This document shows positions 1 to 64,000 of a stretch of DNA of 64,000 bases, one piece after another. The stretch lies in NCBI RefSeq assembly GCF_022899935.1, contig NZ_JALJCJ010000002.1, forward strand, positions 868,001 through 932,000. The letters are read 5' to 3'. The notes beneath the pieces were generated by a model. That model was not told where the DNA came from. It was given only the letters and a program-made list of their open reading frames with translations, and did not search any database. This stretch comes from Shinella curvata (lineage in GTDB: Bacteria; Pseudomonadota; Alphaproteobacteria; Rhizobiales; Rhizobiaceae). The position numbers and the translations under genes are program-made. Position 1 is the stretch's first letter. Each line of letters begins with the position of its first letter.

Positions 1-1328
1 CGGGCTTCCAGATGACGGAAAGGCATGAATGGCTCGGCACCGGCATTGCCTACCATCTCGGCGTCGACGGCATCTCCATTCTGTTCGTCATCCTCTCGAC
101 CTTCCTGATGCCCTTCTGCGTCCTCGCAAGCTGGCATTCTGTCGAGAAGCGCCTGAAGGAATACATGATCGCCTTCCTGCTTCTGGAAGTGTTCATGGTC
201 GGCGTCTTCGTCTCGCTCGATATCGTTCTCTTCTACGTCTTCTTCGAAGCGGGCCTCATTCCGATGTTCATCATCATCGGCGTGTGGGGCGGCAAGGATC
301 GCGTCTACGCATCCTACAAGTTCTTCCTCTACACGCTGCTCGGCTCTGTGCTTATGCTGCTCGCCATCATGGCGATGTACTGGCAGGCCGGCACGACCGA
401 CATCACGGAGTTGCTCGCCTACAACTTCCCGGCCCATATGCAGACCTGGTTGTGGCTCGCCTTCTTTGCCTCGTTCGCGGTGAAGATGCCGATGTGGCCG
501 GTCCATACCTGGCTTCCCGACGCGCACGTTCAGGCGCCGACGGCAGGTTCGGTCATCCTGGCCGGCGTGCTGCTGAAGCTCGGCGGCTACGGTTTCATCC
601 GTTTCTCGCTGGCCATGTTCCCGCTCGCGTCGGACTATTTCGCCCCCTTCGTCTTCGCGCTGTCCGTCATCGCCATCATCTACACGTCGCTGGTGGCGCT
701 GATGCAGGAAGACATCAAGAAGCTGATCGCTTATTCGTCGGTAGCCCATATGGGCTATGTCACGATGGGCATCTTCGCAGCGAACGAGCAGGGGCTTCAG
801 GGCGCCATCTTCCAGATGCTCTCGCACGGCATCGTTTCCGGCGCGCTCTTCCTTTGCGTCGGCGTGGTCTATGACCGGCTGCACACCCGCGAGATCACGG
901 CCTATGGCGGTCTCGTCAACAACATGCCGAAATATGCCGTCGCCTTCATGATCTTCACCATGGCGAATGTCGGCCTTCCCGGCACGTCGGGTTTCGTGGG
1001 GGAAATCATGACACTGGTCGGCGCCTTCCGCGCCAACACCTGGGTTGCGCTGTTCGCCACCACCGGCGTCATCCTCTCGGCCTCCTATGCGCTCTGGCTC
1101 TATCGCCGGGTGATCTTCGGTGCGCTCGAGAAGGAAAGCCTGAAATCGCTGCTCGACTTGTCGGGCCGTGAAAAGGCGCTGCTCTACCCGCTGGTGATCC
1201 TGACGATCTTCTTCGGTGTCTATCCGGCGCCGGTCTTCGATGTGACGGCGGCTTCGGTCGACGCGCTTCTCAATCAATACTCCGCGGCTCTGCAAGCGGC
1301 GCAATCCGTTGCGCTCTCGGCGAACTGA
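1..1328 (+). CDS. nuoM: NADH-quinone oxidoreductase subunit M (5'-truncated by window edge)
   Basis: This is a proton-pumping, antiporter-like membrane subunit of respiratory complex I. The reading frame is open from base 3 and the first Met at base 12 is internal, because the preceding codons read Gly-Phe-Gln as inside the NuoM family. About 441 of roughly 500 residues are present. It is almost entirely hydrophobic helices. The conserved channel glutamate lies in [13 protein letters not shown], and the segment around [16 protein letters not shown] is the family hallmark of the Proton_antipo_M domain. It is followed after 15 bases by nuoN, so it is the penultimate gene of the nuo operon. Confidence 0.97.
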
Positions 1329-1343
1329 GGACGGGACCAGACA

Positions 1344-2786
1344 ATGACTGCTGATACACTTCTCGCCAGCCTTCAGCTCTCGACGCCCGAGATCATTCTC
1401 GCCGTCGGCGGCCTGGTCCTGCTGATGATCGGTGTGTTCTCGGGCGAACGCTCGGGCACCACCGTCACCGGCCTTGCCGTTGCCGTCCTCATCATCGCCG
1501 GCCTCTGGCTGGTGCTCGCGACCGGCGAAGGCCAGGCCTACGGCGGCGCCTTCGTCTCCGACGCTTTCGCCAAGTTCATGAAGGTGCTGGCCCTGATCGG
1601 CTCGATCACCGCGATGGTGATGACCGTCGGCCACGCCCGCTCCGAACAGCTCGATCGTTTCGAGTTCCCGGTTCTGATCGTGCTGTCGACGCTCGGCATG
1701 CTCTTGATGATCTCGGCAAACAGCCTGCTGTCGCTCTATCTCGCGCTGGAACTCCAGTCGCTCGCGCTCTACGTGGTTGCCGCGATCAACCGCGATAGCC
1801 TGCGCTCGACGGAAGCCGGCCTCAAGTATTTCGTGCTCGGCGCGCTTTCCTCGGGCATGCTGCTTTACGGCATGTCGCTGGTCTATGGTTTCACCGGCCA
1901 TATCGGCTTCCAGGACATCGCAGCTGCGCTGACCGCCGAAGGCCGTTCGCTCGGCCTCGTCTTCGGCCTGGTGTTCATCCTTGCCGGCCTTGCCTTCAAG
2001 ATTTCGGCCGTGCCGTTCCACATGTGGACGCCTGATGTCTACGAAGGTGCGCCGACCCCGGTTACGGCCTTCTTCGCCGCAGCGCCGAAGGTTGCGGCCA
2101 TGGCCATGCTGGTGCGCATCGTCATCGAAGCCTTCCAGCCCGTCGTCGCCGACTGGCAGCAGGTCATCGTCTTCATCTCGATCGCTTCCATGCTGCTCGG
2201 GTCCTTCGCCGCCATTGGCCAGAAGAACATCAAGCGCCTGATGGCGTACTCCTCGATCGGCCATATGGGCTATGCGCTGGTTGGTCTCGCCTCCGGCTCC
2301 ATGGCCGGTGTGCGCGGCGTCGCGCTCTATATGCTGATCTACATGGTCATGACGCTCGGCACCTTCGCCATCATCCTGGCCATGCGTCGCAAGGAAGGCG
2401 AGAATGTCGAAGAGATCAGCGATCTCGCAGGCCTGTCCTCGACCAATCCCTTCATGGCGACAGTGCTGACGATCCTGATGTTTTCGCTCGCCGGCATCCC
2501 GCCGATGGCAGGCTTCTTCGCCAAGTATTTCGTTTTCATGGCGGCCATCGAGGCGCAGCTTTATGCACTCGCCATCATCGGCGTGCTCTCCTCGGTCGTC
2601 GGCGCGTACTATTATCTGCGCGTCATCAAGGTGATGTGGTTCGACGAGGCGACCGGTGAATTTGCCCGCACGGCGGGCGAACTGAAACTGGTCTTCGGCA
2701 TCTCCGGCCTCTTCGTGCTCGGTTACGTGCTGATCGGTGGCCCGATCGGCAATGCCGCCGAAGCTGCGGCGCGGACCTTCTTTTGA
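1344..2786 (+). CDS. nuoN: NADH-quinone oxidoreductase subunit N
   Basis: This is a 480-residue antiporter-like membrane subunit of complex I, the usual last gene of nuo operons. It has about 14 hydrophobic segments, the glutamate-bearing helix [15 protein letters not shown], and the lysine-containing stretch [15 protein letters not shown]. The sequence [20 protein letters not shown] is typical of NuoN. Length is normal for the family. The stop codon overlaps the proposed TTG start of birA (TTGA), which implies translational coupling and links birA to the nuo transcript. Confidence 0.97.
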
Positions 2787-3550
2787 GCAGGTCCGATAGC
2801 GCGGGCCTGATGTCGCTCGACGACTTCAGGCACGAGGCGCTGGCCGAAGTCGGCTCGACCAATACGGAATGCCTGGAGCGCGCCCGAAAGGGCGCGCTTT
2901 CCGGTCTCTGGATCACCGCCGATCGTCAGGTGGATGGACGGGGCCGGCGCGGTCGCGCCTGGTTTTCCGAGCCCGGCAATCTCTATGCCTCGCTGCTTTT
3001 GATCGAAGCGGCACCGATGGAACGGCTCGGCTCGCTGCCGCTCGCCGTTGCCGTCGCCGTGCAGGATGCGGTCAGCCGCGTCATGCCGCTCAATGGGCCG
3101 GAAGTTCTGGTCAAGTGGCCGAACGACATCCTCATCGAGCGCCGCAAGATCTGCGGCATCCTGATCGAGGGGGAAACGCTGCCCGATGGCCGGCACGGTC
3201 TGGTCATCGGCATTGGCATCAATGTTGCCGTGGCGCCGGATGCCGGTCTCTATCCCGTGGCGACCCTGCGCGATTTCGGCGTATCGGCTTCTCCTGACGA
3301 GCTTTTCGCCTATCTCTTCCAGTCGATGGCCGAGACGCTGTCGCTGTGGAACCGCGGACGCGGCATTGCCGCCGTCATGGAGCGCTGGAAGCAGGTAGCC
3401 GGCGGCATCGGGGAAAATATAACGGTCAACCTTCCCGACCGTTCTATTTCCGGGCGCTTTGCCGGAATTGATGATACAGGTTTCCTCAAGCTGGAGACGG
3501 AGGACGGCGGCACGCGACTGATCGCGGCCGGCGACGTGTTTTTTGGATAG
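2783..3550 (+). CDS. birA: biotin--[acetyl-CoA-carboxylase] ligase
   Basis: BirA activates biotin with ATP and attaches it to the biotin carboxyl carrier protein, which is also encoded in this window (accB). The 255-residue protein carries the biotin/adenylate loop [15 protein letters not shown] and the catalytic-lysine motif VKWPND. It has no N-terminal helix-turn-helix, so it should be a ligase only and not a repressor. The TTG at 2783 overlaps the nuoN stop; an ATG at 2810 is the alternative start and would remove nine residues. It is followed 15 bases later by rnj. Confidence 0.93.
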
Positions 3551-3565
3551 GATTTTTTAAAGCCG

Positions 3566-5233
3566 ATGGCAAAAGAAGACGAACTGGTATTCCTGCCGCT
3601 TGGCGGCGTCGGTGAAATCGGCATGAACCTGGCGCTCTATGGCTATGGCCCGAAGACCAGCCGGCAGTGGATCATGGTCGATTGCGGCGTCACCTTCCCG
3701 GGACCGGACCTGCCGGGCGTCGATCTGGTGCTGCCCGATATCCGTTTCCTCGCGGAGGAGCGCAAGAACCTCAAGGGCATCATCATCACGCATGCGCATG
3801 AAGACCACTACGGCGCGCTGAACGATCTCTGGCCGGGCCTCAACGTGCCGGTCTATGCCTCGCCGTTCACAGCCGGCATGCTGGAAGCCAAGCGCGACTA
3901 TGAGAAGAGCCGTGTCGAAATTCCGGTGACGATTTTCAAGCAGGGCGATCGCATCAATGTCGGCCCCTTCGAGATCGAGGCGATTGGCGTCAATCACTCC
4001 ATTCCCGAGCCGATGTCGCTGGCGATCACGACGCCGCTCGGCACCGTCATCCATACCGGCGACTGGAAGATCGACCTCGATCCATCGCTCGGCCCGCTGA
4101 CCGACGAGACCCGCTTCCGCAAACTCGGTGATGAAGGCGTGCTGGCGCTCATCTGCGACAGCACCAATGCGGTGCGCGATGGCGTGTCGCCGTCCGAGCA
4201 CGAGGTTTCGGAAAGCCTGACCAAGATCATCGAAAGCGCCGAGGGCAGGGTGGGCATCACCACGTTCTCGTCGAATGTCGGTCGCATCCGGTCCATCGCC
4301 AAGGCTGCGGAAGCCGCTGGCCGCGAGGTGCTGCTGCTCGGCAGTTCGATGAAGCGTGTAACGAATGTCGCGCGCGACATCGGCCTGATGGAAGGTTTGA
4401 AGCCGTTCATCGAGGAAGACGAATTCGGCTATATCCCGCGCGACAAGGTCGTGGTCATCCTGACGGGCAGCCAGGGTGAGCCGCGCGCGGCCCTTGCCAA
4501 GATCGCCCGCGACGAGATGCGTAATGTTGCCTTCACGGATGGCGACACGATTATCTTCTCCTCGCGCGCCATTCCCGGCAACGAGAAGGCGATCAACGAC
4601 ATCAAGAACGGCCTGATCGAGCAGGGCATCAACGTCATTACCGACGCCGAGGCGCTGGTGCACGTTTCCGGCCACCCGCGCCGCCACGAACTGCAGCAGA
4701 TGTATGGCTGGACGCGTCCGAAGATGGTCGTGCCCGTTCATGGCGAGGCCGCGCACCTGACGGCGCATGCCGAGCTCGCTGAACAGTCCGGCATCGGCGA
4801 AGTGCCGCGTGTGCGTAACGGCGATATGCTGAAGCTGGCCCCGGGCGAGCCCGAAGTTGTCGACCACGCGCCGTTTGGCCGGATCTTCAAGGACGGCAAC
4901 CTCATCGGCGACTACGAGGAAATGGGCATCGGCGACCGTCGCAAGCTCGCCTTCGTCGGTCATGTCGCCGTGAGCGTCCTGCTCGACAGTCGCTACGACT
5001 TCCAGGGCGATCCGGAAGTCGAGCCCTTCGGTCTGCCGCAGTTCGACGACGAAGGCGAGGATATGGGCGACACGCTCTATGACGCCGTGCTCGGCGCCGT
5101 CGAAAGCATTCCGCGCGCCCGCCGCAAGGATCTCGAAATGGTGCGCGAGGCAGTGCGCCGCGCGGTGCGTTCCACGGCCAACGAAATCTGGGGCAAGAAG
5201 CCCGTGGTTACGGTTTTCCTGACGAAAGTCTGA
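3566..5233 (+). CDS. rnj: ribonuclease J
   Basis: RNase J is a metallo-beta-lactamase/beta-CASP ribonuclease with 5'-3' exonuclease and endonuclease activity in RNA maturation. The zinc-binding motif HAHEDH is at residues 76-81, with further ligands in the HTGDWKID and CDST segments. The beta-CASP motifs include the SSRAIPGNE segment and VSGHPRRHELQQMY, and the C-terminal domain follows. Length (555 residues) is normal. It follows birA by 15 bases. RNase E and RNase R are also encoded in this window. Confidence 0.95.
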   Translation: MAKEDELVFLPLGGVGEIGMNLALYGYGPKTSRQWIMVDCGVTFPGPDLPGVDLVLPDIRFLAEERKNLKGIIITHAHEDHYGALNDLWPGLNVPVYASPFTAGMLEAKRDYEKSRVEIPVTIFKQGDRINVGPFEIEAIGVNHSIPEPMSLAITTPLGTVIHTGDWKIDLDPSLGPLTDETRFRKLGDEGVLALICDSTNAVRDGVSPSEHEVSESLTKIIESAEGRVGITTFSSNVGRIRSIAKAAEAAGREVLLLGSSMKRVTNVARDIGLMEGLKPFIEEDEFGYIPRDKVVVILTGSQGEPRAALAKIARDEMRNVAFTDGDTIIFSSRAIPGNEKAINDIKNGLIEQGINVITDAEALVHVSGHPRRHELQQMYGWTRPKMVVPVHGEAAHLTAHAELAEQSGIGEVPRVRNGDMLKLAPGEPEVVDHAPFGRIFKDGNLIGDYEEMGIGDRRKLAFVGHVAVSVLLDSRYDFQGDPEVEPFGLPQFDDEGEDMGDTLYDAVLGAVESIPRARRKDLEMVREAVRRAVRSTANEIWGKKPVVTVFLTKV

Positions 5234-5287
5234 TTCCTTGCCGCCGCGCCGGGTGCTACCGGTGCGGCAATCAGAAGAGGAAATGTC

Positions 5288-5692
5288 ATGCTGGGGCGGG
5301 TCAACCACATCGCTATCGCCGTGCCGGATCTGGCTGCGGCGACCGCAACCTACCGCGACACGCTGGGCGCCAAGGTGTCCGATGTGCAGGCCTTGCCGGA
5401 GCACGGCGTGACGATCGTGTTCGTCGAATTGCCGAACACCAAGGTGGAACTGCTCGAACCGCTGGGTGAGAATTCTCCCATCTCCGCGTTCCTCGAGAAG
5501 GCGCCGTCCGGCGGCATCCACCATATCTGTTACGAGGTGGACGACATCCTCCTCGCACGGGATAAACTGGTGGCGAGCGGTGCACGCGTGCTGGGTGACG
5601 GCAATCCCAGAACCGGCGCGCATGGCAAGCCGGTGCTCTTCCTGCATCCGAAGGATTTTTTCGGCACGCTGGTCGAGCTCGAAGAGGTGTGA
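5288..5692 (+). CDS. mce: methylmalonyl-CoA epimerase (VOC family)
   Basis: This 134-residue vicinal-oxygen-chelate protein should interconvert (2R)- and (2S)-methylmalonyl-CoA in propionate and odd-chain metabolism. The N-terminal VNHIAIAVPDL carries the first metal-binding histidine, GIHHICYEVDDI the second, and the C-terminal LVELEEV the metal-binding glutamate. The pattern fits the epimerase subfamily better than glyoxalase I. An AGAGGA ribosome-binding site precedes the ATG. It lies 54 bases after rnj, a common rhizobial arrangement. Confidence 0.92.
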   Translation: MLGRVNHIAIAVPDLAAATATYRDTLGAKVSDVQALPEHGVTIVFVELPNTKVELLEPLGENSPISAFLEKAPSGGIHHICYEVDDILLARDKLVASGARVLGDGNPRTGAHGKPVLFLHPKDFFGTLVELEEV

Positions 5693-5769
5693 CAGCACGC
5701 CGCCATCTGGCCGTTTGAACTTCGCCGGCAACGAGCGTAAAAGACCCGCTGTCGCACGAGGGGTCTTTC

Positions 5770-6039
5770 ATGCAGGTGTTTTCTTACTTCGCCGTCTATT
5801 TCATCGTCTGGTGGATGACGCTTTTTGCCGTGCTGCCCTTCGGGCTGAAGACGCAGGCCGAGGCAAACGAGGTGGTGCCCGGCACGGTGGAAAGCGCCCC
5901 GGCGCGTTTCCGCGGCGGTCGCATCATGCTTTTGACGACGGTTGTCTCCGCGGTGATCTATGGCGCCTGGTATGTGCTTTCGGTACGCCTCGGTTATGGC
6001 CTCGACTCCCTTCCGCAGTTCTACCCGAACTACGAGTAG
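5770..6039 (+). CDS. DUF1467 family membrane protein
   Basis: This is an 89-residue protein with two predicted transmembrane helices, at about residues 4-24 and 51-72, joined by a short polar loop with the sequence RFRGGR. The WWMTLFAVLPFG motif after the start is characteristic of DUF1467, a small alphaproteobacterial family of unknown function that is often found between mce and proS. I cannot assign a role beyond membrane location. Confidence 0.88.
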   Translation: MQVFSYFAVYFIVWWMTLFAVLPFGLKTQAEANEVVPGTVESAPARFRGGRIMLLTTVVSAVIYGAWYVLSVRLGYGLDSLPQFYPNYE

Positions 6040-6312
6040 GCGAGGCCACATAGGTTAACGGCCTCTTCAGCGGCTTGGGTAAGGCATTTCCCTCTTCCCG
6101 CTTTTTGCGAAAAAGACTTCCTTTTGCGCTTTGTCTAAAAGCTTGTTGAACAATCCCGTTTGGCTTGTCCGGCAAGCCGAAATGCATGCCTTTTCGCTGA
6201 GTCAGCCTTGCTTAACGTGAGGCGGAGTGACGCAGGGGGCTTGCACGGAGATTTTTGGCGAACCGATTTCGTCGGGGAGCAGAGCGGTCAGGAAATCCAA
6301 TTGGAAATAAGC

Positions 6313-6480
6313 AAAAAAAAACAAGGCTAAAAGCCTTGTTTTGCAGGTATCGCGTGATCTTTATCCGTTGTGCGGTGGCAGCGTCTACGCGCGCCTAAGA
6401 TCTGATCCTCCCAAGACTTGACCGCGAAAATGGCTGGAATTTGCACTTCCTGCCTGTTTTGTGGCCTGAAACTAGCCCAA
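6313..6480 (-). ncRNA. candidate small RNA upstream of proS (possibly alpha-r9 family)
   Basis: The 716-base gap between the DUF1467 gene and proS has no convincing gene on either strand. Its clearest signal is a perfect 11-bp hairpin at 6318-6342 which, read leftwards, is followed by nine U residues: a textbook intrinsic terminator for a minus-strand transcript. No protein gene ends there, so a small RNA running leftward from about 6480-6500 is the simplest explanation. The 5' end is a guess. From memory, the rhizobial alpha-r9 small RNA (Smr9C) lies next to proS; I could not align it, so the family name is tentative. Confidence 0.5.
6318..6342 (-). terminator. intrinsic terminator, minus strand
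   Basis: Arms AAAACAAGGCT and AGCCTTGTTTT (11 bp, perfect) enclose a three-base loop. On the minus strand the stem is followed by a run of nine T. On the plus strand only four T follow, inside the stem, so termination should be stronger leftward. It presumably ends the candidate small RNA. Confidence 0.8.
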
Positions 6481-6541
6481 ACGTTGGGCGTTGTCATCCG
6501 CTTTTTTTGCATTTTTGCTACAGTGGAATAAAATTTTTCCA

Positions 6542-6570
6542 TTGACAACTTATGCGCAATTTCCGTTATT
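6542..6570 (+). promoter_or_regulatory. candidate sigma-70-type promoter for proS
   Basis: A perfect TTGACA at 6542-6547 is followed after 17 bases by GTTATT at 6565-6570, a poor -10. It lies about 185 bases upstream of the proS ATG in a gene-free AT-richer stretch. The -35 is strong but the -10 is weak, so this is only a candidate. Confidence 0.35.
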
Positions 6571-6755
6571 GGCGCCCCCATTTTTCTGCCACAATCGGCA
6601 GGTCCGCCACGAGCGGTGGACAGTGCTTCGCGCCCCGACGCCGGCTTGGCCTGCCGGGTTTCCTTCCGTTGGCGAAGCGTTTATGAACGCGTGAAAATCA
6701 ACGTCATTTTGCCCGATTCCCGGAATAGGGCGGATCAGTCACACCGGAAACCGAT

Positions 6756-8084
6756 ATGCGCCTTTCCCGCTTCTTCCTGCCCATCCTCAAGGAAAACCCC
6801 AAGGAGGCAGAAATCGTCTCCCACCGGCTTATGCTGCGTGCGGGTATGGTCAAGCAACAATCCCAGGGCATCTATACCTGGCTGCCGCTGGGAAAGCGCG
6901 TTCTCGACAAGGTGAATGCCATCATCCGCGAGGAGCAGAACCGCTCCGGCGCCGTCGAGTTGCTCATGCCGACGCTGCAGTCCGCCGAACTCTGGCAGGA
7001 AAGCGGCCGCTATGACGCCTATGGCAAGGAAATGCTGCGCATCAAGGACCGCCAGGAGCGGCCGATGCTCTACGGCCCGACCAACGAGGAAATGATCACG
7101 GACGTCTTCCGCTCGTTCGTGAAGTCCTACAAGGATCTGCCGCTCAACCTTTATCATATCCAGTTGAAGTTCCGTGACGAGATTCGTCCGCGCTTCGGCA
7201 CCATGCGCTCGCGCGAGTTCCTGATGAAGGATGCCTATTCCTTCGACCTGAACCGCGAGGGCGCCGTGCATGCCTACAACCGCATGTTCGCGGCGTATCT
7301 GCGCACTTTCTCGCGCATGGGCCTGCGCGCCATTCCGATGCGTGCCGATACCGGCCCGATCGGTGGCGATCTCAGCCACGAATTCATCATCCTCGCGGAT
7401 ACCGGAGAGTCGGAAGTCTTCTGCCACAAGGACTTTTTGAACTTCGACATTCCCGGCCTCGACACGAATTTCGATGACGTTGCCGGTCTCAAGGGCATTT
7501 TCGACAAGTGGACCTCGCGTTACGCGGCGACCTCCGAGATGCACGACGCGCCCGCGTTCGAGGCGATACCGGAAGGCGAGCGGCTTTCGGCCCGCGGCAT
7601 CGAAGTCGGCCATATCTTCTATTTCGGCACGAAATATTCCGAAGCCATGGGCGCCAAGGTTCAAGGCCCCGATGGCAAGGAGCACACCGTGCATATGGGC
7701 TCCTACGGCATCGGCCCGACGCGCCTCGTGCCCGCGATCATCGAGGCCTCGCATGACGAGAACGGCATCATCTGGCCGAAGGCGGTCGCACCTTTCGAGG
7801 CCATCGTCATCAACATGAAGTCGGGTGATGCCGCCTGCGACGCGGCCTGCGAGACGATCTATGGCGCGCTTCTGAATGCCGGCATCGACGTGCTTTATGA
7901 TGACAAGGACGAGCGCGCCGGCGCGAAGTTCGCGACGGCCGACCTCATCGGTGCTCCGGTGCAGGTCATTGCAGGCCCGCGCGGCGTCGCCAATGGCGAA
8001 GTCGAGATCAAGGATCGCAAGACCGGCGAACGCGAGACGCTGACCATCGAGGCCGCGATCAACCGTCTGACGTCAGGCAATTAA
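6756..8084 (+). CDS. proS: prolyl-tRNA synthetase (short form without editing insertion)
   Basis: This class II synthetase charges tRNA-Pro. At 442 residues it is the short alphaproteobacterial type: motif 2 contains [17 protein letters not shown] and motif 3 [11 protein letters not shown], and the C-terminal anticodon-binding domain runs from about residue 345. The roughly 180-residue INS editing domain found between motifs 2 and 3 of the E. coli enzyme is absent. From family knowledge, organisms with this form usually clear Ala-tRNA-Pro with a separate deacylase, and I see none here. lolC follows after 36 bases. Confidence 0.96.
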
Positions 8085-8120
8085 TGCGGCGCGTCCACGC
8101 CGAGGGAACAGGGAGACAGC

Positions 8121-9422
8121 ATGGCTGACGCAGCGAGCGGGGCGACAGAGGCCCAGGCCTTCAAGAAGAGCCGCCCGTTCTCCGCTTTCGAGCGGATGGT
8201 CGCCTGGCGCTATCTGCGCTCCCGGCGCAAGGAAGCCTTCATCTCGGTCATTGCCGGCTTCTCCTTCATCGGCATCATGCTCGGCGTGGCGACGCTCATC
8301 ATCGTCATGGCGGTGATGAACGGTTTCCGCACGGAGCTGATCTCACGCATCCTCGGCATCAACGGACACATGATCATCCAGCCGATCGACACACCGTTGA
8401 ACGACTACGGCAAGCTGTCCGAGCGTCTTGCCGCCGTGCCCGGCGTCACGATGGCCATCCCACTCGTGGAGGGCCAGACTTTGGCGCAGGGCACGGCTGG
8501 CGGCGGTTCGGGCGCGTTGGTCCGCGGCATCCGCGCCGATGACCTAGCCAAGATGAAGTCCGTCTCCGATCATATCAAGGAAGGCGATCTCGTCGGTTTT
8601 GCGTCCGGCGGTGGCGTTGCCATCGGCTCGCGCATGGCAGAGCAGCTCGGCCTCAGCGCCGGCGGCCAGATCACGCTAGTCGCACCGGAAGGCGACGTCA
8701 CGCCGCTCGGCGTCAATCCACGTGTGAAAACATACACGGTCTCGGCGATCTTCGAGATCGGCATGTCGGAATATGATGCGTCGATCATCTACATGCCGCT
8801 GGAAGAAGCGCAGCTCTACTTCAATTCCGAAGGGGTCGTTCAGTCGATCGAGCTTTTCGTCTCCAATCCCGATGATATCGACAATCTGCGCCAGCCCGTC
8901 GAGGCCGCCGCCGAACGGCAGATCTTCATCACCGACTGGCGCCAGCGCAACCAGACCTTCTTCTCGGCCCTGCAGGTCGAGCGCAACGTCATGTTCATGA
9001 TCCTGACGCTGATCGTGCTCGTCGCCGCGCTCAACATCATCTCCGGCCTGATCATGCTGGTGAAGGACAAGGGCAGCGACATCGCGATCCTTCGTACCAT
9101 GGGCGCGACGTCCGGCTCCATCATGCGCATTTTCTTCATGACGGGGGCAGCCATCGGCACGGTCGGCACCTTCGCCGGCGTGCTGCTGGGCGTCATCGTC
9201 TGCCTGAACGTCGAATCGATCCGCCAGTTTTTCTCGTGGATATCGGGCACGACCCTGTTCAATCCGGAACTCTATTTCCTCAGCCAGCTCCCGGCCGACA
9301 TGAATGCCGGCGAGACGGTTTCCGTCATCCTGATGGCGCTGGCGCTTTCCTTCCTCGCGACGATTTTCCCCGCCTGGCGTGCCTCCAAGCTCGATCCGGT
9401 TCAGGCTCTCAGGTACGAATAG
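8121..9422 (+). CDS. lolC: lipoprotein-releasing ABC transporter permease (LolC/LolE family)
   Basis: This inner-membrane permease works with LolD to release lipoproteins to LolA. The 433-residue protein has an N-terminal helix following [18 protein letters not shown], a large periplasmic domain (about residues 65-290), and three C-terminal helices that begin near [19 protein letters not shown]. The cytoplasmic coupling segment [14 protein letters not shown] is conserved. Like most alphaproteobacteria, a single permease gene (a LolF-like hybrid) may replace both LolC and LolE. A GGGAG ribosome-binding site precedes the ATG. lolD follows 10 bases after the stop. Confidence 0.93.
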
Positions 9423-9432
9423 GAACACCCGC

Positions 9433-10119
9433 ATGGCTGCGCGCGTCGCTTTGGAACTTAAGGGCATCGAACGGCACTACGGCCAGGGAGAGACCGTGCT
9501 GTCGATCCTCAAGGGAGCGGATTTTACGCTGAAAAGCGGTGAGACCGTGGCACTCGTCGCCCCCTCGGGCACCGGCAAGTCGACGCTGCTGCATGTCGCA
9601 GGTCTGCTCGAGAAGCCCGATGCCGGCGATGTTCTCATCAACGGTCATTCCTGCGCCGGCCTTTCCGACGACCAGCGCACGGCGATCCGCCGTGGTGAGA
9701 TCGGCTTCGTCTATCAGTTCCATCACCTGTTGCCGGAATTCAGCGCGCTCGAAAACATCATGATGCCCCAGCTGATCGGTGGCCTGTCCAAATCCGAGGC
9801 ACGCGAGCGCGCCGCCCAGCTGCTCGACTATATGCGCATCGGTCACCGCGCCGATCACCGCCCGTCCGAGCTGTCCGGCGGCGAGCAGCAGCGAGTTGCG
9901 ATCGCCCGTGCGGTCGCCAACGCACCGCTCGTTCTCTTCGCCGACGAACCGACAGGCAATCTCGACCCGGAAACGGCAGGCTATGTCTTTGAAGCGCTGG
10001 AGGCGCTTGCGCGCCAGTCCGGTCTTGCGGCACTCATCGCGACCCACAACCATGAACTCGCCGGCCTGATGGATCGCCGAGTCACGATCGAGGATGGGCT
10101 CGTCAAGGAACTGGCATAA
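9433..10119 (+). CDS. lolD: lipoprotein-releasing ABC transporter ATP-binding protein
   Basis: This is the ATPase of the lipoprotein release complex. With the ATG at 9433 it is 228 residues. Walker A is APSGTGKS (43-50, where most family members have Gly-Pro-Ser), the signature is [14 protein letters not shown], and Walker B is [13 protein letters not shown]. An upstream extension starting at 9379 would overlap lolC and is unlikely. It is cotranscribed with lolC. The next gene, on the opposite strand, ends 6 bases after the stop. Confidence 0.95.
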
Positions 10120-10125
10120 GGCGGC

Positions 10126-10563
10126 TCAGGCCGCCAGATCCAGGCTTTCGGCCTTGCGTTCGACAAGCGCCCAGATGTGCCCGAACGGGTCGAAGAGCGA
10201 TGCCACGCGTCGATCGAGAACATCCCGCTGCACCGCGTCGCGGATCACGGCGCCGGATCGCGAGGCTCGCTGCACCGCGTGTTCGATATCGCCGACATTC
10301 AGCGTGAAAATCGCGCTGACCGATCCTGCCACCTTGGGAAAGAACGGCCCGCCATAGGAGGGATTCTGCTCGCGCCGCGGATTGGAACCCGCGACGGCAA
10401 CCGGCGTGGCGCCGAAGCGCATGGCAAAGCCCATCAGCACGCCATCGAGGCGATAGGGCTCTATCACCTCGGCGCCGAAGGCGGCGACGTAAAAATCGGC
10501 AGCCTCCTGTTCTCGTCCATGTTCGACAAACAGGGAAATCTCGATGCTGATCTCATTGCTCAT
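10126..10563 (-). CDS. VOC family protein (glyoxalase/PhnB-like)
   Basis: This is a 145-residue single VOC-domain protein. It begins with a beta strand of the EISLFVEHG type, followed by the helix of the AADFYVAAFGAE type that is typical of the PhnB/glyoxalase fold. The ATG at 10563 is chosen because a good ribosome-binding site (GGAAAGGAG) lies just upstream; the reading frame stays open a further 24 codons. The substrate cannot be told from the sequence. It is convergent with lolD. Confidence 0.82.
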   Translation of the reverse strand: MSNEISIEISLFVEHGREQEAADFYVAAFGAEVIEPYRLDGVLMGFAMRFGATPVAVAGSNPRREQNPSYGGPFFPKVAGSVSAIFTLNVGDIEHAVQRASRSGAVIRDAVQRDVLDRRVASLFDPFGHIWALVERKAESLDLAA

Positions 10564-10603
10564 CGCGCGCTCCTTTCCGGTGGTGTTTCCGGATGGCTTG
10601 ACA

Positions 10604-11182
10604 TCACTCGTCCAGTCCGCAGATCGAGCGGGCAATGCCGTCCTGCCAGTCCTTGAGCAGAACGAATTGCGCCTGGCCGGCGACAGGACGACCGTTGCTC
10701 TTGCCCTTGCCGGTCAGGACGTTGAGGTCGCATTCGCTGCCGCCGTCAGGATTGAGCGTATCATAGGAAGAATAGGTATAGCCGGCGACGATGAAGTCGA
10801 AATTGCGGTAGGCTATGGTGAGCGACTGGCGCCAGCGGTCGCGGCCGACCGAATCGTTCTTGGTCGTCAGGGTGAAGGAGCCATTGGCGAGCGCGGCGAC
10901 CTCCGGCTCCTGGCCATACATGGTGAGATTGCCCCAGACGGAATTCGGCAGCGACCGGACCAGCGTCAGCCGGTTTTCCTCGGGCTTGGCGAGATAGACG
11001 TAGAGCCCGTTGTCGTCGCCGCTGTCGTCACCCGGCGTGGCGATGACGGCCAGATCCGCCGCGCCGTCCTTGTTCCAGTCGCCGGTCGCCATGGCGACAA
11101 TCCGGTCTGCCGGAAAGTCGGCGGCCAGCGCAGCGGCGGGCAGGGCAATCGAAAACACGACGGCGGCGGCAAGCAACTTCAT
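10604..11182 (-). CDS. hypothetical secreted protein with FG-GAP/VCBS-like motif
   Basis: This 192-residue protein has an N-terminal Sec signal peptide (about residues 1-20, ending in ALAAD). The segment GDWNKDGAADLAVIATPGDD, followed by DDNGLYVYL, resembles an FG-GAP/VCBS-like calcium-binding repeat. Two cysteines occur near the C-terminus (SECDLN and SICGLDE). It should be periplasmic or exported. The ATG at 11182 has a GGAGG ribosome-binding site. A much longer reading frame continues upstream across dnaE but is antisense to it and not credible. The function is unknown. Confidence 0.78.
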   Translation of the reverse strand: MKLLAAAVVFSIALPAAALAADFPADRIVAMATGDWNKDGAADLAVIATPGDDSGDDNGLYVYLAKPEENRLTLVRSLPNSVWGNLTMYGQEPEVAALANGSFTLTTKNDSVGRDRWRQSLTIAYRNFDFIVAGYTYSSYDTLNPDGGSECDLNVLTGKGKSNGRPVAGQAQFVLLKDWQDGIARSICGLDE

Positions 11183-11256
11183 CTCATTTCCTCCATGGAG
11201 TGGAGGCGACCTTATTGCGCGCGGCAGCATCGGTCCAGAGGGGCTGTGGAAAGCTG

Positions 11257-11285
11257 TTGACATGAGAACAATAATAGAACAAAAT
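11257..11285 (+). promoter_or_regulatory. SOS-type promoter of the 28-residue membrane peptide
   Basis: A consensus -35, TTGACA (11257-11262), is followed after exactly 17 bases by the -10 CAAAAT (11280-11285). The LexA-type box lies between and touching the two hexamers, so a bound repressor would block RNA polymerase. Transcription would start near 11291, leaving a leader of about 20 bases that carries the ribosome-binding site of the small gene at 11313. Confidence 0.75.
11266..11280 (+). promoter_or_regulatory. LexA box (GAAC-N7-GAAC)
   Basis: The direct repeat GAAC at 11266-11269 and GAAC at 11277-11280 is separated by exactly seven A/T-only bases. GAAC-N7-GAAC is the established alphaproteobacterial SOS box. 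Its position inside a TTGACA-N17-CAAAAT promoter makes it functional-looking, and a second copy sits at dinB in this window. Confidence 0.78.
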
Positions 11286-11312
11286 AAAAACATAAAAGGA
11301 AAGGGAGCCAAA

Positions 11313-11399
11313 ATGACTGATTTTCTTCGTGACTTTGCTGCATTCACCTCCATGGCCCTGTTCGTCGCCAGCTTCTCCGTTCTTCTCTTCGGAATCTGA
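11313..11399 (+). CDS. 28-residue single-span membrane peptide, predicted SOS-induced
   Basis: This short gene starts at an ATG at 11313 with a strong purine-rich ribosome-binding site (AAGGAAAGGGAG) and ends at TGA 11397-11399. The peptide begins MTDFLRDF and then forms one hydrophobic helix of about 18 residues up to the C-terminal Gly-Ile. No other feature explains its promoter and LexA box. The layout (LexA box, short leader, tiny inner-membrane protein) matches Caulobacter SidA, a 29-residue SOS inhibitor of division that acts on FtsW. Homology cannot be judged at this size, so the functional analogy is inference. dnaE1 starts 141 bases downstream. Confidence 0.68.
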   Translation: MTDFLRDFAAFTSMALFVASFSVLLFGI

Positions 11400-11539
11400 C
11401 ATTTCCATCTCTTCGTTGAGCATTCTTGTCCGCTGCGCGCCGCTGGCGCGTGGAAAGCGGGTGCAACGCCAAGAACCGTCTGGACGAGACGGGTCCGAAT
11501 CCGTTTAAGCTCTTTCTTCTGATCGGAAGGAAGTTTGAC

Positions 11540-14500
11540 ATGGCGGAAATGGTGCAGGCGACGGTTGGCGAAGGGATCGCGGAGACGCCGGAATTCGTGC
11601 ATCTGCGCGTGCATTCGGCCTTTTCGCTTCTCGAAGGCGCCTTGCCGATCAAGAAGATCATCGGCAAGGCGATATCCGATCAGCAGCCGGCGATTGCCAT
11701 CACCGATACGAACAATCTGTTCGCTGCGCTCGAGTTTTCGCAGAAGGCCGTCGGCGATGGCATCCAGCCGCTCATTGGTTGTCAGCTGTCGATCGACATG
11801 GAGGACGAAGGTGAGGGCGAGCGGCGCGGCGGGCAGGCCCAGCTGCAGAAGCTGCCCTCTATCGTCGTTCTTGCTGCGAGCGATGCCGGCTATGCGCGCC
11901 TTGTCGAGTTTGTCAGCCGCGCCTATCTGGGCGGCGAGAGCGGGCAGGCGATCCGCATTGCCCATAGCTGGCTCGAGGAGGGTACCGACGGGCTGATTGC
12001 GCTGACGGGCGCGCGCGGCGGCCCGATCGACATGGCCTATCTTGCCGGGCAGCCCATTGTCGCGAAGGCGCGGCTTCATGCGCTGAAGCGGGTTTTCGGC
12101 GATCGGCTGTATCTTGAGCTGCAGCGTCACGGGCGCTACGACAAGCAGCACGAGCGCCGCATGGTTGAGCTCGCCTATGCGGAAGATGTGCCGCTGGTCG
12201 CGACCAACGAACCGTTCTTCCCGGCGCCTGATGACTACGATGCCCATGACGCGCTGATGGCGGTGGCACACAATGCCATGGTGTCGGACGATAATCGCTT
12301 TCGCCTGTCGCCGGATCATTATCTCAAGAGCCGCAAGGACATGGCAAAACTCTTTGCCGATCTGCCGGAGGCCCTGGAAAACACGATCGAGATCGCGAAA
12401 CGCTGCTCTTTCGTCTTGAAGACGCGCGGGCCGATCCTGCCGCGCTTCACGGGGGCGACGGACGATCCGGAGGAGGCGGAACGCGCCGAATCGGCAGAAC
12501 TGCGCCGCCAGTCCGTGGAGGGGCTGGAGAACCGCATGGCGCTGCTCGGCCTCTCGCCGGGCTATACGGAGCAGGATTATCGCGAGCGGCTGGATTTCGA
12601 GCTCAGCGTCATCGAGCGCATGAAGTTTCCCGGTTACTTCCTGATCGTTGCCGACTTTATCAAGTGGGCCAAGCAGCAGAACATTCCCGTCGGGCCGGGC
12701 CGTGGCTCGGGTGCGGGTTCGCTCGTCGCTTACGCGCTCACGATCACCGATGTCGATCCGCTGCGTTTCTCCCTGCTCTTCGAACGCTTCCTCAATCCGG
12801 AACGCGTTTCGATGCCCGACTTCGACATCGACTTCTGCCAGGACCGCCGCGAAGAGGTGATCCGCTACGTCCAGCAGAAATACGGCCGCGAGCAGGTGGC
12901 GCAGATCATTACTTTCGGTTCGCTACAGGCCCGCGCGGCACTTCGCGACGTCGGCCGCGTGCTCGAAATGCCCTATGGCCAGGTCGACAAGATCTGCAAG
13001 CTCGTGCCGAACAATCCGGCCAGCCCGACGCCGCTCTACAAGGCGATCGAGGAGGAGCCGAAGCTGCAGGAAGAGGCGGAGAAGGAGCCGGTCGTCGCGC
13101 GCCTGCTCGATATTGCCCAGAAGATCGAAGGCCTCTACCGCCACGCCTCCACGCACGCCGCCGGTATCGTGATCGGCGACCGACCGCTGTCGCAGCTTGT
13201 GCCGATGTACCGCGATCCGCGCTCCGACATGCCCGTCACCCAGTTCAACATGAAGTGGGTGGAGCAGGCCGGTCTGGTCAAATTCGACTTTCTCGGCCTG
13301 AAGACGCTGACCGTCCTGAAGACTGCCGTCGATTTCATCCGCAAGCGCAATATCGAAGTGCATCTCGAAAGCCTGCCGCTGGACGACCTGCTTACCTACG
13401 AGATGCTGTCGCGCGGCGAGACGGTCGGCGTGTTCCAGGTGGAAAGTGCCGGCATGCGCAAGGCGCTGATCGGCATGCGGCCGGACTGCATCGAGGACAT
13501 CATCGCGCTCGTGGCGCTCTACCGTCCCGGCCCGATGGAGAACATTCCGGTCTACAACGCCCGCAAGCACGGCGAGGAAGAGATCGAATCGATCCATCCG
13601 ACGATCGACCATCTGCTCAAGGAAACCCAGGGCGTTATCGTCTACCAGGAACAGGTGATGCAGATCGCCCAGGTTCTCTCGGGCTATTCGCTCGGCGAGG
13701 CCGATCTTCTGCGCCGCGCCATGGGCAAGAAGATCAAGGAGGAGATGGACAAGCAGCGCGCCCGTTTCGTCGATGGCGCGGTCAAGAACGGCGTGTCCAA
13801 GCCGCAGTCCGACCTGATCTTCGACCTGCTCGCCAAATTCGCCAACTACGGCTTCAACAAGTCGCACGCCGCCGCCTACGCCATCGTCTCCTATCAGACC
13901 GCCTATCTAAAGGCGCATTACCCGGTCGAGTTCCTGGCCGCGTCGATGACCTACGATATGTCCAACACGGACAAGTTGAACGATTTCCGGCAGGATGCAG
14001 GCCGTCTCGGGATCGCTGTCATTCCACCCTCGGTGCAGACGTCCTTTGCGCATTTCGAGACCGGCGAGAGCCGCATCTATTACGCGCTCGCCGCCATCAA
14101 GGGGGTGGGCGAAGCGGCGGTGCAGCATATCGTCGAGGTGAGGGGCAACGCCCCCTTCAAGAGCCTCGAGGATTTCTGCACGCGCATCGATCCGAAATTC
14201 GTCAACCGCCGGGTTTTCGAAAGCCTTATCGTTGCCGGCGCCTTCGATTGTTTCGGCCATGACCGCGCCGCCATGATCGCCGGCCTCGACCGTCTGCTGG
14301 GGGCGGCCCAGCGCGCGCAGGAGAACAAGACGAGCGGGCAGGGCGACATTTTCGGCATGGGCGCTGCGACCGGGCCGGAGGTCATCACGCTGCCCGCCTA
14401 TACGCCCTGGCTTGCCTCGGAGAAGCTCCACCGCGAATTCCAGGTGCTCGGCTTCTATCTCTCGGCGCACCCGCTCGATACCTATGCGCCGCTTCTTGCG

Positions 14501-15034
14501 AAGATGCGCGTCCAGACCTTCGGCGATTTCGCCGCCGCCGTGAAGCGCGGCGCGACGGCCGGCCGGCTTGCCGGTACGGTCACCTCCAAGCAGGAGCGCA
14601 AGACCCGCACCGGCAACAAGATGGGCATCGTCGCCTTCTCGGATTCTTCCGGCCAGTTCGAGGCCGTGCTGTTTTCCGAAATGCTCAACCAGTATCGCGA
14701 CCTGCTGGAGCCCGGCAAATCGCTGGTCATGACCGTGCAGGCGGAAGAGCGCCCGGAAGGCATCGGCCTGCGCATCCAGACGCTGCGCTCGCTGGAGGAG
14801 GAGGCGCTCCAGACACAGAAGGCGCTGCGCGTCTATGTCCGTGACAGCGGCCCGCTGCGCTCCATCGCCGCCCATCTCAACACGAAGGGCGACGGCCTCG
14901 TCTCCTTCATCGTCATCAAGGACAATGGCCAGCGCGAAATCGAGGTGGAGCTGAACGAACGCTTCCGCATCTCCCCCGAAATCGCCGCCGCCCTGCGTTC
15001 GGCGCCGGGCGTGCTGGATGTGGAGCTGGTCTAG
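11540..15034 (+). CDS. dnaE: DNA polymerase III subunit alpha (replicative, DnaE1)
   Basis: This is the catalytic subunit of the replicative polymerase. The 1164-residue protein has an N-terminal PHP domain (VHLRVHSAFSLLEGA near residue 20), the polymerase palm with PDFDIDFCQDRREEV (catalytic Asp427 and Asp429), fingers, a helix-hairpin-helix region, and a C-terminal OB fold (GRLAGTVTSKQERKTRTGNK). The length and PHP sequence fit DnaE1 and not the shorter error-prone DnaE2, and no imuA/imuB genes are adjacent. The ATG at 11540 has GGAAGGAAG upstream; the frame stays open 38 codons earlier without a better site. Confidence 0.96.
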   Translation: MAEMVQATVGEGIAETPEFVHLRVHSAFSLLEGALPIKKIIGKAISDQQPAIAITDTNNLFAALEFSQKAVGDGIQPLIGCQLSIDMEDEGEGERRGGQAQLQKLPSIVVLAASDAGYARLVEFVSRAYLGGESGQAIRIAHSWLEEGTDGLIALTGARGGPIDMAYLAGQPIVAKARLHALKRVFGDRLYLELQRHGRYDKQHERRMVELAYAEDVPLVATNEPFFPAPDDYDAHDALMAVAHNAMVSDDNRFRLSPDHYLKSRKDMAKLFADLPEALENTIEIAKRCSFVLKTRGPILPRFTGATDDPEEAERAESAELRRQSVEGLENRMALLGLSPGYTEQDYRERLDFELSVIERMKFPGYFLIVADFIKWAKQQNIPVGPGRGSGAGSLVAYALTITDVDPLRFSLLFERFLNPERVSMPDFDIDFCQDRREEVIRYVQQKYGREQVAQIITFGSLQARAALRDVGRVLEMPYGQVDKICKLVPNNPASPTPLYKAIEEEPKLQEEAEKEPVVARLLDIAQKIEGLYRHASTHAAGIVIGDRPLSQLVPMYRDPRSDMPVTQFNMKWVEQAGLVKFDFLGLKTLTVLKTAVDFIRKRNIEVHLESLPLDDLLTYEMLSRGETVGVFQVESAGMRKALIGMRPDCIEDIIALVALYRPGPMENIPVYNARKHGEEEIESIHPTIDHLLKETQGVIVYQEQVMQIAQVLSGYSLGEADLLRRAMGKKIKEEMDKQRARFVDGAVKNGVSKPQSDLIFDLLAKFANYGFNKSHAAAYAIVSYQTAYLKAHYPVEFLAASMTYDMSNTDKLNDFRQDAGRLGIAVIPPSVQTSFAHFETGESRIYYALAAIKGVGEAAVQHIVEVRGNAPFKSLEDFCTRIDPKFVNRRVFESLIVAGAFDCFGHDRAAMIAGLDRLLGAAQRAQENKTSGQGDIFGMGAATGPEVITLPAYTPWLASEKLHREFQVLGFYLSAHPLDTYAPLLAKMRVQTFGDFAAAVKRGATAGRLAGTVTSKQERKTRTGNKMGIVAFSDSSGQFEAVLFSEMLNQYRDLLEPGKSLVMTVQAEERPEGIGLRIQTLRSLEEEALQTQKALRVYVRDSGPLRSIAAHLNTKGDGLVSFIVIKDNGQREIEVELNERFRISPEIAAALRSAPGVLDVELV

Positions 15035-15076
15035 GCACGGGAGTTCAGCGAAAAACCCGTGTTCTGCCGCAGCCTA

Positions 15077-15475
15077 TCAAGCAGCGGTCGGAATGCGGGC
15101 GATGACCTTGATCTCGAAATCGAAGCCGGCAAGCCAGCTCACACCGATGGCCGTCCAGTTGGGATAGGGCCGTGTGGTGAAAATCTCCTGCTTGACGGTC
15201 ATGATCGCGCCGAACTGGTTTTCGGGATCCGTATGGAAGGTTGTGACGTCGACGATGTCGTCGAAGGTGCAGCCGGCTGCTGCGAGCGTCGCCTTGAGGT
15301 TGCGAAAGGCGAGACGCACCTGGCTCTCGAAATCGGGTTCCGGTGTGCCGTCGCTGCGGCTTCCGACCTGTCCGGAGACGAACAGAAGATCGCCGGAGCG
15401 GATGGCTGCCGAATAGCCGTGGTCGTCATAGAGGGCGTGTCGATCCGCCGGAAAAATCGCTTCGCGCGTGGGCAT
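15077..15475 (-). CDS. RidA family protein (YjgF/YER057c/UK114)
   Basis: This 132-residue protein belongs to the RidA/YjgF family of enamine/imine deaminases that detoxify reactive intermediates from PLP enzymes. The family features are AAIRSGDLLFVSGQVG, the helix with QVRLAFRNLKATLAAAG, and a C-terminal strand that is IKVIARIP here. The key arginine of the archetypal RidA (normally near residue 105 in a TRSAV-like context) is not obvious, so it may be one of the Rid1-7 subgroups. It is divergent from the TetR gene at 15624, across two operator-like palindromes, so it may be that regulator's target. Confidence 0.88.
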   Translation of the reverse strand: MPTREAIFPADRHALYDDHGYSAAIRSGDLLFVSGQVGSRSDGTPEPDFESQVRLAFRNLKATLAAAGCTFDDIVDVTTFHTDPENQFGAIMTVKQEIFTTRPYPNWTAIGVSWLAGFDFEIKVIARIPTAA

Positions 15476-15533
15476 AGGTGGTCTCTCTTCTCATCTGCGC
15501 GGTCGGCACGGGAGAACTTCACGGTGACCGCAA

Positions 15534-15558
15534 TTTCGTATACGTTACGTATATGAAA
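15534..15558. promoter_or_regulatory. operator-like palindrome 1 (TetR/RidA divergent region)
   Basis: The core TATACG-TTA-CGTATA (15539-15553) is a perfect 6-bp inverted repeat with a three-base centre. The flanks extend it to 11-bp arms with one mismatch (TTTCg and TGAAA outside the core). Its centre at 15546 is 51 bases from the centre of the second copy, close to five helical turns. Confidence 0.75.
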
Positions 15559-15585
15559 TTGGTCTTCGAAGGCTGGAATGTCAAG

Positions 15586-15608
15586 TTCATATACGGTGCG
15601 TATATGAA
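15586..15608. promoter_or_regulatory. operator-like palindrome 2 (TetR/RidA divergent region)
   Basis: Arms TTCATATACG and CGTATATGAA form a perfect 10-bp inverted repeat around GTG. It shares the TATACG-N3-CGTATA core with the first copy. It abuts the AAGGAG ribosome-binding site of the TetR gene, so occupancy would repress that gene. This is most simply the binding site of the adjacent TetR protein. Confidence 0.78.
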
Positions 15609-15623
15609 AAAGGAGTTTCGGGA

Positions 15624-16214
15624 GTGAACAAGCGTCTCGCGCTGATGGAAGAAAACCGCACGAAGCTGATCGGCGCGGCGCGAAAAGCCTTTGCCGAAAA
15701 GGGCTATTCCGCGGCTTCCATGGATGACCTGACCGCGGCGGTCGGCCTGACTCGCGGCGCGCTCTATCATAATTTCGGCGACAAACGCGGCCTTCTCGCG
15801 GCTGTCGTCCACCAGATCGATACGGAAATGGCGTTCCGCGCCAAAGCGATCGGAGAGGGCGTCGCAGGCGACTGGAACGCCCTTCTGGCTGAAGGCATTG
15901 CTTACATCGAGATGGCGCTCGATCCGGAGGTACAGAGGATCGTCCTGCTCGATGGTCCCGCTGTGCTGGGGGATCCCTCGCAGTGGCCAAGCCAGAGCCA
16001 TTGTCTGGAAGTGACGCGAATAAAGGTCGAGCGTCTGATCGCCGATGGCATCGTGAAGCCGGTGGATGCCGAGGCCGCTGCGCGGCTGCTCAGCGGCACC
16101 GCGCTGAATGCCGCGCTTTGGGTCGCAGCAAGCGACAATCCGAAGGATGTGCTGCCGAAGGTGATCGAGGCGTTCGAGGCGTTTGCCACGGGCCTGTTGG
16201 CGCGTCCCGCCTGA
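15624..16214 (+). CDS. TetR/AcrR family transcriptional regulator
   Basis: This 196-residue regulator has an N-terminal helix-turn-helix at about residues 10-56 (FAEKGYSAASMDDLTAAVG, then TRGALYHNFGDKRGLL), followed by an all-helical ligand-binding domain. It starts at GTG 15624 with AAGGAG nine bases upstream. It is divergent from the RidA gene. Two matching palindromes lie in the 148-base intergenic space and the nearer one abuts its ribosome-binding site, which suggests autorepression and control of the RidA gene. The ligand is unknown. Confidence 0.93.
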   Translation: MNKRLALMEENRTKLIGAARKAFAEKGYSAASMDDLTAAVGLTRGALYHNFGDKRGLLAAVVHQIDTEMAFRAKAIGEGVAGDWNALLAEGIAYIEMALDPEVQRIVLLDGPAVLGDPSQWPSQSHCLEVTRIKVERLIADGIVKPVDAEAAARLLSGTALNAALWVAASDNPKDVLPKVIEAFEAFATGLLARPA

Positions 16215-16313
16215 ACGTCACCATGGAAAAGACGCGCCGCACATCTTGACCTTGGTGGAAGGCTATACAAGTTCCTGAGCTGTCACCGTAAAGAAGGGAG
16301 CGGGAAGGTTCCG

Positions 16314-17264
16314 ATGCGATTGCAAACTGTTGTTGTGTGCGGTCTTTTCGCTGTTTGGGGGCTTCCGTCATTTGCCATGGCCGAACGTGCGACGATCGTT
16401 ATCGAAGAACAAGTCGCACCGACCGACGACGCCCAATTGCGCAAGCGTGTCGCAGTGATGAGCGGCAGGCTGGAAGACGACAGCATCCAGTTCAGCGGTA
16501 CGGACGCCATGGCCGAATTGAAGGCGCTTCGCGCCTATGTCGGCAAAAGGGACGATCTTTTAAGCGAACGTCGCCAGATCCTGTCGATGATCGGCCGCGT
16601 CACGTCCCGTTCGTCGCTCTTGCCTTTTGAGGATGGTATTGATGCTCTGGCCGAGCTGATGACCTTGACCGAAGGAGACGACCGTCCCGCCGGCCGCCGG
16701 CTTGGGGATCGCTATCTCTATGCCGAACTTCTGGGCGCCTATGCCGCCATTCCCGGCAACAGTGCGAGCCACGCCCTTTCCGCCGAGCAATACGGTAAGG
16801 CCGCCCTCATGGCCGACCACTATGATGGTTACAGTGACGACCAGCGCGCAGGCGTGCGCCAGAAGCAGGCCTTCGAACTGCACGAGGCCAAGCGATACGA
16901 GGAGGCATACGCCCTCAATCTGGATGTGCTGGCCCGCGGCGAGAAAATCTACGGCAAGAGCCATCCAAATCTTACGACCGTGCTGACCAATCTCGCACAG
17001 AACCTGCATGCCATGGGGCGCAAGCAGGAGGCCGAGCCCTACCTTGTCCGCGTGCTGGCGATTGCCGAGGCGGAGAACGATCTCGAGACCGTGCAGGACC
17101 TGCTGTTCCAGCGGGGCGTGCTTGCCTATGAGCTCGGCCGCAAGGAGGATGCGAAGTCTTTCATGGTGACCCGGATCGACCGTCTGCGGGCCGCGGGTGA
17201 GGAAGCCCGGCTCGCTACGGCCGAAGAGGACTATGAAGAATTGTTGCAGCGTATCGGCGAGTAA
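16314..17264 (+). CDS. secreted tetratricopeptide-repeat protein
   Basis: This 316-residue protein has a signal peptide (about residues 1-23, ending AMA) and tetratricopeptide-like helical repeats in its second half. One reads RYEEAYALNLDVLARGEKIYG and the next HPNLTTVLTNLAQNLHAMGR, a pattern seen in kinesin-light-chain-type TPRs. It should be a periplasmic scaffold. An AAGAAGGGAGCGGG ribosome-binding region precedes the ATG. The partner proteins are unknown. It converges with the L,D-transpeptidase gene. Confidence 0.83.
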   Translation: MRLQTVVVCGLFAVWGLPSFAMAERATIVIEEQVAPTDDAQLRKRVAVMSGRLEDDSIQFSGTDAMAELKALRAYVGKRDDLLSERRQILSMIGRVTSRSSLLPFEDGIDALAELMTLTEGDDRPAGRRLGDRYLYAELLGAYAAIPGNSASHALSAEQYGKAALMADHYDGYSDDQRAGVRQKQAFELHEAKRYEEAYALNLDVLARGEKIYGKSHPNLTTVLTNLAQNLHAMGRKQEAEPYLVRVLAIAEAENDLETVQDLLFQRGVLAYELGRKEDAKSFMVTRIDRLRAAGEEARLATAEEDYEELLQRIGE

Positions 17265-17328
17265 GGAAATGAAAAAGCCCACCCTGCCGGATGGCGGATG
17301 GCCTTGAAGAGAGGGGCGGTGCAGGTGA

Positions 17329-18642
17329 TCAGTTGATGACCGTTACCGACGATTTCTTCTTTTTCTTGGATTTCTTGCCGCCTTCGACGGCGCCGGCATC
17401 CGCCTTCTGCACCTTGCGCGTCACGGTGATGAAGTCCGTACCGTCGCCCGTTTCCGGGCCAAGGCCGGTGTCGGAGATCGACAGCGAGGCGCCTTCTCCC
17501 ATCAGTTCGGAGATGCGCAGGCGCGTGTCGGCGGGAATGTCCAGCCGGTCCAGCGTCTTCGTCAACGCGTCGGGCTGCGTCGCGTCCGCCTCCGTGGTGA
17601 TGCCGAGGCGCTTCATCGTCGCGCTGGGAAGCTGGTTGTCGACACTCATGCCGAACCAGTCCGCCTTGCCCTTGTCGCTATCGACGTCGCGGGCGAGCAG
17701 GAAATGGGTGCCGAGCGCGATTTCGGGATTGCGGATGGTGATGGCGGCCTCGACCAGCGGCTTGAACTTCTGGCGCACGAGGATCTGGCCGTTCGGCGGC
17801 GCGCCCTTGCCGGCCTTGGCATAGACGGCGGTCAGGAGCTCCGGCGTCACCATGCCGTCCTCGTTTAGGCCCTCGGCAAGCTGGAAGGCGCGGATGGCGA
17901 TCACGGTCTGCTTGCCGTGCAGTCCGTCCGCAACGCCGGCATCATAGCCCAGCGAGGTCAGCAGCGTCTGCAGGTCGATCATCATCTCGCGGTCGCCGCG
18001 GCGGGTGATGAGGATGCGGATCGGGTCCTGCTCGGTCTTCTGCACGATAGGTGTCAGGACTTCCGGCTTCGGATCGGTCATCGCGACCTCGACAGCCTTG
18101 TCTCCGGCCTCCATCAGGCCGGGCCGCAAGCCCGCCTCGGAAAGAATCGGCGTATCGGGCACGACGACGACGGGCTTGAACAGCGCGGCATGAACAATTT
18201 CCTGCGGCGCGATCTCACGATCCGTGATGAGCACATGGCCGCCGCGCCGCGTCACGCTGAACAGTGTCTTTGCGAAATCGTTGGGCAGGCGCACGCAGCC
18301 ATGCGAGGCGGGATAGGAGGGCACGCTGTTGGAGGCGTGCAGCGCGATACCCGACCAGGTCAGCCGCTGCATGAACGGCATCGGCGCGCTGTCATAGAGG
18401 TTGGAGAAGTGCGTGCGCTTCTTCTCCAGGATCGAGAATATGCCGGTCGGCGTCGAATGGCCGGCCTTGCCGGTGGAGACATGCGAGGTGGCGACAACCA
18501 CGTCGCCATCGTAGATTTTCAGTTCCTGCAGATCTTTCGACACGATGATCTGGAGCGGCCCTTCGAGCGTGCCCGCAAGCGCGGTACCGCAGCTCAGCAG
18601 CAGGCCAAGTATGCTCATGCCAGTCGCCAGGCGAAACTTCAT
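17329..18642 (-). CDS. L,D-transpeptidase (YkuD) with peptidoglycan-binding domain
   Basis: This is a periplasmic cell-wall cross-linking enzyme of 437 residues. A signal peptide (to about residue 23) is followed by the YkuD domain: HASNSVPS begins near residue 102 and the catalytic motif is SHGCVRL at 113-119, with Cys116 the nucleophile. A PG_binding_1 helical domain follows in the middle (LQTLLTSLGYDAGVADGLHG). The last residues are lysine-rich (KKSKKKKK). The ATG at 18642 is preferred; an in-frame ATG at 18651 is also possible. Alphaproteobacteria of this group rely heavily on L,D cross-links. Confidence 0.9.
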   Translation of the reverse strand: MKFRLATGMSILGLLLSCGTALAGTLEGPLQIIVSKDLQELKIYDGDVVVATSHVSTGKAGHSTPTGIFSILEKKRTHFSNLYDSAPMPFMQRLTWSGIALHASNSVPSYPASHGCVRLPNDFAKTLFSVTRRGGHVLITDREIAPQEIVHAALFKPVVVVPDTPILSEAGLRPGLMEAGDKAVEVAMTDPKPEVLTPIVQKTEQDPIRILITRRGDREMMIDLQTLLTSLGYDAGVADGLHGKQTVIAIRAFQLAEGLNEDGMVTPELLTAVYAKAGKGAPPNGQILVRQKFKPLVEAAITIRNPEIALGTHFLLARDVDSDKGKADWFGMSVDNQLPSATMKRLGITTEADATQPDALTKTLDRLDIPADTRLRISELMGEGASLSISDTGLGPETGDGTDFITVTRKVQKADAGAVEGGKKSKKKKKSSVTVIN

Positions 18643-18773
18643 GTTACCCATCCGTACGCAATACAAACCGACGGCAAGCGTAGTGCATCCGATTTAAGGA
18701 AGGCTTGATGCACCCGGCCGATCCCCCGATCTGTGCCAACCCGATGCAGTGAAGAACGCCGGTCTGTCGGGAT

Positions 18774-20120
18774 TTATTCGGTGGGGTCGTCGATTTTTCC
18801 GGCGGTCTTGAAAGTCAACTTTCCGTGAAAGCGGTCGGGACCGGATTTCCCGAATGTGTATCCCGTTTCCACGCTCGCCTTGCCAAATTTGTCGCGCAGC
18901 GTATTCATCGCGGCCTCCGCTGCGGCGCGACGACTGGCGGCGGGATCGACGAGATCGGGCGGATCGGCCCGGCCGGGATCGGTGAGATCGCTGACGCCGA
19001 TGCCGATCAGGCGGTATTTCGTGCCATCCGTCTCCTTGCGCAGAAGCTCGATGCCGGTGCGGAAGATCCGGTCGGCGAGCATGGTGGGGTCTTCGAGCCT
19101 GCGGTTGCGCGTGCGGCCTTTGAAATCGGCCGTCTTTAGCTTGAGCACGACGGTGTGACCGGCAATGCCGGATTTGCGCAGGCGCGCCGCAACCTTCTCA
19201 CTGAGGCGGCGCAGATGCGCGACGAGATCGTCATAGTTCGAGAGGTCGTCGAAGAACGTGGTCTCGGATGATACGCTCTTTGCCGCGTCATTCAGGTGCA
19301 CTTCGCGGTCGTCCTGACCGCGCGAGAGATGGAAAAGCCGCTTGCCCATCACGCCGTAACGGCGCATCAGGTCGGTTTCCTCCATGGTCTGGAGTTGCCC
19401 GACGCTGCGGATGCCGTCGCGCTCCAGCGTCTCTGCGAAGGCCTTGCCGACCCCCCAGATGAGCCGCACGGGCTTGTCCTTCAGGAAATCCAGCGCCTCT
19501 TTTTCACCGATGACGGAAAAGCCGCGCGGCTTGTTGAGATCCGAGGCCACCTTGGCGAGGAACTTGCAATAGGACAGGCCGACGGAGATGGTGATGCCCA
19601 CCTCCTTTTCTACACGCTGGACGAAGCGGGCGAGCACGCGGGCCGGGGGATCGTGATGCAGGCGCTCCGTACCCTTCAGTTCCAGAAAGGCTTCGTCGAT
19701 GGAGAGCGGCTGCACCAGCGGCGTCAGTTCCTGCATCATGGCACGCACTTCGCGGCCGACCTTGACGTATTTTTCCATGTCCGGTGGAATGACGATGGCG
19801 TTGGGGCAGGCTTCCAGCGCCTTGAACATCGGCATGGCCGAGCGCACGCCGTGAATGCGCGCGACATAACAGGCGGTGGAGACGACCCCACGCTTTCCGC
19901 CGCCGATGATGACGGGTTTGTCGGCAAGCTCGGGATTGTCGCGCTTCTCCACGGCGGCATAGAAGGCGTCGCAATCGATATGCGCCAGCGTCAGGTCATA
20001 GAGTTCGTCGTGGTAGACGAGGCGTGGGCTACCGCAGGCCCGGCATCGGCGCAGGTTCGCAGGCTGCCCGGTCAGGCAGTCGCGACAGAAGCCCGGTAAA
20101 CGCGTGGCGGCGGTGCTCAT
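18774..20120 (-). CDS. dinB: DNA polymerase IV
   Basis: This Y-family translesion polymerase has catalytic carboxylates in [12 protein letters not shown] and SIDEAFLEL, and a fingers/thumb region ending with the little-finger domain. At 448 residues it is about 90 longer than E. coli DinB. The N-terminus carries a four-cysteine motif (CRDC and CRAC, 11 residues apart) that could bind zinc, and the C-terminus is extended. The start is ATG 20120 or 20123. A LexA box at 20127-20141 directly adjoins the start codon, so SOS control is expected. Confidence 0.94.
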
Positions 20121-20126
20121 CATCAA

Positions 20127-20141
20127 GAACAAACATTGAAC
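20127..20141 (-). promoter_or_regulatory. LexA box (GAAC-N7-GAAC) at dinB
   Basis: GAAC at 20127-20130 and GAAC at 20138-20141 are separated by exactly seven bases, the alphaproteobacterial SOS box. It lies between the predicted -10 and the dinB start codon, so bound LexA would block initiation or early elongation. Confidence 0.78.
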
Positions 20142-20147
20142 ATCGCG

Positions 20148-20176
20148 ACATTAGTGCCTAAGTTCACGAGTCTCAA
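20148..20176 (-). promoter_or_regulatory. promoter of dinB
   Basis: Reading leftward, TTGAGA (20171-20176) and TAATGT (20148-20153) are separated by 17 bases. The transcript would start near 20141, inside the LexA box, giving a very short leader. Confidence 0.5.
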
Positions 20177-20243
20177 GTGTCACCGGGGCTGAATGCATGA
20201 CCGTACACAGACAGACGTCTAAGCGTTGTCTGGCGCTGATGGC

Positions 20244-20534
20244 TCACCAGTCGGCGGGGCCGGACAGCACAGCGTGGGCATGCATAACCGCTTCCGGCTT
20301 TGTGCCGGTCGCGTCACAGAAGGTCAGCAGATCCGGCTCGTGGCTCATGAGGAAATCGACGATGCCGGCGAGAAAACCGGGATCGTTGACGGCGTTGCGG
20401 ACATCGGAAGGCGCAACGCCCGTCAGTGCGAGAAAACGCGACAGAAGCTCCGGTTCGCCGGCAAGCCAGCCGAGGATGGCGACAGCGGTTGTTTCCGCGC
20501 CCTCGGTCGAAGGTGTATCTTTTTGGCTTTTCAT
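20244..20534 (-). CDS. DUF3572 family protein
   Basis: This 96-residue acidic helical protein belongs to DUF3572, a small alphaproteobacterial family that is usually encoded beside divK. The core [23 protein letters not shown] and the C-terminal [16 protein letters not shown] are characteristic. It has no signal peptide, so it should be cytoplasmic. The function is unknown. It is divergent from divK, and its stop lies about 100 bases from the dinB promoter. Confidence 0.86.
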
Positions 20535-20675
20535 CGTTTTTCCCCGGGAAATTTACCTTTTAATCAACCAAGTGACGCTAACGTGGCTGCGGTCAGGCTG
20601 GGTGATTTCGGCTTTGCCGCAACTTATCCATCTCCCGGTGGGTTGCAAGGCCGGTCACAGGAACAGGGACGCGCG

Positions 20676-21047
20676 ATGCCCAAGCAGGTCATGATTGTCG
20701 AGGACAATGAGCTCAACATGAAGCTCTTCCGGGACCTCATCGAGGCATCCGGCTACACGACCATCCAGACCCGGAATGGTATGGAAGCCCTTGATCTTGC
20801 GCGGAAATACCGCCCTGATCTGATTTTGATGGACATCCAGCTTCCGGAGGTTTCCGGCCTCGAAGTCACCAAGTGGCTGAAAGAGGACGACGAGCTTCAC
20901 GTCATTCCCGTCATCGCGGTCACGGCTTTTGCGATGAAGGGCGACGAGGAGCGCATCCGGCAGGGCGGCTGCGAGGCCTATGTCTCCAAACCGATTTCCG
21001 TGCCGAAATTCATTGAGACGATCAAAACCTATCTCGGCGACGCGTGA
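20676..21047 (+). CDS. divK: single-domain response regulator DivK
   Basis: This 123-residue receiver domain has no output domain. The acidic pocket is EDN at 9-11, the phosphorylated residue is Asp53 (ILMDIQLPE), the conserved Thr is in AVTAFAMKG, and the Lys is K105 (SKPIS). DivK acts with the DivJ/PleC kinases and DivL to control CtrA and the cell cycle. The ATG at 20676 gives the canonical DivK N-terminus [10 protein letters not shown]. pleD follows after 15 bases, as in Caulobacter, where DivK and PleD share the PleC/DivJ pathway. Confidence 0.96.
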
Positions 21048-21062
21048 GGCAGGGGCGCGATC

Positions 21063-22430
21063 ATGACTGCACGCATCCTCGTCGTCGATGATATTCCCGC
21101 CAATGTGAAGCTGCTCGAAGCACGGCTTCTGGCGGAATATTTTGACGTCCTGACGGCCGAGAACGGCTATGAGGCGTTGTCGATCTGCGAACGCACCCAG
21201 GTAGACCTCATCCTGCTCGACATCATGATGCCCGGCATCGACGGGTTCGAGGTTTGCGAGCGGCTGAAGGCCAACCCGCGCACTGCGCATATCCCCGTCG
21301 TCATGGTGACGGCACTCGACCAGCCGTCCGACCGGGTGCGCGGCCTGAAGGCCGGCGCCGATGATTTTCTGACGAAGCCGGTCAATGACCTGCAGCTCAT
21401 GTCGCGGGTGAAAAGCCTTGTGCGCCTCAAGACGCTGACGGACGAATTGCGCATGCGCGCGACGACGGCGCGTGCGATCTCCCTGGAGGAGGGGCTCGAC
21501 AGCAATTTGGGTGACGAACCTGGCGACGTTCTGCTTGTCGACGGACGCGCGAGCTCCCAGGAGCGCATTGCACGGGCCCTGAAGCCTATCGCAGACGTCA
21601 CCAGCATCTCCGATCCGCAGGCGGCCTTGTTCCAGGCCGCCGAGAGCAATTACGAGCTCGTCATCGTCAACGCCAATTTCACCGACTACGATCCGCTGCG
21701 CCTTTGCTCGCAGCTGCGCTCGCTGGAGCGCATGCGCTTCCTGCCGATCCTGCTGATCGCGGAGCAGGGCGATGACAGCATGATCGTGCGCGCGATGGAT
21801 CTCGGCGTGACGGACTACCTGATACGGCCGATCGACCCGAACGAGCTGATTGCCCGCAGCCTCACGCAGATCCGCCGTAAACGCTGCAACGACCGTTTGC
21901 GTGCCAGTGTGCGCCAAACGATCGAGCTGGCCGTGACGGACGGCCTGACGGGCCTGCACAACCGCCGCTACCTCGACAACCACATGAAGCTTCTGATCGA
22001 CCGCGCGACAGCTCGCGGTCGCCCGCTCTCGGTCTGCATCACGGATATCGACCGCTTCAAGCTGGTCAACGATACCCATGGCCACGATGCCGGCGACGCG
22101 GTGCTGCGTGAATTCGCCAATCGCGTCCGCTCCGCCGTGCGCGGCGCCGATTTAGCCTGCCGCTATGGCGGGGAGGAGTTCGTGCTGGTCATGCCGGATA
22201 CGCCGGCGGATTTGGCGGCGGGGGTCGCGGAGCGTCTTCGGATGATCGTCGAGCGGGAGCCATTTCGCATTCCCGGAACGGACGCGCTGCTGCAGATCAC
22301 GGCCTCGATGGGGACGGCTTCCATCCTGCCGGAAGGCGACAGCCCGGATGCTTTGCTGAAGCGCGCCGATACCGCGCTCTACGAGGCCAAGCGCTCCGGC
22401 CGCAACCGCGTCGTGGCGGCCGCCGCCTGA
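21063..22430 (+). CDS. pleD: response regulator diguanylate cyclase PleD
   Basis: PleD makes cyclic di-GMP and controls the motile-to-sessile transition. The 455-residue protein has a REC domain with Asp53, a second degenerate REC domain (about 155-275), and a GGDEF domain with the active-site motif GGEEF at 369-373. The inhibitory I-site RxxD (RGAD, 360-363) is intact, so product feedback inhibition is expected. It is cotranscribed with divK. Confidence 0.96.
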   Translation: MTARILVVDDIPANVKLLEARLLAEYFDVLTAENGYEALSICERTQVDLILLDIMMPGIDGFEVCERLKANPRTAHIPVVMVTALDQPSDRVRGLKAGADDFLTKPVNDLQLMSRVKSLVRLKTLTDELRMRATTARAISLEEGLDSNLGDEPGDVLLVDGRASSQERIARALKPIADVTSISDPQAALFQAAESNYELVIVNANFTDYDPLRLCSQLRSLERMRFLPILLIAEQGDDSMIVRAMDLGVTDYLIRPIDPNELIARSLTQIRRKRCNDRLRASVRQTIELAVTDGLTGLHNRRYLDNHMKLLIDRATARGRPLSVCITDIDRFKLVNDTHGHDAGDAVLREFANRVRSAVRGADLACRYGGEEFVLVMPDTPADLAAGVAERLRMIVEREPFRIPGTDALLQITASMGTASILPEGDSPDALLKRADTALYEAKRSGRNRVVAAAA

Positions 22431-22850
22431 GTCGCGCCGAGCAGCCCTCTGTCCCGATTTTGTCCACAGGCATGATGTAGTCTGATCAAACGCTTGATTC
22501 CTCGGGCATTTGACCGCGTTGTGATCTTTCGCCACGGGGCGATTGATTAACACCCGTAAGCCGCAGGGCTGTAGCGAAATTTAGCCATAAATCGTACCAT
22601 TTGTTTTTGGCAATAAATTTCAATAGTTTGCGCCGGGTGCAATCTTGCCGTGCGAAGCTGCGTAATTTCGCTTTGGTTGAGTTCATTGCACGCAATGATT
22701 GCTTTTCGGTGGTGGCCTATTGTTGTCTTCTATAACGTAAGTGCCGCGGGCTGAAACAATCGGGCGCTCGCAGGTTAACTATGACACAAGGAGTCTTGAT
22801 GGAAACGTTAAGAATTCGTTGATTTTTTTTCTTTTTGGCGCGATGCTCAA
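22431..22850. other. gene-free stretch after pleD
   Basis: I see no convincing gene here on either strand. It is unusually AT-rich for this window around 22560-22700. The only translation signal is an AAGGAG ribosome-binding site in front of a 7-codon reading frame (ATG 22799 to TGA 22822), directly followed by a run of eight T. It may be the promoter region of the structured RNA candidate that follows. Confidence 0.4.
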
Positions 22851-23025
22851 CTCATGGGCGGCAAACAAGCCCGCACAACCGGTTACCCCATGATGCTAGG
22901 TCCGCCGCATCTCCTGGGTCGTGGGGTCGGTCGGTCGGTTGCGACAAATACGGAATCCTCGTGCCGTCGTCGTTTCTGACCGACCCCCGTTCAACGCCGC
23001 TCCCCTCGAGGGGGCGGCGTTTTTG
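22850..23025 (+). ncRNA. candidate structured small RNA between pleD and rpmG
   Basis: This non-coding stretch ends in a strong intrinsic terminator (22993-23025). Upstream, GGGGTCGGTC near 22922 can pair with GACCGACCCC near 22977, enclosing a nested stem (ACGG with CCGT, and CGAC with GTCG). That nesting and the terminator, with no protein gene ending there, indicate a small RNA of roughly 150-180 bases on the plus strand. The 5' end is unknown and no family was recognised. Confidence 0.5.
22993..23025 (+). terminator. intrinsic terminator of the small RNA candidate
   Basis: AACGCCGC pairs with GCGGCGTT and, inside that and past one bulged T, CCCC pairs with GGGG around a TCGA loop, followed by a run of five T. 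This is a strong rho-independent terminator for plus-strand transcripts. Confidence 0.85.
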
Positions 23026-23066
23026 ATTCCAACGACTGACAGGTTGCAATGCCAGGCCACAAAAGG

Positions 23067-23098
23067 AAAGGCGCCGGACGTTTCCGCCCAGCGCCTTT
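23067..23098 (-). terminator. intrinsic terminator of rpmG
   Basis: AAAGGCGC (23067-23074) and GCGCCTTT (23091-23098) form an 8-bp outer stem with further inner pairing. On the minus strand the stem runs into a T-rich tail. It lies 25 bases past the rpmG stop codon. Confidence 0.78.
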
Positions 23099-23122
23099 GC
23101 GAACCTGAGAAGGCTCCCAAGA

Positions 23123-23290
23123 TTACTTGATCTTGGTTTCCTTGAATTCGACGTGCTTCTTCGCGACCGGATCGTACTTCGTCTTGGTCATCTTGTCGGT
23201 CATCGTGCGGCTGTTCTTCGTCGTTACGTAGAAGAAACCGGTGTCGGCCGTCGACAGCAGCTTGATCTTGATGGTGGTAGCCTTGGCCAT
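23123..23290 (-). CDS. rpmG: 50S ribosomal protein L33
   Basis: This 55-residue basic protein begins [20 protein letters not shown] and ends VEFKETKIK, the standard L33 sequence. It contains no CxxC zinc ribbons, so it is the zinc-independent (C-minus) form. It lies downstream of the topA-rnr-MFS group on the minus strand, with its own terminator at 23067-23098. Confidence 0.95.
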
Positions 23291-23383
23291 GGTCGTCCTG
23301 CCTTTATCAAAAACGAAGCCGCGGACAGCCAGTCTGCTCCACGGCTTAAATCTGGGCGGAAACTACAAATCGCGCCCGAAAAG

Positions 23384-24568
23384 TCAACCCCGTTTCGGCC
23401 GGAAAACGATCCGGCCCAGGGAAAGTACGAGGTAAAAGCCGAAGAACGCGACGATTGCCCAGGCAAAACCGTCATTGCCGGAGACATCCATCGCCGCGCC
23501 GATCGCCTGCGGGCCGACGACCGTGCCGACGGCATAGCAGAAGATGAAGGCCGCATTGGCCGCTGCGAGGTCCGCGCCGACGAGTCGCGAGCCGAGATGG
23601 CTGAGGCCGACCGTATAGAGGCCTGCCACGCAGCCGCCCCATAACAACAGCACGATGGCCATCAGAAGCCAGTTCTGCGACACCCAGGGCAGCGACAGCG
23701 CGCCGATGAGGCCGATGACGGCCATGATGGTGAGAAGGCGCCGGCGATCCTTCATGCGGTCGGAGAGCATGCCCAGCGGGATTTGGAACGCCATGTTGCC
23801 GATGCCCATGACGGTCAAGAGGAGGGCCGCCTGTGGTTCGCTGAAGCCGGCCCGCGTGGCGTAGATCGGGAAGAGCGACAGGCCGCCGACTTCCACCGCA
23901 CCGAAGATGAAAACGGCCGCCGTCGCGGTCGGCACGAGAAGGATGTAGCGCATGAAATGCAGCTCCGGCTTCTCGTCGATGACAGGGCTTTCGCCACGGG
24001 CGATAAAGATGGGGATGGCGGCGACCAGGATGATCGCGGCACCGACCGCAAACGGCCGCACGCCGTCGCTGCCGAGAATGGAGAAGAGCAGGGGGCCGGT
24101 GGCAAAGCCCAGAGACAGCACCGTTGCGTAGATGCCGAGCACCAGGCCGCGACGGCGCGGCGGTGCGGCGGCGTTGATCCAGAATTCCGACAGGATGAAC
24201 AGCGTGGTGATCGCGCCGTGGAAGACGAGGCGCAACGGGAACCACAGCCAGAAATTCTCGATATAGTAGAAGCCAAGGCCGCTGATCGCAGACAGCAGGA
24301 TCGCCAGAAGCATCGTGGTCGACGTGCCCCAGGCGTGCGCCAGGCGGGTGGTAAAGGGCGCCGCGGCCATGGCGGCGATGCCGGCCATGGCGGAATTGAT
24401 GCCGATCATCGTGGGGGAGATGCCGCGCTTCTCCATGATGATGGAGAGCAGCGGGAGGCCGAGCCCGATGGCGATGCCGACAGCGGAAATGGCGGCGACG
24501 GCTGCGATGAGGGATCGCCAGTGGATATGTTCCACCGGGCCGGAGGTGCCGGATTGCGGCTGCGTCAT
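23384..24568 (-). CDS. major facilitator superfamily transporter
   Basis: This is a 394-residue inner-membrane carrier with about 12 hydrophobic helices. The cytoplasmic loop between helices 8 and 9 reads PLGMLSDRMKDRRRLL, the MFS signature loop of the second half. The pattern resembles the YfkF/sugar or drug-efflux type and the substrate is not predictable. The ATG at 24568 is chosen because the frame upstream of it (40 codons) overlaps the Nudix gene. It is encoded 13 bases after the Nudix stop. Confidence 0.88.
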   Translation of the reverse strand: MTQPQSGTSGPVEHIHWRSLIAAVAAISAVGIAIGLGLPLLSIIMEKRGISPTMIGINSAMAGIAAMAAAPFTTRLAHAWGTSTTMLLAILLSAISGLGFYYIENFWLWFPLRLVFHGAITTLFILSEFWINAAAPPRRRGLVLGIYATVLSLGFATGPLLFSILGSDGVRPFAVGAAIILVAAIPIFIARGESPVIDEKPELHFMRYILLVPTATAAVFIFGAVEVGGLSLFPIYATRAGFSEPQAALLLTVMGIGNMAFQIPLGMLSDRMKDRRRLLTIMAVIGLIGALSLPWVSQNWLLMAIVLLLWGGCVAGLYTVGLSHLGSRLVGADLAAANAAFIFCYAVGTVVGPQAIGAAMDVSGNDGFAWAIVAFFGFYLVLSLGRIVFRPKRG

Positions 24569-24581
24569 ATGCGATCGACCC

Positions 24582-25241
24582 TTAGAGCAGATCCCGGAGG
24601 AAGTGTCCGCGCTTGTTGCGATAGAGCGGCGCCGGCCTTCCGAAGGGGAGAGACTTGTCTTCCTGAATGCTTTTTTGAAGCTCTTCAAGGATCAATACGG
24701 TTATGTCGGGCATCTCGATGCCCTTATGATCAAAAATATCCACCCAGCGCACATCCTCAAGTTCGTGGCTGGCCGCTGCGCCGGCGGGATCGATGTTCGC
24801 TTCATCGGCAAAGAGCGTGAAGAAGCGTGTATCGAACCGGCGCACCATGCCGGCCGGCGTGATGGCGCGGGCGAGAAACCGCAGTTTCGAGAGATCGGGC
24901 CGGAAGGGCAGGCCGCCCGCAAGCGGCGCCTCGGCTGGCGCGCCGACGGTGATGCCCGCTTCTTCGTAGAGTTCTCGCAGGGCCGCGACCGCAAGCGCCC
25001 TCAGCCGCGAACCGGAACAGCGCGGCACCCGCACCGCCATGCGCTCGAGCGCCAGAGGGTTCAGCGGATTGGCGACGGAAACGAGGCGATCGCTCGCGTC
25101 GCGCCGGCCACCGGGAAAGACATAGACGTCGGGCATGAAGACATGTTTGCTGCTGCGTTTGCCGACAAGCACCCGCACATTCGCGCCCGACCGGTCGAGA
25201 AGCAGGATGGAGGCAGCGTCGACGGGCCGCACAGGCGTCAT
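24582..25241 (-). CDS. NUDIX hydrolase
   Basis: This 219-residue protein has a Nudix fold. PDVYVFPGGRRD provides the glycine-rich start, and the Nudix box ends in ALRELYEEAGI, separated from the start by an insertion of about 35 residues. That layout resembles the NUDT19/CoA-pyrophosphatase-like branch. The substrate (a nucleoside diphosphate or CoA derivative) is not clear. It overlaps the DUF983 gene upstream by four bases (ATGA) and is cotranscribed with it. Confidence 0.88.
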   Translation of the reverse strand: MTPVRPVDAASILLLDRSGANVRVLVGKRSSKHVFMPDVYVFPGGRRDASDRLVSVANPLNPLALERMAVRVPRCSGSRLRALAVAALRELYEEAGITVGAPAEAPLAGGLPFRPDLSKLRFLARAITPAGMVRRFDTRFFTLFADEANIDPAGAAASHELEDVRWVDIFDHKGIEMPDITVLILEELQKSIQEDKSLPFGRPAPLYRNKRGHFLRDLL

Positions 25242-25711
25242 ACGGTTTTGTCGCTATAGGCGGGTGTTTCGTCTGCGCCGGCATCGGGTTTGTCGCCGAA
25301 GCCGTGCATCTTGACGGCCCATTGCAGGCCGATCGTGCCGCCCTTGATAGGCTGCATCAGGATGAGGGAAAGGATAATGGTGATCGGCGCCCAAATGGCG
25401 AGGTGCTGCCAGGTGGTGAGTGGCCAGACGAGGTCGGTTGCCATATAGCCGCCGACGACGATGTGGCCGACGATGGTGATGACAAGATAGGGCGGCAGGT
25501 CGTCGGCGCGCTGATGCGTATAGTCCTCACCGCAGGCCGCGCAGTTCTCGACCGGCTTGAGGAAGGACTTGAACAGGCGACCGGTGCCGCAGGCCGGGCA
25601 GCGGTTGAGCAAACCGCGCTTGATGGCGCGGCCGACCGGCCGCTCCACCGTGCCGCTGCTTGCGGTGTCGCCGAAATGCAGCGTTCTGCCGTCGGTTTCG
25701 TTCGCCTGCAT
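25238..25711 (-). CDS. DUF983 family membrane protein
   Basis: This 157-residue protein has two CxxC pairs near the N-terminus (CPACGTGRLF and CAACGEDY), which form a predicted zinc ribbon, followed by two transmembrane helices (about residues 73-93 and 102-122). This is the DUF983 pattern. It lies in the rnr-to-MFS operon, 26 bases past the rnr stop. The function is unknown. Confidence 0.87.
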   Translation of the reverse strand: MQANETDGRTLHFGDTASSGTVERPVGRAIKRGLLNRCPACGTGRLFKSFLKPVENCAACGEDYTHQRADDLPPYLVITIVGHIVVGGYMATDLVWPLTTWQHLAIWAPITIILSLILMQPIKGGTIGLQWAVKMHGFGDKPDAGADETPAYSDKTV

Positions 25712-25737
25712 GTCCTGTCCTTCCTTGTCGGAACTGT

Positions 25738-28089
25738 TCAGCGTCGCCCACGCGGCGGGCGTGTGCCCGGTTGACGCCGCGTTTCGCCGCCCTTGCGCCG
25801 TCCCGATTTGTGAAAAGAACGCACCGCCGTCGGCATCTTGCGTCCTTCGCTGATCATGTCGAACCGCAGTGCGCCGGCGAGCGGCACCGCTTCCGCGAGC
25901 TTGACGCGCACCGTATCGCCGAGGCGGTAGCCGAGCCCGGTCTTTTCACCGGACAGGGCCTGATGGGCCTCGTCGTAGATATAATAATCGCGTCCGAGCA
26001 TAGATATAGGCACGAACCCGTCGGCACCATATTCGGGCAGGGTGACAAAAAGTCCCGCCTTGGTGACGCCGGAGACGCGGCCGTCGAATTCCTCGCCGAC
26101 ACGCTCGGCAAGATGGTGTGCGATCAGCCGGTCGACCGTGTCGCGCTCGGCCGCCATGGCACGGCGCTCGAAGGTCGAGATTTCGGCAGCGATATCGTCG
26201 AGCACGGCTTCCTCGTCCGGCGTGATGCCGCCTTCGCCGAGCCCGAGCGAGCCCACCAGCGCACGATGCACGATCAGGTCCGCATAGCGGCGGATCGGCG
26301 AGGTAAAGTGGGCGTATTTCATAAGATTGAGGCCGAAATGGCCGATATTCTCGGGGCTGTAGATCGCCTGGCTCTGCGAGCGCAGCACCATCTGGTTGAC
26401 CATCTCCTGGAACGGCTGGTCCGCCACCTTCGCGAGGATGCCGTTGAAATGGTTCGAGCGCATGTTGCCGCCCTTGACGAGCGATATGTCGAGCGTCTGC
26501 AGGAACTCGCGCAGCACCTCCTGCTTGGCGAGCGAAGGAGCATCGTGCACGCGGTAGATCAGGGCCTGCTTCTTTTTCTCAAGCGTTTCGGCGGCCGAGA
26601 CATTGGCCTGGATCATCATCTCTTCGATGAGCTTGTGCGCATCGAGCCGCGGCGGCACGAAGACCCGGTCGACGGTGCCGTCGGTTTTCAGCAGGATTTT
26701 CCGCTCGGGCATATCGAGTTCGAGCGGCTGGCGGCGGTTGCGGCCGACCGTCATGATCTTATAGGCCTGCCAGAGCGGCTTCAGGATCGTCTCGAGGATC
26801 GGGCCTGTCTTGTCGTCAGGCGCGCCGTCGATCGCTGCCTGCGCCTGCTGATAGGAGAGCTTGGCCGCGCTCTTCATCATGATGCGGTGGAAGGTGTGGC
26901 TCGCCTTGCGGCCCTCATGCGAGAAGACCATGCGCACGGCGAGCGCCGGCCGGTCGACACCTTCCTTCAGCGAGCAGAGATCGTTGGAAATGCGCTCCGG
27001 CAGCATGGGCACAACGCGATCCGGGAAATAGACAGAGTTGCCGCGCTTCTGCGCCTCGCGGTCGAGCGCCGATTTCGGACGGACATAATAGCTGACATCG
27101 GCAATCGCGACGGTGACGATCACGCCGCCCGGATTGTCCGGCGAGGTGTCCGGCTCGGCATAGACGGCGTCGTCGTGGTCCTTCGCGTCGGCCGGGTCGA
27201 TGGTGATGAGGGGGAGGCTGCGCCAGTCCTCGCGGTGCGCCATGGTGGCAGAGCCGGCAGCTTCCGCCTCGCGGATGACCGCATCCGGGAAGATGTGGGG
27301 AATGCCATGGGCGTAGATAGCGATCATCGAGATCGCCTTTTCCGAGGCGACGGAACCGACCACGCTCTTGACCTGCGCGCGCGGTAGACCATAGCGGCCC
27401 ATGCGCACGACATCGATTTCCACGAGATCGCCATCCTTGGCGCCCGCCGTGAACTGCGCCTCGACGTCCATTTCGTCGCCACGCCGGTCGATCGGCATGA
27501 TACGTCCCGCGCCGCCCGGCATGGTGCGGAACACGCCCATGCCGGAATTCTTCTTCTTGTCGAGAACCTTGATGACGCGGCCCGTATAGGCCGGGCCGCC
27601 GCGCTCCTTGGCGGGGAAGATTTTTGCCAGAACCCGGTCGCCGAGGCCGGCGACGGGTGCCTTGTCCTTGCGCGCGCCGCTTGACTGGCGGATCAGCACG
27701 GCTGGCGCCACGCCGGCATCATCGAGCCATTCCGCCGGGCGGCCGATCAGCTCGCCGTCGACGTCGCGCGTGGTGATGTCGAGAACGGTGACGGGGGGAA
27801 GGGCGCCGGGGCGCACCAGCGACTTGCGCCGTTTTTCGAGGAGGCCATCCTCCTCGAAGGATTTCAGCAGTGCCTTCAGTTCGACGCGCGTCTCGCCCTT
27901 CAGGCCGAAGGCCTTGGAGATTTCGCGTTTGGAGGCCTGTTCCGGGTGATCGGCGATGAAGCGTAACAGCACGTCGCGTGGCGGAATGGCGCCGTGGATG
28001 ATCGGCGTCTCGTCCGCAGGCGTTGCCTCACGGCCCGCGCGGCCGGGCCGTTTCGTTTGTCCTGCCCGGCTGCGTGGTTCCTTGCTCAT
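25738..28089 (-). CDS. rnr: ribonuclease R
   Basis: This 783-residue 3'-5' exoribonuclease degrades structured RNA. It has an N-terminal helix-turn-helix/cold-shock region, a catalytic RNB domain with the acidic cluster in TIDPADAKDHDDAVY, and a C-terminal S1 domain (VGEEFDGRVSGVTKAGLFVTL). The C-terminal tail is rich in Arg, Lys and Gly. Its ATG lies only four bases after the topA stop, so the two genes form one transcript. Confidence 0.95.
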   Translation of the reverse strand: MSKEPRSRAGQTKRPGRAGREATPADETPIIHGAIPPRDVLLRFIADHPEQASKREISKAFGLKGETRVELKALLKSFEEDGLLEKRRKSLVRPGALPPVTVLDITTRDVDGELIGRPAEWLDDAGVAPAVLIRQSSGARKDKAPVAGLGDRVLAKIFPAKERGGPAYTGRVIKVLDKKKNSGMGVFRTMPGGAGRIMPIDRRGDEMDVEAQFTAGAKDGDLVEIDVVRMGRYGLPRAQVKSVVGSVASEKAISMIAIYAHGIPHIFPDAVIREAEAAGSATMAHREDWRSLPLITIDPADAKDHDDAVYAEPDTSPDNPGGVIVTVAIADVSYYVRPKSALDREAQKRGNSVYFPDRVVPMLPERISNDLCSLKEGVDRPALAVRMVFSHEGRKASHTFHRIMMKSAAKLSYQQAQAAIDGAPDDKTGPILETILKPLWQAYKIMTVGRNRRQPLELDMPERKILLKTDGTVDRVFVPPRLDAHKLIEEMMIQANVSAAETLEKKKQALIYRVHDAPSLAKQEVLREFLQTLDISLVKGGNMRSNHFNGILAKVADQPFQEMVNQMVLRSQSQAIYSPENIGHFGLNLMKYAHFTSPIRRYADLIVHRALVGSLGLGEGGITPDEEAVLDDIAAEISTFERRAMAAERDTVDRLIAHHLAERVGEEFDGRVSGVTKAGLFVTLPEYGADGFVPISMLGRDYYIYDEAHQALSGEKTGLGYRLGDTVRVKLAEAVPLAGALRFDMISEGRKMPTAVRSFHKSGRRKGGETRRQPGTRPPRGRR

Positions 28090-28093
28090 GTCG

Positions 28094-30775
28094 TCAGGCC
28101 TTCTTCGCCTTTGCTGCAGCCTTGGGCTTGGCCGCAGCCTTCGCCTTCGGCTTTGCGGCCTTTGTCTCGTCGGACTTGGTCTCGCTGGATTTGGCGGCCT
28201 TCGTGGTCTTCGCCTTGGCGGGAGCCTTGGCCTTGCCGCCCTTGGCGGGCATCTTGCCGGCCTTTTCGGCGATCAGCACGAGGGCTTCTTCCATCGTCAC
28301 GCTGTCGGCGGCCTTGCCCTTCGGCAGGGTGGCGTTGACCTTGCCCCAGTTGACATAGGGGCCGTATTTGCCGTCGCGTACCGTGATCGGGCCGCCATCG
28401 GGATGATCGCCCAACGTCTTCAGCGCCGCCGGCGTGCCGCGCGCGCGACCGCCAGGACCCTTCGAGGCCTTGTCGGCAATGACGGTGACAGCGCGGTTCA
28501 GGCCGATCGAGAACACGTCCTCGACGGTTTCCAGATTGGCGTAGCTACCGTCATGCAGCAGGAACGGCCCGTAACGACCGAGGCCCGCCGAAATCATCTT
28601 GCCGGATTCCGGATGCTGTCCGATATCGCGCGGCAGGGAAAGCAGTGCCACGGCCTTCTCGTGGTCGATACTGGCCGGCGTCCAGCCCTTCGGCAGGCTC
28701 GAACGCTTCGCCTCCTTGCCGTCGCCACGCTGGACATAGGGTCCGAAACGGCCGGAGCGCAGGGTGATCTCTTCGCCCGTATGCGGATCCTTGCCGAGGC
28801 TCTGCGGCTCGTTGGAGGCGGCGGCTTCGGCGTCCGAGCCATTGTCGGCTGAAAGCTGGCGGGTGAAGTTGCATTCCGGATAATTCGAGCAACCGACGAA
28901 AGCGCCGAACTTGCCGAGCTTCAGCGAAAGCTTGCCGGTGCCGCAGACCTGGCAGGTGCGCGGATCGCTGCCGTCTTCGCGCTTCGGGAAGACGAGCGGT
29001 GCCAGTTCCTCGTTGAGTGCGTCGAGCACGTTGGTGACGCGAAGCTCCTTGGTATCCTCGATCTGCGCAAAAAAGTCCTTCCAGAAATCGCGGAGAACCT
29101 GCTTCCAGTCGAGTTCGCCGGCGGAAATCTTGTCGAGCTTCTCTTCGAGATCGGCGGTGAAGTCGTATTCGACATAGCGCGTGAAGAAGCTTTCGAGGAA
29201 GGCCGTCACGAGGCGGCCCTTGGCTTCCGGGATCAGCTTGCGCTTGTCGATGACGATATATTCGCGGTCACGCAGCGTGGCGAGCGTCGCGGCATAGGTC
29301 GACGGGCGGCCGATGCCGAGCTCTTCCATCTTCTTGATGAGCGAGGCTTCGGAATAGCGCGGCGGCGGTTCGGTGAAGTGCTGGGTCGCATTCACCTTCT
29401 GCTTGGCGAGCTTTTCCTGAGCGTTGATCTCGGGCAGGCGGCCGTCATCGTCGCCATCGTCGGACTGCTCGCCGTCCTCCTTCTGGTCGGTATAGGCGGC
29501 GATGAAGCCGTCGAAGCGGATGACGGAGCCCGTGGCACGCAGGCCGGCCTTGCGGCCGCCATTGTCCGCCTCGATCTCGACGGTCGTGCGCTCGATTTCG
29601 GCTGAAGCCATCTGGCTCGCGATGCCACGCTTCCAGACGAGGTCATAGAGCTTCAGCTGGTCGGGATCGAGATAGCGCTTCAACTGATCCGGCGTGCGGT
29701 CGAAGGAGGTGGGGCGGATTGCCTCGTGCGCTTCCTGGGCATTCTTCGCCTTGGTGGAATAGATCCGGGCCTTTTCCGGCACGTAGCGTGCGCCGAACTG
29801 CTCGGCGACGGCCTTGCGGGCGGCGTCGATCGCCTCGGGCGCCATCTGCACACCGTCGGTACGCATATAGGTGATCAGACCGACCGTCTCGCCGCCGATA
29901 TCGATGCCCTCATAGAGCTTCTGCGCCACCTGCATGGTGCGCGAGGCCGAGAAGCCGAGCTTCGACGATGCGGCCTGCTGCAGTGTGGAGGTGGTGAAGG
30001 GCGGTGCGGGGTTACGCTTCGTGGGTTTGGCTTCGACGCTCTCGACGCGGTAGGCCGCGCCCTCGAGCAGCGTGCGCAGGTTGGTCGCTTCGTCGCCATT
30101 GCCAACGGCGCGCGGCGCCAGCCGCTTGCCCTCGGCCGAAACGAGGCGGGCCTCGAACTCGTCGCCGCGCGGCGTCTTCAGGAGCGCCGAGATGTTCCAG
30201 TATTCTTCCGAGACGAAACGCTCGATCTCCGCTTCGCGGTCGCAGACGAGGCGCAGCGCGACAGACTGCACGCGGCCGGCCGACCTGGCACCCGGCAGCT
30301 TGCGCCACAGCACGGGCGAGAGGTTGAAGCCGACGAGATAGTCAAGCGCACGGCGAGCGAGGTACGCATCGACGAGCGGCGTATCGATATCGCGCGGGTT
30401 GCGCATCGCCTCGAGCACGGCCGACTTGGTGATGGCGTTGAAGACGACGCGCTGGACCGGCTTGTCGCCAAGGACGCGCTTCTTCTTCAACACGTCCAGC
30501 ACATGCCAGGAAATCGCTTCACCTTCGCGATCCGGGTCGGTTGCGAGGATAAGTCCGTCGGACTCCTTCAACGCGTCGGCGATGTCCTTCATGCGCTTGG
30601 CGGAGGCACTGTCGACCTCCCAGGACATTTCGAAATCCTCGTCCGGGCGCACCGAACCGTCCTTGGCCGGCAAGTCGCGCACATGGCCGAAGGAGGCCAG
30701 AACTTTATAGCCAGGGCCAAGATACTTGTTGATCGTCTTGGCCTTGGCGGGCGATTCCACAACTACAACATTCAT
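28094..30775 (-). CDS. topA: DNA topoisomerase I (type IA)
   Basis: TopA relaxes negative supercoils. The 893-residue protein begins with the Toprim domain (VVVVESPAKAKTINKYLG). The active-site Tyr is in GLITYMRTDG near residue 302. A cysteine cluster (CQVCGTGKLSLKLGKFGAFVGC) supplies a zinc-finger repeat, followed by several finger-like repeats without cysteines and a C-terminal lysine/alanine-rich tail of about 50 residues typical of alphaproteobacteria. The ATG at 30775 is chosen; other ATGs lie at 30781 and 30796. A TopAI-family protein is encoded at 44831. Confidence 0.96.
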   Translation of the reverse strand: MNVVVVESPAKAKTINKYLGPGYKVLASFGHVRDLPAKDGSVRPDEDFEMSWEVDSASAKRMKDIADALKESDGLILATDPDREGEAISWHVLDVLKKKRVLGDKPVQRVVFNAITKSAVLEAMRNPRDIDTPLVDAYLARRALDYLVGFNLSPVLWRKLPGARSAGRVQSVALRLVCDREAEIERFVSEEYWNISALLKTPRGDEFEARLVSAEGKRLAPRAVGNGDEATNLRTLLEGAAYRVESVEAKPTKRNPAPPFTTSTLQQAASSKLGFSASRTMQVAQKLYEGIDIGGETVGLITYMRTDGVQMAPEAIDAARKAVAEQFGARYVPEKARIYSTKAKNAQEAHEAIRPTSFDRTPDQLKRYLDPDQLKLYDLVWKRGIASQMASAEIERTTVEIEADNGGRKAGLRATGSVIRFDGFIAAYTDQKEDGEQSDDGDDDGRLPEINAQEKLAKQKVNATQHFTEPPPRYSEASLIKKMEELGIGRPSTYAATLATLRDREYIVIDKRKLIPEAKGRLVTAFLESFFTRYVEYDFTADLEEKLDKISAGELDWKQVLRDFWKDFFAQIEDTKELRVTNVLDALNEELAPLVFPKREDGSDPRTCQVCGTGKLSLKLGKFGAFVGCSNYPECNFTRQLSADNGSDAEAAASNEPQSLGKDPHTGEEITLRSGRFGPYVQRGDGKEAKRSSLPKGWTPASIDHEKAVALLSLPRDIGQHPESGKMISAGLGRYGPFLLHDGSYANLETVEDVFSIGLNRAVTVIADKASKGPGGRARGTPAALKTLGDHPDGGPITVRDGKYGPYVNWGKVNATLPKGKAADSVTMEEALVLIAEKAGKMPAKGGKAKAPAKAKTTKAAKSSETKSDETKAAKPKAKAAAKPKAAAKAKKA

Positions 30776-30907
30776 CGTCATTTTCTCTGATACCACGCGC
30801 CGCGGCTTGTCTCACGCGGTGAAGGGCGCATCCCGCGCCGGAAAGTCGTGTTTCGACATGAACAGGGAAAGCGTTCGGGTCAAGAGGTAGGGGTGAAATT
30901 AGTGGTA

Positions 30908-31016
30908 TGCAACGCGATGCAATCAAAAAGGGAAAATTTAGGTGTTGCACCAATAGATGCAACCCGTGTAGTCTGAACTACAACTGATGCGAGAGTATTC
31001 AGTTGTTGCAATTGCA
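30908..31016. promoter_or_regulatory. cluster of TGCAA/TTGCA half-sites between topA and the 84-residue gene
   Basis: Six TGCAA or TTGCA pentamers occur within 109 bases: TGCAA at 30908 and 30918 (10 bases apart), a perfect inverted repeat GTTGCA-N8-TGCAAC at 30944-30963, and a palindrome TGCAATTGCA at 31007-31016. They lie between two divergent genes in an otherwise gene-free AT-rich stretch, so a repressor or activator binding region is likely. The protein that binds is not known. Confidence 0.5.
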
Positions 31017-31095
31017 GATAATCATTGTATCGTCTCCTAGGTATGGGAATCGCAACTTCTGGATGATTCCGAGTCGTGGATGCAAGGGAGACGCC

Positions 31096-31350
31096 ATGAG
31101 CCCAAAGCCCGCCAAACCCGCCTTGCCGCCCCATACGGCGGAAGAGAACATCGCCTATATCAGACAGATGCTGGGTGAGTTGCGCACCGTCGCCGCCAAT
31201 GAGGGGGCCGATATGCTGCGCTATCTGATCGAGATGGCCTATGTCGAGGCTGGTGACATTCAGTCCGGCCAGCGGCCGTTCTCAATCCGGCATAATCGAG
31301 ACGCCGCCACCGGCATGTCGCTGAAGGCGACCGGCAAGGTCAAGTTCTAG
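31096..31350 (+). CDS. hypothetical protein, 84 residues
   Basis: This small soluble protein begins with a proline-rich N-terminus (PKPAKPALPPHTAEENI) and is then helical (IRQMLGELRTVAANEG, followed by MLRYLIEMAYVEAGD). The ATG at 31096 has AAGGGAG upstream. Its last 69 bases overlap the 3' end of dprA on the opposite strand. The RQMLGEL-type helix with an acidic LRYLIEMAYVEA is a recurrent pattern in small rhizobial proteins of unknown function. I do not recognise a named family. Confidence 0.72.
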   Translation: MSPKPAKPALPPHTAEENIAYIRQMLGELRTVAANEGADMLRYLIEMAYVEAGDIQSGQRPFSIRHNRDAATGMSLKATGKVKF

Positions 31351-32433
31351 GAGAACGAGATAGACGGTCGCCGCGTCGATGCCCGTGTGGCGGATGATCT
31401 CGTCGATCTCGGCCGGCACCTGGCTCAAAGCTCCGGCAATCCTCTCCCGGTCGCCGTCGCTGGGCGGTAGTCGCAGGGCCGATGGTGTATCCTCGGCAGG
31501 TTCCCGGACATCGGGGCGAGGGGAGAAGAGATCGGGCTCGGCCAGCGGCCGCAACCCTTCCAGTACGTCTTCGGGCGTTGTGGTGATCGTCGCGCCATCC
31601 TTCAGCAGGCCGTTGGTGCCTTCGCAGCGCAGGTCGAGCGGCGAACCGGGCACCGCAAACACCAGTCTGCCGAAATCCGCGGCATTGCGCGCCGTGATCA
31701 ACGAACCGGAACGCACCGCCGCCTCGACCACCACAAGGCCGAGCGCCATGCCGGCGATCAGCCGGTTGCGCCGGGGGAAGTCGCGGGCGCGTGGTTCCCA
31801 GCCGAACGGCATTTCACTGACGGCGAGGCCTTCGCCATCGGTGAGTTCATTCAGCAGGCCAATATTTTCCGGCGGATAGGGTTTGTCGAGGCCACCCGCC
31901 ATCGCTGCGATCGTGCCGGTCTCCAGGCTGGCCCGGTGGGCAGCGGTATCGATGCCGCGCGCCAGGCCGGAAACGATGGAGTAACCGGCGCGGCCGATAT
32001 CCCGCGCCACAAGCCCTGCGAATTTCATGCCCGAGATCGAGGCGTTGCGCGCGCCGACGATGCCGACGGCCGGTGCCGATGTCACCTTGCGGTTGCCCTT
32101 GGCGGCAAGAAGCGGCGGAGCACCGTCGATCTGGCGCAGCAGCGGCGGATAGTCCGGCTCGCCGATACCGATGAACGTGGCGCCGTGCCGCTCGGCAATT
32201 TCCAGTTCGCGTTCTGCTTCGGCCTTCGAAGCCACGCGGATGCTGCGGGAGGCACCACCGCGGCGGGACAGTTCCGGCAGCATGTCCAGCGCGGTCTCGG
32301 CGCTGCCGAAATGATTGATCAATTCTCGAAAGGTGACCGGACCGACATTGTCGCTGCGGATGAGCCGCAGCCAGGCGATCCTCTGTTTTTCCGTCAGCGC
32401 AATTCCCCTTGTCCTTGCGCTGCGGTCGTCCAT
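31282..32433 (-). CDS. dprA: DNA processing protein DprA
   Basis: DprA loads RecA on incoming single-stranded DNA in transformation and may help recombination in non-competent bacteria. The 383-residue protein has an N-terminal helical segment, a Rossmann fold with GIVGARNASISGMKFAG, SGLARGIDTAAH and GGLDKPYPPEN, and the RNRLIAGMALG signature. A short C-terminal winged-helix domain follows. The ATG at 32433 has AAGGGG upstream. The gene is two bases past the plsY stop. Its 3' end overlaps an opposing 84-residue gene by 69 bases. Confidence 0.93.
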   Translation of the reverse strand: MDDRSARTRGIALTEKQRIAWLRLIRSDNVGPVTFRELINHFGSAETALDMLPELSRRGGASRSIRVASKAEAERELEIAERHGATFIGIGEPDYPPLLRQIDGAPPLLAAKGNRKVTSAPAVGIVGARNASISGMKFAGLVARDIGRAGYSIVSGLARGIDTAAHRASLETGTIAAMAGGLDKPYPPENIGLLNELTDGEGLAVSEMPFGWEPRARDFPRRNRLIAGMALGLVVVEAAVRSGSLITARNAADFGRLVFAVPGSPLDLRCEGTNGLLKDGATITTTPEDVLEGLRPLAEPDLFSPRPDVREPAEDTPSALRLPPSDGDRERIAGALSQVPAEIDEIIRHTGIDAATVYLVLLELDLAGRLQRHAGGGVSIMPD

Positions 32434-32435
32434 GG

Positions 32436-33050
32436 CTACCCCTTGCTGCCGATCTTGCTTTCCGTGCCGCTCAGGAGGCGGCTGATATTGGCGCTGTGTT
32501 TCCACCAGGTGATGATGGTGAGCACGAGAAAGAGCAATGCCACCTTCTCGTGACCGAGAAACCACAATACAACCGGGGAAGCCGCCGTTGCAACCAGTGC
32601 TGAAAGCGAAGAGTATCGGGTGATATAGGCAAGGCCGATCCAGACGGCCGCGAAGACCGCGAGCATGACCGGTACGAGACCCAGCAGCAGGCCGACATAG
32701 GTCGCAACCCCCTTGCCGCCCTTGAAGCCGAGCCAGACCGGGAAGAGGTGGCCGAGGAAGGCGGCAAAGCCGGCGGCGATCCCAGCATCGAGCCCCCAGC
32801 GTGAGGCAATAGCCGCAGCAGCGGTGCCTTTGAGAGCGTCGAGCAGCAGCGTCGCGGCGGCAAGCTTCTTGTTACCGGTGCGCAGCACGTTGGTTGCGCC
32901 GATATTGCCCGAGCCGATCTGGCGCACGTCGCCAAGCCCTGCCATGCGGGTGAGGATCAGGCCGAAGGGAATGGAGCCGAGAAGATAACCGAAGGCGAGG
33001 GCGGCAAGGGTCGGCAGCGCGCCGAATTGCCAGGTGAAGATGTCGGACAC
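32436..33050 (-). CDS. plsY: glycerol-3-phosphate acyltransferase PlsY
   Basis: PlsY acylates glycerol-3-phosphate from acyl-phosphate in the inner membrane. The 204-residue protein has about seven hydrophobic helices and the three family motifs: GSIPFGLI with the following [29 protein letters not shown], and the C-terminal [16 protein letters not shown]. The start is GTG 33050 with a strong GGGGGAG upstream; an ATG 27 codons earlier abuts the pyrC stop and has no such site. It is followed two bases later by dprA. Confidence 0.93.
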
Positions 33051-33130
33051 GTGGTTCTCCCCCGAGATTTCATTGCGGCGGGCGCCGGTAAGGCTAATGC
33101 GGGGCGGCGTCCCTTCCGCCCCGAAATGCA

Positions 33131-34423
33131 TCAGCCCAGCGAATGCACCCGTTCGCCGGCAACATAGGTGCTAACCGCGCGTCCCGTAAAGCGGGCATCT
33201 TCGAACGGCGTGTTCTTCGAGCGCGAGACAAAGCGTTCCTTCGTGGCAAGCCAGGGCTCGTCGGGATCGATCAGCACGATATCGGCCGCAGCCCCCGGCG
33301 CCAGCGTGCCGGCGTCGAGCCCAAAAATCTTTGCCGGGCGCGTCGAGAGTGCATCAATGAGGCGCATCAGCGGGACTTCGCCGCTGTGATGCAGCCTCAG
33401 CGCTGCCGCCAGCATGGTTTCGAGACCGATGGCGCCATCCGCCGCATCCGCGAAGGGCAGGCGCTTGGTGTCGACGTCCTGCGGGTCGTGCGAGGAGACG
33501 ATGATGTCGATCTCGCCGCGGGCCAGTGCATCAACCATCGCCTTGCGGTCGTCCTCGCCGCGCAGCGGCGGAGAGAGCTTGAAGAAGGTGCGGTATTCGC
33601 CGATGTCGTTCTCGTTCAGCGTCAGGTGGTTGATCGACGCAGCGCAGGTGACGTTGGCGCCGCGCTCGCGGGCGATCTTCACAGCCTCGGCCGATTCCGG
33701 CACCGAGATCTGCGCCGCATGATATTTGCCGCGCGTCAGCCCGGCGATACGCAGGTCCCGTTCTAGCGGGATCAGCTCGGCTTCGCGCGGGGATCCGGAA
33801 AGGCCGAGCCAGCTTGCCAGCAGGCCCTCGTTCATCACACCGCCCGCGCCGAGATGCTTGTCGCGGGTTTCGAGGGCGATGACGCTGCCGAATTCGCGCG
33901 CATAAGTCATGGCGCGACGCAGCACCTGTGCATTGTGGATCGGGTTGCGGCCATTGGTGAAGGCGACGGCGCCGGCGGCCTGAAGCAGGCCGAACTCGGT
34001 CATCTCCTCGCCGGCAAGGTGCTTGGTCAGCGCTGCGGCGGGATGGATGTTGACGATCGCCTTGTCGCGCGCGTTCTTCAACACGAATTCGACCAGCGCG
34101 ATGTCGTCGATGACGGGGTCGGTATCCGGCATCATGATAAAGGTGGTGACGCCACCGGCCGCGGCGGCGCGCGAGGCGGATTCGATGGTCTCGCGGTGTT
34201 CCGCGCCGGGCTCGCCGACGAAGACGCGGGCATCGACCAGGCCGGGGGCGGCGATCATGCCGCGGCCATCGACGATCTCAGCGCCTTCGGGCGCACCCTG
34301 GTTCTGCGCTCCGGCACCGATCGCGGCAATCCTGCCGTTTTCGATGACGATGGAACCCTTTTCATCGAGATTGCGCGAGGGATCGATGATGCGGAGATTT
34401 TTCAGGACGGTCGTGCGGGTCAT
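33131..34423 (-). CDS. pyrC: dihydroorotase-like protein lacking metal ligands (PyrC'/PyrX type)
   Basis: This 430-residue class I dihydroorotase homologue is encoded in a four-base overlap with pyrB. It has the amidohydrolase fold ([20 protein letters not shown] near residue 55), but the catalytic HxH pair (normally HVHLR) reads ARVFVG, the Asp of FSDDG reads AFTNGR, the HCED histidine reads ALETRD, and the TDHAPH motif reads SSHDPQ. Only YHAAQIS keeps a histidine. Loss of these residues matches the inactive PyrC' of Pseudomonas, which is needed to assemble aspartate transcarbamoylase. Dihydroorotase activity would then lie elsewhere in the genome. Confidence 0.9.
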
Positions 34424-35361
34424 GCGCTGACACCCTGGTTCTGCGAAACGAGAAGCATTTCCATGACGGCCATGCGGACGGCGACACCCATTTCGACCTG
34501 CTGTTCGATCACGCTCTGCGGACCGTCGGCGATCTCGGAGGCGATTTCGACGCCGCGGTTCATCGGGCCGGGGTGCATGACGAGCGCATTTTCCTTGGCC
34601 GCCTTCAGCTTTTCCGCGTCGAGGCCGTAATAGTGGAAATATTCGCGCACCGAGGGCACGAAGGCGCCGGACATGCGCTCGCGCTGCAGGCGCAACATCA
34701 TGACGACATCGGCGTCCTTCAGGCCTTCCTCCATGGAGTGATAGACTTCCGCGCCCATGTCGGCGATGCCGGACGGCAGAAGCGTGGCCGGCGCGACGAC
34801 CCGCACGCGGGCGCCCATGGCATTGAGCAGCAGGATGTTCGAGCGCGCGACGCGCGAATGCAGCACGTCGCCGCAGATGGCGACGATGATACGCGAGAGT
34901 TTGCCCTTGGCGCGGCGGATGGTCAGCGCGTCAAGCAGCGCCTGGGTCGGATGTTCATGCTGGCCGTCGCCGGCATTCACCACCGCGCAGGAAACCTTTT
35001 GCGCCAGAAGCGCGGCGGCGCCGGCGGAGGAGTGGCGCACCACCAGCACGTCGGGATGCATGGCGTTCAGCGTCATCGCCGTGTCGATCAGCGTTTCGCC
35101 CTTCTTCACCGAGGAATTGCCGACCGACATGTTCATCACGTCGGCGCCGAGCCGCTTGCCGGCCAGCTCGAAGGAAGATTGCGTGCGGGTGGAGGCTTCG
35201 AAGAAGAGATTGATCTGCGTCAGGCCGCGAAGCGTCGACGTCTTCTTTTCCCGCTGCCGGGAGATTTTGACCGCCTCGTCGGCGCGGTCGAGCAGCAGGG
35301 TGATCTCCTGCTCTGTCAGACCCTTGATGCCGAGAAGGTGGCGATGCGGAAAGAAGTCCAT
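34420..35361 (-). CDS. pyrB: aspartate carbamoyltransferase catalytic subunit
   Basis: PyrB condenses carbamoyl phosphate and aspartate, the first committed step of pyrimidine synthesis. The 313-residue protein carries [17 protein letters not shown] for carbamoyl phosphate binding, [26 protein letters not shown], and a C-terminal PGPMNRG. No regulatory PyrI subunit is nearby. The ATG at 35361 has GGCGGAG upstream. The stop overlaps the pyrC start by four bases, consistent with a PyrB-PyrC' holoenzyme. Confidence 0.96.
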
Positions 35362-35533
35362 GGAACTCCGCCTCAACTGTCGTTGGATACGCGGGGTCTA
35401 TAGAGCCTCGGTTCCGCTGCGGCAAGGCGAAGCGGCCGGCGTTTCGCGCATTCCCACGCTTTTGTGTTCGCAACGGTGCCGCGCGGCCGAACGCCCCGTT
35501 TCGCCCGCTCGCGACTTGGGCTAGAACCCGCTC

Positions 35534-37180
35534 ATGACTCGTGACACCGAACAGAAACTCGCCGATCTCAACCAGCCGCCGCTCTGGTCGGGCATCAACG
35601 CCTATCGCTCCGATCCGCTTCTGGTGGATGCCACCGATGCGATGCCGAAGGGCCTGCGCGACGAGTTCGATGCGATCGGTCGCTATGTGACGTCGCCCGA
35701 AGCGCAGGAACTGGCGCGCATGGCCAACGAGAGTGCTCCGCAATTGCGCACCCATGGGCCGCGCGGTGAGCGTCTCGATGTCGTCGACTACCATCCGGCC
35801 TGGCATGCGCTGATGCGCCGCTCGATGGCGAGCGGGCTGCATTCCTCGCTCTGGGAAAACGTCGCCGAGGAGCAGGGCCGGGCGCACAAGGCGCGCGCCG
35901 TGCGCTTCTACCTGACGGCGCAACTCGAATGCGGCCATCTCTGCCCGCTGACGATGACCAGTGCATCGGTTGCCGCCCTGTCCGCCTCGCCGCAGGTGCA
36001 GCGCGAATGGGGCCGGAAAATCCTGTCGCGCAAATACGACAGCACCAACAAGCCGGCCATGCAGAAGAGTGCCATCACCATCGGCATGGGCATGACGGAA
36101 AAGCAGGGCGGCACGGATGTGCGCGCCAACACCTCCAGGGCCGAGCGCGTTGGCGAGGGCATTTACCGGCTGACGGGCCACAAATGGTTCATGTCGGCGC
36201 CGATGAGCGACGGTTTCGTCATGCTGGCGCAGACGCGGGAGGGCGTCGGCTGCTTCCTCGTGCCGCGCCTGCTCGAGGACGGCGCCAGCAACGGCCTGCG
36301 CTTCCAGCGCCTGAAGGACAAGATCGGCAACCGCTCCAACGCGTCTTCCGAAGTGGAGTTCTCCGATACGTTCGGCTTCCTGCTGGGCACGCCCGATGCC
36401 GGCATCCGCACCATCCTCGACATGGTGACGCTGACGCGGCTCGACTGCGCGCTTGCCTCGGCCGGCATCATGCGCGCCTCGCTTGCCGAGGCCGTGCACC
36501 ACACACGTGGCCGGCAGGTATTCGGCAAGCCGCTCGTCGCACAGCCGATCATGACGCGCGTGCTCGCCGACATGGCGCTCGATGTTGCAGGCGCCACCGC
36601 CCTTTCGCTGCGTCTGGCGGAAGCCTTCGACAAGGCGCGCGACAGTGCGGAAGATGCCGCCTATGCCCGCATCATGACGCCGGTGGTGAAATACTGGTGC
36701 TGCAAGATCGCGCCTGCGCTCATCTATGAAGCCATGGAGTGCATCGGCGGCAGCGGTTATGTCGAGGAACGGCCGATTGCGCGACATTACCGCGAGGCGC
36801 CGGTCAATGCGATCTGGGAAGGTTCCGGCAATGTCATGGCGCTCGATCTGATGCGTGTCATCGGCCGGGGCAGGGATCTGTTCGAAATCCTCTTCACCGG
36901 GCTTGCCCGTGATCTTGGTTCGGCCGGCAAGAAGACGGTGGACGTGCTGCGCGCCTGCCTATCGCTCTGCGAACGGGATGAGGGCGCTGCCCGCATGCTG
37001 GTCGAGCAGCTGGCGCTCGCCGCCGCTGCGGCCGAGCTCTACCGCGCCGGTGCGGGCCGTGTTGCCGATGCCTTCCTTGAAACGCGTCTCGCCTCGGGCT
37101 GGCGCTCGACCTACGGCATGCTCGATTCGCGCTTCGATTCGGCTTACATCGTCGATCTGCTTTATCCGCCGGCCAGATAG
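35534..37180 (+). CDS. acyl-CoA dehydrogenase family protein, AidB-like
   Basis: This 548-residue flavoprotein belongs to the AidB branch of acyl-CoA dehydrogenases. It shows the extended N-terminal domain (YHPAWHALMRRSM and a LECGHLCPLTMTSASVA segment), the FAD-binding MTEKQGGTDVRANTS, and AIWEGSGNVMALDLMRV in the C-terminal helical domain. AidB of E. coli belongs to the adaptive response to alkylation damage, but no ada box is recognised upstream here. Its last 19 bases overlap the 3' end of the facing AEC gene. Confidence 0.93.
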   Translation: MTRDTEQKLADLNQPPLWSGINAYRSDPLLVDATDAMPKGLRDEFDAIGRYVTSPEAQELARMANESAPQLRTHGPRGERLDVVDYHPAWHALMRRSMASGLHSSLWENVAEEQGRAHKARAVRFYLTAQLECGHLCPLTMTSASVAALSASPQVQREWGRKILSRKYDSTNKPAMQKSAITIGMGMTEKQGGTDVRANTSRAERVGEGIYRLTGHKWFMSAPMSDGFVMLAQTREGVGCFLVPRLLEDGASNGLRFQRLKDKIGNRSNASSEVEFSDTFGFLLGTPDAGIRTILDMVTLTRLDCALASAGIMRASLAEAVHHTRGRQVFGKPLVAQPIMTRVLADMALDVAGATALSLRLAEAFDKARDSAEDAAYARIMTPVVKYWCCKIAPALIYEAMECIGGSGYVEERPIARHYREAPVNAIWEGSGNVMALDLMRVIGRGRDLFEILFTGLARDLGSAGKKTVDVLRACLSLCERDEGAARMLVEQLALAAAAAELYRAGAGRVADAFLETRLASGWRSTYGMLDSRFDSAYIVDLLYPPAR

Positions 37181-38097
37181 GCCGTCGTCGCCAGCACCAC
37201 CGGAATGGTGAAGAAGGAGGCGATCGTCTGCAATGTTGCGACGGCGGCGTAGAGCGGCGCGTCGCCGCCCATCTGCTTGGCCAGCACATAGCCGTTCATC
37301 GCCGTCGGCACGCTCGCCCCCATCGCGATCGTCAGAAGCTGTTCGCCGCGCATGCCGAGCGCATAGGCGGCACTCGTCATCACCAGCGGCATGAAGACGA
37401 GTTTCAGAACGACCGGCAGCAGCGTCAGCGGGCGTGGCTTCAGCGCATCGGCAAGCTTCAGCCCGGCGCCCACCATGATAAGGCCGAGGCTGAGCGACGT
37501 GTCCGCCACCATTTCGACGGTCTGCATCAAGGGCTTGTAGATTTCGATCCCGAGCAGGTTGATCGCGACGCCCAGCACCGAGCCGATGATCATCGGGTTG
37601 GTCAGGATTTTATGCGCAAAAGTCTTCAGGCTGCGCGTGCCGCCGCCGAACCAGACGAGCATGCCGATATTGTAGAGATTGATCGGGATGATGATGAGCG
37701 TGGCCACCAGGGCGACCAGCGCGAGGCTCTGCGTGCCGTAGAGCTTTTCGGCGATGGCGAGTGCGATGAAGGCATTCCAGCGTGTCGAGGTCTGGAAAAC
37801 CGACGTGAAGGTTGGCCCCGCGACGCCGGCTGCGCGAAAGAGCGGCCAGCACAAGGCCAGCACCAAGGCGATGAAGGTCACCGAGCCGATCGAGCCAAGC
37901 GCGATATCGCCTGCGGCCATGCCTGAGAACTCCGCATTGGCAAGCGTCGTGAAAAGCAGCGACGGGAACAGCACGAAGAAACCGAGCTGTTCGAGCCCGC
38001 TCCACATATCGCGGTCGATCATCCGCCAGCGCTTGAGCAACGCTCCCAGCACGACGAGCAGGAAGACGGGCAGGATGCTTTCGAAGATGGGGAGCAT
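37162..38097 (-). CDS. AEC family transporter (auxin efflux carrier type)
   Basis: This 311-residue inner-membrane protein has about 10 hydrophobic helices in two five-helix halves, with the family pattern FPSLLFTTLANAEFSG in the first half and SLGLIMVGAGLKL in the second. Substrates in the family include malonate and other organic acids or auxin-like compounds, and are not predictable here. The ATG at 38097 is the only candidate. It converges with the AidB-like gene. Confidence 0.9.
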   Translation of the reverse strand: MLPIFESILPVFLLVVLGALLKRWRMIDRDMWSGLEQLGFFVLFPSLLFTTLANAEFSGMAAGDIALGSIGSVTFIALVLALCWPLFRAAGVAGPTFTSVFQTSTRWNAFIALAIAEKLYGTQSLALVALVATLIIIPINLYNIGMLVWFGGGTRSLKTFAHKILTNPMIIGSVLGVAINLLGIEIYKPLMQTVEMVADTSLSLGLIMVGAGLKLADALKPRPLTLLPVVLKLVFMPLVMTSAAYALGMRGEQLLTIAMGASVPTAMNGYVLAKQMGGDAPLYAAVATLQTIASFFTIPVVLATTAYLAGG

Positions 38098-38187
38098 GGA
38101 ACCGGATCGGGAGAGGCGGAGATATCAGCTCATTCCACGCGGCGAGCGCCATGGCAAGAGGCGGGTCGATCGTCACCCATGTGGAAA

Positions 38188-38262
38188 TTAACCTTAATGA
38201 ATGGTTTACGTTGCGCGAGGTGGGTTAACGGGTGAAGGTGCCGTTCACTTGGTATTAACCAT
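38188..38262 (+). promoter_or_regulatory. CtrA-like half-sites upstream of small membrane-protein genes
   Basis: Within 75 bases there are TTAACC (38188-38193), a near-consensus TTAA-N7-TTTA (38194-38208, one mismatch from TTAA-N7-TTAA), GTTAAC (38224-38229) and TTAACCAT (38255-38262). TTAA-N7-TTAA and TTAACCAT are CtrA-type motifs known from alphaproteobacteria. The nearest gene starts at 38280. The binding is inference. Confidence 0.4.
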
Positions 38263-38279
38263 GCGAGTGAGTGCAAGCC

Positions 38280-38438
38280 ATGGCCAATACGGCCCGGATT
38301 TCGGTCATGACGACCCTGTTTTCCTGCGTCACGGTGGACATCGTGGTGCCGCTCGTCGTGCTTGCGGCGGGTGTTGCTGTCAGTGAAGCCCTTTTCGCTG
38401 CCGCCGATCTCCTTACGGCGAAGAGGAGGGCGGCATGA
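38280..38438 (+). CDS. small membrane protein, 52 residues
   Basis: This short gene begins at ATG 38280 and ends at TGA 38436-38438, overlapping the start of the next gene by four bases (ATGA). The protein has one long hydrophobic helix (about residues 17-44, including DIVVPLVVLAAGVAVSEALF) and a basic C-terminus (KRRAA). The overlap with the downstream gene indicates translational coupling and supports it as real, although the ribosome-binding site (GAGTGAG) is weak. I do not recognise a family. Confidence 0.6.
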   Translation: MANTARISVMTTLFSCVTVDIVVPLVVLAAGVAVSEALFAAADLLTAKRRAA

Positions 38439-38761
38439 AGTGGTTCCTGATCCTGTGGGCAGGCCCCATCGCGTTTCTGGGAAGCTGGTACGGGCTTTCC
38501 TATTACGACATGAGTTTCGGCTTTTTCATGCTGACGCGCGAGACGCATGATCTGGTGTTCCAGATCTATGGTCAGATCCTCGGTATTCCACCGGAAGACC
38601 TGCCGCCGCTGGTGCTGCGCGCCATCGTCGTCGACAGTATCTTCGTGCTTGCCATTCTCGCTTTTCGCCGTCGCAAGCAGATCATGGCCTGGTGGCAGGC
38701 CCGCCGTCAGTCTTCGCCGGCTGTTCTTGCCAGAGACGACAGCCTGTCGAGCGCGCCCTGA
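38435..38761 (+). CDS. DUF6105 family membrane protein
   Basis: This 108-residue protein has two or three hydrophobic segments (residues 1-22, 27-45 and about 60-77), and begins [20 protein letters not shown], a pattern I associate with the rhizobial DUF6105 family. A GAGGAGG ribosome-binding site precedes the ATG and it overlaps the 52-residue gene by four bases. Its final 55 bases overlap the 3' end of ruvX on the opposite strand. The function is unknown. Confidence 0.8.
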
Positions 38762-39192
38762 AGAATGAAGGAGGCGGCGGCCGAATCGATGCGCTCGGCC
38801 CGCTTCTTGCGCGAAACATCCATTTCGATCAGCGTGCGTTCCGCGGCCACCGTCGACAGCCGCTCGTCCCAGAAGACGAAGGGGATGTCGGTTTTATCCG
38901 CCATGGAGCGTACAAAGGCGCGCGTCGCCTGAACGCGCGGGCCGGCGCTGCCGTCCATGTTGACAGGCAGGCCGATGACGAAGGCCACAACCTTCTCCTT
39001 TGCGGCAAACCCCAGCAGCGTCTCCGCATCCTGCGTGAATTTAACCCGTTTCAGCACTGGCCGCGGCGTCGCCAGCCGGCGGCCGAGATCGGACACCGAG
39101 AGCCCGATCGTTTTGGTGCCGAGGTCGAGGCCGGCGATCGGCTGGCCGGGCAGGAGGCTTTGCGCCAGGTCTTCCAGTGTCAGCGTCGCCAT
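38707..39192 (-). CDS. ruvX: Holliday junction resolvase-like protein (RuvX/YqgF)
   Basis: This 161-residue protein of the RNase H-like YqgF family has the motif [15 protein letters not shown], a central [15 protein letters not shown] and a [12 protein letters not shown] segment. Members resolve junctions or, in E. coli, affect 16S rRNA 5' maturation. The C-terminal part carries the conserved basic [13 protein letters not shown]. The ATG at 39192 has an 11-base gap from the phnA stop. It overlaps DUF6105 at the 3' end. Confidence 0.91.
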
Positions 39193-39203
39193 GGCCGAAC
39201 CTC

Positions 39204-39500
39204 TCAGCGCTTGCGGACGAATTCGGTGCGCAGCACCAAGCCGCGGATCGTCTCGTGCCGGCAGTCGATTTCTTCCGGGTTGTCGGTGAGGCGGATCGTC
39301 TTGATGACGGTGCCCTGCTTCAATGTCTGGCCGGCGCCCTTCACCTTCAGGTCCTTGATGAGCACGACCGAATCGCCATCGGCCAGCACATTGCCGCCGG
39401 CATCGAGCACCACGTTTTTCGCGGCCTTTTCCGCAGCGATTTCGGAGGCCGGGCGCCATTCGCCTGTCACGTCGTCATAGATATAGTCGTCGTCGCTCAT
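39204..39500 (-). CDS. PhnA/YjdM domain protein
   Basis: This 98-residue protein matches the PhnA (YjdM) family: [30 protein letters not shown], then a C-terminal [13 protein letters not shown]. The zinc-ribbon CxxC motifs of longer PhnA proteins are missing; it begins instead with acidic and aromatic residues. Despite the family name, a phosphonate role is not established. It is cotranscribed with ruvX. Confidence 0.85.
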
Positions 39501-39610
39501 GGCGGAATTCCCTCAATTTCGTAAAGCCACGCTTATAACGATCCCGCGACGGATGGAAACGCCCTTCACCGGGACTATATTGCCTCGCGAATCCCAAATG
39601 GAGAACAATC

Positions 39611-40315
39611 ATGGAAATCACCTGGCTCGGCCATTCCGCCTTCCGCATCGAAACGGCGAAGGCGAAGATCCTCATCGACCCGTTCTTCACCGGCAATCCG
39701 GCCTTTGACGATGCAACCCGCAAGGACGCCGTCGCAGGCCTCACGCACGTCTTGCTCACCCACGGCCATGGCGACCATGTAGGCGATACGATCCAGATCG
39801 CTAAAGAAACCGGCGCAACGGTGCTCGCCAATGCCGATCTCGCCGCCTGGCTCGGCGCGAAGGGCGTCGAGAAGGTCGATATGGGCAATACCGGCGGCAC
39901 CGTGCATTTCGACGGTTTCTCCACGACCTTCGTCAACGCCTTGCATTCCTCCGCGCAGATCACCGAAGACGGCACCTCCCATTCGCTCGGCAACGCCAAC
40001 GGCCTCGTGCTGCATTTCGAGGACGAGCCGACACTCTACCATATGGGCGATACCGACATCTTCTCGGACATGGCGCTGATCCACGAACTGCATCAGCCGG
40101 AGATCGGCCTTGTGCCGATCGGCGACCGTTTCACCATGGGCGGTGCCGTTGCTGCCCTTGCCTGCCAGCGCTTCTTCAAGTTCGACACGGTCATTCCCTG
40201 CCACTACGGTTCCTTCGGCATCATCGACCAGACGGCCGATCTCTTCGTTCAGGCGATGGATGGCGCATCCTCGAAGATCGAGGTGCCGAAGTCCGGCGGT
40301 GTGGTGACGCGTTAA
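39611..40315 (+). CDS. metal-dependent hydrolase, UPF0173 family
   Basis: This 234-residue metallo-beta-lactamase-fold protein has the zinc motif [10 protein letters not shown] (about residues 54-63), a [14 protein letters not shown] segment and a C-terminal CHYGSFG ligand. UPF0173 members are broad hydrolases of unknown physiological substrate. A GGAGAACAATC ribosome-binding region precedes the ATG. It stands alone, followed by gatC 105 bases later. Confidence 0.92.
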
Positions 40316-40420
40316 GCGGCAGGAAAACGGGCGAGGGGGCGTGGAACGGGCCATTCCCCCGTTGCGCCTCCGGGGCTTGGTCAGTATAGCGGGTATGAAA
40401 TTTCCTGTCGGAGACCATCC

Positions 40421-40708
40421 ATGTCCGTAGATCTAGCCACCGTGAAGCGCGTCGCGCGCCTTGCCCGCATCGCCGTCAGCGAGGAAGAGGCAAACCGCAT
40501 GACCGGCGAGCTGAACGGTATCCTCGGCTTCGTCGAGCAGCTTTCCGAAGTGAATGTCGAGGGCGTCGAGCCGATGACCTCCGTTACGCCGATGGAGATG
40601 CGCAAGCGCCAGGACGTCGTCAATGACGGCAACAAGGCCGATGCCGTCGTCGCCAATGCGCCGGCCACCGACCGCAACTTCTTCCAGGTGCCGAAGGTCG
40701 TCGAATAA
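40421..40708 (+). CDS. gatC: Asp-tRNA(Asn)/Glu-tRNA(Gln) amidotransferase subunit C
   Basis: This 95-residue helical subunit stabilises GatA-GatB of the transamidosome, which converts Glu-tRNA(Gln) and/or Asp-tRNA(Asn). The GatC pattern is complete: [20 protein letters not shown], then a flexible [14 protein letters not shown] segment. It is followed after 44 bases by gatA. gatB is not adjacent; it lies at 47205. Confidence 0.95.
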
Positions 40709-40752
40709 GTCCGCCTTTGCCGTCCGCGCCGTCCGCTTCCGAAAGTAGTTCC

Positions 40753-42234
40753 ATGACCGACCTTACTCGCCTCACCATTGCCGAAGCCCGCGAAAAGCTC
40801 TCCGCCAAGGAGATCAAAGCCGTCGAACTGACGGACGCGTATCTTTCTGCGATCGAAGCGGCCAATCCGGCGATCAACGCCTATGTCACCGTGACGCCGG
40901 AAAAGGCGCGCGAGATGGCAAAAGCCTCCGACGGCCGCATCGCCGACGGCAAGGCCGGCGCGCTGGAAGGCATTCCGCTCGGCATCAAGGACCTGTTCGC
41001 CACCGACGGCATCCATACGCAGGCTTGCAGCCACATCCTCGACGGCTTCAAGCCGAAGTATGAGTCGACCGTCACCCAGAACCTCTGGAACGACGGTGCC
41101 GTCATGCTCGGCAAGCTGAACATGGACGAGTTCGCCATGGGCTCCTCCAACGAGTCGTCCTACTACGGTGCCGTCAAGAACCCGTGGCGCGCGCAGAACT
41201 CCAACGCCGATCTCGTGCCTGGCGGCTCCTCCGGCGGCTCGGCTGCTGCCGTCGCCGCCTTCCTCTGCGCTGGTGCGACCGCAACCGATACCGGTGGCTC
41301 GATCCGTCAGCCCGCCGCCTTCACCGGCACCGTCGGCATCAAGCCGACCTATGGCCGCTGCTCGCGCTGGGGCATCGTCGCCTTCGCCTCTTCGCTCGAT
41401 CAGGCCGGCCCGATCGCACGCGACGTGCGTGACGCCGCGATCATGCTGAAATCGATGGCGAGCGTCGACGCCAAGGACACGACCTCCGTCGATCTGCCCG
41501 TGCCGGATTACGAAGCCTCGCTCGGCCAGTCGCTGAAGGGCATGCGCATCGGCATTCCGCGCGAATACCGCGTCGACGGCATGCCGGAAGAGATCGAAGC
41601 GCTCTGGCAGCAGGGCATCGCCTGGCTCAAGGACGCCGGTGCCGAGATCGTCGATATCTCGCTGCCGCACACCAAATACGCCCTGCCGGCCTACTATATC
41701 GTAGCCCCGGCCGAGGCATCGTCGAACCTCGCCCGTTATGACGGCGTGCGCTACGGCCTGCGCGTCGATGGCAAGGACATCGTCGACATGTACGAGAAGA
41801 CCCGCGCCGCCGGTTTTGGCACCGAGGTCAAGCGCCGCATCATGATCGGCACCTACGTTCTGTCGGCCGGTTACTACGACGCCTATTACCTGCAGGCCCA
41901 GAAGGTCCGCACGCTGATCAAGCGCGACTTCGAACTGGCCTTCAACGCCGGTGTCGATGCGATCCTGACCCCCGCTACCCCGTCCTCGGCCTTCGGCATT
42001 GCCGACGAGGATCTGGCGTCGGATCCGGTCAAGATGTACCTGCAGGACATTTTTACCGTCACCGTGAACATGGCCGGCCTGCCGGGCCTGTCGGTTCCCG
42101 CCGGTCTCGACCACAAGGGCCTTCCGCTCAGCCTCCAGCTTATTGGCAAGCCGTTCGACGAGGAAAGCCTCTTCAAGACGGCCCATGTCATCGAGCAGGC
42201 CGCCGGCCGTTTCACGCCGGCCAAGTGGTGGTAA
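40753..42234 (+). CDS. gatA: Asp-tRNA(Asn)/Glu-tRNA(Gln) amidotransferase subunit A
   Basis: This amidase-signature subunit releases ammonia from glutamine for the transamidation. The 493-residue protein has a catalytic Lys79 ([10 protein letters not shown]), a Ser in [11 protein letters not shown] (159-160) and the nucleophile Ser183 ([12 protein letters not shown]). The ATG at 40753 follows the 44-base gap after gatC. The final segment FTPAKWW is family-typical. It is cotranscribed with gatC. Confidence 0.96.
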
Positions 42235-42277
42235 GGGGCGCCTCCGCCCCATAAACCACCCATCCGCAAAGTTGTGT

Positions 42278-42302
42278 CGTAACGGCAACACTTGCCGTTA
42301 CG
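42278..42302. repeat. perfect 11-bp inverted repeat after gatA
   Basis: CGTAACGGCAA (42278-42288) and TTGCCGTTACG (42292-42302) flank a CAC loop with no mismatch. No T-run follows on either strand, so it is not a classical terminator. It could be a gatA 3'-end hairpin or a repressor site for the downstream RNA genes. The spacing between GG and GC is not that of a sigma-54 promoter. Confidence 0.6.
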
Positions 42303-42474
42303 GAAACCTGCGCGTGCCGTTTTCCGCTTGAACCTTTTCCATTACGCGAATAAACGCGCCCTCCCGGTCGTTCAGCCGGTGCGGAATGTCAACGGATGGA
42401 GTTTTTTCGCTCCTCCCGCGCGAGGCGGCCCTGCCGTCGTCGTGTACGGATGCCCCGCACCAGAAAGACCGTTT

Positions 42475-42549
42475 GCGGACCTAGCTCAGTGGTAGAGCGC
42501 CGGACGAGAAGCCCGGAGGTCGCGGGTTCGATTCCCGTTGTCTGCTCCA
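42475..42549 (+). tRNA. tRNA-like element 1 with CCA, aberrant anticodon loop
   Basis: This 75-base element has a tRNA cloverleaf: a 7-bp acceptor stem (one G-U and one mismatch), a canonical D arm (GCTC-AGTGGTA-GAGC), a 5-base variable loop and a normal T arm with TTCGATT, ending in an encoded CCA. The anticodon loop reads CGAGAAG, so the invariant U33 is G, the formal anticodon is AGA, and the last stem pair (31-39) is A-C. Standard decoding is therefore doubtful. It abuts the second element. A degenerate tRNA or a tRNA mimic are the options. Confidence 0.55.
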
Positions 42550-42620
42550 TTGGATAGCTCAGTGGTAGAGCATCAGATTTAGATTCTGAAGTCGAAGGTT
42601 CAAATCCTTCTCCAACAGCC
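42550..42620 (+). tRNA. tRNA-like element 2 with short acceptor stem, no CCA
   Basis: Immediately after element 1, a second cloverleaf shares its D arm sequence. The anticodon stem TCAGA/TCTGA is perfect and the loop TTTAGAT gives anticodon UAG with normal U33. T stem GAAGG/CCTTC and loop TTCAAAT are intact. However, the acceptor stem is only five pairs (TTGGA with TCCAA), followed by CAGCC rather than a CCA end. A UAG (Leu) anticodon with a short variable loop does not fit tRNA-Leu. It cannot be a standard elongator tRNA as written. Confidence 0.5.
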
Positions 42621-43000
42621 TTCCAAGCTGTCGCTTAATCCGGTCCGGGGACCGGACTGCGGACGGCAGACCGAGGTGGGGCCGCAAGGTCTCTCTTCGG
42701 AAAGCCCGACGCCGGACATGTGCGGTCCGGTTGCCGGTGACGATCAAGTCGCCTTTCGGCCAGCGATGGAGCAGCGCTCCAAAGCCCGCCGCAAGGCTGC
42801 GCGGTCCTCTCCCGGAAACTCGCCGCCGATGGCCGTCAGCCGGTCTCCGGATCATCGCATTCGCATGCCCCGCCTGCAGGTTTCCCGGGCGATCAGAGGG
42901 TTCAAGGAAACTGGCGGCGGAAAGGCTGCTGATGAAACAGCAACCCTAGCGAAAGGACAATCGGTTCGTGACGTAGCGTATGACCGAAGGAGTAAGACCC
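42621..43000 (+). other. non-coding leader between tRNA-like pair and slipin gene
   Basis: No convincing gene is present. Two strong hairpins are visible: TCCGGTCC-GG-GGACCGGA (42639-42656) and CCGGAC-N7-GTCCGG (42712-42730). The GC-rich paired content suggests a structured 5' leader that continues from the tRNA-like elements into the slipin mRNA. No terminator separates them. I see no clear sigma-54 -24/-12 promoter in the stretch or upstream. Confidence 0.45.
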
Positions 43001-44146
43001 ATGACGATGTTTCTCGATATGATTTTGGGGCGCAAGCGCGTCCTCGTGAAGGCCAACGAGCGGGTGCTCGCCCTCTACAAGGGCGCGGTTCTCGGCATTT
43101 TCGGCGCGGGCGAACACAGCCTGCCGAACCGCCGCGGGCTGCTTGAGCTTGAGCGTCACGATATGAACCGACCGGTTTTCGCGTCGGCCTACGAGAAGCC
43201 GTTGTTCGATGGTCTGCCGGAGGTCGCACAGCGTGAACTGACGGTCATCCGCACAACGGCCCGGGAAATCGCGGTCGTCGAGCGCGACGGCGAGCTCTAC
43301 ACGGTGCTGGCGCCGAACCAGAAGCTCGTGGTCTGGAACGCCGCCGGTCCGTGGACCGAGGCGCGTGTCGACCTGACGGAACGGCTCGACATCGATCCGG
43401 AGCTGATGCGCCGGCTGACGCGCGCCCGCCGCACGGAGCTGACGACCGCCTTCCTCGTCAATGACGGTCAGGTTGGTTTGCTCTTCGTCGATGGCACGCA
43501 CCAGCGCATGATGGAGCCGGGCATGCATGCCTTCTGGAACGTCGGCAAGACGATCCAGGTGCGTGTGGTGGACCTGAAGCGCCAGTCGCTCGACGTGACC
43601 GGTCAGGAACTGCTCACCCGTGACAAGGTCACGATCCGGGTGAACATTTCCGCCGAATACCGCGTCGCCGATCCGCTGAAGGCCGTGTCTGATGTGAAGG
43701 ACTTCGCTGATGCGCTGTACCGCGCGCTGCAGTTCGCCTTCCGCCAGACGCTCGGCACGCTGACGCTCGACCAGATCCTGGAACGCAAGGTGACAGTGAA
43801 TGCGGAAGCCGCCGAGAAGGTGCGCGCCGACATGGCCGCCATCGGGGTCGAGGTCTCGGCCATCGAGCTCAAGGACGTGATCCTGCCGGGCGAGATGCGC
43901 GATATCCTGAACCAGGTGGTTGCTGCTGAAAAGCAGGCCGAGGCCAATGTCATCCGTCGTCGTGAGGAAACGAACGCCACCCGTTCGCTTCTCAACACGG
44001 CAAAGGTGATGGCCGAAAACCCGGTCATGCTGCGGCTGAAGGAGCTGGAAGCTCTCGAAGCCATTGCCTGCAAGGTCGAGCGCCTGACCATCCACAACGG
44101 GACGGCAGGCCTGATGAACGACCTCGTGCAGCTGCGCGACAAGTAA
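43001..44146 (+). CDS. slipin family protein (SPFH/Band 7)
   Basis: This 381-residue protein has the Band 7/SPFH fold that forms membrane scaffolds. The core contains SAEYRVADPLKAV, LGTLTLDQILERKVTVN and GVEVSAIELKDVILPGEMRDIL. A C-terminal coiled segment (VAAEKQAEANVIRRREETNATRS) follows. No strong N-terminal transmembrane segment is present, so membrane attachment would be peripheral. The ATG at 43001 has AAGGAG eight bases upstream. Slipins are known in bacterial RNA repair operons with RtcB and tRNA-like RNAs; here two tRNA-like elements precede it but no rtcB is present. Confidence 0.9.
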   Translation: MTMFLDMILGRKRVLVKANERVLALYKGAVLGIFGAGEHSLPNRRGLLELERHDMNRPVFASAYEKPLFDGLPEVAQRELTVIRTTAREIAVVERDGELYTVLAPNQKLVVWNAAGPWTEARVDLTERLDIDPELMRRLTRARRTELTTAFLVNDGQVGLLFVDGTHQRMMEPGMHAFWNVGKTIQVRVVDLKRQSLDVTGQELLTRDKVTIRVNISAEYRVADPLKAVSDVKDFADALYRALQFAFRQTLGTLTLDQILERKVTVNAEAAEKVRADMAAIGVEVSAIELKDVILPGEMRDILNQVVAAEKQAEANVIRRREETNATRSLLNTAKVMAENPVMLRLKELEALEAIACKVERLTIHNGTAGLMNDLVQLRDK

Positions 44147-44151
44147 GAGAT

Positions 44152-44183
44152 CGCCCGGTCGAAAGATCGGGCGGTTTCGTTTT
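44152..44183 (+). terminator. intrinsic terminator after slipin
   Basis: CGCCCGGTC (44152-44160), loop GAAA, and GATCGGGCG (44165-44173) form a 9-bp stem with one G-U pair, followed by GTTTCGTTTT. It ends the slipin transcript six bases after the stop codon. Confidence 0.82.
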
Positions 44184-44270
44184 CGGCCCTATCATCTCCG
44201 TGGATAGCCTTTCGTCTCCCTCGCCAAGACGGCTGCGCAATGCTTTCATGGACTGGGAAAGGGCCGATGC

Positions 44271-44783
44271 ATGATCACTGTTCGCAATGCCCGTGGGGAA
44301 GACGTTCCGGAACTCGTCGAGATCGGCGTGAGAGCCTGGGGGCAGGCCGTCGTCGGTGTCGTTGATCTTCAGGTGCGCAGCGAACATGCCCGCAATGCCT
44401 TCCAGCAATTCCTCGTCGAAAAGTGGCTGCGCGTCAGCGTCGTCGAAAGTGAGGGCGTGCTGGCCGGTTGGGCTTCGCGCGAGGCGCTGGACGACGAGAT
44501 CAGCGATCTCTGGGTCGATCCGCCCCAGCAGAAGAAGGGGCTTGGTTCCGCGCTTCTTGCCGCCATGGAGGCGGAAATCGCCGCCGCCGGTTTCGAGGCG
44601 GCACGGCTTCAGACCCATGCGCGCAACACGGCCGCCGTCGGCTTCTTCCAGAAGCATGGCTATTCGGTGAACTGGCTTTCGGTCGACTATTCCGAACGTC
44701 TCGACCGCGACGTGGAATCGGTCGGCCTGCGCCGGCAACTCGTTGCCGATGAACCGATCGGCTATGGGCCGGGCGGGTTTTAG
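44271..44783 (+). CDS. GNAT family N-acetyltransferase
   Basis: This 170-residue acetyltransferase has the acetyl-CoA motif QQKKGLGSALLAAMEAE (the Q/RxxGxG/A loop) after the strand DLWVDPP, then AARLQTHARNTAAVGFFQKHGY, as typical of the RimI-like branch. The substrate is not predictable. It converges with a YjhX-family gene that ends 47 bases away. E. coli YjhQ, the antitoxin partner of YjhX, is also a GNAT protein, so a functional pairing is possible. Confidence 0.9.
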   Translation: MITVRNARGEDVPELVEIGVRAWGQAVVGVVDLQVRSEHARNAFQQFLVEKWLRVSVVESEGVLAGWASREALDDEISDLWVDPPQQKKGLGSALLAAMEAEIAAAGFEAARLQTHARNTAAVGFFQKHGYSVNWLSVDYSERLDRDVESVGLRRQLVADEPIGYGPGGF

Positions 44784-44830
44784 AGGAGGCGCGGCTTTCG
44801 CCACGCCTCCCGTCTGTCATTGCCCCATTT

Positions 44831-45088
44831 TCATTGATTGTCGAGCTGCGACCGCACCAGAACCAGGCCGCGTTGCGTGATGCGGTAGGGCCTGCCGCCG
44901 GAGGAGGCGATGCAGCGCCGGCGTTTCAGCTTGCGGAAAAGGTCGAGGTCGAGTCCGCCGGCACGCCAGCCGTCTCGTGTGATGCAGGCGACGGTGATGA
45001 TCTTGCGGTTGTCGTCTTTTTCGATGTCGATCCTGCCGCCCTGGGCGAGCAGGTGGAGAATGCGCTGTTCGGCGCGCGAAATGTCCAT
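44831..45088 (-). CDS. YjhX (TopAI) family protein, UPF0386
   Basis: This 85-residue winged-helix-like protein matches the YjhX/UPF0386 family: it begins with MDISRAEQRILHLLAQGG, continues DGWRAGGLDLDLFRKLKRR, and ends YRITQRGLVLVRSQLDN. E. coli YjhX (TopAI) inhibits topoisomerase I and is neutralised by YjhQ. In this window topA is present at 28094 and a GNAT gene faces this one tail to tail. The toxic function is inferred from the family. Confidence 0.88.
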   Translation of the reverse strand: MDISRAEQRILHLLAQGGRIDIEKDDNRKIITVACITRDGWRAGGLDLDLFRKLKRRRCIASSGGRPYRITQRGLVLVRSQLDNQ

Positions 45089-45242
45089 TGTCTTGAGTGT
45101 CCGTCGGGCGTTCGAATGAACGCGAAAAAACGATCCGCCACCGAAGGGGTGGCAGGGTTCAGCGTTTTTTCGACCCTGCGCGCAAGCGTGATGCGGGCAG
45201 GGCCCTCAGCAGGTCTCAGACGAGTTGGACATCAAAACTCCA

Positions 45243-45279
45243 TTTACGGACGCCCCGAAATAGCCGGCGCGTCCGTAAA
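45243..45279. repeat. 11-bp inverted repeat past the flavoprotein stop codon
   Basis: TTTACGGACGC (45243-45253) and GCGTCCGTAAA (45269-45279) are perfectly complementary around a 15-base loop. The feature sits two bases past the stop codon of the flavoprotein gene, on its 3' side. There is no following T-run, so it is a hairpin that could stabilise or weakly terminate that mRNA, or be a protein-binding site. Confidence 0.55.
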
Positions 45280-45281
45280 GG

Positions 45282-46184
45282 TCAATGCGCGGGCCAGATC
45301 AGCGAGTGGTGCAGGAAGACGGCGGTCTTCACGCCGTTGGCCGAGGCGAGCGAGATATTGGCCGCACCGAGCGCGATATCGCCGGCTGCGTAGAGGCCGG
45401 GCAGGGAGGTCTGGCCCATATCGTCGGTGTGCAGAATGTTGCCGATCGGCGTTTCCTTCAATTTCAGGCCGCGATCATCCGGGATCGTGCTGCGCACCCG
45501 CGCTTCGGGTGCAACGAACAGCGCCTTGACGAGGGTGGGAATGCCGGGGCCGGTCTCGACGGACAGCAGGCCGCGGGGACCATCCGAGATGGCGGTGACA
45601 CGGCCGGGGCGGAGTTTCACATTCCGCGCCTCGAGCACGGCCAGATCCTTCTCGTCGGGCTCCGGGACTTCATTGGTGAAGAGCGTGACATTGCCCCAGT
45701 CGGCGACGACCGCCGCAAAACGTGCGGCCTCGGAGGTGCGCGCCAGCACGCCGACCGGCCCGCCGCCGACCTCGTAGCCGTGGCAATAGGGGCAATGCAG
45801 CACCGTCTTGCCCCAGCGTTCCGCAAGGCCGGGAATATCGGGCAGCTGATCCTCGAAGCCGGTGGCGAGCAGCACGCGACGCGCGTCGATCCGCCCGCCG
45901 TCGCCTGTCATCACCGAAAAGGCGTCCCGCTCTCCGTCCAGCCTTTCGGCCGGCACATCGCGGAAAGTGACGGTCTCGTAGGCGGCAAGCTGGCGGCGGG
46001 CATCGGCGAGGATGTCGCCGCCCGGCCGCCCATCCTGCGCGAGGAGGCCGTGCGAATGGGCGGCAAAGCGGTTGCGCGGCAGGCCGGTGTCCAGAATGGT
46101 GATGCGGCGGCGGGCGCGGGCAAGCTGCATGGCGGCGGACAGGCCGGCAAAGCCCCCGCCGATGATGATGGCATCTTCGGTCAT
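45282..46184 (-). CDS. NAD(P)/FAD-dependent oxidoreductase, thioredoxin-reductase-like
   Basis: This 300-residue flavoprotein has an N-terminal FAD-binding motif GGGFAGLSAAMQLARA, a redox pair C131-P-Y-C134, an NAD(P)-binding second fold (VGVLARTSEAARF), and a C-terminal GLYAAGDIALG. It resembles thioredoxin reductase more closely than glutathione reductase, but the family also includes bacilliredoxin and other disulfide reductases. The ATG at 46184 has AAAGGATC upstream. It lies 84 bases past an Rrf2 gene on the same strand, a common pairing. Confidence 0.88.
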   Translation of the reverse strand: MTEDAIIIGGGFAGLSAAMQLARARRRITILDTGLPRNRFAAHSHGLLAQDGRPGGDILADARRQLAAYETVTFRDVPAERLDGERDAFSVMTGDGGRIDARRVLLATGFEDQLPDIPGLAERWGKTVLHCPYCHGYEVGGGPVGVLARTSEAARFAAVVADWGNVTLFTNEVPEPDEKDLAVLEARNVKLRPGRVTAISDGPRGLLSVETGPGIPTLVKALFVAPEARVRSTIPDDRGLKLKETPIGNILHTDDMGQTSLPGLYAAGDIALGAANISLASANGVKTAVFLHHSLIWPAH

Positions 46185-46268
46185 GGTGGATCCTTTCGAT
46201 GGAACGTGCGGCACCGTTCGCCCGGTGGCTGCAGGGCGTTCAATGCAGGTTTTGGGATTTGGCTGCCG

Positions 46269-46712
46269 TCAGCCGGTATCGGCCCGGCAATGCTTTGCCG
46301 CCACCCGAAAATCGGCGGCGAGATCGGCGAGCGTCGTGCCGGCAAAACGCGCCATCAGGATCGCCTCGGCATCCTTCAGGGCATCACCGATCACCCGGTT
46401 GACGGATTTTTCGACCACGCAGCCCGGCATTTCCGTCGCCGGGCCGATCTGGAAGACGATCGGCTCGCCGAGCGCGTTGTAGATGTCGAGCAGCGAGATA
46501 TCGGACAGTGGCTTGGCAAAATGCCAGCCGCCGCCATGGCCGCGGCCGGATTGCACGATGCCGGCATCGCGAAGCCCGGCCATGGTGCGGCGTACGACGA
46601 CGGCATTGGTATCGAGGCAGAGCGCGAGATCGTCCGAGGTCATCGGCATTTCGCGTTCGGCCATATGCATGAGTGCGTGGAGCACGGCGGAAAGGCGGCT
46701 GTTTCTTTTCAT
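46269..46712 (-). CDS. Rrf2 family transcriptional regulator
   Basis: This 147-residue regulator has an N-terminal winged helix (RLSAVLHALMHMAERE, then MTSDDLALCLDTNAVVVRR, and SGRGHGGGWHFAKP as the wing). Cysteines occur in the recognition region (ALCLD) and further on (GCVVEK, KHC). The three-cysteine spacing of Fe-S members such as IscR is not clear, so it may be a YwnA-type redox or cysteine-free regulator. An inverted repeat at its start codon suggests autorepression. It lies upstream of the flavoprotein gene. Confidence 0.9.
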   Translation of the reverse strand: MKRNSRLSAVLHALMHMAEREMPMTSDDLALCLDTNAVVVRRTMAGLRDAGIVQSGRGHGGGWHFAKPLSDISLLDIYNALGEPIVFQIGPATEMPGCVVEKSVNRVIGDALKDAEAILMARFAGTTLADLAADFRVAAKHCRADTG

Positions 46713-46729
46713 GTAACAATAATAGTTAC
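46713..46729 (-). promoter_or_regulatory. candidate Rrf2-family operator
   Basis: GTAAC (46713-46717) and GTTAC (46725-46729) form an inverted repeat around seven A/T bases, beginning one base upstream of the Rrf2 start codon. It is the most symmetrical element in the promoter region, so it is the likely site of autorepression. Confidence 0.55.
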
Positions 46730-46769
46730 GAATCGTGCCGCATGTCAACACGGGCCGGGCGGAGGGATG

Positions 46770-47075
46770 TCAGCCGGCTTGCAGCATGTGGACGATGGTG
46801 GGGCCAAAAATGAGCCCCATGGGGGCAAGAACGGCGTGCAGAATCAGGATCGTCATCAAATATGAGCGAAACGGTTCCTTGCGCGTCTTGTGCCTCAGCA
46901 GGCGTTGCGCGGCAACGGCGCCGAGACTGCCGCCGAAGAAGGCGAATTGCAGCAGGCTTGCTTCGGAAACACGCCAGCCGCCATTCCGCGACGCATCTTT
47001 GTCCCGCCAGAAAAGGCAGAACGTCACGACGTTGAGGAGAAGGAAAATGATCAGAAGCGCTGTCGTCGTGTTCAT
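46770..47075 (-). CDS. DUF1294 family membrane protein
   Basis: This 101-residue protein has three hydrophobic segments (about residues 5-22, 41-57 and 72-94). The signature [21 protein letters not shown] and [19 protein letters not shown] identifies DUF1294. Some family members carry an N-terminal cold-shock domain, which is absent here. The function is unknown. It lies between the Rrf2 gene and gatB. Confidence 0.89.
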
Positions 47076-47204
47076 GATGCGGTTTTAGCCGGCCATCCTT
47101 GCGACTTGGCTAACGACGGTGCTGCGCATCCGCTGAAAACCTTGCGCCGCCTGCCCATATGTTCTACCGAGACAGCACCGAAGACACCACAGCAAGAGCC
47201 GAAA

Positions 47205-48707
47205 ATGACCCTCGTCGACGTCCGCACCCCTGATCCGAAACGCTTCATCCCCGGCGCCACCGGCGATTGGGAAGTCATCATCGGCATGGAGGTGCACGCG
47301 CAGGTCCTTTCGAATTCGAAGCTGTTCTCCGGCGCCTCGACGGAATTCGGCAAGGCGCCGAACGCCAATGTATCGCTCGTCGATGCCGCCATGCCCGGCA
47401 TGCTGCCGGTCATAAACGAGGAATGCGTCAAGCAGGCCGTGCGCACCGGCCTGGGCCTGAAGGCGCAGATCAACCATCGCTCGATCTTCGACCGCAAGAA
47501 CTACTTCTATCCGGACTTGCCGCAAGGCTACCAGATTTCGCAGTTCAAGGATCCGATCGTCGGCGAGGGCCAGATCGTCATCTCGCTCGGCCCCGACCGT
47601 CAGGGCAATTTCGAGGACATCGAGATCGGCATTGAGCGCCTGCATCTCGAGCAGGACGCCGGCAAGTCGATGCACGACCAGCATCCGACCATGTCCTATG
47701 TCGACCTCAACCGTTCGGGCGTCGCGCTGATGGAGATCGTCTCCAAGCCGGACATGCGCTCGTCGGATGAAGCCAAGGCCTATATGACGAAGCTGCGCTC
47801 CATCGTGCGCTATCTCGGCACCTGCGACGGCAACATGGACGAGGGCTCCATGCGCGCCGACGTCAACGTCTCCGTGCGCCGTCCGGGCGAAGGTTTCGGC
47901 ACGCGCTGCGAAATCAAGAACGTCAACTCCATCCGCTTCATCGGCCAGGCCATCGAATACGAAGCCCGCCGCCAGATCGGCATTCTGGAGGATGGCGGTT
48001 CCATCGACCAGGAAACCCGTCTTTTCGATCCGGGCAAGGGCGAGACGCGCTCCATGCGCTCGAAGGAAGACGCGCACGACTACCGCTACTTCCCCGATCC
48101 GGACCTGCTGCCGCTGGAATTCGACAATGCGTTCGTCGCGTCGCTGCTCGCCGATCTGCCGGAGCTGCCCGACGACAAGAAGATCCGTTTCGTCAAGGAT
48201 TTGGGCCTCTCGGTCTACGACGCCTCGGTGCTCGTCTCGGAAAAGGCGATTGCCGACTATTACGAGGCCGTGGCCGCCGGCCGCGATGGCAAGATTGCCG
48301 CCAACTGGGTCATCAACGACTTGCTGGGTGCCTTGAACAAGGACGGCAAAGCCATTGAAGAGACTCCGGTTTCGCCCGATCAGCTCGGCGGCATCATCGA
48401 TCTCATCAAGGACGGCACGATCTCCGGCAAGATCGCCAAGGACCTGTTCGAAATCGTCTGGAACGAGGGCGGTAACCCGGCCGAGATCGTCGAATCCCGC
48501 GGCATGAAGCAGGTGACGGACACCGGCGCCATCGAGAAGGCCGTCGACGAGATCATCGCTGCCAATCCCGATCAGGTCGCCAAGGTTCTCGCCAAGCCGA
48601 CACTGGCCGGCTGGTTCGTCGGCCAGGTCATGAAGGCGACGGGCGGCAAGGCCAATCCGCAGGCCGTTCAGGCGCTGGTCAAGGCCAAGCTCGGCATCGA
48701 GGAGTAA
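47205..48707 (+). CDS. gatB: Asp-tRNA(Asn)/Glu-tRNA(Gln) amidotransferase subunit B
   Basis: GatB binds the mischarged tRNA and carries out the kinase/amidation step. The 500-residue protein has [19 protein letters not shown] at the start of the catalytic cradle, the [13 protein letters not shown] motif, and a C-terminal YqeY-like helical domain beginning near residue 350. The ATG at 47205 is chosen from GatB homology; the reading frame stays open for 105 codons upstream but overlaps DUF1294. Five kilobases of accessory genes separate it from gatCA. Confidence 0.96.
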
Positions 48708-48711
48708 TCCC

Positions 48712-49212
48712 GTGTACTTCGTCCGCACGGCCTCCGAGCGCGATCTGGCGAAAGTCAGCGCGCTGCTGGCCGAGACGTGGCATGCGACCTATGACATGCT
48801 CTACGGGATCGACAAGGTAAACGAGATCACCGCGCGTTGGCATTCGGTGCCGGCGCTGAAGGCGAAGCTCGAGCGTAAGGACAGCGAGTTCGTCGTCGCC
48901 GACAATGGGCGGGAACTGGCCGGCATGGGCTATGTCGCCATGTCGAAGGATCGACCGAAGAAAGCCTTCCTGCACAATCTCTATGTGCTGCCGCGCCATC
49001 AGCGGCAGGGCATCGGTCGCGACATGTTCGCCGAACTCGAAACCTGCTTTCCCGACGCGAACGCCATGCTGCTGGAGGTCGACCCGCGCAATGACGCCGC
49101 AGTGGCCTTCTATCAGGCGCACGGTTTTATCAAGGTCGGCGAGGCCAGGCATACGGCCGACAGCGTTTCCGGCGTGCCGCTGGATGTCTACGAGAAGCCG
49201 CTTGGCGGCTGA
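48712..49212 (+). CDS. GNAT family N-acetyltransferase
   Basis: This 166-residue protein starts with a GTG at 48712, five bases after the gatB stop codon, with GGAG in the end of gatB as its ribosome-binding site. The acetyl-CoA loop is RHQRQGIGRDMFAELE after the strand LHNLYVLP, and the C-terminal FYQAHGFIKVGEARH is typical of GNATs. It is likely cotranscribed with gatB. The substrate is unknown. Confidence 0.89.
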   Translation: MYFVRTASERDLAKVSALLAETWHATYDMLYGIDKVNEITARWHSVPALKAKLERKDSEFVVADNGRELAGMGYVAMSKDRPKKAFLHNLYVLPRHQRQGIGRDMFAELETCFPDANAMLLEVDPRNDAAVAFYQAHGFIKVGEARHTADSVSGVPLDVYEKPLGG

Positions 49213-49341
49213 ACCGCGGCGAAAAGCCGTGGGCGAAGGCGCGGGAATCGCTGGACATTCGGCACCCGCCGCGCCATAAGCGGAAGAAATATTCAGTCTC
49301 GGGCCACATCCCAAGCGTGGCCCTGCCAAGGACGCCAGCCC

Positions 49342-49740
49342 ATGAGCCTTCTCAAGCAGATTTTCACCTGGTGGAACGGTCAGACGATCGGCACCCGTTT
49401 TCACACCTGGCGTTTCGGCACCAAGGTCGGCCAGGACGAACTCGGCAACACCTATTATCAGGGTGGCGGCAAGGATTCCGAGGGCCGCACGCGCCGCTGG
49501 GTGATCTATAACGGCTATGCCGATGCCTCCGCTATCCCGCCGGGCTGGCACGGCTGGATGCACCACCGTACGGATGTTTCCCCGGCCGACGAAAAGTATC
49601 AGGCACGTGAGTGGCAGAAGCCGCACCGCCCGAACGGCACCGGCACGGCGCAGGCCTACCGTCCGCCGGGTTCGATCGCGGTTGCCGGCGAGCGTCCGCG
49701 CGTGACGGGCGATTATGATGCCTGGACGCCGGGCAACTGA
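49342..49740 (+). CDS. NADH:ubiquinone oxidoreductase subunit NDUFA12
   Basis: This 132-residue soluble protein is the bacterial form of the complex I accessory subunit NDUFA12 (B17.2), conserved in alphaproteobacteria. The signature is WRFGTKVGQDELGNTYYQ and RRWVIYNGYADASAIPPGWH, with WMHHRTD. The C-terminal half is proline-rich. It should associate with complex I and is encoded far from the nuo operon that ends near position 2786. Confidence 0.92.
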   Translation: MSLLKQIFTWWNGQTIGTRFHTWRFGTKVGQDELGNTYYQGGGKDSEGRTRRWVIYNGYADASAIPPGWHGWMHHRTDVSPADEKYQAREWQKPHRPNGTGTAQAYRPPGSIAVAGERPRVTGDYDAWTPGN

Positions 49741-49814
49741 TACCGATTTGGCCACATTTCGCCGGTAGCTCCAAGCAATCGGCGATGCCGGTTCAGATCG
49801 CAGGAGACGGCTTC

Positions 49815-50255
49815 ATGACATCAGGATTTTCGAAGGTGAACGCCGGACGGCGGTTCCTGGCGGGTGTGCTTGCAGCTGCGGCTGCCGGCCTTGCCATGGC
49901 GCCCGTTTCGTCCGAGGCCGCCCGCGTCGAAAATCCGGTCGCCGCTTTCTCCGGCATTGACAAGATCACCGGCCGCATCACCAATTTCGACGTCTATATC
50001 GGCGAGACCGTCCAGTTCGGCGCACTGCAGGTGACGCCGAAGGTCTGCTACAGCCGTGACGATACCGAAGCCCAGAAGGTTACGTCCTTCGTCGAAGTCG
50101 ACGAAATCACCCTCGACCGGAAAATCCGCCGCATCTTCACCGGCTGGATGTTCGCCGACAGCCCCGGCCTCAACGCCGTCGAGCACCCCGTCTATGACGT
50201 CTGGCTCGTCGAGTGCAAAGGCAAATCGGACGTGCCGCCGCCGGAAGACGGCTAA
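49815..50255 (+). CDS. DUF2155 family periplasmic protein
   Basis: This 146-residue protein has a signal peptide (about residues 1-29, ending SEAA) and the DUF2155 pattern: DKITGRITNFDVYIGETVQF, CYSRDDTEAQKVTSFVEVDE, and RRIFTGWMFADSPGLNAVEHP. Two cysteines (CYSRD and VECKG) may form a disulfide. The family is alphaproteobacterial and the function is unknown. The ATG at 49815 has GGAGACGG upstream. It is followed two bases later by a 59-residue membrane-protein gene. Confidence 0.9.
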   Translation: MTSGFSKVNAGRRFLAGVLAAAAAGLAMAPVSSEAARVENPVAAFSGIDKITGRITNFDVYIGETVQFGALQVTPKVCYSRDDTEAQKVTSFVEVDEITLDRKIRRIFTGWMFADSPGLNAVEHPVYDVWLVECKGKSDVPPPEDG

Positions 50256-50257
50256 CC

Positions 50258-50437
50258 GTGCTAAAGATCATTCGATATGGTTTGATCGCTTTTGCCGTTG
50301 TTTTTGTTGTTTTCGTCGGCGTCGCTCTCGTGGCGTTGTCTCACATAAACGATCATATCGACCGTTGTGCCGACACCAGTTCGGGCAAATACATTTTCGA
50401 TCCTGATCAGCGTCAGGCGGAATGCTCTCAAGATTAA
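50258..50437 (+). CDS. small membrane protein, 59 residues
   Basis: This short gene starts at GTG 50258, two bases after the DUF2155 stop, with GGAAG upstream. The protein begins with one hydrophobic helix (about residues 6-27, VVFVVFVGVALVALS) followed by a soluble tail with two cysteines (DRCADTS and AECSQD). It converges with aat, whose stop is two bases from its own. No family recognised. Confidence 0.65.
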   Translation: MLKIIRYGLIAFAVVFVVFVGVALVALSHINDHIDRCADTSSGKYIFDPDQRQAECSQD

Positions 50438-50439
50438 GA

Positions 50440-51054
50440 TTAAAACGGCAGATGCGGTGACGCCAGCGCGTTGGCCAGCATGTCCTCATACTCGATCTTC
50501 GGCACATCGATCGCACCGAATGTCTTCAGGTGCTCCGTCGTGAACTGCGTATCGAGCAGGCGGAAGCCGTGGGTTTTCAGGCGCTCCACGAGATGCACGA
50601 GGCAGATCTTTGATGCGTTCGTGCGGCGGGAAAACATGCTTTCGCCGAAGAAGGCTGCCCCCAGCGAGACGCCGTAGAGGCCGCCGACGAGCGTTTCGCC
50701 ATCCCAGGCTTCCACGGAATGCGCATGGCCCATGCGGTGGAGCGTGCCATAGAGCGATTTGATCTTGGCGTTGATCCAGGTCGATGGCCGGTCGGGTGCG
50801 GCTTCAGCGCAGGCGGCGACCACGGCGTCGAAGGCGGTATCGAAACGGATGTCGAAGGGTTTTTGGCGGATCGTCTTGGCGAGGCTGCGCGAGACGTGGA
50901 AGTCATCGAGCGGGATCACGCCCCGCATGTCCGGCTCGACCCAGAAGAGTTCCGGGTCGTCGGCCGAATCGGCCATCGGAAAGAGCCCGATGGAATAGGC
51001 GCGCAGAAGCAGTTCCGGGGTTATTTCCGGGTGCCGGCTGCGCCGCCCTGCCAT
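50440..51054 (-). CDS. aat: leucyl/phenylalanyl-tRNA--protein transferase
   Basis: Aat transfers Leu or Phe from tRNA to N-terminal Arg or Lys, making substrates for ClpS/ClpAP in the bacterial N-end rule. The 204-residue protein has the motifs [22 protein letters not shown], [17 protein letters not shown] (as [15 protein letters not shown]), [18 protein letters not shown] and [17 protein letters not shown]. It lies 13 bases past the accC stop on the same strand, a common rhizobial order (accB-accC-aat). Confidence 0.95.
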
Positions 51055-51067
51055 GACCGACGCCGCC

Positions 51068-52414
51068 TCAGGCGTCGGTCTTGCTGGCTAGGTAATTTTC
51101 CAGCCAGTGGATGTCATAGTCGCCGTTTGCGATGTCCTGGTTGCCGATGAGGTCCTGGAACAGTGGCAGCGTCGTCTTGATGCCGTCGATGACGAACTCG
51201 TCGAGCACGCGGCGCAGGCGCATCATGCATTCGACGCGGGTGCGGCCGTGCACGATGAGCTTGCCGATCAGGCTGTCGTAGTAGGGCGGGATCTTGTAGC
51301 CCTGATAGGCGCCCGAATCGACGCGAACGCCGAGACCACCCGGTGCATGGAAATGCGTGATCGTGCCCGGGGAGGGAACGAAGGTGCGCGGATCCTCGGC
51401 ATTGATGCGGCACTCGATGGCATGGCCCGAGAAGACGATGTCTTCCTGGCGCACCGACAGGCCGCCGCCGGAGGCAACGCGGATCTGCTCGTGCACGAGG
51501 TCGATGCCGGTGATGGCTTCGGTGATCGTGTGCTCCACCTGAAGACGGGTGTTCATTTCGATGAAATAGAACTCGCCGTTTTCGTAGAGGAATTCGACCG
51601 TACCGGCGCCGCGGTATTTCAGCTTCTTCATGGCGTCGGCGCAAATCTGACCGATCTTCATGCGCTGTTCGACATTGAGCGCCGGGGAATTGGCTTCTTC
51701 CCAGACCTTTTGGTGGCGGCGCTGAAGCGAGCAGTCGCGCTCGCCCATATGCACCGCATTGCCCATGCCGTCGCCCATGACCTGGATTTCGATATGACGC
51801 GGCTTGCCGAGGTACTTTTCCATATAGACGGCGTCGTTGCCGAAGGCGGCGAGCGCTTCGGAACGGGCGGTCGAGACGGCCTCTTCAAGGTCGGCCTCGG
51901 TCTTGGCGACCTTCATGCCGCGGCCGCCGCCGCCGGCGGTGGCCTTGATGAGGACCGGGAAGCCGATCTGCCGAGCGATTTCCAGCGCGTCCTCGGGCTT
52001 CACTTCGCCGTCGGAGCCGGGAACGACGGGAATGCCGAGTTCCTGCGCCGTCTGCTTGGCGGTGATCTTGTCGCCCATGATGCGGATGTGTTCCGCCGTC
52101 GGGCCGATGAAGGTGATGCCGTGCGCGTCGAGGATTTCCGCGAACTTGGCATTCTCCGACAGGAAGCCGTAGCCGGGATGCACGGCGTCGGCGCCGGTGA
52201 TCTCGCAGGCGGCGACGATCTGATGAATGTTCAGGTAGCTCTCGCGCGACGGCGGCGGGCCGATGCAGACGCTCTCGTCGGCAAGGCGCACATGCATGGC
52301 GTCGGCATCGGCCGTCGAATGCACGGCGACCGTGGCGATGCCGAGCTCCTTGCACGCCCGAAGGACGCGAAGGGCGATTTCGCCGCGGTTGGCAATGAGG
52401 ACTTTGGAGATCAT
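51068..52414 (-). CDS. accC: acetyl-CoA carboxylase biotin carboxylase subunit
   Basis: AccC carboxylates biotin on AccB in the first step of fatty acid synthesis. The 448-residue ATP-grasp protein has [20 protein letters not shown] at the N-terminus, the glycine-rich loop [13 protein letters not shown], catalytic [11 protein letters not shown], and [13 protein letters not shown]. The ATG at 52414 is the family start. It follows accB by 10 bases. Confidence 0.97.
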
Positions 52415-52424
52415 GGGACCCGCC

Positions 52425-52901
52425 TTATTCGATGATGACAAGCGGTTCGCCGTATTCGACCGGGCTTGCGTCCGACACGAGAATTTCGGTGACCTTGCCC
52501 GAGCGCGGCGCGGGGATCTGGTTCATCGTCTTCATGGCTTCGATGATCAGGATGGTCTGGCCTTCCTTGACCGTCGCGCCGACTTCGATGAAGGCGCGTG
52601 CACCCGGAGCGGGCGACAGGTAGGCGGTGCCCACCATCGGCGCCGTCACGGCGTTCTTGTTGTTGCGCGCGTCAGCGGGGGCAGCAGCAACCGCTGCGGT
52701 GGCGGTGACAGCCGCCGGTGCGGCGAAGGCCGGAGCGGCCGCTGCGATCGGCGCCTGGACGTATTGCGGCGTGCCGGCGCGCGAGACGCGGATGCGCAGG
52801 TCGTCCTGCTCCACTTCGATCTCGGTCAGGTCCGTCTCGTTGAGGATGTTGGCGAGATCGCGGATCAGAGCCTGATCGATGCCGTGTTTCTTGTCAGCCA
52901 T
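52425..52901 (-). CDS. accB: acetyl-CoA carboxylase biotin carboxyl carrier protein
   Basis: AccB carries the biotin group and is biotinylated by BirA, also in this window. The 158-residue protein has an N-terminal helical segment, a long Ala/Pro-rich linker (about residues 50-85), and a C-terminal biotinyl domain with the target K124 in EAMKTMN. The ATG at 52901 is chosen; the frame stays open further upstream without a ribosome-binding site. accC follows after 10 bases. Confidence 0.96.
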
Positions 52902-52923
52902 GGGATTGAGCCTCTGGTTCTTC

Positions 52924-53361
52924 TTATGTCGTGATGGATGAAAGCGCATGCAGTGCGAGGACATAGCTCTGCGCGCCAAAACCGCAGATGACACCCTTCA
53001 CGGCGGGCGCGATCATCGATTTGTGGCGGAATTCCTCGCGGGCATGCACGTTGGAAAGGTGCAGTTCGACCACCGGGATCTTGATGGCGCGGATGGCGTC
53101 ATGCAGGGCGATCGAGGTGTGGGTATAGGCACCGGCGTTGATGGCGATGCCGGCAGCGACGTCGCCGGCCTCGTGGATCCAGTCGACCAGATCGCCTTCG
53201 TGGTTCGATTGGCGGAAATCGACGGCAAAACCCAGCTTCTCGCCCTCTGTCTTGCACAGCACTTCGATATCGGCGAGCGTCTGGCCGCCATAGATACCGG
53301 GCTCGCGCTTGCCGAGGGCGTTCAGGTTGGGGCCGTTGAGCACGAAAAGGGGTAAAGCCAT
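52924..53361 (-). CDS. aroQ: 3-dehydroquinate dehydratase, type II
   Basis: AroQ dehydrates 3-dehydroquinate in the shikimate pathway. The 145-residue protein has the active-site loop NGPNLNALGKREPGIYG (where the consensus has LNLLG), the catalytic histidine in VELHLSNVHAREEFRHKS, and INAGAYTHTSIALHDA. The ATG at 53361 is preferred; an in-frame TTG lies two codons earlier. It is 22 bases upstream of accB on the same strand. Confidence 0.95.
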   Translation of the reverse strand: MALPLFVLNGPNLNALGKREPGIYGGQTLADIEVLCKTEGEKLGFAVDFRQSNHEGDLVDWIHEAGDVAAGIAINAGAYTHTSIALHDAIRAIKIPVVELHLSNVHAREEFRHKSMIAPAVKGVICGFGAQSYVLALHALSSITT

Positions 53362-53415
53362 TCGCAATTCCGCATGCTGGATGAAGGACTACCTATAGAC
53401 CGGCGGTTTCCGTGA

Positions 53416-53443
53416 GGAAAGCCCCAAGGTACTGGGGTTTTCC
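53416..53443 (-). terminator. hairpin terminator downstream of the DsbA-like gene
   Basis: GGAAAGCCCCA (53416-53426) and TGGGGTTTTCC (53433-53443) form an 11-bp stem with one G-U pair and a six-base loop. It lies 65 bases past the DsbA-like stop codon, between that gene and aroQ. The T-run is inside the stem, so its terminating strength is uncertain. Confidence 0.55.
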
Positions 53444-53472
53444 GGTCATGAGGGCGTGTCCACAAGCAGCAA

Positions 53473-53486
53473 GGCCTGAACAGGCC
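53473..53486 (-). terminator. short hairpin just after the DsbA-like stop
   Basis: GGCCTG and CAGGCC are perfectly complementary, effectively a 5-bp stem with a GAAC loop, located 22 bases past the stop codon. No T-run follows directly, so it is a minor structure that may act with the stronger hairpin downstream. Confidence 0.35.
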
Positions 53487-53507
53487 AGCATGGCAAGAAG
53501 ATGGCGG

Positions 53508-54269
53508 TTACGAGCAGCTTGCCTTGCCGCAGGCGCGGACATTGGCAATCTTCGCCCGAAGATCATCCGCACCGACGGCGCCGAACACCATCTCGTTGCC
53601 GAGAACGTAGGACGGCGTGCCGGTGATGCCCAGGTCGTTTGCCAGCGAATAGGCTTCGCGCACGGCGTCGTCGTGCGGCTTTTCAGTCATAGTCTTGCGG
53701 ATGTCGGCTTCCGAAACACCCATGGTGGAGGCGAGCGCAATGGCGCTTTCTTCCGTCGCGCGTCCTTCGGTTCCGAGCAGCGTGCGGTGGAACTCTCCGT
53801 ATTTTTCCGGCGCGAGATCGCGGAAGGCGGCGCTCACCTTGTGGGCGGCGAGCGAATCGGGACCGAGGATCGGCAGTTCCTTCAGGACGAAGCGGACGTT
53901 CTTGTCCTCCTTCAGGATGTCATCCATGTCGGAGAGGGCACGCTTGCAGTAGCCGCAGTTGTAATCGAAGAACTCGACAATGGTGACGTCGCCATCCGGG
54001 TTACCGAGCGCGATATCGTAGGGCGAGTTGTAGATCGCCTTTTCGTTGTCGGTGATGGCCGACTTGGCCTTGGCCTGCTGCTGCTCTTCCTGCTTCTTTT
54101 GCAGCGCTTCCTGCACGTCGAGCAGGATTTCCGGATTCTCGACGAGATATTCCTTGATGAATTCGCCGATCTCTTTCTTCTGCGCATCGTCGAGAGCGAG
54201 AGCGGGAAGGGGCGCTGCGGCCGCGAAAAGAAGAGCCACGGTGGCCGCAAGCTTCGTCTTGAATGTCAT
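53508..54269 (-). CDS. DsbA family thiol-disulfide oxidoreductase (periplasmic)
   Basis: This 253-residue protein has a signal peptide (to about residue 26), a helical coiled segment (EEQQQAKAKSA around 60-72), and a thioredoxin fold with the redox pair C105-G-Y-C108 in FFDYNCGYCKRA. A cis-proline follows at GTPSYVLGN. The N-terminal helical region is that of the DsbA/BdbD-like or ScsC-like family with a possible oligomerisation stalk. It introduces or isomerises disulfides in exported proteins. Two further cysteines are at the C-terminus (ACGKASCS). Confidence 0.92.
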   Translation of the reverse strand: MTFKTKLAATVALLFAAAAPLPALALDDAQKKEIGEFIKEYLVENPEILLDVQEALQKKQEEQQQAKAKSAITDNEKAIYNSPYDIALGNPDGDVTIVEFFDYNCGYCKRALSDMDDILKEDKNVRFVLKELPILGPDSLAAHKVSAAFRDLAPEKYGEFHRTLLGTEGRATEESAIALASTMGVSEADIRKTMTEKPHDDAVREAYSLANDLGITGTPSYVLGNEMVFGAVGADDLRAKIANVRACGKASCS

Positions 54270-54476
54270 GTCTGTGCTGTCCTCGTCGTGATGCGCCGCA
54301 GAAGTGCCATTGCCGGCGCCACCGCGTCAATGCGGGGTGGGCGCTTTCAACGACCTTATGAGTGGTAAGGCGCAAACGATAGGGAAAAAGCGGCGGATTT
54401 TCGGCCCTCGCGGGATTGTGAAGGCTGGCATCTTGCGGCAGGAAGACCACAACCCAGAAACCGGAAGACAAGCCCC

Positions 54477-55616
54477 ATGAAACTTTCCCGCCGCGGCGCC
54501 GTCGAACCCTTTCACGCCATGGACGTGCTCGCCGAGGCGACGAAGAGCCGCGCCGCCGGACGACCGGTGATTTCCATGGCCGTCGGCCAGCCCGTGCATC
54601 CGGCCCCCGAAGCCGCCCGCGAGGCCGCGCGCAAGGCGCTGGAGATCGGCCGTATCGGCTATACAGATGCGCTCGGTCTCTTGTCGCTGCGCCAGGCCAT
54701 TTCGAATTTCTACCGGAGCCATCACGGCGTGTCCGTCGATCCCGGCCGCATCGCCATCACGACGGGCTCGTCGGCGGGCTTTAATCTGGCCTTCCTCGCG
54801 CTCTTTGATGCCGGCGACCGCGTCGCCATCGCGCGTCCCGGTTATCCGGCCTATCGCAACATTCTCGCGGCGCTCGGCATCGAGACGGTCGAGATCAAGG
54901 TGAATGCCGAAAACGGCTTTACCCTGACGCCGCAGGCGCTGGATGCTGCCGGCAAGATCGATGGCGTGCTGCTCGCCAGCCCCGCCAATCCGACCGGGAC
55001 CGTCACAGGCCGCGAAAACCTCGCAGCCCTCTCAGCCTATTGCCGCGACAATAACATCGCCTTCATCTCCGACGAAATCTACCACGGCCTGACCTTCGTC
55101 GGCGAAGAGGCTACGGCGCTCGAATTCGGCGACGAAGCTGTGATCATCAACTCGTTCTCGAAATATTATTGCATGACCGGCTGGCGCATCGGCTGGATGG
55201 TGCTGCCGGAAAAGCTGGTGCGCCCCGTCGAGCGCATCGCCCAGAGCCTTTACATCTCCGCGCCGGAACTGTCGCAGATCGCAGCGGAGGCGGCGCTTGG
55301 CGCCGAGGCGGAGCTGAACGTCTATCGCGACGCCTACCGTGTGAACCGCGATTTCCTGGTGAAGCGTCTGCCGGAAATCGGCCTTCTCATCGCGTCACCG
55401 ATGGATGGCGCCTTCTATGCCTATGTCGATGTCAGCCGCTTCACAAATGACAGTATGGCTTTTGCCCGCCGCATGCTGGCCGAGACGGATGTGGCGGCCA
55501 CGCCCGGCATCGACTTCGACCCCAGGGATGGCCACCACACGATGCGCTTCTCCTATGCCGGCTCCTTCGAGGAGATGAACGAGGCGGTCGACCGCCTCGC
55601 GCGCTGGCTGGCCTGA
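54477..55616 (+). CDS. pyridoxal-phosphate aminotransferase, class I/II
   Basis: This 379-residue fold-type I enzyme has the PLP Lys229 in NSFSKYYCMTGWRIGW, SPANPTGTV for the substrate carboxylate, and SDEIYHGL. The GYPAYRNILAALG segment and overall pattern resemble the aspartate/valine-pyruvate aminotransferase-like group. The substrate is not clear. It is divergent from the DsbA-like gene and is flanked by a convergent SDR gene. Confidence 0.92.
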   Translation: MKLSRRGAVEPFHAMDVLAEATKSRAAGRPVISMAVGQPVHPAPEAAREAARKALEIGRIGYTDALGLLSLRQAISNFYRSHHGVSVDPGRIAITTGSSAGFNLAFLALFDAGDRVAIARPGYPAYRNILAALGIETVEIKVNAENGFTLTPQALDAAGKIDGVLLASPANPTGTVTGRENLAALSAYCRDNNIAFISDEIYHGLTFVGEEATALEFGDEAVIINSFSKYYCMTGWRIGWMVLPEKLVRPVERIAQSLYISAPELSQIAAEAALGAEAELNVYRDAYRVNRDFLVKRLPEIGLLIASPMDGAFYAYVDVSRFTNDSMAFARRMLAETDVAATPGIDFDPRDGHHTMRFSYAGSFEEMNEAVDRLARWLA

Positions 55617-55691
55617 GACCGAAAAGCGATTCCGTTTCAGCGCCTTGCAGCGGGAAACGGAATCGATCTGTCAGAGACCTGAATCGCTTTC

Positions 55692-56456
55692 TCAGACCCT
55701 GTTGATCGACACACCGCCATCGACCAGCATGGCCGTGCCGGTGGTGAAGCTCGATGCGTCTGAGCAGAGGAAGAGAGCGGCTTCCGCGATTTCTTCCGGC
55801 GCTGCGATGCGCTTGAAGGCGTTGAGCCCGGCGACGAACTGCCGGGCTTCCGGTGTATTCGCAACGTGCCGCCCCATTGGTGTGTCCGTCGCGCCCGGCA
55901 ACAGCGCATTCACGCGAATGCCCTTCGGGCCATATTCCGATGCAAGCACCTGCACGAGGCCGACGAGACCGGACTTCGAGGCGGCATAAGCGGCAAGGCC
56001 CGGAAAGCCTGCCGTGTAGCCGACAAAGGTGGAGGTGAAGACGAGGCTGCCGCCGCCGCGCGCTTCCATCGCCGGTAGCTGGTATTTTGCGGCCAGAAAA
56101 CCGCTCGTCAGATTGACGGTCAGCACATCCTGCCATTCCTGCCCGGAAAGCGCCGGTAGCGGTCCGACCGGACCGGTCGTGCCGGCATTGTTGAAGGCGA
56201 TGTCGACGCCGCCGAATTCCGCTTGCGCCGCCTCGACCAGTGCCCGGTGATGCGTCTCCTCGCCGACATCGCCGGGCAGGGCGATCACGGCACCGCCTTC
56301 CGCACGGATCTCATTTGCCACGTCATCGAGCCGTTCCCGACCGCGGGCGGACAGGACGACCTTCGCGCCGTGGCGGGCGAAGAGCAGGGCGGCCGCGCGG
56401 CCGATGCCGGAGCTGGCGCCGGTAATGATGGCGACCTTGTTGTCTAGGCGGGTCAT
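55692..56456 (-). CDS. SDR family oxidoreductase
   Basis: This 254-residue classical short-chain dehydrogenase has the cofactor motif TGASSGIG (12-19), NNAG (89-92), catalytic Ser142, Tyr157 and Lys161 (YAASK), and a C-terminal LVDGGVSINRV. The residue after the second strand (SARGRERL) suggests NADP preference. The substrate is unknown. No neighbouring pathway helps. The ATG at 56456 is preceded by an AAGGAG. Confidence 0.92.
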   Translation of the reverse strand: MTRLDNKVAIITGASSGIGRAAALLFARHGAKVVLSARGRERLDDVANEIRAEGGAVIALPGDVGEETHHRALVEAAQAEFGGVDIAFNNAGTTGPVGPLPALSGQEWQDVLTVNLTSGFLAAKYQLPAMEARGGGSLVFTSTFVGYTAGFPGLAAYAASKSGLVGLVQVLASEYGPKGIRVNALLPGATDTPMGRHVANTPEARQFVAGLNAFKRIAAPEEIAEAALFLCSDASSFTTGTAMLVDGGVSINRV

Positions 56457-56538
56457 GGATGTCTCCTTGCTGGTTTCTGACGACCGCCGATGTCGCAGAA
56501 GGCCGACCGGGCAACCACCCGATTCCCGCGCAAACGAA

Positions 56539-56563
56539 AAAGGCCCGGTAAAACCGGGCCTTT
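56539..56563 (-). terminator. intrinsic terminator of rne
   Basis: AAAGGCCCGGT and ACCGGGCCTTT (11 bp) enclose an AAA loop. On the minus strand the stem continues into a T-rich tail (TTTTTCGTTTG). It sits 26 bases past the rne stop codon and also helps end any transcript from the other side. Confidence 0.85.
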
Positions 56564-56588
56564 CGAATTCTGCAACGCAAGCCGTTGC

Positions 56589-59459
56589 TCAGAAGAAGCC
56601 GCGGCGCTGCCACCAGCCGCCCTTCTTGGGTTTGTCGGCCTCTTCTTCCGCAGCGGCTTCCTTCGTCGTGGACGACTTCACCACCGGTTCGGATGCGATC
56701 TTGTTGATGTCGCGGTTGCCACGAGCGGGCTTGGCGGCGTCTTCGAGATCGGCGGCGGCTTCCTCGACGGCCGGTTCGACCGGCGTCGTTTCTTCCACAA
56801 CGGCTGCCGGCTGCGCTTCGATTTCCACGCGGGCCGCTTCGTCGGTCGTCACCTCTTCGGCGACGGCCTTGGCGCGGCTCTTGCGGGCGCGCTTCGGCTT
56901 GGCCGGCGCCTCTTCGGCAACGGCTTCGACCGGGGTTTCCTCAGCGACGACAGCGACTTCCGCTACCTCGGCTTCAACGGCGACGCTCTCTTCGGCTTCG
57001 CCCTCGTCACCATCGTCATCGCCTTCACCCGATGCTTCGACAGCACCGTCTTCTGGACGATTGCGACGGCCGCCACGCTTGCCACGGCGGCGACGCTTGC
57101 GGCGATCGCCGGCATCATCAGAGGCTTCGGCAGACTTCGGCGCTTCAGCACCGTCGTCGCCCTCTGCATCGACATCGTCTTCTTCAAGGGCATCTTCGTC
57201 GCCGGCCTGTTCGCCACCGAAGGAGGCGGTGTCGGCACCTTCGCCATCGCGGCCACGGCCACGGCGACGACGGCGGCGCTTGCGCTTGTTGTTGCGGCCG
57301 TTCTCATCCGAAGAGGCGGAGGTCTGGGCAGCCGGCGCAGCCGCGGCCGGACGTGCTGCTTCTTCCTCTTCTTCGTCGATCTCGTCCTCGATCACGACGT
57401 CGTCGTCTTCGGGCTCCGGCTCGAAATGCAGGATCTGTTCGATCTTGACCGGGTTCTCGACGGCTTCGCCACGATCGATCGCAAAATGCTGCGCGCCGAC
57501 ATGGGCATCGGCCTCGATGATGATGGCGACGCCGAAGCGGCCTTCATAATCGATGATCGTGCCGCGCTTGTGGTTGAGCAGGTAGAGCGCGATGTCGGGC
57601 GTCGTGCGGACGCTGATATTGTGCGTGGTGTTCTTGAGGAGATATTCCTCGATGCCGCGCAGTACATGCAGCGCCACCGACGACTGCGAGCGCACATGGC
57701 CCGTGCCGTTGCAGTGCGAGCAGACCTGCATGGTCGATTCGAGAACCGAGGCGCGGATGCGCTGGCGCGACATTTCGAGCAGGCCGAAATGCGAGATGCG
57801 GCCGACCTGGATGCGTGCGCGGTCGTTCTTGAGATGGTCCTTCAGACGCTTCTCGACCGAACGGTTGTTGCGCTTCTCCTCCATGTCGATGAAGTCGATG
57901 ACGACGAGACCGGCGAGGTCGCGCAGGCGCAGCTGGCGCGCCACTTCTTCCGCGGCTTCCAGGTTCGTCTGGAGAGCGGTCTCCTCGATCGAGTGTTCAC
58001 GCGTCGAACGGCCGGAATTGACGTCGATCGAAACGAGCGCTTCGGTCTGGTTGATGATGATGTAACCGCCGGACTTCAGCGTCACCTGCGGCTGCAGCAT
58101 GCGGTCGAGCTGGGCTTCGATGCCCGAGCGCGAGAAGATGGGATGCACGTCGCGATAGGGCTGAACGACCTTCGCATGGCTCGGCATCAGCATCTTCATG
58201 AAGCCCTTGGCTTCACGATAGCCTTCTTCACCGGCGACGACGATCTCGCTGATGTCCTTGTTGTAAAGGTCGCGGATCGAGCGCTTGATGAGCGAGCCTT
58301 CCTCGTAAACGAGGGTCGGCGCGGTCGATTGCAGCGTCAGCGTGCGGACGTTTTCCCACAGGCGCATCAGGTATTCGAAGTCGCGCTTGACCTCGACGCG
58401 GGTGCGGTTGGCACCGGCGGTGCGCAGGATGACGCCCATGCCCTGCGGCACTTCGAGGTCGCGGGCGATTTCCTTCAGGCGCTTGCGGTCCTGCAGGTTG
58501 GTGATCTTGCGGGAAATCCCGCCGCCACGCGCCGTATTCGGCATCAGGACGGAGTAGCGGCCGGCCAGCGACAGATAGGTGGTGAGAGCCGCACCCTTGT
58601 TGCCGCGCTCTTCCTTGGCGACCTGCACGAGCAGGATCTGCCGGCGCTTGATGACTTCCTGGATGCGGTACTGCTTGCGCGGCTTGCGCTGAACGCGATC
58701 CGGAACCTCTTCCATCGCGTCTTCGGCGCCGACGGATTCGATGACTTCCTTTTCTTCGCCGTGATGATCGTCATCATCGTCGTCGTCATCGCGACGACGG
58801 CTGCGCTTGCGGTCGGAGGGCTCGGAGATTTCGTCGGTATCGACGGCCATGGCCATCGCGCCGCCCGGCGTTTCGTCGTCGCTGCCTTCGGCAGAAGCGG
58901 CTGCTTCGTTCGCTTCAGCAGCCGGCGCGTCCTCGGTCTTCACCTTGGCCTTGCGCGTGCGGCGCGGCTTCTTCGGCTTTTCAGCCGGTGCTTCTTCAGC
59001 AGTGAGATCGGCGGAGGCCTCGACGACTTCGGGTTCGGCAGCGGCTTCGACCGCTACTTCCTCAATGGCGGCGACAACTGCGACTTCGGTTTCCGTTTCA
59101 GCCGGCGATTCGCTTGCCTCGGAACGGTCGTTTGCCGTCTCGACATGTTCGATATCGTCGTCGCGGCGGTGCTCTTCGGCTTCCGCCCTCAGCAGGGCCT
59201 GACGATCGGCCAGCGGGATCTGGTAATAATCCGGATGGATTTCGGCGAAGGCCAGGAAGCCGTGGCGGTTGCCGCCGTAATCGACGAAGGCCGCCTGGAG
59301 CGACGGTTCGACGCGCGTGACCTTGGCAAGGTAGATATTGCCGCGGATCTGCTTCTTGTGTTCGGATTCGAAGTCGAATTCTTCTATGCGGTTTCCGCGT
59401 ACGACAACGACGCGCGTCTCCTCGGAGTGAGACGCGTCGATAAGCATTTTCTCTGCCAT
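56589..59459 (-). CDS. rne: ribonuclease E
   Basis: RNase E makes the first cuts in mRNA decay and rRNA/tRNA processing. The 956-residue protein has an S1-like N-terminal domain (GNIYLAKVTRVEPSLQAAFVDYG), an unusual long acidic and lysine-rich insertion (about residues 95-220), the catalytic carboxylates in GLVVIDFIDMEEKRNN, and the Zn-link CSHCNGTGHVR. The C-terminal half is a disordered, low-complexity Glu/Ala/Arg-rich degradosome scaffold that ends in KPKKGGWWQRRGFF. RNase J and RNase R are also in the window. Confidence 0.96.
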   Translation of the reverse strand: MAEKMLIDASHSEETRVVVVRGNRIEEFDFESEHKKQIRGNIYLAKVTRVEPSLQAAFVDYGGNRHGFLAFAEIHPDYYQIPLADRQALLRAEAEEHRRDDDIEHVETANDRSEASESPAETETEVAVVAAIEEVAVEAAAEPEVVEASADLTAEEAPAEKPKKPRRTRKAKVKTEDAPAAEANEAAASAEGSDDETPGGAMAMAVDTDEISEPSDRKRSRRRDDDDDDDDHHGEEKEVIESVGAEDAMEEVPDRVQRKPRKQYRIQEVIKRRQILLVQVAKEERGNKGAALTTYLSLAGRYSVLMPNTARGGGISRKITNLQDRKRLKEIARDLEVPQGMGVILRTAGANRTRVEVKRDFEYLMRLWENVRTLTLQSTAPTLVYEEGSLIKRSIRDLYNKDISEIVVAGEEGYREAKGFMKMLMPSHAKVVQPYRDVHPIFSRSGIEAQLDRMLQPQVTLKSGGYIIINQTEALVSIDVNSGRSTREHSIEETALQTNLEAAEEVARQLRLRDLAGLVVIDFIDMEEKRNNRSVEKRLKDHLKNDRARIQVGRISHFGLLEMSRQRIRASVLESTMQVCSHCNGTGHVRSQSSVALHVLRGIEEYLLKNTTHNISVRTTPDIALYLLNHKRGTIIDYEGRFGVAIIIEADAHVGAQHFAIDRGEAVENPVKIEQILHFEPEPEDDDVVIEDEIDEEEEEAARPAAAAPAAQTSASSDENGRNNKRKRRRRRRGRGRDGEGADTASFGGEQAGDEDALEEDDVDAEGDDGAEAPKSAEASDDAGDRRKRRRRGKRGGRRNRPEDGAVEASGEGDDDGDEGEAEESVAVEAEVAEVAVVAEETPVEAVAEEAPAKPKRARKSRAKAVAEEVTTDEAARVEIEAQPAAVVEETTPVEPAVEEAAADLEDAAKPARGNRDINKIASEPVVKSSTTKEAAAEEEADKPKKGGWWQRRGFF

Positions 59460-60019
59460 GTAGATTGAGCTCCTCGGCGCAGCCGCAATCCTGGCGGCAA
59501 GCTGTACCCTGAAACGGGTGAGCCGGGGGAGGAGGGGGATGCGCCGGATAAGTAAGTTCCCGTTAGGCCCCGGTGAGGGGTAAGCGGACGGAGGAAGGCC
59601 GGAGCGCGAGCGTCCCGGTGCCTGTTACCCTCTGAAAGCGTCCGCTGCGTCAACATCAACGTCCAACGAGAATGCCAGTGCCATAGACCCTGAAGGTCCG
59701 ATGAAATTGCCCTTTGGTAAGGGCGTTTGGTGGAAATCCACCTTGACTGTTCCGGCCACCGCCGGTTTACGCGATCTGTTCGGCCGGGAAAAAGCGTATG
59801 TGACGGCGGATGAGGCCCCGGTCCGGCGCCAAGCCCCGAAGGAGTGGCTGCCTGCCCAGGACGATTCTATCCCGTCTGGTCTTTTTCCCTGACTTTGCTT
59901 TTATGGCGGATATGTCACAATGGCAAGGGAAAAGCCAAAAGCGTCATAATCTTGATGGATTTGCCATGATGTGTCGGGCGTTGTGGCGGCACGCCTTCCG
60001 GCAAGCTTTGGTTAACCAT
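59460..60019. other. gene-free stretch between rne and the amidase gene
   Basis: This 560-base stretch holds the divergent promoters of rne and the amidase. I see no credible gene. Two hairpins are present, GCCCTT-N4-AAGGGC (59709-59724) and GGTGGA-AA-TCCACC (59729-59742), followed by a weak promoter candidate TTGACT-N17-TTTACG (59743-59771) on the plus strand. The part nearest rne (59460-59700) is GC-rich, possibly a structured leader like those known to autoregulate RNase E, but no family was recognised. Confidence 0.4.
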
Positions 60020-60031
60020 ATGGAGGCATCT

Positions 60032-60076
60032 ATGAGGCCTGTCCTCGGCCGCGCCGCGCGGTTTTCACGCGTTTGA
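60032..60076 (+). CDS. possible leader peptide, 14 residues
   Basis: An ATG at 60032 (or 60020) with a TGGAGG ribosome-binding site opens a short reading frame that ends in TGA at 60074-60076. The stop overlaps the TTG alternative start of the amidase gene (TTGA), so translation of the peptide could be coupled to the amidase. The peptide is rich in Arg. It may be a genuine upstream reading frame or chance. Confidence 0.35.
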   Translation: MRPVLGRAARFSRV

Positions 60077-60093
60077 ACGGACTGCCAGTGGTG

Positions 60094-61335
60094 ATGCTAC
60101 GCCTTCTCTCGGAAAAATCACTCCGTCGCGCGACGGGCGCGTTCGCTGTTTTGCTGGCACTCGCCGTTGCCGCGCCGGCTCTTGCCGTGTCCGCCACGGC
60201 TGCGCCGCTCCTGGCTTTTTCCGCGCGTATTGCCGGCGACGACGCCCGCACGCGCCTGATCATCGATTTCGACCGCAAGCCCGACTTCAAAGTCCATTAT
60301 GTCGCCAACCCTTACCGCGTGCTGATCGATCTGCCGGAGACGGATTTCGGCATCAAGCCGGAACAGCTCGAAGCGCGTGGCATCTTTTCGGAAATTCGCT
60401 ACGGCACCATGGCTGAGGGACGCTCGCGCATCGTGCTGACGGCGGAGAAGCCGATCACCGTGGTGCTTGCCGAGGTGCAGGAAGAGCAGGGGGCTGCGAG
60501 CTACCGTCTCGTCATCGATGCCGCGATCGTCAAGAAGGAGGCGTTCCAGGCGCAGATGGAAAAGCAGAGCTGGCAGGAGGCGGCCGCGCCTGAAAACGTC
60601 GAACAGAAGCCTGTTATGCTGCCGGGCGGCAATTCTGAAGGGCCCTTCGTCATTGCCGTCGATGCGGGCCATGGCGGTATCGACAATGGCGCGCGCGGCG
60701 GCGTGACGAAGACCGAGGAAAAACACGTCACGCTGGCTTTCGCCAGGGCGCTTGCCGATGCGCTCAACGCGCTGCCGGACACCAAGGCGATCCTGACCCG
60801 CGACAAGGATGAGTTCCTGTCGCTTTCCCAGCGCGTGCAGCTTGCCCGCAACGAGGGCGCGAACCTCCTCATCTCCATTCATGCCGATACGCTGAAGCAG
60901 AAGGATACGCGCGGCGCGACGGTCTACACGATCTCCGACAAGGCGTCCGACAGCCTTGCCGCCAGCCTCGCCGAACGTGAAAACCTGTCCGATCAGATCG
61001 CCGGCATCGCCTTTGTCGACGAGCCGGCCGAGGTTGCCGACATCCTGCTCGACCTGACGCGCCGCGAGACGCAGGCATTTTCGATCAATCTGGCGCAGAG
61101 CGTCGTCAGTACCTTCAAGAACGAGGTGCTGTTGATCAACAACCCGCACCGCCATGCCGGGTTCCGCGTGCTGACGGCGCCCGACGTGCCCTCGATCCTT
61201 CTCGAACTCGGCTTCATGTCGAACAAGGAGGACGAGCAGCTGCTGATCGATCCGGCCTGGCAGAAGAAGGTCGCCGGCCTCGTCGCGAAGGCCGTCGGCG
61301 AGTATCGCGCGACCGTCGCCTCGAACGGCGGTTAA
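60094..61335 (+). CDS. N-acetylmuramoyl-L-alanine amidase (AmiC type)
   Basis: This periplasmic amidase cuts septal peptidoglycan during cell separation. It has a signal peptide (about residues 12-33), an N-terminal AMIN domain (RTRLIIDFDRKPDFKVHYV), and an Amidase_3 domain with AVDAGHGGIDNGARGG, the second zinc histidine in ISIHAD, and the glutamate in SILLELGFMSN. The length (413 residues) is normal. The ATG at 60094 is preferred, but a TTG at 60073 overlaps an upstream reading frame and may be used. A TTAACCAT motif (60012-60019) lies upstream. The PBP gene follows 281 bases later. Confidence 0.93.
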   Translation: MLRLLSEKSLRRATGAFAVLLALAVAAPALAVSATAAPLLAFSARIAGDDARTRLIIDFDRKPDFKVHYVANPYRVLIDLPETDFGIKPEQLEARGIFSEIRYGTMAEGRSRIVLTAEKPITVVLAEVQEEQGAASYRLVIDAAIVKKEAFQAQMEKQSWQEAAAPENVEQKPVMLPGGNSEGPFVIAVDAGHGGIDNGARGGVTKTEEKHVTLAFARALADALNALPDTKAILTRDKDEFLSLSQRVQLARNEGANLLISIHADTLKQKDTRGATVYTISDKASDSLAASLAERENLSDQIAGIAFVDEPAEVADILLDLTRRETQAFSINLAQSVVSTFKNEVLLINNPHRHAGFRVLTAPDVPSILLELGFMSNKEDEQLLIDPAWQKKVAGLVAKAVGEYRATVASNGG

Positions 61336-61616
61336 GCCTTTCCGGCAATTGCGCGGGCGAGACCCGACGGAACATGCTAATGTCCTGCCTGTGCCGGAAA
61401 AGTGACAGCGGCCGCCATTGTGCGGTGGCGAAGCCGGGATGCATGCTGTAAGCCCTATTTTCCTCACATTCCGATCGCTAGACGGGTGCGGGAAATGTGG
61501 GGACGACTCGTCTTCGGCAGGGTATGGCAGCGGTCGTTTTGGACCGTGGCGACGCAAGTCCGGGCGGCAGGTCTGCCCGATGAAATTAAAAGACATAAGG
61601 CATCGGTAACTGGCTC

Positions 61617-64000
61617 ATGATCAGACTGATTGGATATTTCTTCGGGATCGGCGCCGTGGCGTTCCTCGGCGTGGCGGCAGCGGTCGCTCTCTATCTGGGA
61701 AGTGTCACCAAGGATCTTCCCGATTATGAAGTCCTCAACAGCTATGCACCGCCGGTGACGACGCGCATGCACGCCGGCAACGGCGCGCTGATGGCCGAAT
61801 ATGCCCGCGAGCGCCGGCTCTACCTGCCGATCCAGGCAATCCCCGACCGGGTGAAGGCCGCTTTCCTCTCGGCTGAAGACAAGAATTTCTACCAGCATCC
61901 CGGTGTCGACGTGACGGGCCTGTTCCGCGCCATCATGGTCAACCTGCAGAATTTCGGTTCCGGCCGCCGTCCGGTCGGTGCGTCGACGATCACCCAGCAG
62001 GTGGCGAAGAACTTCCTGCTCTCGTCCGACCAGACGATCGACCGCAAGGTCAAGGAAGCGATCCTCTCGTTCCGCATCGAGCAGGCCTATTCCAAGGACC
62101 GCATCCTCGAGCTTTATCTCAACGAGATCTTCTTCGGCCTGAATTCCTACGGCATTGCCGGCGCGGCACTCACCTATTTCGACAAGTCGGTCACCGAGCT
62201 GACGATCGCCGAAACCGCCTATCTCGCCGCCCTGCCCAAGGGGCCGTCGAACTATCATCCCTTCCGCCGTACGGAAGCCGCCGTCGAGCGCCGCAACTGG
62301 GTGATCGATCGTATGGTCGAGAACGGCTACGTCACCAAGGCGGATGGCGAGGAGGCGAAAACCCAGCCGCTCGGTGTGACGCCACGCCACCGCGGCACCT
62401 ATCTCTTCGCGTCGGACTATTTTTCTGAGGAGGTTCGTCGTCAGATCATCGAGCGTTACGGCGACAACGCGCTCTATGAAGGCGGCCTTTCCGTCCGCAC
62501 GTCCCTCGATCCGCGTATCCAGATCGCGGCCCGCAAGTCCCTGCAGCACGGCCTGATCACTTATGACGAACGCCGCGGTTTCCACGGCCCCATCAAGACG
62601 ATCGAGATTGGCGGCGACTGGGGTGTAGAGCTTGCCAAGATCGATCCGTTCTCCGACGTGCCGGAATGGAAGCTCGCCGTCGTGCTCGCCGTCGATGACG
62701 GCGGCGCCGATATCGGCCTGCAGCCGAGCAAGGAAGCCTCTGGCAAGGTCGTGGAGCAGCGCGTGACGGGCCGCATCGAGGCCAAGGCCATGAGCTGGGC
62801 CTACCGCTCGGCCAAGGGCGACCGCAAGACGGCGAAATCGCCGGCGGGTGTCTTCAATGTCGGTGACGTCGTCTATGTCGAGCCGACCGAAGACAGCAAT
62901 GTCTACCGCCTGCGTCAACCGCCGAAGGTCCAGGGCGGCCTCGTCGCCATGGACCCGCATACCGGCCGCGTGCTTGCCATGGTCGGCGGCTTCTCCTACG
63001 GCCAGTCGGAATTCAACCGCGCGACGCAGGCGATGCGCCAGCCGGGCTCGTCCTTCAAGCCCTTCGTCTACGCCGCTGCCCTCGACAACGGCTATACGCC
63101 CGCCTCGGTGATCATGGACGCGCCGATCGAGATCGTCGCCGGCGGCCAGGTCTGGCGCCCGCAGAACTACGGCGGCGGCTCGGCCGGCCCGTCGACGCTG
63201 CGTCTCGGCATCGAGCGTTCGCGCAACCTTATGACGGTTCGCCTGGCCAACGACATGGGTATGAACCTCGTGGCCGAATATGCCGAGCGTTTCGGCATCT
63301 ACGACAAGATGTATCCGGTGCTCTCCATGTCGCTGGGGTCGGGGGAGACCACCGTCCTGCGCATGGTTTCGGCCTATGCGGTACTGGCGAACGGCGGCAA
63401 GCAGATCAAGCCGTCGCTGATCGACCGAATCCAGGATCGCTACGGCAAGACGATCTTCCGCCACGAGGAACGCACCTGCGAGAACTGCAACGCCAATGAC
63501 TGGGAAAACCAGGAAGAGCCCGTTCTCACCGACAACCGCGAGCAGGTTCTCGATCCGATGACCGCCTACCAGATCACCTCGATGATGGAAGGTGTCGTCA
63601 CGCGTGGCACGGCCGCCGGCAAGATCAAGCTCGACCGCCCGACGGCGGGCAAGACCGGCACGACCAACGACGAGAAGGATGCCTGGTTCGTCGGCTACAC
63701 GCCGGATCTCGTCGCTGGCCTCTATATCGGTTTCGACAATCCGGCGCCGCTTGGCCGCGGTGCGACCGGCGGCTCGCTCTCCGCGCCGATCTTCAACGAG
63801 TTCATGACCGCAGCGCTTGATGGCACGCGGCCGACGAAGTTCATCGTGCCCGAGGGCATGCAGTTCATCGCCGTCAACCGCAAGACGGGCATGCAGGCGA
63901 ACGAAGGGGATCCCGACACGATCATGGAAGCCTTCAAGCCAGGTACCGGCCCGGCCGACGTCTTCTCGGTCATCGGCGGCGAGGAATATGCCAGCCCCGA
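61617..64000 (+). CDS. mrcA: penicillin-binding protein 1A (3'-truncated by window edge)
   Basis: This bifunctional class A PBP polymerises and cross-links peptidoglycan. The visible 794 residues begin with a transmembrane helix, then the transglycosylase domain (AEDKNFYQHPGVD with the catalytic Glu, and GASTITQQVAKNFLL), and the transpeptidase with QPGSSFKPFVY (SxxK), ERSRNLMTV (SxN) and GKTGTTNDEKDAWFVGY (KTG). A CENCN motif sits between the two. The gene runs off the window end. It follows the amidase gene, both acting on the cell wall. Confidence 0.95.
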   Translation, partial: MIRLIGYFFGIGAVAFLGVAAAVALYLGSVTKDLPDYEVLNSYAPPVTTRMHAGNGALMAEYARERRLYLPIQAIPDRVKAAFLSAEDKNFYQHPGVDVTGLFRAIMVNLQNFGSGRRPVGASTITQQVAKNFLLSSDQTIDRKVKEAILSFRIEQAYSKDRILELYLNEIFFGLNSYGIAGAALTYFDKSVTELTIAETAYLAALPKGPSNYHPFRRTEAAVERRNWVIDRMVENGYVTKADGEEAKTQPLGVTPRHRGTYLFASDYFSEEVRRQIIERYGDNALYEGGLSVRTSLDPRIQIAARKSLQHGLITYDERRGFHGPIKTIEIGGDWGVELAKIDPFSDVPEWKLAVVLAVDDGGADIGLQPSKEASGKVVEQRVTGRIEAKAMSWAYRSAKGDRKTAKSPAGVFNVGDVVYVEPTEDSNVYRLRQPPKVQGGLVAMDPHTGRVLAMVGGFSYGQSEFNRATQAMRQPGSSFKPFVYAAALDNGYTPASVIMDAPIEIVAGGQVWRPQNYGGGSAGPSTLRLGIERSRNLMTVRLANDMGMNLVAEYAERFGIYDKMYPVLSMSLGSGETTVLRMVSAYAVLANGGKQIKPSLIDRIQDRYGKTIFRHEERTCENCNANDWENQEEPVLTDNREQVLDPMTAYQITSMMEGVVTRGTAAGKIKLDRPTAGKTGTTNDEKDAWFVGYTPDLVAGLYIGFDNPAPLGRGATGGSLSAPIFNEFMTAALDGTRPTKFIVPEGMQFIAVNRKTGMQANEGDPDTIMEAFKPGTGPADVFSVIGGEEYASP

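Follow-up and report, generated by a model that had tools for sequence, protein, structure and literature searches.

A 28-codon open reading frame directly upstream of dnaE in Shinella curvata most likely encodes an orthologue of SidA and, by kinship, an SOS-induced brake on FtsW. We put the probability of this reading at roughly 0.8, because the frame shares its position, its LexA regulation and its sequence with a peptide of Caulobacter. Published work describes SidA as an inner-membrane protein of 29 residues that is induced in the SOS response and interacts with FtsW (PMC4211646). The original prediction for this locus had proposed a SidA-like role from the sequence alone, and the kinship is now supported both by gene position and by a sequence match to the Caulobacter peptide upstream of dnaE.

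The proposed sidA orthologue occupies positions 11313–11399 on the forward strand of the window, the 64-kb stretch of S. curvata DNA analysed in this work. Its promoter combines a −35 hexamer TTGACA (11257–11262, +) with a −10 hexamer CAAAAT (11280–11285, +) across a 17-nt spacer, and the two hexamers agree with the consensus at 10 of 12 positions. Between them lies an exact match to the LexA pattern GAAC-N7-GAAC, GAACAATAATAGAAC (11266–11280, +), which has one base in common with the −10 hexamer. The second half of this box runs on into a degenerate third half-site, AAAC (11288–11291, +), that is in phase with the box, so that 11277–11291 matches the pattern with one mismatch. The ribosome-binding site GGAAAGGGAG (11298–11307, +), which by eye looks similar across the loci of the genus, stands ahead of the ATG at 11313. 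From there, 28 codons and a stop that ends at 11399 encode the peptide MTDFLRDFAAFTSMALFVASFSVLLFGI, whose 28 residues contain one predicted hydrophobic helix. The maximum 18-residue hydropathy is 2.08, and that of the C. vibrioides counterpart is 2.09. Directly 3′ follows dnaE for the replicative DNA polymerase III alpha subunit (11540–15034, +), identified by its match to TIGR00594. The promoter, the exact box between its hexamers, the strong ribosome-binding site, the hydrophobic 28-codon gene with its frame, start and stop, and the polymerase neighbour had all been claimed in the original prediction, and each was recovered at these positions.

Exact LexA boxes by themselves carry little weight here, as the window contains two of them and 2.11 are expected. 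The box alone is thus at chance level, and it is conservation that lifts the locus above chance. The second exact box (20127–20141) falls at the start of a minus-strand gene at 18774–20132, for which we keep the name dinB given in the earlier note. On the other side of the LexA promoter, and sharing the intergenic region with it, lies a divergent minus-strand gene (10604–11182) whose product, by eye, looks like a secreted hypothetical protein. Within the antisense of this gene, an Rfam c-di-GMP-II riboswitch model matched weakly at 10831–10907 (25.7 bits, with a gathering score of 47.9), probably by chance. Elsewhere in the genome there are two further DnaE-family polymerase genes (C1:12273-15209 and C14:495851-498793), probably of the dnaE2 type because of their lower scores.

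The 28-codon frame is a real, conserved gene under purifying selection. A full-length match was present in 21 of 21 genus genomes searched, own included, and pN/pS over all pairs of these genomes was 0.24, compared with 0.97 and 15 in the other two reading frames. Identities at codon positions 1, 2 and 3 were 0.90, 0.99 and 0.80. Ungapped identity reached 0.90 in the frame and 0.67 in the promoter stretch, and it was 0.31 after the stop and 0.38–0.50 further upstream. Conservation across the genus and the pN/pS value rule out a chance open reading frame. The window peptide matched no NCBIfam or Pfam model at E ≤ 10 and no PHROGs family at E ≤ 0.001.

Within the Rhizobiaceae, a search with the single sequence gave matches at E ≤ 10 in 146 of 297 genomes, of which the weak ones may be due to chance, and a 19-row profile matched 126 of the 297 at E ≤ 0.01. 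The 46 loci that we fetched are the best matches of the genus and family searches, own included, from a search that was not anchored at dnaE. In every one of them dnaE lies close downstream, the DnaE match beginning 114–436 nt past the stop of the peptide. In 42 of these loci, own included, an exact LexA box stands no more than 90 nt from the ATG, and 38 have a third half-site of the form [GA]AAC in phase. Frame and box are hence both conserved in relatives and non-synonymous change lies below synonymous change, as the original prediction had anticipated for a functional gene. Among the 171 family genomes without a profile match, 20 were read upstream of dnaE; eight of them hold a divergent copy, seven of these with an exact box, and the remaining twelve have neither box nor peptide in this place. 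Peptide and box therefore tend to occur together, and the peptide is dispensable in some lineages.

MipZ did not serve as a link to Caulobacter, since all its matches in the window genome were partial and ParA-like, and we used the sliding clamp of PDB 5wce instead, which we take to be that of Caulobacter and which matched C. vibrioides at 100%. Of the 80 genomes found with the clamp, 22 were taken further and their dnaE located; one with a broken dnaE (G700) was left out, which leaves 21 usable Caulobacteraceae loci. Where several in-frame starts were present, the ATG giving 29–30 residues was chosen. With this choice, all 21 loci carry a hydrophobic peptide of 29–30 residues just upstream of dnaE, together with a LexA box of at most one mismatch, exact in 12 of them. 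C. vibrioides DSM 9893 has a 29-residue membrane peptide upstream of dnaE with the box GAACATCTTGTGAAC, and from its length, box and position we infer that it is the published SidA. In C. crescentus, sidA is presumably CC1927. The dnaE gene of this species is CC1926 (PMC1839093).

A plain profile search reached little beyond the family. It matched 100 of 385 genomes of the class at E ≤ 1, nearly all partially, and the best match apart from the window's own had an E value of 0.002; we hence turned to a survey anchored at dnaE. Matches to dnaE were obtained in 109 genomes of the order and 141 of the class, and 90 upstream regions were read in each group, namely the 30 best-scoring ones and others picked by hand, in the class mostly from larger genomes. 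Two of the order regions, both without a box, belong to the window's own family (L294 and L309), and one class region (L237) is only 123 nt long. Exact boxes were present upstream of dnaE in 48 of 90 order and 18 of 90 class regions, frequencies that are not unbiased, since the regions were partly picked by eye. Dinucleotide shuffles (40 each) gave on average 1.5 boxes for the order and 1.7 for the class, with a maximum of 4. Within 130 nt of a forward-facing box, a hydrophobic frame of 24–60 residues starts in 42 of 47 order and 13 of 14 class cases. The corresponding counts were 35 of 940 and 22 of 280 when the downstream DNA was shuffled, and in boxless regions at matched positions the fractions were 0.16 and 0.04.

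From 36 of the 42 order peptides we built a profile that is independent of both the window's family and the Caulobacteraceae. Four of the six omitted peptides had an automatic start that fell inside the helix (L282, L284, L292 and L321), L212 is divergent, and no rule lay behind the omission of L288; when the six were scanned in frame, L212 scored 2 and the others 14–30. The independent profile scores the window peptide at 19.4 and the C. vibrioides peptide at 11.3, and none of 20,000 shuffles of either peptide reaches its score. Overlapping membrane-helix windows, 962 in all and drawn from five proteins encoded in the window, reach −0.2 at best. In leave-one-out scans, where the row itself was dropped and close relatives remained in the profile, a score of at least 5 was found in 44 of 48 boxed versus 4 of 42 boxless order regions, in 7 of 18 boxed versus 0 of 72 boxless class regions, and on the reverse strand in 1 of 180 regions. 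For the class, 11 of the 13 peptides were tested with the profile, L241 and L257 being omitted as near-duplicates (L257 scores −4.4). Three of the 11, and one of seven Caulobacteraceae peptides, lie only 1.2–1.7 SD and 1.9 SD, respectively, above their own shuffles, and some class peptides appear too divergent to place. In one class genome (L375), two exact LexA boxes are followed by a peptide that has the GFVWM helix of the Caulobacter type and that the order profile missed.

The shared motif is roughly [RKQE]-[DE]-x-A-A-[LF]-x-[SA]-[LVI]-x-x-F, with the Phe in all 36 profile rows, and in 29 of the 36 a Trp follows seven residues past this Phe. The rhizobial peptides of our first alignment lack this Trp, and the contact with FtsW may thus differ. 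Taken together, the window peptide resembles SidA in its length of about 29 residues with one predicted membrane helix, in the LexA box of its promoter, in its place just upstream of dnaE, if published sidA is the Caulobacter frame described above, and in its sequence, as judged by a profile that contains neither of the two groups compared.

The same arrangement occurs in Sinorhizobium meliloti. In strain Ak57 (CP090106.1), the unannotated frame MADFVRDLAAFASMSLFIVSISVIALGL encodes 28 residues, 16 of the 28 identical to the window peptide; the annotated dnaE begins about 150 nt beyond its stop, and upstream of the frame two exact LexA boxes overlap. The record is labelled pSymB, yet it carries dnaE and the preceding genes of a lipoprotein-release transporter, and it is therefore probably a mislabelled chromosome. 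Ribo-seq of S. meliloti 2011 found a previously unannotated frame, sORF25, to be translated in the 5′-UTR of dnaE1, and the authors propose roles as upstream open reading frames (uORFs) for sORFs of this kind; SOS, LexA and SidA do not occur in the main text (PMC10117765). From its position, sORF25 would be the S. meliloti homologue of the window peptide.

In a rival reading, in line with the uORF roles suggested for sORF25, the frame would mainly be a uORF or leader that tunes dnaE by translation, and the LexA box would serve dnaE. In all 46 loci the frame stands ahead of dnaE, which would fit such a role, as would our search between the 28-codon frame and dnaE, in which no terminator-like site was found. 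Moreover, dnaE is named among the alphaproteobacterial genes with LexA sites, as reported earlier for C. crescentus, in a paper where sidA goes unmentioned (PMC3323433). However, a frame that acts by being translated does not account for selection on its amino acids (pN/pS 0.24), nor for a helix motif that several families have in common, down to the aligned Phe in 36 of 36 profile rows. The distance from the stop to the DnaE match also varies from 114 to 436 nt, which fits ill with translational coupling. We hence regard a mainly regulatory frame as improbable.

Somewhat less probable still is an SOS-induced toxin of the TisB or DinQ type that depolarises the membrane. Size, hydrophobicity and LexA control would be alike, but no antisense promoter-like site was seen in 11100–11700 and no Rfam RNA above its gathering score in 10800–11800, both weak tests, and the profile groups the window peptide with the Caulobacter peptide upstream of dnaE. 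The least probable of these readings is a small SOS-regulon membrane protein that acts on something other than the divisome: the function of the window peptide is deduced from relatives and the absent Trp could mean a new partner, but the peptide is akin in sequence to a peptide whose divisome target is known, and the FtsW positions at which suppressors arise are conserved.

For a SidA orthologue, these FtsW positions deserve a closer look. In FtsW, the substitution A31K suppresses SidA, and F145L and A246T act as suppressors of SidA as well as of DidA (PMC4211646). The C. vibrioides FtsW sequence found here has A31, F145 and A246, and the sole PF01098 protein matched in the window assembly has A, F and A at the aligned positions. 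As 178 of 381 aligned residues are identical between the two proteins, conservation of three positions is weak evidence, and it is consistent with a SidA-type target. A paper of 2026 models SidA on helix 7 of FtsW, without high confidence (PMC13396833).

We propose that in undamaged cells LexA would occupy the box between the hexamers, in tandem with the third half-site, and keep the gene off. RecA-triggered cleavage of LexA would then release a burst of the 28-residue peptide from its promoter and ribosome-binding site. The peptide would insert into the inner membrane and associate with FtsW, so that the late divisome (FtsW/FtsI/FtsN) is kept inactive until repair ends. Partial read-through would extend into dnaE. 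SOS induction, membrane insertion, the FtsW target and division arrest are all deduced from the likeness to SidA.

Additional copies may point to a second, mobile context. Six family genomes have more than one profile match; in the five that we examined (all but G115), eight copies lie away from dnaE (L410, L412, L413–L415, L416, L418 and, weakly, L421). None of the eight is preceded by an exact LexA box within 200 nt, and the four dnaE-linked copies of these genomes (L411, L417, L419 and L420) all have one. L410 lies directly upstream of genes for an Erf annealing protein and a YqaJ recombinase, and L412 and L416 adjoin members of the phage families phrog_1376 and phrog_10477. The peptides of L410 and L412 are also found on contigs that IMG/VR lists as viral, where they make up 3 of 46 fetched viral loci, all from one IMG genome and two on the same contig. 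Of two scans of the phages collection, one yielded a single weak match (E 3), to a phage present in two records, and the other none. With box-less copies beside phage genes and identical peptides on viral contigs, prophages may in rare cases have captured the brake as a division inhibitor.

In the openly licensed literature, we found among the matches listed no title or abstract on SidA outside Caulobacter and no rhizobial SOS division inhibitor; this scope does not include the SidA paper of 2011, and an earlier notice there is possible. The SidA family and its locus may hence be broader than the literature describes, and this breadth may be new. We may further speculate, with rather more doubt than confidence, that the SOS response of the Alphaproteobacteria ancestrally used SidA as its brake on division, and that sidA became fixed as part of a LexA-sidA-dnaE unit. 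From a single LexA site, such a unit would block septation and at the same time provide more replicative polymerase. What has been credited to dnaE as a LexA site would then primarily be that of sidA, and some prophages would have captured LexA-free sidA copies beside recombination genes as inhibitors of host division. A family that extends well beyond Caulobacter would, if true, give rhizobia a candidate SOS division inhibitor and explain both S. meliloti sORF25 and the LexA site that has been reported at dnaE. It would also provide dozens of naturally occurring SidA variants with which to map the FtsW contact. The division brakes of rhizobia are of added interest because these bacteria block division in symbiosis.

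Several known systems invite comparison. SulA is a cytosolic protein of well over 100 residues that acts on FtsZ, and the window peptide, with 28 hydrophobic residues, does not belong to this type. TisB and DinQ of E. coli are membrane-active toxins and, like the window peptide, small, hydrophobic and LexA-controlled; in contrast, they come with antisense RNAs, of which our weak tests gave no signal at the window locus. Bacteriophage lambda carries Kil among its early genes, a parallel to the proposed prophage capture of the brake. YneA, SosA, ChiZ and DivS are damage-induced membrane or late-division inhibitors. They are, however, other proteins, some with LysM domains, for which no shared sequence is claimed; several inhibitors of this type have been modelled on FtsW (PMC13396833). 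S. meliloti sORF25 is a translated small frame in the dnaE1 5′-UTR, in a place that matches the Ak57 homologue, although its authors see uORF roles for it, with no reference to SOS, LexA or SidA in the main text. From SidA of Caulobacter, the rhizobial form differs by another C-terminal half without W and by the third LexA half-site in tandem at its locus. Both are encoded upstream of dnaE behind a LexA box, both have 28–29 residues with one hydrophobic helix, and R, D/E, A, S, F and V stand in register between them.
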